From Thamnocephalis sphaerospora (Eukaryota > Zoopagomycota > Zoopagomycetes > Zoopagales > Sigmoideomycetaceae), in assembly GCA_003614735.1 (NCBI GenBank), contig KZ992584.1:1-28178 (forward strand): DNA of 28,178 nucleotides. Reading direction: 5' to 3'. Within the stretch, counting starts at the first letter, position 1. Each line of letters begins with the position of its first letter. Below the pieces are notes generated by a model, which was given only the letters and a program-made list of their open reading frames with translations, searched no databases and had not been told where the DNA came from. Positions 1-28,178 of this stretch are shown here, piece by piece. A program made the translations under genes and the position numbers.

Positions 1-1028
1 TGCTGCAAAGGGGGCCCATTGAGGCCATTGTGAATGCAACTGACGTATCAGTAACTGACACAATGGTGCGTGCGCGAGGCATGCACTCGCAGTGCTTACA
101 AGCTACCGACGCTTTGTTCTCTGCAGCATACGATCAACCATGAAAAGCCACGGGTATTCGGGCCATGCATCTCTTGCAGCAAGTTATCAAACCTTTTGCT
201 GTTGCTGATTTATTCGTAGTCTTTTGAGCCACTAACCGCCTTCTCATCGGCATAAATGGCACCTGTAACTGCCGCAAGCGCTTCTGCGGCTCATCGAAAA
301 GCGGCACTGCAGCTTAACCAGTGCTTCAAACAACAAATCCAAATAGGGCACCCGCAGGTAAACCAGCTTGGATATCACTGATGTGAGTTGCGCACTAAAC
401 GCCTCATACGCTTCCGCATGCATGGCCGCATTAGCGTGAGCACGCATCTGTAGCGGTGCTCGCACAAGAGGAGGCGCACTATGCCAGCTTGCCCTGAGCA
501 TTTGGCTTGACCATTGTTTGGCTTTTTGCAAGCTTGGGCGCCTTGGAATGTGCCAAGCTGTATTTTAATAGCTTGCCGACGAGTACCCAACTATCTCTCC
601 ATGGACTTTATTGGGCTGTCCGCAGTGTACCACTGTATGCCAATCAAGTAGCTCTATCCGCAGCCTAGCAAGGTTACTTATGCCCAATATTCGCTAATGC
701 CAACCTTTTGATGCATGCTTGCAGCAGCGTACATTACGGTCATGGCATGGCCCGTGCGGTGCCCATGCAGCGGTCATAAGGAGATGGCGTCTGAAGAAAA
801 TGAGCGCGTCTACAGAGCAGCTGCTCGCAATGTGAAAGCACATGGCATACGATATCATTGCCGCCAAGTATCGCACCACCATCGAATGATGAACACAGGG
901 CTTTTGCAAAAACGGCGCTGGTTATCCCAAGCGATTACTCCATTTCGTCCAGAGGCATCATGGGCGCATTCGGTTGTTGTTCAACCGTCATAAGGCCGCT
1001 GAATAGATATTTCTTTTTACTCCATCAA
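1..1028. other. Intergenic stretch, no supported gene
   Basis: No reading frame here shows recognisable protein features. The right-hand part (about 745-1010) is a degenerate direct repeat of about 2660-2930, described separately. A weaker resemblance to the same repeat occurs at about 460-590, around a GGCTTTTTGC match, but it is too eroded to call. The rest shows no structure I can name. Confidence 0.6.
745..1010. repeat. Degenerate direct repeat, copy 1
   Basis: This segment aligns in the same orientation with about 2660-2930. In the gap-free block 818-878 versus 2735-2795 (61 positions) there are 20 differences and every one is a transition. A second collinear block (976-992 versus 2894-2910) has 7 differences, again all transitions. 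Stops interrupt every frame across the alignable part, so it is not coding now. The two copies flank the secreted kinase-like gene. They could be remnants of a tandem duplication or of an unknown mobile element; no terminal repeats or transposase were seen. Confidence 0.6.
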
Positions 1029-2342
1029 CTAATTTCTGGCGAACGGGCTGAGAACTTTTGTTACTGACCTGAGGAGTCCCCACAAAGTTACTCTGCTCGC
1101 TTCAGGCATAAGCTTGATGTTGCTGCCATCAGCAAGCTTTTTTATCAGATCCAGGTCCAGATCTTTGATAGCCGGTCGAGCCTGCGGGTCGCGATTTAGT
1201 AGTATGTTCATAAGCGCAGCCAGATGGTCGTTTGATGTCTCGACAGGTGGATAAGTGCTATTTCCAAATGTCTGCAAGTCTTTCATCACTTTCTTTAGCC
1301 TTCCGCTCTCCCATGGGACGATGCCATCAAGTGTTTTGGTAAAGCCGTAGGGAGGCATACCGGCGAGAGTGCCGTAAATGGTTGCACCGAGCATCCACGA
1401 AATGCGCTTTTCCATAAAAATTACTTCCAAAGGGCCATAGTCTTCAGGTGCTCGGTAGCCTCGCTCGTTTTCAAAGTTTTCCGGATCACTCCCTTGCCAA
1501 AGGGTTATGTAGTCTTCGGTTCGCGAATACCCGTATCTTCCCCAAATGTAATGCAAATCGGCGACAATGACGTTTGGCACCTCGTTTACCAGGTTGCTGC
1601 AAATCATGATGCCTGCTTTCGCAATCAGCGAGGTGGCGCTGAACATACACACGAAACAAACGCGATGACTTACTTTCTGGGCCAATGGTATCGTAAATAA
1701 ACCCCATGCTTTCCAGGTATCTGAAGGCTGTGTACAGTAAGGCCAATTGTCGGCGGTCAGGCGGTGCGACCGAGCCAGCAGACACCTCGCACATACCTGA
1801 TATCACCTGAACAAAAATCGCCGGCAGTACCTTGTCCTTTTGCGCAGGCGTCATGTCCTGCACGTATTCTTTTAGGCTCACGCTCTCCGGCCAAGTAGTG
1901 AGAGTGCAGTGCTGTCCATTGACCATTGTTGTGTTTTCGATTTTTGGGAATGAGTCGGCCGATATAAATGCAAGCCCAGGTCGATTTTTGCCTTCCGAAA
2001 GGTGCTGTTTGAGAGCGCGATAAGCACGCTAGCTTTTGCGCACCACCCCAAGCAACTTACCCCGGCAATGCGCACCATGCGCTCTTTCTGAAGCCCAACG
2101 ACATTGCATCTAAGCATTCCCTCTTTATCCATGTACTTTACGCGAGCACTATACTGGAAAATATTTGCTCGTGGCAGTTCTGCCTTGATGATAAGGCCAG
2201 GCACACCACTCCAATCTGAGGAGGTTATTGGTTTTAGGTCCTGTGGAATTTTACGCGCTGGGCTAGCATGTGCACTACTATCATGCTCTAGCGTAGCGAC
2301 GGCGGTGGCAATGAGCGCCGCAGTAATGGCAAATTTCATCAT
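1029..2342 (-). CDS. Secreted kinase-like (atypical protein kinase fold) protein
   Basis: Model with four exons: 2342-2061, 2004-1797, 1727-1674 and 1615-1029, giving 376 residues with consistent phases. The second of two adjacent ATGs (2339) is equally possible. The N-terminus MKFAITAALIATAVATLEH is a signal peptide, so the protein should enter the secretory pathway. The rest follows the kinase fold: a beta4-hinge region (residues about 105-150), a helix E segment YLESMGF, then IYD at 174-176 where HRD is expected, VADL (D201) where DFG is expected, and GYRAPEDYG as the APE motif. The catalytic-loop Lys and Asn are not conserved, so activity is doubtful although both aspartates remain. The third intron could alternatively use the nearer acceptor TTCAG, but that breaks the frame. 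The gene sits between two copies of a decayed repeat. The exact family is not identified; expanded secreted kinase-like families in early fungi are a likely home (inference). Confidence 0.72.
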
Positions 2343-2440
2343 GGTACTCGATCGGTGTACGATTAAGGCTGCGCTACTGAGAGTGGGTGTGTTTGGCAAA
2401 GTGTGCGCTGCTTGTACTAAAAAAGCGCCATTCTGCCGTC

Positions 2441-2447
2441 TTATATA
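2441..2447 (-). promoter_or_regulatory. TATA-like box of the kinase-like gene
   Basis: On the minus strand TATATAA lies about 100 nt upstream of the predicted start at 2342, a plausible core promoter position. Confidence 0.4.
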
Positions 2448-2659
2448 GCAGACGACAAAGCAAAGGGCTTACGTTTATAGAGCAGCAGCACTGCCAAAGA
2501 GTGCGGCGAGAGCAAATGCAGTAGCCGTGTGTAATAGCAACAACGTGAAGAGCGCTCGACATATTGGTGTGCAATCATGTGTTTACTCGTATCAAACAGC
2601 GATAACGTGGCCCATGCGAGCGAAAAACCGTACCAAATAGCGCCAGACCATACCCGAGC

Positions 2660-2945
2660 ATTGCATACGCCTTGTGGCGCACGTACAGCAGCCGTACTAG
2701 AACGGTGCCTGAAAAGATACGCACGCCTGCAGGATAGCTGTTTGCAGTGCGGAAGCGCGTGGTATGCGGTGCCATTGCCGTTAAACGCCACACCAGCATC
2801 AAACGAGCAACTACGGGGCTTTTGCGAAGGAATGGCGCCGGCTAGCGCAAGCAAGTGACCTATTTCTTTAGAAGCGCAAAGATGCATGCTAGCATTGCCT
2901 GACCGCCACAAAAACAGCCATTGAATAAGCATTTTTCTCCATTCC
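2660..2945. repeat. Degenerate direct repeat, copy 2
   Basis: This is the partner of the segment at 745-1010, same orientation, lying upstream of the kinase-like gene. Differences from copy 1 are nearly all C/T or A/G, in both directions. On the minus strand one frame stays open across about 2575-2815, whereas the matching frame in copy 1 carries stops. The ancestral sequence may have been coding, but no family is recognisable. Confidence 0.6.
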
Positions 2946-3349
2946 TACCCTCTAGGCCGGCGTGTTTTGATAGATTCAACGCACGGCATATCGACGATGC
3001 AGAACCGGAAACATCGCCACAGCATGACCAACGTTCATGCAAGAGATTGCATCGTAAATCCTCATAATATATGCAAAATGCTCGATACATCAACTAACAG
3101 AGTGTGCAGCGCTGGTTTATCTCATAATTGCTACGCCGTATCGTTTGACAGAGCGTGAGCAGGAATGTAGATCATGCTGATTAACCAGTACCCAAGCTAT
3201 CAAGCCCAAGGCCAAACACGAACCGGTTGGCGGCATGGACGCACGCATGACTAGAAGCGACAGCGGCGTGTACCAAGTCGGCGTCAAGATTACCCCTATG
3301 CTGGCTTAAAGAATAGAGTCTATTGATTGGATACAAAGCAAACGTCCTA

Positions 3350-4183
3350 TCACGCTGCTTTGATCATGCGAAGGCGCAGTGGCCGTATGCGAATGAAGCG
3401 GTAGCCGTTGATGCGCCGATGGAGCCAATAGTGCTGCACCACCATGCCTCCCAGGCCGAGCACCAGTGTTAGCGCCAGCATGCCGTAGACGCCACCGCCA
3501 AGCTTGGTTCCTTGGCTGCGACCGCTACCGCCGTAGAAAAACCCAGCAACGGCCTCGCTAAATCCTAGGCCGGCAAGCATGTCAATGGCTAGTGCACACC
3601 ACATTCCGCCGCCAAATGCCGTGATCAGCGTAACGATAAACGGCTCCAGCAGGTAGGTGATCCAAGCGCCCAGCACCGCCATGACGGCCATGATGGATGC
3701 CACCGCAACTGTGGCGTTGGCTAGTCCTGCTGCGGTGATGATGTGCAGCGCAATGCAGACGCCTATGACCGCACCAAAGGAGAGCGCGCCGATAGACCTG
3801 TAGCGTGTGCTCGTCAGTGCCAATATCAGGCCAACAATCAGTGCGGCTATGCTTATGCCCGTCTGCACTGCAGACGAAGCACCAAGCGAGAGTCCGTGCG
3901 ATATCAGCGCCAGTGGCGCCAGCACTGCACACGTAGCCCCAAACAAAGTGGTGGCGACAAACAGCGGGACGGCCGCCCAGCCGCCTGCAATACAAAGCGT
4001 CACACCCGCCAACAGGTATATGGCAGCAGCGCCAATCGACGTGGACAGAGACGGTGCAGCTGAATTGCTCCCGGCCGCAATAGCATCGGCCGCCGTCAGC
4101 GTCGGCGCTGCTAGCAGCAACAGTAGCAGTGGTAGTACTGGTCTAGCATGCTGTCTGGAAAGGTAGAAAGCATGGTGCGCCAT
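3350..4183 (-). CDS. TMEM198/DUF4203-like multi-pass membrane protein
   Basis: A single-exon gene of 277 residues starting at the ATG at 4183, chosen because a signal peptide follows directly (ARPVLPLLLLLLAAPTLTAA). The frame stays open upstream to 4492, so a longer N-terminus cannot be excluded. After a Ser/Ala-rich linker there are about seven hydrophobic helices with many Gly and Ala, including glycine-rich turns FGGGMWCALAIDML and FYGGSGRSQGTKLGGGVYG, as in the DUF4203/TMEM198 family. The C-terminus is strongly basic (HRRINGYRFIRIRPLRLRM) and should face the cytosol. The family's role is poorly known in fungi; in animals TMEM198 is linked to Wnt receptor phosphorylation. The membrane-protein call is firm, the family assignment moderately so. 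Confidence 0.72.
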   Translation of the reverse strand: MAHHAFYLSRQHARPVLPLLLLLLAAPTLTAADAIAAGSNSAAPSLSTSIGAAAIYLLAGVTLCIAGGWAAVPLFVATTLFGATCAVLAPLALISHGLSLGASSAVQTGISIAALIVGLILALTSTRYRSIGALSFGAVIGVCIALHIITAAGLANATVAVASIMAVMAVLGAWITYLLEPFIVTLITAFGGGMWCALAIDMLAGLGFSEAVAGFFYGGSGRSQGTKLGGGVYGMLALTLVLGLGGMVVQHYWLHRRINGYRFIRIRPLRLRMIKAA

Positions 4184-4650
4184 AGTTTGCACAGCAACGT
4201 CCGGCGCATGCAGTAGCAAAATGCAAGCAGAGACAGCGAATAAACGGTAGAATGGCAGGCTTCCTGGCCTATGCAAAGGTAAGCGGCGATGCGGACGGCA
4301 CCAAAGAGTGGAATGGCGAAGGGAAACAGAGTGGGCCGCCGGCAGTGCGGCAGTGCCAGCGGGCAGCGGGACAAGTGGGCAAGCGGCTGTTACAGCGTCG
4401 CAAACGCTTGGTGGCCATTGTGACAAGAAACGACAGGCCGTGCGCGGTTGCACACACGCACTGCAAGATGTAGCTGCATCCTGACCGAGCACACAAGTGT
4501 ATATTCTTAAGGTATCATGAAGACATGATGGGAACCAAGCTGTCGAAGGGTGAAACGGAGCGCCGAGGCAAGAAGACGAAAAGAAACAAGGAAACGGTCA
4601 CAAGATGGCGGAGCAGCGCCGGGCCATGGCGGCAGCCCATTGCGCGCCGT
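4184..4650. other. Spacer between DUF4203 gene and PFKFB 3' end
   Basis: It holds the upstream in-frame extension of the DUF4203 reading frame (to 4492) and the putative 3' flank of PFKFB. No other gene is visible. Confidence 0.5.
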
Positions 4651-6548
4651 CTAGCCGGCCTGCGGCTTGGGACGATGCGTGTCGACCGCCTCGATGTTTA
4701 CGCGGAAGCGGGTCTCCTCGCAGCCGTATGCCTTGGGCGCTAGCCGGATCACCGTATGCAGCGGCACGCGAATGTACGGCAGCTCGTCGCGCGGCAGGTT
4801 CATGAAATAGGCGTAGATGCATCGAAGGATGGCCTGGTGGCCGATAATGAGAATGTTGTGCTGACGCTCCAGCTCCATCATGACCGGCTCTAGGCGTAGC
4901 ACCACGTCCCGATAAGACTGTCACGCAGTCCAGCGTAAGCAGCAGGTCGACATGCAACGCGCAAAGAGCACCCACCTCGCCGCCGCGGTAGCGGTAGTTG
5001 AACTTGTCGTCGTCCCGGTTAGCGTAGTCTTCCGGGTATTTTTCCTGCACGACCGTCGTACGCGAGAGATGCAACAACATGCCGGAGAGAGGTTAGTTTA
5101 TGCGACAAGCAGTCTCGCCAGCCTGTCCGCGCCATCACTTGCCGCAATTTCCTCATAGGTCAGACCGTCGCACACGCCTGCGTTCAGCTCGTCCAGCGCC
5201 TTCCACTGTAGCTTGGGGTAGGGTAGCTTGGAGGCGGTCTGGATGGTACGTCTCATTGTCGAGGTCCATACCTGGGACGCGCACACGCACGTGGTGCAAA
5301 GTAGCGACACAGCCGCGGGGTCAGCGACCGTTCATGCCGGGTCATCTCACCGCCTTTGGCCGCGCACGCCGCCTTACCGTCAGATTCTCCGAGCCGAGAT
5401 TGTCCTTGATCAGCTGGGGCAGAGCGTTGGCGTACTGCTCGCCGCGCGGACTCAGCAGCGAGTCGCCGCCAATCTTGCCCTCCACGTTGAACATACTTTC
5501 GCCGTGACGGCTGAAGAAGATGCAGCGGCGTGATACATGCAGGTTCATCAGGTAATAGACCACCCGGCTCTGCAGATAGCCGCGAATCAGATTGACGACC
5601 ACCTGGCTGCGCACGTTCACCAGGCGAATGTAGGTGAGGTCGCGTTCCTGCACTGGCTCATAGCTGCTTTCGTAATGGCGGATGCGCTCGCGAAAGTCGC
5701 GCGCGGCCGCCTCCGGATCCACACCAGCATAGTCGGGCGACTGCAGCTTGACGGCACGAATGTTTTCCATGACCACCTCTTCGTCCTCGCACACCGATTC
5801 GATAAACATGACCTGCAGCTCTTCGGTGGCCTCCTCCACTTCCAGGCTATCGGCATGCATCGTCGACGCAGAGATCGGATTGCCCGAAGCGTCGCAAGCG
5901 GCAGCATCGTTGCCATTGCTGATCAGCCCGTTGAGCGAGATCATGCGGGACCGCCGACGCGCGCGCGCCTGATAGGTGCGGCAGCGTTCCAGAATCCAGC
6001 GACGGCGCTCCTGGGTGCTGTTGGTCGCGTCATAGATGGCCACCGCCGTGCCCTCCTCGTTGGTGATCCAGTGCAGCAAATCGTCCATGGCCGCAGATGC
6101 CGCCTCCTGTCGCTTGCGCTTTCCCTCGGGATTCTCCGGGTCGAAAAAGTTGTGTAGCTGGTGGGCACCGCATTGCTCCCGCCGATACTCGCCTACGTTG
6201 AACACGCGAGTGTTCACGCCCACCCATTGCAGATAGCGTCCGACTATGCGTGTAACGCATGAGCTGGACAGCAACAGAATGCAGCACGGTGGCGCTCACG
6301 CACCTTTCTGCGCAATAAAGGTCTTGCCGCGAGCCGGCAAACCGACCATCTACGCGAGCCGTCCAGCATGAGCCAGCCTGCACGTCATCCGGACATTAAG
6401 CTCGCCACTTACCACGCAGACAATCTTGACATTGGCTACGTGTCACAGCACGCGCACAGTGACGGCGACAGGACGCGCATGAGCCAGACTGCGCAGGCAG
6501 ACCAACCCCCAGCGGCACACACTTACTGGCAGCAATGGCAGGCAACAT
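4651..6548 (-). CDS. PFKFB: Bifunctional 6-phosphofructo-2-kinase/fructose-2,6-bisphosphatase
   Basis: Seven exons (6548-6527, 6435-6413, 6349-6304, 6243-5378, 5271-5143, 5044-4976, 4917-4651) give 473 residues. The enzyme makes and breaks fructose 2,6-bisphosphate, the cytosolic switch between glycolysis and gluconeogenesis. The kinase half has the P-loop GLPARGKT at 18-25, then FNVGEYRRE and [10 protein letters not shown]. The phosphatase half has RHGES with catalytic His277, Glu347 in [11 protein letters not shown] and His412 in GHQAILRC, so both activities look intact. Compared with animal enzymes there is an insert of about 40 Ser/Asn/acidic residues after ILERC (about 118-155), and the N-terminus is very short. 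The start rests on two tiny 5' exons joined by a GTAAGT donor that restores [15 protein letters not shown]; an upstream coding exon is possible. The intron 5045-5142 is of GC-AG type. Confidence 0.93.
5045..5142 (-). other. GC-AG intron in PFKFB
   Basis: The donor reads GCG|GCAAGT and the acceptor GTGCAG|GAA. Splicing here joins LTYEEIA to [11 protein letters not shown], the conserved phosphatase sequence. No GT donor nearby keeps the frame. GC-AG introns with strong GCAAGT donors are a known minor class of U2 introns. Confidence 0.8.
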
Positions 6549-7131
6549 GGTGCAGCGGCGAACCCTCAAACGGCCAGTACGATGGTGATGAGCAGAGGAT
6601 AGCGCTTTGCAGGCAAAAGACAGACAGCCGTCGCGGGGAAACGGGTAGACGTGTGATGCCAGGGACTAGAGCAACAAGGGGAAGCGCCACGCAGTACACC
6701 GCGTCAAGGAGCTGGAGTTTGCAGAAGACAAAAATGGCGGCGTGGAAAGAGAAGCGTAGGCATGGGGGAGGCGGAGTCGTGCTTGCACTGGTAAAGAGTA
6801 CACACGCACACACGCATGTACGCGTGCCAGTCTACCGCAGTAACGCGGGTATGCTAATAAGCCACAAAGCCGAGTTCACCCGAACGATCTCCGCTGCTGC
6901 CTGTTGGTGCCGACGGCGTCCTTGGTCAGCATGTTCGTGCGCCCTGCATCGCCAGGCAGCCACATTCGCCAACGTCACACGTTTTCGATGGGCGGGCAGA
7001 CCTCGCGGCGTTCCGAATAGAGCAGACGGCGCCGGACATGCCGCTGGCGATGCTGGCGCAGACACGTGTCAGCGACCGGTTGCAAGGTAGGTAGCCACGC
7101 CTTGACCAGCACGGGGTGCTGCCAGCCGTCT

Positions 7132-7560
7132 ACACACACACACACAGGATAAGGGCCGGCGGGTTTTCAAACGCCGGAACACCGACGATATGCGGCAGGC
7201 CTGACGATGGTGATGATGATGATGATGGTGGCAGTGGCAGTGGTGGTGGTGGTGGTGGTGGTGGCAGTAGCAATGACAGTGTTGACAGTGGTGACGATGA
7301 CAGCGGCTGTCTCACATGACAGCATGATGCGACGATGCGTCTCTTTGCGCCGATGTGTGTGCGGCCGTGCCAGGTTGCCCCACACATGTTGTCACGGAAA
7401 AGGAGCGCCGCCATCTTCTCCCCCGCCTTATTCTTCACGGCCCACGACTTATGCCCACTTGCCGCACACACATACACGCACACGCACACGCACGCACACT
7501 TGCGTTCTTCTCCTTTGCCCTCCTTCTTCTTCTTCTCCTTCTCCTCCGCTTCGTTCTGTC
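7132..7560. repeat. Cluster of simple repeats
   Basis: In order: a CA run (7132-7146), GATGATGATGATG and then GGT/GGCAGT repeats (7204-7280), a CA/CG alternating stretch (7466-7500) and a C/T-rich tract (7501-7560). Open frames over this part reflect the repeats and are not genes. Confidence 0.85.
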
Positions 7561-7647
7561 CTCGGCCACCGTCTTGCTGGTTGGACCGCGGGCTACACTG
7601 ACGCCTACACCCTCCGCCTCACTCCCATTCCGGTTGCCTTCTGTTGA

Positions 7648-7655
7648 CTATATAC
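7648..7655 (+). promoter_or_regulatory. TATA-like box of the hydrolase gene
   Basis: ACTATATA lies about 75-80 nt upstream of the first candidate ATG at 7729. The C/T-rich tract before it could also be part of the promoter. Confidence 0.4.
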
Positions 7656-7728
7656 CGCCGCTCGCTAGACTACCGCCGGCTGCATACCAAACAATACCGG
7701 CTGCAGCCTTGCCAACAGCGGCCGCAGT

Positions 7729-9472
7729 ATGCCGTCGACCACCATTGCCATGGCGCTCGACTATGTGGTGCATGTGGCCACCTTTCCTTTCCGCTTTACT
7801 TTTGCTCTTTTCCAGGTAACGCGCTGCTGTGGCGGGCGGCCTCGCTGCGTCTGTTTGCTAAGCGTCCGGTTCCTTGTATGCGCGATAGGCTGCACTGGCT
7901 GCCCTTCTTTTTGCGCTGCCGGTGTATATGCGTGCAAAGTCGCAGCTTCGTCATGATAAGCATGTGATTCGCGATCTTCCGTATGGCTCGCCCGACGACA
8001 CATCCCGCCTGGTCGATATCTACATTCCACCCAGCAACAGCATCCTCGTTGCACCCGGCACGCCGGCCGTTAGCTCCGCTCCGCCAGAGTCCGGCTATCC
8101 TGTCGTTGTGTTTGTGCAGGATGGCGGCTGGACCGCATGCAAAAAGGAGCTCTACTATGCATTAGCGGCTCGGCTCGCGCACCGCGGCATCGTCGTGGTC
8201 GTACCGGTTTACCAGGTGCACCCACGCGCGCGCCCGGCCGACATGCAGCAGGATATTCTACGCCTGCTACGCTGGCTCACCGTCAACGCACGCACCTACC
8301 AAGCAGACCGCCGCCGTATCCTATTGGCCGGCCACGGCACCGGTGCCCAGCTATCCTTGCTGGCCGCTCTGGAAGGCGCCACTTCGCCCATGCAACCCAA
8401 GGTTGCCGGCGTGATTGGCCTATCGGGCGTCTACGATCTGCCGGCCATGTACGAGACGCTGCGACGACGCGGTAAGCGTGCCCCCCGCGTTCACGACTCT
8501 ACCTTGCGGTCGGCCAGGCCGTCGTCGCCGCCGCCGCCGCAGCTCTGGCCGTTTCGTCGCATCGCACTCGTGCTGGTCGCTGCTGTTGGAGCGGCGATCG
8601 GAGTGCTGGCGGTGCACGACGTCTATCCATTCGTCCCGATTGCGCGCACGCACCATCTTGCTGACGACACTGCTACCGTTCTCGCCGCGTCTGCTGCCAC
8701 CTCCACGCCGCGCTCCATGTATCATTCTCAACATAATGCTGTACCACGTTTTTTGCACATGGCCGCTGCGCTGTGTCCTCTCTGTACCGACATATCTCTG
8801 GTGACTTTGGCGGTTACACCTGCTATTGCTGGAATTACCACCACCGCCACCGCCGCTGCTACTGCTGCCGCTACCACTGTGGCGCACTGGCCAACGATTA
8901 ATCTGTGGATATTTCCGTGGAACGTTTTGTCCGTCCTGCTGCTCGTCCTGCTGTACCCGCTGGTGATACTACCGGTGCACACACGATTTGCAGACCAGTT
9001 CCGCGCTCGCGCACTTCTCCGCCTGTTTGACGCCACCGGCCCCCAGGATCTTTTGCCGTATTCGCCCACCCACCGCCTACTGACTGCGCCCGCACAGCGC
9101 ACACCTCGCCTTTGGTTGCTGCATGGCACGCGAGACTCGCTGGTCCCGTTCGTCTCGGTACGCGACGACGCTGCACGCCTGGCCGCAGCCGGCCTGCGTG
9201 TTTCCTACGTTGCCTATCGCGGCTGGACGCGCCTTCGCTGGCTGATGGAGCTGACGAGCGAATGGCCTGATGCGCGTCTCCTGGACGACCTTGCTCAGCT
9301 GGCCAAGGGCGACACCGCTACGACGGTGACGCCTTCGTCCACTCCGACCGGATCCGCCATTCCCGCCCATCGATCCTCTACGCTAGCAGAAGAGCGCCGC
9401 GAAGCCTTTCGCCAGCGCCACTGGCGATGGAGGGTGCGAGAGTGGATGTTGGAGCGGCTGTGTGCCTTTTAA
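7729..9472 (+). CDS. Membrane alpha/beta-hydrolase-like protein (isoprenylcysteine methylesterase-like), triad lost
   Basis: Exons 7729-7815 and 7889-9472 give 556 residues (549 from the ATG at 7750). The intron GTAACG...GATAG joins an N-terminal hydrophobic segment to AALAALLFALPVYMR, making a membrane anchor. The fold follows ICME/BD-FAE-type hydrolases: DIYIP, VVVFVQDGGW (oxyanion region), a nucleophile elbow, GVIGLSGVYDLPAMYE, DLLPYSPTHRLL and LWLLHGTRDSLVPF. However, the usual HGG(A/G)W reads QDGGW (D107 replaces His), GHSAG reads GHGTG (G179 replaces Ser), and the C-terminal His region reads RGWTR (W475). Only the acid D445 is kept, so it is probably not an esterase by the usual mechanism. 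Residues about 224-398 form an insert with hydrophobic segments, encoded by a 522-nt segment (8472-8993) that could also be spliced out, leaving 382 residues of normal family length. Confidence 0.75.
8472..8993 (+). other. Exitron-like in-frame segment of the hydrolase gene
   Basis: The segment starts with GTAAGC after GACGACGCG and ends with GATTTGCAG. It is 522 nt (174 codons) with no stop in the gene's frame. Removal fuses LRRR-D-QFRARALLRLF in frame, as expected from related hydrolases that lack an insert. It codes for several hydrophobic stretches and includes CCG and CCACCG simple repeats. All other introns in the window are far shorter (54-106 nt), so it may be real coding sequence, an optional intron, or a long intron that happens to be open. 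Confidence 0.5.
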
Positions 9473-9597
9473 CTGCTGTCTACGTACCATTTGTTCTTGT
9501 CTGCTGTCCTACACACACACACACACTACTACCGCAATGCGTTTGTGTGGTTTGCCTTTTTTCATTCCATCGCCGCCATCGTCATCACAACCACCAA

Positions 9598-9635
<38 letters not shown>

Positions 9636-9877
9636 AACGTGTGTGGCTTTCTACGCCACGCTAGAACGATGCTATTTTGTCGTTCCGGATTATGACTGCT
9701 AGCGCCGCACGTCACATCCTCAGTACCATATTCTACTCAGTACCATGGCGGCATCAGCGGCGCAGCTAGCGCACCAGCCTTGGTACGTTTGGTCTCGCAA
9801 CGGCTGCCGCCTGGCTTTATGCAGTGACATACGTAAACGCAGAGAATACATCGCAAAATAAAGAAGCAAGAATTGCC
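9473..9877. other. Convergent 3' spacer with microsatellites
   Basis: The spacer between the ends of the hydrolase gene (+) and MSH6 (-). It contains a CA run at 9511-9526 and about twelve ACT units at 9599-9634. No gene is seen. Confidence 0.75.
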
Positions 9878-12800
9878 CTACACGCGCGCCTGCCATGAGC
9901 GCCAAATACGCCGCACTGCATCCACCTCGCTGGTCGCCTCCTGTCGGTCCGTGGCGGCTGGCGCATCACCAAGAGAGCAGCGTCCCAGCAGGGTTTGTAG
10001 ATAGACAAAGTCACCTTGATCTGCCACCGTCAGCTCCTTGCCGTGCTGCATCACCAACTGGTGACCGCGCGACTGCTGCTCAAACTCCTTGGCCACTTCC
10101 TCCGCTCGCAAGACAATCTGACGAGAAAACACCGCGATGAGCCAAGATGAAGCTGTAGACTGGCCGATACACCACCCACCTCGGTCGGTACACCCGCCAT
10201 ATTGGCCACGTGCATGCCATAACTCTACCAATTGCACGTGTCGTTAGTTTTCTGCCGCCGCAGCCATAGTCTGCCCGCCCGCCCGCCCGCCCGACGTTAC
10301 CTTTGGACAGGCGCCATCGGTAAGTTTGTACAAAAACGTAACCTCCTTGCTGCAAACGCAAAAAAGTACACAAATGAGCATCCGGCCTCTGCGCACAAGT
10401 AGCCAAAGCACGTGCGAGACGTACCGGTCCTCGTCAACGTAGCACGACATGTGCATCAGTCGGATGTTGCGGTCTGCCTCCATCTCTTCCGTGAGTAGGC
10501 CGTAGTGCGTGGAGAACAGCCCAAGGCACCCGACATAGGTGGCCAGGTAGTGAAGCACCGAGTAGGCAATGGCATAGCTGTGTGCAGACGAGCCGTTGAC
10601 TGCTGAGTATCGCCGGAATGTGCAACGCATGGCCGCCGCTTGTGCACACATACCCGTCGAATGTGCTGGTACCACGGCCAAGCTCGTCCAGAATCACCAG
10701 CGAGCGTGGCGTTGCCTCGTGCAGAATCTTGGACGTTTCACTCAGCTCGACCATAAAGGTCGACTGTCCGGCCATGATGTTGTCGTTTGCGCCTTGAATT
10801 TGGCGTTACACGGGTTAAGCGGGCTCGACATGCAAATCACATGTACACGACTCACCGATCCGCGTAAAGATACGGTCAACGGCAGTGAGACGGCATCGAC
10901 GCGCTGGCACATAGCAGCCGAGCTGTGCCATAATAATGGCAATGCATGTCTGTGCGCAATTACGCAAACGTCAGTGCCACCTGCAGATGCGCGCTCGCAC
11001 GTATGCGTCGCACCTGACGGAGCAGCGTGGACTTGCCGCCCATATTCTGCAGATGCCCGGTGCGAGAGACGGGTTAGCGCCTGCGGTAGACATCACCACA
11101 GAATGTCTACTGTTTCACTCACCGGACCAGTTAGCAGGATCATGCGCGCCTGGTCGTTACCGAGCATCGTGTCATTCGGGATGAAATCGGCGGCAATGCT
11201 GGATACGGGCTCGCGGTTAATAAAGCCCGGCCTTTCAGCGGACGCCGCCAGCAGAGCATACCCTGGAATAACACATGGATGGCGAAGCTCCTCCAGCTCC
11301 AGCAGCGACGGACCTTCTTCGACAAACTCGGGTCGGCAGCATGGTTCGCCGATGGTCGTTGCACACACCGCCAGACCGAGCAGGCAGTCCAGCTCGGCAA
11401 ACACATACACAGCGCGCACCCAGAGGTCGTAGTACTCGTCAAACTTGGCGTAGACGCGCTGCTGAATGTCCTTGAGAACGGGTACACGACCACGCGGCAA
11501 GCAAAGTCAAGGGCGATATGATGAGGTAGCGTAGCACGCAGTCAACCATGCCGCCGCACCAAAGGATATAATTCCGAATCTCCTTGGTCTCCTCAAACTC
11601 GCGCACGAGACTGCGCAATGTTGGGCTCCAGTAGCGGTTGACCACCTGTGGGTGTCCATAGTGTGTTAGCGGCACTGGCACATGTGCCCAGCAGGCTGCA
11701 GCTGTGCACCTACTTTGGTCTGTGAAAGACGCATAAAGTTGGTTGGAACCTTGATATTCTTGGGCACCTCGAGCTGATAAACCTCCTTGCCAATGTCGCG
11801 GTAGATAATCTTGGAGCTTCTGTCGACAGCACACAGCAAATGTCAGTGCACGGATTAACACGCCAGCGCATGATACTGTGCGCACAACGTACTTGAGTTC
11901 GCGGCGCTGCTCTTCCAGGTAGCTTTGGAAGCGTTCCTGTATGTCGCGCGCGCGCTCTTCAATGTCATCATAGTCCTTTTCAACACCGGGGAACGGAATA
12001 ACGCTTCCTTCGCGCTCAGCAATGGTCCGATCAAAAGCAGTACTGAAGTGCTCCAGAGGCTCCTGAAGATCCGGAAAGCGTGCACACAGCGCAGCAATGC
12101 GCGGCATGCTCTTGTTCTCGCACGTTTCCTTTAGTTCTGCAGCAAGTTTCTGTGCAGATGGGTCAGCACCGATGGTAGATCAGCAACGACTCGCTGTGCT
12201 CATCTACATACACTCAGCGCTGTAAAGGCGTCCAGCAGACGGAAGAGGTCCTTTAGCCGGCATGTTCCAGCGTGCACACGACTGACCATGCGCTCCAGGT
12301 CCGGAAGACGCGTCATCGCCTTTTGCGTCGACCCTTGCAGGGACATGTCGCTGTTGAGCTCGTCAACTGCATCAAGTCGCGCGTTGATGGCCTTAGAGCA
12401 ACGGAGCGGATGGCACACCCAGCGCTTGAACATCCGCTTGCCAAACGGCGTGACGCACTTGTTCAGCAGTCGGAAGAGCGTGCCTTCGTCGCCGCCGTCA
12501 AAGTTGTTTTCGAAAATTTCCAGATTCTTGAGCGTCTGGCCGTCAATCATCAGGCAAGTCGAGCGGCGCACCGGGTCATAGTACTGGAAGTTTTTAAGCG
12601 ACAAAAGCTCTCTATCCAAGCGTAGCTATTCGATACAGCGTTAGCCGCCACTACCCGCACGCTGTACAAGGTGCATCATACGCACCGCCCTTAGGTACCA
12701 GATTAGACCTGCAGCAGATCAACACACGGTAGTAACAACTGGAATTAGAACATGCACGCGCTGGAACGCAAACGCACGCCCATCTCTTACCGCCAGTTGC

Positions 12801-15411
12801 CGAAAGCATAAGCGGCTTTTCCTTGGCATCGCGCAGCGCAGTCGGCCACACATCCTCTCCACGGCTGTCGCCAAAGTAGCCAGCACCGTTGATTTCAAAC
12901 GTTGTTGTATCTGCATCCCAAAATTCGCGCCCAGACACGAGTCCATTCCTGGTTCGGTGCAGCGCATCCAGCATATACACCGATATGATTAGCTGGGCTG
13001 CACGGTAAGAAATGCTTGCAGCTATACACACCAAATAGTACTATGCAGCGTGTTCTTCAGGACGCGCATTGTCTCCTTGGAGATGTGTCCCTTTTCGTAA
13101 ATTACTTCCTTGGGCTGGATTTGCGCCAGCAACGTTTCCAAACGGCTGCGGTCCGGCTCATCGACAAACTGACACAAGTTGAACTCGGCGCAGGACGCGT
13201 CGACGAACGCAATGCCAATCGTCGGCTGCGCGCGCACCTCAGGGCCAACTTGTTCCTACAAGTTGGTCACGACCAGCCGCATGAGCACAACACCTAGTAT
13301 GCTTACTCGGCAACTACCAACCTTGATGCATAAGCAATACGTAGCCATGTCGTTGGTCAGCAGACCCGCATCCACCAGCGTACCGCCAGTAAGCACGCTG
13401 GTAAGCTCGCGACGAATGAGCTTTTCCGCCTGCAATCACGTTTCCGCAGCGCGTCGTCAGTACCAGCACGCAATGTGATGCAAAACAAAGGTATTGCACA
13501 TGTACCTTGCCATCCTTGCTGGCCTTTTCGCGCAGCGATTTTCCAATGGCCGTCTCCAGCTGCTCAACCTTTGCCACTTTGTGCCTGCAGCAGGACAGCG
13601 TAGAAATTAGCAGACAGCTAGGCGGCACTGCCAATGCAAGCAGGTATTACCCTTTGGCAATAAACTTGCCGGCCCACATGTTGAACGACAGCTCGGGCAC
13701 ACCAACCATGCGCATGTTGACCCGATCCGTCATCTTGAGATCAAAGTCACGGTGCCCAACGTCGGCATCGTTTTCATACAGCTCTATCCACGCAGCGCGG
13801 CGAGCCCGTCAGACACCCGCTGCACTCCAGGCGACCGGCACAACATCGTGGCTCACCGTAGAACTTGCCCTTCTTGAAGAACACGACAGTGTCAAAGAAT
13901 TTGCACTTGATCTCCCAGAACTGTCGCTCAAACGGCGTAAACTTGTTCCACGCAGACTTGGGAATAAACAGTGTACGCGGGTTGTAATCAGGATGGCCTA
14001 ATGCAAATGCGACAGCCGTCAGCATTGGAAGCCACACGCGCTGGCTGGTAGGCAACATACCGACTGGATTGCCGTCGGCATCGCACACGTCCACCAGCCA
14101 CTTGTAGCGATCCGGGTGTCTTGAGCGTTCGCCCTACCAGTCATCCATTAATCAATCGAATTGCAAAGTACGCGTACAGCAGCCTTTCACGCACCGTCCC
14201 AGTGGAAGCTTGCGAGGTTTGTTCCTTCGCTGGCGTAGCAGGACTGCGGAAGCTTTCACCACGCTTTGCCTGTGAAGACGACGCAAACACCTGTGTACCA
14301 TAGCACGCTGTCGTCAACACCAGTGCAGCGCAACAGTAATATCCTATGCCAGAAGCATACCTTGAGTCGGTCCAGCGAAGATGATATTTTTGAAGTAGGA
14401 CTACGGATCTGAGTAATACCCAAAGAAGAGGAGGATGCTGGCGAGATGACCACACAAAATGCTCAAACTTTAGGCATCATCGCACAAAACAAACAGTGCA
14501 TTATCGCGCGCCTTACCGTTATCCCGCGATGCGCGTGTCGTGCTGGACTGCTTTCCTTTGCGTGCTGGCTTTTCCACCTCGTCATCATCAACATCCATTA
14601 CTATGCAATAGTGAGCATGAGCAGCATATCGATCCGCCCGACGTCCGGCATCCCCTACCATCCTCAAATTCGGCCTCATCCACATCCTTTTCATCGCCCG
14701 ACATCTTGTACTCGTCATCGTCGTCATCGTCATTGCCGTCGTCGTCCCGGCTATCTGTTATGCTGCGTCGTGTAGTCGCATCGTGCCGCTTGCTTTTGCT
14801 CGTCTCGTCGTCATCTGACTCCAGATAACGAATACGCTTCTTCTGGCGCAGCTAGCATATGCCAGCACTCAGCCCAGTGAGGACACGCACACACGCACAC
14901 ACATACACACATTGCTTCCACTTACGCCACGTGCGGGTCTGATAGCCTCATCATCGATATCGTCGCTGTCCACTAGCGCTGGTGCCGGCTGGGAGTCCGG
15001 AAAATGCGTAGGAGAAGACATGATTGCGTCGCGTTCATATGGCGCGCTTGGCAGTGACGACGCACACGTCTGGTCTGCAGAATCCGACGACGCTTGCGAC
15101 TGCGAAGACTGCAAAGACCCGGTGGTGTCGCGGATTCCGCCATTTGCGCGCGCCACCGGAGGCGACGAGGATTTGGCTGATAGTGCCTGGTCATTAGGCG
15201 CCGACGAAAGCGCGGCATCCGCTGCCTGCGAAGGAGTCGTCGGCGGAGCCGTGAAGAACGAGAACAGCGTCGTCTGTTTGGACGGCGTGCCAAGTGAATT
15301 GCCGCTCTTGTTGCCCTGGCGCCCCGGCGTCTGCGCTATACGCTGCTGCCGACGCTCAAGAGCGCGGCGCTTGTTCTCTTCCATACGCGCGCGCTGTTCC
15401 GGGCTAAGCAT
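9878..15411 (-). CDS. MSH6: DNA mismatch repair protein MSH6 (MutS-alpha subunit)
   Basis: A hand-built model of 26 exons encodes 1258 residues with all phases consistent, close to yeast and human MSH6. The protein pairs with MSH2 in the nucleus to recognise base mismatches and small loops. The start at 15411 is the first Met of a charged N-terminus and precedes a PCNA-binding PIP box, QTTLFSFF at 46-53. A long Ser/acidic region follows. The mismatch-reading motif GKFYELY has the F-x-E residues F382 and E384. Connector, lever and clamp segments match the family. The ATPase has Walker A GPNMGGKST (1007-1015), split by an intron between Pro and Asn, then FFVEL-like [12 protein letters not shown], Walker [17 protein letters not shown] and FSTHYGLL. 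Odd features: a 23-nt micro-exon (12708-12686), one AT-AC intron (11482-11569) and a G-run-rich intron (10225-10300). The stop is at 9878-9880. Small uncertainty remains at the second exon's acceptor (14851 or 14842). Confidence 0.95.
10225..10300 (-). other. MSH6 intron with five GGG runs beside the donor
   Basis: The 76-nt intron (GTAACG...GGTAG) joins DGACPK to SYGMHVAN. Nine nucleotides after the donor begin five GGG runs separated by single C bases (10273-10293 on the plus strand as GCCC units). This is a perfect short-loop G-quadruplex motif on the transcript strand. Confidence 0.75.
11482..11569 (-). other. Putative U12-type AT-AC intron in MSH6
   Basis: Read on the minus strand, the exon ends GAGATTCGGAATT and the intron opens ATATCCTTT, identical to the U12 donor consensus. 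CCCTTGACT (8 of 10 to the branch consensus TTCCTTRACY) lies before the end, and the intron closes GTGTAC|CC, the first AC or AG after the branch point. Length is 88 nt and the branch-to-end distance is about 25 nt, rather long. Splicing gives [19 protein letters not shown], which aligns without gaps to the family; GT-AG alternatives add or lose conserved residues. Confidence 0.75.
12686..12708 (-). other. 23-nt micro-exon of MSH6
   Basis: The sequence between a GCTGCAG acceptor and a GTGCGTAT donor encodes LIWYLRA with a split Gly codon. It is needed to join SATGG to [10 protein letters not shown], the conserved lever region. The flanking introns are 82 and 60 nt. Confidence 0.85.
14883..14911. 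repeat. CA/CG microsatellite in MSH6 first intron
   Basis: An alternating ACACGCACACACGCACAC tract lies just downstream of the first MSH6 donor, inside the 74-nt intron (14852-14925). Confidence 0.85.
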
Positions 15412-16565
15412 GCTGGCTACTGCTGCGACGCAAAACAAACTAGGTGTGCAGACAGGCAGGCGGGAAATGCAGACGGAAACACGCTCGTTTTTTCAAAGTG
15501 ACGCGCACCGCACGCGATTAGTACTAGTTTCTAGCCAGTACACAATTTGCATCTGTCTAGGTCTAAAAGCAGCTCTCACTGTAAACACGCGAGCGGATAA
15601 GCAAGTGGCACACATTCCGACTACAAATTTGACTATAGCCAAGGCTGCTGTGTAACGTCAGCGCCACTATTGCCGCCGATTGGATGGCGACACTACACGC
15701 TCAGCGATCAGCGTGGAGACAAATGCACGCAGGTACTGCACTAATCCGTACAGACCCCCATCTATCACGCGCTCAGGCGATCTTTGGTAGTATGTCTACG
15801 GGCACAGATAGAACCGCGCGCCGTATTGTCTCTAGTTTGCGACGTCGTTGTTATTCTTGCTGATATGAACTGCTCAGGCCCTTGCTGCGATCAGAATAAG
15901 TTGCTGGAAACAACGCCCACCGGGTGCGATGCGTTCTAATAAGAAGTGCTCGAGCTGTCAGCCTCCGTATCACGGCAGTGGATTAGCCGCCATCGATCCC
16001 CTACATAGCAAGCACTGTCTAAACTCGGTATACGCTCGGTGATACACAGCCTCCCAGGAAGTGCGTGGATGCATTTGGCACAAGCGCCTCAATATAGGCA
16101 TCAGTAGCCCAGTAGACTGCGCCTAGAACATGGCATAAGATACGTGTTTGCAGCTTGCTCGCGTGTGCTCAGTGCTTCCTTTAGATGCTAGCCGTGTCTA
16201 ACATGTAGACGCAGACTTTGCCTTGCCGATATCTCGCCCGTCGCCACACAAGGCCATGTTTCAAAAGCACGGTAGGGCTCGGAATGGTGCAACGGTCGCC
16301 GGATGCACAGCCGATGATAGGTCGCTGTTGCATTAGCCGGTAGTGGCGTGGAAATGGCTGCCGACGCTCGCAGCCTGGCCAGAACAATCTATGGCGCCAT
16401 GCTCACGCTAAAATGGCCGCCTGTGGATCAGACCCACCGGTGAGATCATGCAACCGTGGCTTTGTGTACCTACATCCCTCTTTCCTTCTCTTTGTTTCGC
16501 TATTCTACCCTTCAGCCGTACGGTATATATTCCAGCGGTGCTATCGCTAGCTTTATCCTTACGAC
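15412..16565. other. Divergent spacer between MSH6 and methyltransferase
   Basis: About 1.15 kb with no recognisable gene; the short frames here have no domain features. It should hold both promoters. A TATA-like box for the methyltransferase is listed separately. Confidence 0.6.
16523..16530 (+). promoter_or_regulatory. TATA box of the methyltransferase gene
   Basis: GTATATAT lies about 40 nt before the ATG at 16566, preceded by a C/T-rich stretch (TCCCTCTTTCCTTCTCTTTG). It is a typical fungal core promoter layout. Confidence 0.55.
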
Positions 16566-17707
16566 ATGGGCCTAAAAATGTCGGTAAACCTCTCAAGATC
16601 TAACAGCAGCGACGGAGCGGCAAGCTCCGGCAAAAAGTCCAACTCCAAGTCCACGACGCGCTCCGAAGCCTTCAGCTATGTCGACGGACGCCGCTACCAC
16701 AACGAGGAGGACTGCCCCTATCCGCTGCCAAACGACCTGACCGAGATTGACCGGTAAGCTGTCCGTAGCCCTGCCGACCAAAGTGCACGCTATCCGCTGC
16801 CCTGTGCTGACCCCTGTGCCGCGCACCTCGCTCTGCATCCGCTCCAGCCTTGATATTCAGCACTACTCGATCCAGCACGTCAGCGGCCGCAAGCACCATG
16901 CGCCTCTGGACAATCCAAAGCGCGCACTAGATATCGGCACTGGTACTGGCACCTGGATGCTGGTACGTACTGCAGTGCGTTATGCCGGTGCGCCGCAATG
17001 CTTGCTCACGCGATCGTGCAGGAAATGGCCGCCGATTTCCCCGATTGCGAATTCCTCGGTCTAGATGTTGCGCCACTTCAGCCTACGGTTGTTCTGCCGC
17101 AGAACTGCAAATTTGAGCTGGCCAATATTCTCGAAGGTGAGCTTGGCTGCGCTGTGGCACGCGACGAGTAGCACTAAGCATGGTATCACCGATGATAGGT
17201 ATTCCTCATCCGGACAATCAGTTCGACTATGTGCACCACCGCCTCCTCATTGCCGCCATTCCGAAAAATCAGTGGCAGTCATACGTTGAGGACTGTGTCC
17301 GTGTGTGCGCTTCCGGAGGCTGGGTAGAGATGGTGGAGACCAACGGCAACATCTACAATAGCGGCGAAGTGGGCAAGCAGTTTAGCGAGCTTACCGTGAA
17401 GGCTTTCCTGGCTGGAGGCTTTGGCATCGACACTGTGGATCATCTGGATGACCTAATGCGCGATGCGGGCCTCCAGGATGTGACGGTGGAAGAGCTCCAG
17501 ATTCCGCTGGGCAAATGGGGCGGCCGTGTTGGCGAACTCTTTGAGAAGAATTACCGCATGGGTCTCACCGGACTGACGCCCTTCTTCACCAATGTCTGCG
17601 GATTGACAAAGGAAGAAATCACCATCATGCTGGAGAAGGCCATTGCAGAGTTTTCGGAGCACCATGCGTACATCCGCTTCCGTGTGTATACTGGCCGTAA
17701 GCTGTAA
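16566..17707 (+). CDS. SAM-dependent methyltransferase, LaeA/TAM-like
   Basis: Four exons (16566-16753, 16848-16962, 17022-17136, 17199-17707) give 308 residues; an ATG at 16578 is an alternative start. The N-terminus is Ser/Lys-rich and probably disordered, followed by FSYVDGRRYHNEEDCPYPLP and the DIQHY segment typical of fungal LaeA/TAM-type enzymes. SAM-binding motif I is LDIGTGTGTW (Asp91-Gly97). FLGLDVAP gives the acidic residue of motif II, FDYVHHRLL is motif IV and CVRVCASGGWVEMVE resembles the LxPGGxxExxE motif. All Rossmann elements are present, so it should be active; the substrate is unknown. Relatives regulate secondary metabolism or trans-aconitate methylation, which cannot be assumed here. 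A decayed copy of its 3' half lies 250 nt downstream. Confidence 0.88.
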
Positions 17708-18755
17708 GCAAAACCATTAAACGGCATCTTGCACATACTGTATAAGGGCCGCCGCTGTCGACCAATCTGTCTATGGACAATGCAGTACCAGTGTCGGCAG
17801 TGCTGGTGATTGGTTTGTTGAATGTGGGTTAAACGCAAAAACACATGCCTATTCTGGTATGCCACATCTCTGCATCAACGTTTACGCTGGCTCGTGTACA
17901 CGAACGTTGCTACAAGCAACAAAAGCGATGCTTGGTGTACGTCCCTGGTTTATCGCCAAGCGTACCACCGCGTGACTTGTACGTTTGATGGCAGTAGAGA
18001 GGACGATTGTCCTACTACGCTCGCAAAGGACCCTTCTAGTCAAAGGTTTTGGTACTGGCGCTGTTGATCATTCAGGCGACCTAATGCGAGAGGATGGGGA
18101 GATCGCGTTGACGAATTTTTTTTGAGACCAATTATCGTGCGGTATGGCTGGCTTGGCCTGCTCTTCCCCATATTTGCGAGCTAGAAAAGGCCACGGAAAG
18201 GTTTTTGTGGCACAGGGCGCGCACGCTTCCGCGCATACACTGGTCGTAAACCGTAGTAATGGCTAAACCAAAAGAACAGCGACAAAGCTGGCCAAGTTGA
18301 CACAACGGCTGTTTATGGTGGATGTCACGTTTGTGAAACAGTAATCTGACGGCATTGGCAACTGCGCCGCCACCCGGGAACTAGACTCACAAACATGTGC
18401 TCCATTTAGGCGTACCAACCCAGGCAGTCTACTCGTGGGCCACTGCGAGTGGTGCAAAGGATTCGGCGGAACGGCAGCGGCGTACGTGTGTGACACGACC
18501 ATCAGACTGTAGCGCTGAAAGACTGCAGCAGACAAACAACAGGAATCAGAGCCTGCCAGCATCAAATACAAGGCCGGCCAGTGTGCACGGCCGCACGGCA
18601 CTCTCTTAGAATGTCCTGGTAAGAATAACGGTGTATTGGATGCCAGGTAGACGCATAAAAGCAGCTTTACCGTCACTGCGGGTAGACATAAGTGGGCTAA
18701 TAGACAGCAGTTAAATATACAAAAAGTATGATATCTGTCGACAACTGACTTTAGA
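17708..18755. other. Convergent spacer with a decayed gene copy
   Basis: The region between the methyltransferase end and the WD40 gene end. It contains the methyltransferase pseudogene (about 17960-18262). The remainder (18263-18755) shows nothing recognisable. Confidence 0.6.
17960..18262 (+). pseudogene. Decayed tandem copy of the methyltransferase 3' half
   Basis: Segments collinear with the upstream methyltransferase are still visible. 18045-18088 matches 17417-17460 (32 of 44 identical, 11 transitions, 1 transversion). 18224-18255 matches 17675-17706 (25 of 32 identical, 7 transitions). The final codons CTGGTCGTAAACCGTAG mirror CTGGCCGTAAGCTGTAA. Weaker matches extend left through GTACCACCGC. 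Deletions, an oligo-T run (18116-18123) and frameshifts destroy the frame, and most of the SAM-binding half is absent or unrecognisable. It is a tandem duplicate that decayed. Confidence 0.8.
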
Positions 18756-21700
18756 CTAGTCGGCAGTTGCCAAGCGGTTCTCCAGTTTGTTTTCGACCAT
18801 GCGCAAAAGCATCTCCGAGTACCGCTCGAGCATAATGCGTGTGGCGTCGTCTTTGTTGCTAGTGCTGTCAATGCATTTGCTAATGTGCTTGCTCTCATCC
18901 TCCTCGTCGCCGCAATCATCATCGGCATCGTTTCCATTGTCCTCCTCCTCTTCCGCCTCCTCTTCTTCTTCCGCGCTATCATTCTCATTTTCGTCGCTCT
19001 CATAGCCAATTGGGCCGTTATCCACATTGGCGGATTCAACAAGGGTGTCCACTGCCTCATTTTCGGGTCGCATAAAACATTCTGCAATGTCGGTCGTGGT
19101 CGTGCTTACGCTGACTTGGGATGAGCGGCGCGTGTGATTGGGGGTCAGACCGGCAGAGAGCCCCGGCAGCGGACTGGCAGGCGAAAGGGACAACATCCGC
19201 CCTGCAACCTCGCCCTGTAATTGTGCAAGTGTGCTGTGAATCTGGCCAAGCGTGCCAGCATCGCCCGCAGCAGCCGTGGCGGACGTGATGGCGGATACAT
19301 CACCGCTGCGGGAGCCAATCTCAGCAGTGGTGTTGCTGTCGTGCAGCAGCATGGCGTATGCATCCATAGCAGCGTTGAGCGCATCACGTGCCGAGATCAT
19401 TTGATGGAGCACCTTGCGTGCAGAATCCTCCTCTACAGAAATGCGCTCAGCGTTAGCATATGCTGCATCGCTTTGTCATTGTGCACACCTACCAGTGCCC
19501 TTGTGCGCCTTTTTGGGTGGCACTGCTGAGCTAGGACTACGCGTGTTTACACGCCGCCCCGAGGCACCTCCTGTTGCGATAGACAGGCGAGCCGGCCGCG
19601 ATGCTTTGGACCCCTTTGGATGCACCGCTGGCATGGCCGTTGTGTTCGCCTTTGACTTGGAGGCCAAGCCGTCGCGCTCCTTTTTTGCTGCGGAACCAAG
19701 ATTCTCGTTACGTTTCCCCGTTTTCTCGGCCTCCTGTGCTGTATTGTCCCTCCGTTTGCGTGCCTCCGAGCCGGTGCTAGTGTTGCTGACGGTGCTGGTT
19801 ATGGATGTGTGTCGCGTGTGCTGAGGAATGCGCGTTTTGCCAGATGCAGGGCGTCGCGCCGGTATGGCGCTTTCAGCACGTTTATGTGCTGCAGCCGCGT
19901 TAACTCGCTGACGCGATGCACTAGACTCTACGCGTGCATTACTCAATAGATTCCGGCCAACGCGTGGCTGCGGCAGCTCGCCAAAGTTTGCGACGCTCGT
20001 ACTGCCACCGGCGCGGGCCATGCGACGCTGAACCCTGGCTTCTACTGGTGAGACGGAGCGTGGTCGAGGACAAACGGGATCCGCGGTCGGCATAGGTATT
20101 TGATCGGGCAGCGGATCAGCGTCTTCTCCGTGAATACTGGTCGCATCGCTGCCGCGCCGACTAGGATTGCGCTTCTCTTCGACCACGAGCATTTCACATT
20201 GGCCCGCCACGCTATTTACGTCCAGTGTGGCCACGGTGGAATTGTCAAGCGCTGACTGCTCAATCGAATCATGATCTTGACTGCTGCCATACTGCCGCTG
20301 CAGCAGCACCAGGTCTGTGGCTCCGCGCTCGTCATCGCGCTCAACAGTGACCGTGTCCGACTGTGGCAATTCTGATGCTGTTAATGCTGAGGCAAAAAGG
20401 TCTTGCACGCGGATGCTTGTGCGGCGCATCGTTTCCAGATAGTTCATCGTGATGCTGTTGCGCGACGCGCCAGGCGTAACGGGTACTGGGCCACATAGAT
20501 ACTCCTCCAAAGATACGTCAGCTGCTGCGCCATCGACTGTTTCCGTTTCATCGTCCGATGGTTGAGGAACGTCGTCACGGTCGGATGCTTCCTTGTCGTC
20601 CGAGTCCAATGATGGCGACGGTGTCAGCCTGGTGGTGCAGTGTGTGTGCGTATGCGTAACGTGGAATGCATTTGGATCTTCAGCAGACGAGTCGTCTGGG
20701 AAAAACTCGGGGTCCGACTCGGTGCCTGACATGTCGTCTCCCTCGCCGCCACTGCATTGGCTCACATCATCGGCAATGTAGTCGGTCGCATTGCTGCTCG
20801 GCAGATCAGTGGTGGAGGCATGCTTGGAGAACCGACGAAGCGTTGCGCGCAGCGAACTGGCTCCGCCGGCATCGCTACTCCTCCGACCGCCGCCACCAAT
20901 GCCGCCCAGACCATCGCTGCCATAGACCGAGGTGCCAAATCCGCGCCGCTTATCCTCGTTGCCCGCGCCCCGATTGAGGCTGCCGGCAAGGTCAACAGCG
21001 CTTCCTCCAAAGCTTCGGGTGCCTAGGGTGTGCGTATGGCTGTGAACGCCGTCGGCCGACACCTGTCTCCGCAGCCGTGGATGCAACGGAACAGCCGTCG
21101 GATAGGCCGGTCCGACCTCCTCGTCTTCTGGAACCAAGTCTGGGGCGGATGTTTGGCTGGATGTGCGCAAAGGTGCTAGCACTATGCCACGTTTGACGGC
21201 ACGCGAGCGCATCTGCTCCACGATGGAGCGTGCAATTCGCCAGACAAACACACAGCCGTCGCCCGATGTTGAGACGATGCGCGTGCAGTCGCGTGTAAAG
21301 CGCACGCCGGTTACCAGCTCCGAATGTCCGCCCATGCATGCCAGCGTAGCGCCCGTGCCGAGATCGTGCAGACGCACGCGCTTGTCACTACCGGCCGACA
21401 CAGCATACGATCCGGATGGATCCAGAGCCACACGGAGCAGAATGCCCTCGGCTGCCGGCGACTCGTCGGCCAGGCTGTCGGCACCCTCGGAGCTAGTCGG
21501 CTTTCCGCTGACAACGTCAAACATGCTGATGCGGCGATTCTGCGTCACTGCAATCTGGTGGCGCTGGTGGTCTATGTCCATGTCGTAGAGCGTCATGCGG
21601 CCAGAGTGCAGGTGGTAGTTTGCAAAATTAAATGAGCCGTCCGTCGACTGCGTCGTTGCGCGATATTGCGCCATTGTGTTAGTCATCCGGCAACGCCGCG

Positions 21701-24532
21701 CTATCAAGTAGCCATCGCTCACCTCTTGGCGAGAACGGAATATGATGCTTTTGTCGGCACCGCAGCTCATCAGCCGCCGTCCACGATCTGAAAACTGGAT
21801 GGCGGTGATGGAGGAAGAGTGGTCGTCCAGCGTTTGTAGCGGCCGAAAAGCATTGCGTACGTCAAAAATATGCACCAGTCTATCGCGACCGGCAGATGCC
21901 AGCAAAAAGTCGCTATCTAATCAAGGTCATGCAATGGTGGCCTCGAGTTAGCATTGGCCCCAGCGGCAGATGAATGGCAGCAGCTTACTTTTGGTGGGAG
22001 TGGAAAAGCCAATGGTCAAAATTTCTGCATCGTGTGCTTCGTGCTGAATCAGCTGCTTGAACGTGGCCATTTCGTGCACACTATACGGCATAGCATCGAA
22101 TAGCATGCTGGTCAGCCATGCGCCCATGCAAACATGCCATTTTCTCCGTGTCGGTTACCGTAGATTGCCCGCGCGGTCTCCGGTAGCCATGTAGCGTGCG
22201 TCCGGGCTGATGCTAAGCGAGCGTACGCCCGGCATAGCGCTCTCCACTGCGTTGGTGCTACTGAACGAGTGCCGTGGTACTGGCAAGGGCGCAGTATGAG
22301 TACATCGAGCGTCTACAGGATGATCGCCAATGATGCTTTACGTACGAGGTTCCCGCCTGCTGATGCTCAGTGGCCATTCAACCCCCGCGTAGAATGTCTT
22401 GAGCAGCTCTCGACCGCCCAAACTGCGCTGGCCAGATGGTCGCATGGGGTGCATGTTCCAAAAGCGTACACTGCCGTCGGACGAGTAGGTCACAAAGGTG
22501 TTTGGCGGGAACGAATGTTCGTTGGCCTTTGCCGTCGGAAGCGTCTAAACCCAGCGCGTAAACGTCAGCATCCGCGGCACATCGCCTACCAGTACAGCGG
22601 TACGTTCAGCTTGCGTACCTCAACGCCCCAGACTGGCGCACTGTGGAAGAGCAAGCTACGGCATCGACCAATCCGTGGCAGATCCGTCACATCCCACACA
22701 TACAGACTGCGGTCACTGTAGACGCAGGTGATTTTGCGCCCACAATGTCCAATCCGCAGTGCCACACAGTCGGGGTATGCGTCGGCAATGCCAGACGGAA
22801 TGCGGCTATGCCACGCAACCACAGCACGTTAGCGCACATGTACGGTGCAGCCAAGTGCGCCCTGCACTACTTACGCCGTCTTTTGGTCAAACTGAACGCC
22901 CAGCGGATGAGGCTTTGGCAGGGTGGCAATGTACTTTAGCGTCACGGGTTCAAATATGCTGCAGTGGGCGCATGTCGTGTTAGCTGCAAGCAGAGTGGAC
23001 GGTACACCGGGTGCAAGCGCCTACCGTACGGTGCCATCCGCGCCGCCACAGACGACATAGCGGTCGCACACGTCGAGACAGCCGGCCGAAGGTACTTTCA
23101 TGTCTGCCCAGCGATCCAGCTTGCGATCCTTGACAAACAAGCACAGCAGTCCTGTGCTGCTGACCAGGTAGGTGTACTCGGCACCGCTCATGCCCCGTCC
23201 ACACGCCGCACCCTGAAAGGTGCAGTCGCGCAGATCGGCCAGCACGCCCGATCGTCCGCGCAAGACCCGTACAGCATGCCTGCTTTGGTAATCTCCGCCG
23301 TCGGGGATATTGCCATTTGCGTCAAAGTACCAGTACTTGACAAACCGCTGACCCGATGTGACGCAAAACGAGCCGTCCTTGGAAAAGGTCAGGGCATGCA
23401 CCTAATGCGCGGGTGTATGGTAAGCTGCGCGCAACCAGCAAAGTGCGCTAGTGTCCCTTTGCGTACTCGATTGCTGATCTTATTGGACGCGACCTTGATA
23501 CCTTGCCGCCAGTTCCATACATAGAGAAAACCGTCATGCTGCAGCGGAGTTAGCCCGATCAAGAGCCGATCAAGAACGGCCGACCCAGCACTTGCCTGAG
23601 CACCACACGAAATAATATACTTCATGTTGGGCGAAAAGGAAAGCGACATGATGCCAAATCGATGTCCAGACATTTGAGCCACCAAATTCTTGGTATGGAG
23701 GTCCCATACTAGGATCCGTGGTTGGTGGCCAATCTGTATTGGGCAGCATGCTTAGCACCAGCAGGCGAGAGAGAGAGAACGCACTACGTCATGCGACACG
23801 CTGCAAGTCCTTACCTCACCGGCTGCCACGTAGTTGCCGTCGGGAGAGAACACGACACAGGCCAGTGTTTTGAGCGGTGCTTGAGCGTGCTTCTTCAGGC
23901 CCGCCAGAGCACCCGTCGAAGGCACTTCGCTAGGACTGGAGCTGCTCAAGGACGCGCCTGACGCGACCATGGCAGCTAGATTGAGGGCTGACCCGCTGAA
24001 GCTTGGCGCCATGCCCAGGCCGCTGCATCCATGGCTTGGGCCCATGTCCGCCCCAGGCAGTGGCGTATAGGGCGCGTTAGCCGACAGCAGACCGACTTGC
24101 CGGTGTCGCCGGTGGTCGTAGATGACGACAACGCTTCCAGCCAGATAGGCCACCTGATCCTGCGTTGGGTGGGCTGCTAGTGCAACGTTGTTGTTACTGG
24201 TCAGCCCCAATGTGTGCTCCAGCTCCATCTAAGGCCCAGTATTGTTAATGCATGGCACAGCCAAGCGCGCTCACACAGCGTCGCCTGCTTACCCGTAGTT
24301 TGAGGACTGGTTCGCGCTTGCGGCGCCGCACCATGACGCCGCTGCTGGTAGTCGTTGTCGTTGTGCTACTGCTGGACGCGCCATTGCTCGCTAGCCGTGT
24401 GCCAAGGGAGCTGGTGCTTGCCCAGGGTGTTGTGTAGTCAATGCTGTTGCTGTTGCTGCTGTTGCTAGCGGTGGTGGAGGTGGTGCCCTGGCGTTTTACG
24501 CCGGACGTTGCGCGACGCAGCACATTATACAT
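18756..24532 (-). CDS. MAPKBP1/WDR62: WD40 scaffold protein of the MAPKBP1/WDR62 family
   Basis: Thirteen exons (24532-24293, 24228-23815, 23733-23596, 23538-23467, 23401-23025, 22958-22875, 22805-22619, 22544-22346, 22279-22159, 22080-21989, 21916-21723, 21647-19493, 19432-18756) encode 1649 residues. After a Ser/Thr-rich N-terminus, about 12-14 WD40 repeats form a double propeller (about 81-850). Family hallmarks include VAYLAGSVVVIYD, VLRGRSGVLADLRD, SSTGLLCLF, ASAGRDRLVHIFD, DDHSSSITAIQFS and MSCGADKSIIFR. In animals these proteins scaffold JNK signalling and act at spindle poles; the fungal role is unknown. Residues 851-1649 are low-complexity, with an acidic run (plus strand about 18892-18985) and a C-terminal helix LERYSEMLLRMVENKLENRL likely to dimerise. 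The 22280-22345 intron has alternative acceptors. The intron at 21648-21722 is 75 nt, in frame, with GTGAGC and CTAAC signals; the one at 23539-23595 is GC-AG. Confidence 0.9.
20637..20662. repeat. Coding CA/TG microsatellite in the WD40 gene
   Basis: A TG-rich run on the plus strand encodes VTHTHTHC in the disordered C-terminal half of the WD40 protein. Change in repeat number by six-base steps would alter the His-Thr run. Confidence 0.7.
23539..23595 (-). other. GC-AG intron in the WD40 gene
   Basis: The donor is CAG|GCAAGT and the acceptor GCTGCAG|CAT. Splicing joins YIISCGAQ to HDGFLYVWNW, as in family members. The intron is 57 nt. Confidence 0.75.
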
Positions 24533-26260
24533 GACCGAGACGCGTAGGTGAGCGCGTACAGGTGGGCCAATGTGGACAAGCGTCGAAAGAGGTGGAGGCG
24601 GTAATGGCGGTGGCAGACACCAACAGCGCAATCGGGGCGACCGAGAAGGAAAGGCCGCCGGCAACGTGCTCGCAGGAACCAGTCGGCGTGGCGACGGTGG
24701 TGGCCCAGACCAGGTGAGCGGAACGTCAGGGAGCGGCAGTGGCACAAGCTCGTCAAAGCAGCAAGGAAAAAGAGAGAGAGAGTAAGCAAAAGGGAACCAC
24801 ACAGAGAAAAGCACTACGAGCGAAAAAAAGACGACGATAGACGATGCACCGGCGTAGCGCAATAATATAGCACCCACGCGGACCAGAGAAGCGTGGCCGT
24901 GTTGAGCACTTGACTCGCTCTCACGCGTACAATGTTACTCAGGGGAGCACGCTGTGTCGCGCGGATACGTTGATGGCGCGTACGGTGATCCGCTCTCCGA
25001 GGTAACCGGCGCGCTTTAAAGGGTGACGGATGCTGCTGTTGCAACGTTAGCCTGGATGGTTAGCAACGACCGTGCCAGGGCACGTTCTTTACGGGGCAAA
25101 CTAGATTGGGCGTGGCCGTCATGCAACCCGGCCAGTGTCATAGGCAAGCGGTGGGAAGAGCGGCTGCGCAGATGCCGTGCTGCATGTACAGTACGGTGGT
25201 GGCGTCCACGGCGCAGAGTACGCAGGCCGAGCAGCAGAGACTCGCTTGCGAAAGAGGCCTGGGATGCATGCAGCACGGCTGCTCCATCCACCAAATACTG
25301 GTTAGGGTTGCTTGCGCGTACTGTCCCTGCTGACGCTGGGGCCCGGCCCTACTGCAGGCTGGGCACGATAACCCGCGCAACATGTTTGGGTAGTCGTTCA
25401 GGAATGCTGTCAATGTGACCAGCTGCAGTGACCGCCACAGGCTGCGGCCACTACTGCTGCTACTACAGCTGTCACCATCAACTGCTACTTTATTATCAAC
25501 TGTTACTGTTACTTTATTATCAACTGCTACTACTACTACTACTACTACTACTCTTACTGCCATTGCCACCACTACCAGCAGCAATAGTAATAGTAGTAGT
25601 GGCAGCAACCATGTCGGGTGCGTCTGTTGCCCACGCATGTACGCCATCAAGGTAGGCTCCAGGCGTCGATATGCATGCATCGATGATACCTGGACGACCC
25701 GGCAGTCACCACGCTGCATGCGACTGCAGCCCCGGCTGCGTAACGCACCGGCAGTCCACAGTGCCCATGCTGCTATCCAACGCGAGCCGAAGGGGCCGCT
25801 GACACCACTACCACCACCATCACCATCATGGCCCGCCAATGCAGCCAGCCATGCTCAGCAGAGGCTGCAACATGCAGGCAAGCGCACGTGTGTTAAAGAT
25901 GTGCGTTAAATCTCCGCACAACGTGGCTCGCCTTCCATTGCCTCGTCCCAGCATCATCGGTGTGGATGGCCACATGCAGCCGGCATGACTTGCGGGACAT
26001 TGCGAATGGTCCACGCGGATGGCCAACCTGCAGCAAGCAAGCAAGCGAGTGGGTGGCCGTGGCCCTGACAGAACGCAAGTGGCCGATCGCCCAATGTCTC
26101 ACCGCTTCTCTTTGCCCGGTAGCCAGACCGATTGGCGGTCATGCGAACACTGAGCATCATCAGCCAAGCGACTTGTAAGCTGCCTAGCGACTCGATACGC
26201 TTCTCCTATACCGCTGCCTTCTGTTCCCCCCACCCACCCCTTTCACACTCGTGGTGTCAT
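24533..26260. other. Gene-free upstream region of the WD40 gene
   Basis: No supported gene. It contains a GA run (24770-24782), a duplicated 17-nt TACTTTATTATCAACTG unit (starting near 25486 and 25510) followed by about eight ACT units (to 25551), and a GCAA run near 26034-26046. Open frames here are repeat-driven. Confidence 0.5.
25485..25560. repeat. Tandem repeat and ACT microsatellite
   Basis: Two copies of TACTTTATTATCAACTG, spaced 24-25 nt, run into an uninterrupted ACT array. It is the longest simple repeat right of the WD40 gene. Confidence 0.8.
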
Positions 26261-28178
26261 CTATTGCCCCTTCATGCTGGGCGTGGCTGGCTCGCTTAAA
26301 AGGCCAGCAGTATCCATGCGCATCCTCTCAGCTCTTTTTGCATTATTGATTGCTGCTTCTCTACAACGCACTAGGCTCTTTCCGCGATTGTGTTTCCCTC
26401 GTGCGGCTATTGGGTGGGTAGCGCGTGTAGGCACTGGGGGTACGACATGGTGTCTGGGCACAGATGGTACACTGGACATTCTCCGTGTATGCGCTGGCTG
26501 GATCAACGCAGACCTGTTTGTCATTCTGATGGCAGCACTGGCGTGGCTCCTGGTCCAGGCATGGCTGTGACCGCAAGCGATAAAACCGTCCTTGGTGCGA
26601 CCACCACCGCTGGCTAACCACCCGTTGCTGTATCGCTGCTCTTTCCGCTAGCCGCCTGTCACTGTCAATACAAACTTTTATCACTACCAGACAGTAGCAT
26701 CTGCATCCAATTCCTGGGCGACAGCATCACTCGCCACCTGTACACCGCTGTCCCTTGTGTAAGTTGCCAGCGCTTGAGGAACACAGCGAGACTGGGTTGT
26801 GGTACGCGGACGTAGGATTGCCTTTTGCGGCGGCCGATGGACTTGAAGTCTCTTGGTCATTGTGCCATGCATGCGCACCATAACCCTTCCCATGCGTCGG
26901 CAAGCGCACGGTTCAAGGCCGGACCGCCGTAGATGGCGAGAGAGGCGAGCGCGCGGCCACTGCCGGTAAAGGGCGATGCCCCTTGCTCGATCTTGCCTAC
27001 TGTGCAAGGGACTGAAGCAGGCTGCGTCGCGTTGTACCTCACTGCCTTGAACGCTGTCCCAAACGGGCTTGCGGCGTGTACACGGGGCCGGTCACCGCGA
27101 TCCAGTTGTGCACATTTGCTAGGCAATGCGCGCCGATGGATCTGCTGGGCGGCGGCGTTTTCGGTCATGCCGTTCGCATTCACTTGGGCACGCACGCGCG
27201 CGCGTGTGTGTGTGCGTAGCGTGTATGCGTGTATGCACTTGCGCGGCCATGCATTCATGGGCGCTCCATGTGTGCGGCGCCACGGCCGTATGGCGAGCGG
27301 CGGATGCTGTGACTTGTATCCATGTGATGCCAGTTCAATCGGCTTCATCTCCTCGACGATGGCCACGGCACGCGCGCTCGTCCATGCGCACATCGAGCAT
27401 GGCCCGCGGCCTATTGGATCACAACATGGCGGTTCATGTCCTGCGGATGGCCTGGGCAGCAGCATGGCTACCATCACCACCACCCCCGATGCAGTCGGTC
27501 AGGCGCAATGTCATGACGGCATGTTTTGGCCGTTGTTGCGAAGGCAGTCCGGTTGTTTGCGGCTGCTATGACGCATGCCCCATGTCGGCGGCATCGGTGG
27601 TCGACGTGTACTCGGCGCCGAACCGACGGACGGGTGCTTGCTAGGGCAGGCGAGTTTGGGCATGTGTGTATGCGTGTGGATGTGTGTGTGCAGCCAACTC
27701 GGTCACTGCATGTGCCCTACGCATCCCCACGCGTCCGCCCACACTGACGGCCATGCCATCCTCACCGCAAGTGGCCTTCCTTATTCGCCGATACGATGTG
27801 CCTTTATTGGCATGACGAGTCTCCGCTTTGACGCTCCGCTTGTCAACGCACTCGTCCACTGCTCGCCCTCTGTCAGGCGGCCCTGATTGCCATTGCTGGC
27901 ATTGCGCGTGGGCGAATGTATGGGTGTCGGTGTGAATGTATGCGATCATGGCACTTTCTCACTAGCGCCCTCTTGCCTCTTCGCTCCATCATCATTCTCC
28001 TCTTCCTTGTTCACCTTCTCCTACCCTGTGATAGTCCTTACACTGTGCTGGTCGGCCAGCACGATTGCATTGACGCCTGCACCGCTGTTTGCGGGCCTGT
28101 TTCTTCTTCTACACGGCCCTGTTGCCACCCACTGGCGCCATAATATCCCCCTCTCCTCCTCCTCCGATCGTCTACGTG
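26261..28178. other. Region without a confident gene; possible decayed membrane or esterase gene
   Basis: A short signal-like frame starts at 26316 (MRILSALFALLIAASL) and a GDSITR island lies at 26645-26761. The stretch 26933-27571 is open in several frames on both strands, with no domain I recognise. The last 270 nt (about 27880-28178) encode hydrophobic segments in some frames and may be an exon of a gene continuing past the window edge. CA/TG-type alternating tracts occur at 27189-27216 and 27660-27692. Confidence 0.35.
26645..26761 (+). pseudogene. GDSITR island, possible SGNH/CAS1-type fragment
   Basis: One plus frame reads CHCQYK, then CIQFLGDSITRHLYTAVPC, followed by a good GTAAGT donor. 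GDS(I/V)TR(Q/H)LY preceded by a Cys-containing strand is the block I signature of SGNH/PC-esterase proteins such as fungal CAS1-like O-acetyltransferases. Joining to the nearest fitting acceptor (GGACGTAG, 57-nt intron) gives sequence without family features that stops near 26929, and no clear DxxH block follows. A decayed gene is most likely; a gene with introns I could not place is possible. Confidence 0.3.

Follow-up and report, generated by a model that had tools for sequence, protein, structure and literature searches.

A predicted U12-type AT-AC intron in the MSH6 gene of the mycoparasitic fungus Thamnocephalis sphaerospora and a likely set of sibling introns

The U12-type introns of human and plants carry a donor of the form RTATCCTT and a branch site close to TTCCTTRACY, in which human introns favour A as the branch purine, while the AT-AC introns that depend on U2 begin with an ATAAGT-like donor. 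U12 introns are defined by their donor and branch sequences, and the optimum distance from branch to acceptor is given as 11-13 nt (review PMC3584512). Among the early-diverging fungi, 249 minor introns have been reported in Basidiobolus meristosporus (Zoopagomycota) and 205 in Rhizophagus irregularis, a species for which the full set of four minor snRNAs is reported as well (Larue and Roy 2023, PMC10639083). The main text of that study (supplements aside; its data set may include the species) does not mention Thamnocephalis, Syncephalis, Piptocephalis or Zoopagales, and among the matches listed in the open-licence literature there was no report of a minor-spliceosome system in Zoopagales. A first-pass annotation of the DNA analysed here had proposed such an intron in MSH6 and had presented U12 introns as a rarity in fungi, which has to be qualified in view of the Basidiobolus count, as they are not unprecedented in this fungal branch (PMC10639083). 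Minor introns are thus already known from the related Basidiobolus; the MSH6 case adds Thamnocephalis sphaerospora as another early-diverging fungus with probable U12-type introns, and the newer part is the apparent size of its minor-intron set and the apparently altered spacing within it.

T. sphaerospora is a mycoparasitic zoopagomycete whose genome was obtained by single-cell co-assembly of sorted cells (PMC6784888); the term 'RNA-seq' does not occur in the main text of that paper. The assembly comprises 14.46 Mb in 594 contigs, and the window, i.e., the whole stretch of DNA analysed, is 28,178 bases long. Its features at the MSH6 locus are as follows.

9878..15411, minus strand: MSH6 gene from its start ATG to the stop codon, with the N-terminal exons delimited by eye
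11482..11569, minus strand: predicted U12-type AT-AC intron, 88 nt, phase 1 (motifs, MSH6 alignment, profile test)
11561..11569, minus strand: 5' splice site ATATCCTTT, U12 consensus donor (among 87 genome-wide strict matches)
11506..11512, minus strand: branch motif CCTTGAC, whose branch A (11507) is 25 nt away from the last base of the intron
11482..11483, minus strand: 3' splice site AC (sequence and profile test)
11459..11546, minus strand: GT-AG intron GTTGAC...CAGCAG of NCBI model P0001, judged a mis-annotation

Read on the minus strand from 11569 to 11482, with slashes at the exon junctions, the site is CGGAATT/ATATCCTTT...CGCCCTTGACTTT...GTCGTGTAC/CCGTTCTCAAGGAC. The donor at 11569-11561 agrees with RTATCCTT directly at the exon junction and occurs a single time in the window, both strands counted; the branch element GCCCTTGACT agrees with the consensus at 8 of 10 positions and exactly in its core; and the two ends form a matched AT-AC pair. 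In 500 windows whose single bases had been shuffled, the strict donor/branch pair occurred 4 times. Excision of 11569-11482 gives R-N-S-V-L-K-D and leaves the MSH6 alignment ungapped, human MSH6 having SLKD at this site in the PDB alignment. We modelled the conserved MSH6 core with 19 introns, namely the AT-AC intron of 88 nt and 18 GT-AG introns of 60-83 nt; one further GT-AG stretch (21 residues), which the NCBI model splices out, was retained in the core model. The first-pass annotation had put the other introns of the gene at 24; our model covers the conserved core, and the N-terminal introns were read by eye.

The boundaries were scored against a profile of 118 homologues (P0003 to P0120) which holds no splice-site information and from which the Thamnocephalis and Syncephalis proteins were excluded. 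Excisions of 30-149 nt from 100 successive start positions around the site yielded 4041 distinct candidate peptides, stop-free over their first 110 residues, and among these the AT-AC excision ranked first with 138.5 bits. The margin over excisions of equal length with shifted boundaries is small (137.9 and 137.3 bits), which speaks against reading the exact base from the profile; homology therefore sets the length and the rough place of the intron, and the donor motif sets the exact base.

The existing NCBI annotation places an ordinary U2-type GT-AG intron here (11546-11459), and the first-pass annotation had named a second GT-AG alternative (11546-11471). Neither disrupts the reading frame, the protein length is the same under the NCBI model, and its acceptor CAGCAG scores a normal 5.48, within the range of the 18 other acceptors of the gene (2.22-6.55). 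Its donor GTTGAC, however, scores -1.84, below every one of the 18 GT donors of MSH6 (1.89 to 8.28), and in the profile test the NCBI excision came 237th of 4041 (125.2 bits) and 11546-11471, the best of all GT-AG excisions, 182nd (126.2 bits). NCBI splicing yields YILWCGGM, which is unlike all 14 fungal relatives aligned with residues at the site (e.g., KSNILKSIQGRLYRKF), whereas AT-AC splicing yields SVLKDIQQ. On these ranks and the weak donor we rejected the GT-AG readings of the site, and a U2-type GT-AG intron appears very improbable. The 88-nt AT-AC intron proposed earlier is thus borne out by its motifs, the ungapped alignment and its first rank in the profile, and we predict, with a probability of about 0.95, that 11569-11482 is a U12-type (minor) intron of MSH6. 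The annotated MSH6 protein of Syncephalis fuscata (P0002) has a gap of six residues precisely where the intron lies (EETMELH------IQKRVYNKF), a hint that an AT-AC intron has been mis-annotated in that species too.

In the genome of T. sphaerospora as a whole, two snRNA genes of the minor spliceosome scored above their Rfam cut-offs.

Contig C89, L007:1450-1601, plus strand: U11 snRNA gene (58.9 bits, Rfam cut-off 39)
Contig C139, L001:1501-1656, minus strand: U6atac snRNA gene (38.0 bits, Rfam cut-off 33)

Each is a single locus. That of U11 shows a 5' AAAAGGG, an AUCAAGA loop and the Sm-like AAUUUUUC, and that of U6atac ends in six T, exceeds the length of the Rfam model by 30 nt and is distinct from the genome's own U6 (80.3 bits); neither cut-off was reached in any of 14 prokaryote genomes used as controls. 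A U11-48K-type zinc finger (CHHC) was also found above the Pfam cut-off (28.3 bits, and 25.5 bits in a second run), a level that this model also reached in 1 of the 14 control genomes. Its four PDB matches comprised two GTSF1 and two human U11-48K entries, with GTSF1 best and human U11-48K second, and none of the eight ORFs around the finger had a Pfam match above cut-off, nor did TRM13 appear among their matches. In a gene model read by eye, the first finger cysteine lies near residue 47 after the likely ATG and no CCCH finger precedes it, a placement which we take to be nearer to U11-48K than to TRMT13, and the gene is a likely candidate for U11-48K.

Searches of the whole assembly for U12 (RF00007) gave nothing at E 0.001 nor at E up to 10, and those for U4atac (RF00618) nothing at E up to 10. 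At the latter threshold the prokaryote controls gave chance matches in 7 of 14 (U12) and 11 of 14 (U4atac), none above cut-off, and no control gave a match to U12 at E 0.001 or to CENATAC; as the controls are prokaryotes only, the non-detection of U12 and U4atac settles neither absence nor presence. The pattern GAGYAAGGAAAATAACGA, modelled on U12, matched 20 loci at up to 3 mismatches, while the control had 25 matches, and no U12 was recognised by cmscan in those 20; the pattern AAGGAA...AATTTTT matched twice, against 10 times in the control. At one of these two sites, C501:5954-6027 (+), AAGGAAA is followed by two stems and then by a Sm-like AATTTTT; the fold is unremarkable (z -1.1; 27 of 200 shuffles fold equally well), and this stretch is a weak lead, possibly a piece of a U12 snRNA. 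For U4atac, a pattern complementary to the organism's own U6atac, flawed in its design, matched the U6atac antisense alone. CENATAC (PF14968) had no match in the genome and SCNM1 (PF15803) five weak ones, none above cut-off. The earlier expectation that all four minor snRNAs are kept therefore holds for U11 and U6atac, with U12 and U4atac undetected at E up to 10.

The strict pattern, TATCCTT with CCTTRAC 15-75 nt downstream of it, has 87 matches genome-wide, while its reversal, which served as control, has 1. Identical matches were noticed by eye on three contig pairs (C147/C441, C408/C532, C425/C500), which suggests duplicated or redundant stretches of the assembly. Among 72 distinct matches taken for closer analysis, TATCCTT is preceded by A in 36, by G in 34, by C in 2 and by T in none, so that intron position 1 is a purine in 70 of 72, where about half would be expected by chance; this base is absent from the search pattern, and its purine excess is therefore an independent check. 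Exons were joined in silico at 20 of the 70 purine-start loci and 19 were submitted to Pfam (L034 omitted). A match at E up to 0.01 was obtained for 15 of the 19 (9/9 in a first set, 6/10 in a second), although these loci were picked non-randomly, partly as recognisable ones, and the fraction is no estimate for the whole set. All but one of the 15 (L044) exceed the curated Pfam cut-off, 14 of the 19 in total, and by our own count all 15 matches extend across the junction; the domains include Gar1, ZPR1, HECT, CBM48, NUC153 and OB_NTP_bind, and furthermore IBN_N, syntaxin-6 N, GOST, GCP N and EAP30. The spliced L018, L029, L060 and L075 had no Pfam match. Judged from these signals, about 80 more introns of the genome are likely of U12 type. 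The order of phases among 29 loci scored by codon usage (14 in phase 1, 9 in phase 2, 6 in phase 0) is the one reported for minor introns, 1 > 2 > 0 (PMC10639083).

These data bear on two further explanations of the MSH6 intron. Introns with AT-AC ends also occur outside the U12 class (review PMC3584512), and the major spliceosome could remove this one as a U2-dependent AT-AC intron. Nevertheless, the donor and the branch bear U12 motifs in place of a U2-like ATAAGT donor, U11 and U6atac are encoded in the genome, and the combination of these two signals is found at 87 sites, with 34 of the 70 purine-start cases beginning with G; we regard a U2-dependent origin as exceedingly improbable. Equally hard to credit is an artefact in which the host fungus is the source of the U11 and U6atac contigs or of the motif matches and the MSH6 match arose by chance. 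It finds a footing in the source of the genome, a co-assembly of sorted mycoparasite cells (PMC6784888), but the GC contents at the loci of U11, U6atac and the finger (55-58%) lie close to the mean of 70 other loci (55.7%) in this within-assembly comparison, the motif matches are scattered over many contigs, and the MSH6 intron sits in the window itself. The U12-type reading of that intron is thus supported by the boundaries that homology chose, by the U11 and U6atac genes and by some 80 likely siblings.

In its U12 donor, its CCTTRAC-type branch, its AC end and the company of U11 and U6atac, the MSH6 intron resembles the U12-type AT-AC introns of human and plants (PMC3584512). It departs from them in spacing, with 25 nt from the branch A to the last intron base in place of the optimum of 11-13 nt, which is typical of U12 introns and not strictly defining (PMC3584512). 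The first-pass annotation had given this distance correctly and had called it the main weak point of the case; here, however, such spacing is ordinary. Branch-to-acceptor distances in the 15 Pfam-supported siblings run from 12 to 33 nt, with a median of 24 (the minimum becomes 13 if L051, submitted with AG at 12, uses AC at 15). Choice of the acceptor by codon usage, a noisy procedure, gave 17-37 nt, again with a median of 24, for the 29 of 70 loci scoring above 15, a group to which MSH6 belongs and which shares loci with the Pfam set; 9 of these 29 picks had mixed AT-AG or GT-AC termini and were taken as wrong choices between close candidates. With no acceptor choice applied at all, 24 of the 70 loci lack both AC and AG in the interval 8-20 nt downstream of the branch A, and in 37 of the 70 the terminus that matches the intron's own type is missing from that interval. 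In the A-type introns, AC forms no sharp peak at any distance from the branch A, so that the exact acceptors are provisional. Among the 34 G-type introns, AG is rare at 8-15 nt from the branch A, with 4 cases and none at 8-11, as if acceptors nearer than about 12 nt were avoided. Given the median of the siblings and the many loci with no near AC or AG, we read the 25 nt as a property of the species; the long spacing looks like a species trait, not a defect of the MSH6 intron. Also unlike human, 62 of the 70 loci carry G as the branch purine. We lean, by a modest degree, towards the wider proposal that T. sphaerospora keeps a sizeable minor-intron set with an altered geometry, i.e., a spacing of about 24 nt and a branch that is mostly CCTTGAC, the figure of about 80 introns being probably a lower bound, as it comes from a strict pattern.

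For the splicing of the MSH6 intron we infer a route in which genes for U12 and U4atac take part and the order of steps follows the known minor-spliceosome pathway; what is observed are the signals of the intron, boundaries that fit protein homology, the U11 and U6atac genes, the U11-48K-like finger and the many sibling introns. U11 with U11-48K would recognise ATATCCTTT and U12 would pair with the CCTTGAC branch site, upon which U4atac/U6atac.U5 would join and U6atac would displace U11 at the donor. The lariat would then form on the A of TTGAC, and the exons would be ligated after the AC, 25 nt downstream of the branch.

On sequence grounds, the present data document a minor-spliceosome system in a mycoparasite of the Zoopagales with a 14.5-Mb genome, and the MSH6 model P0001 illustrates that a deposited gene model can hide a U12-type intron. 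The long spacing makes the measuring of distance by the minor spliceosome testable by comparison between species. If the altered geometry is true, it predicts a changed step of 3' splice-site recognition and a compensating U12 snRNA in which a C faces the G of the branch site; many such introns would then be missed or mis-spliced in public gene models that follow the GT-AG rule. Elsewhere in the window, at about 5253-6395 on the minus strand, ORFs were noticed which by eye resemble a 6-phosphofructo-2-kinase/fructose-bisphosphatase gene.
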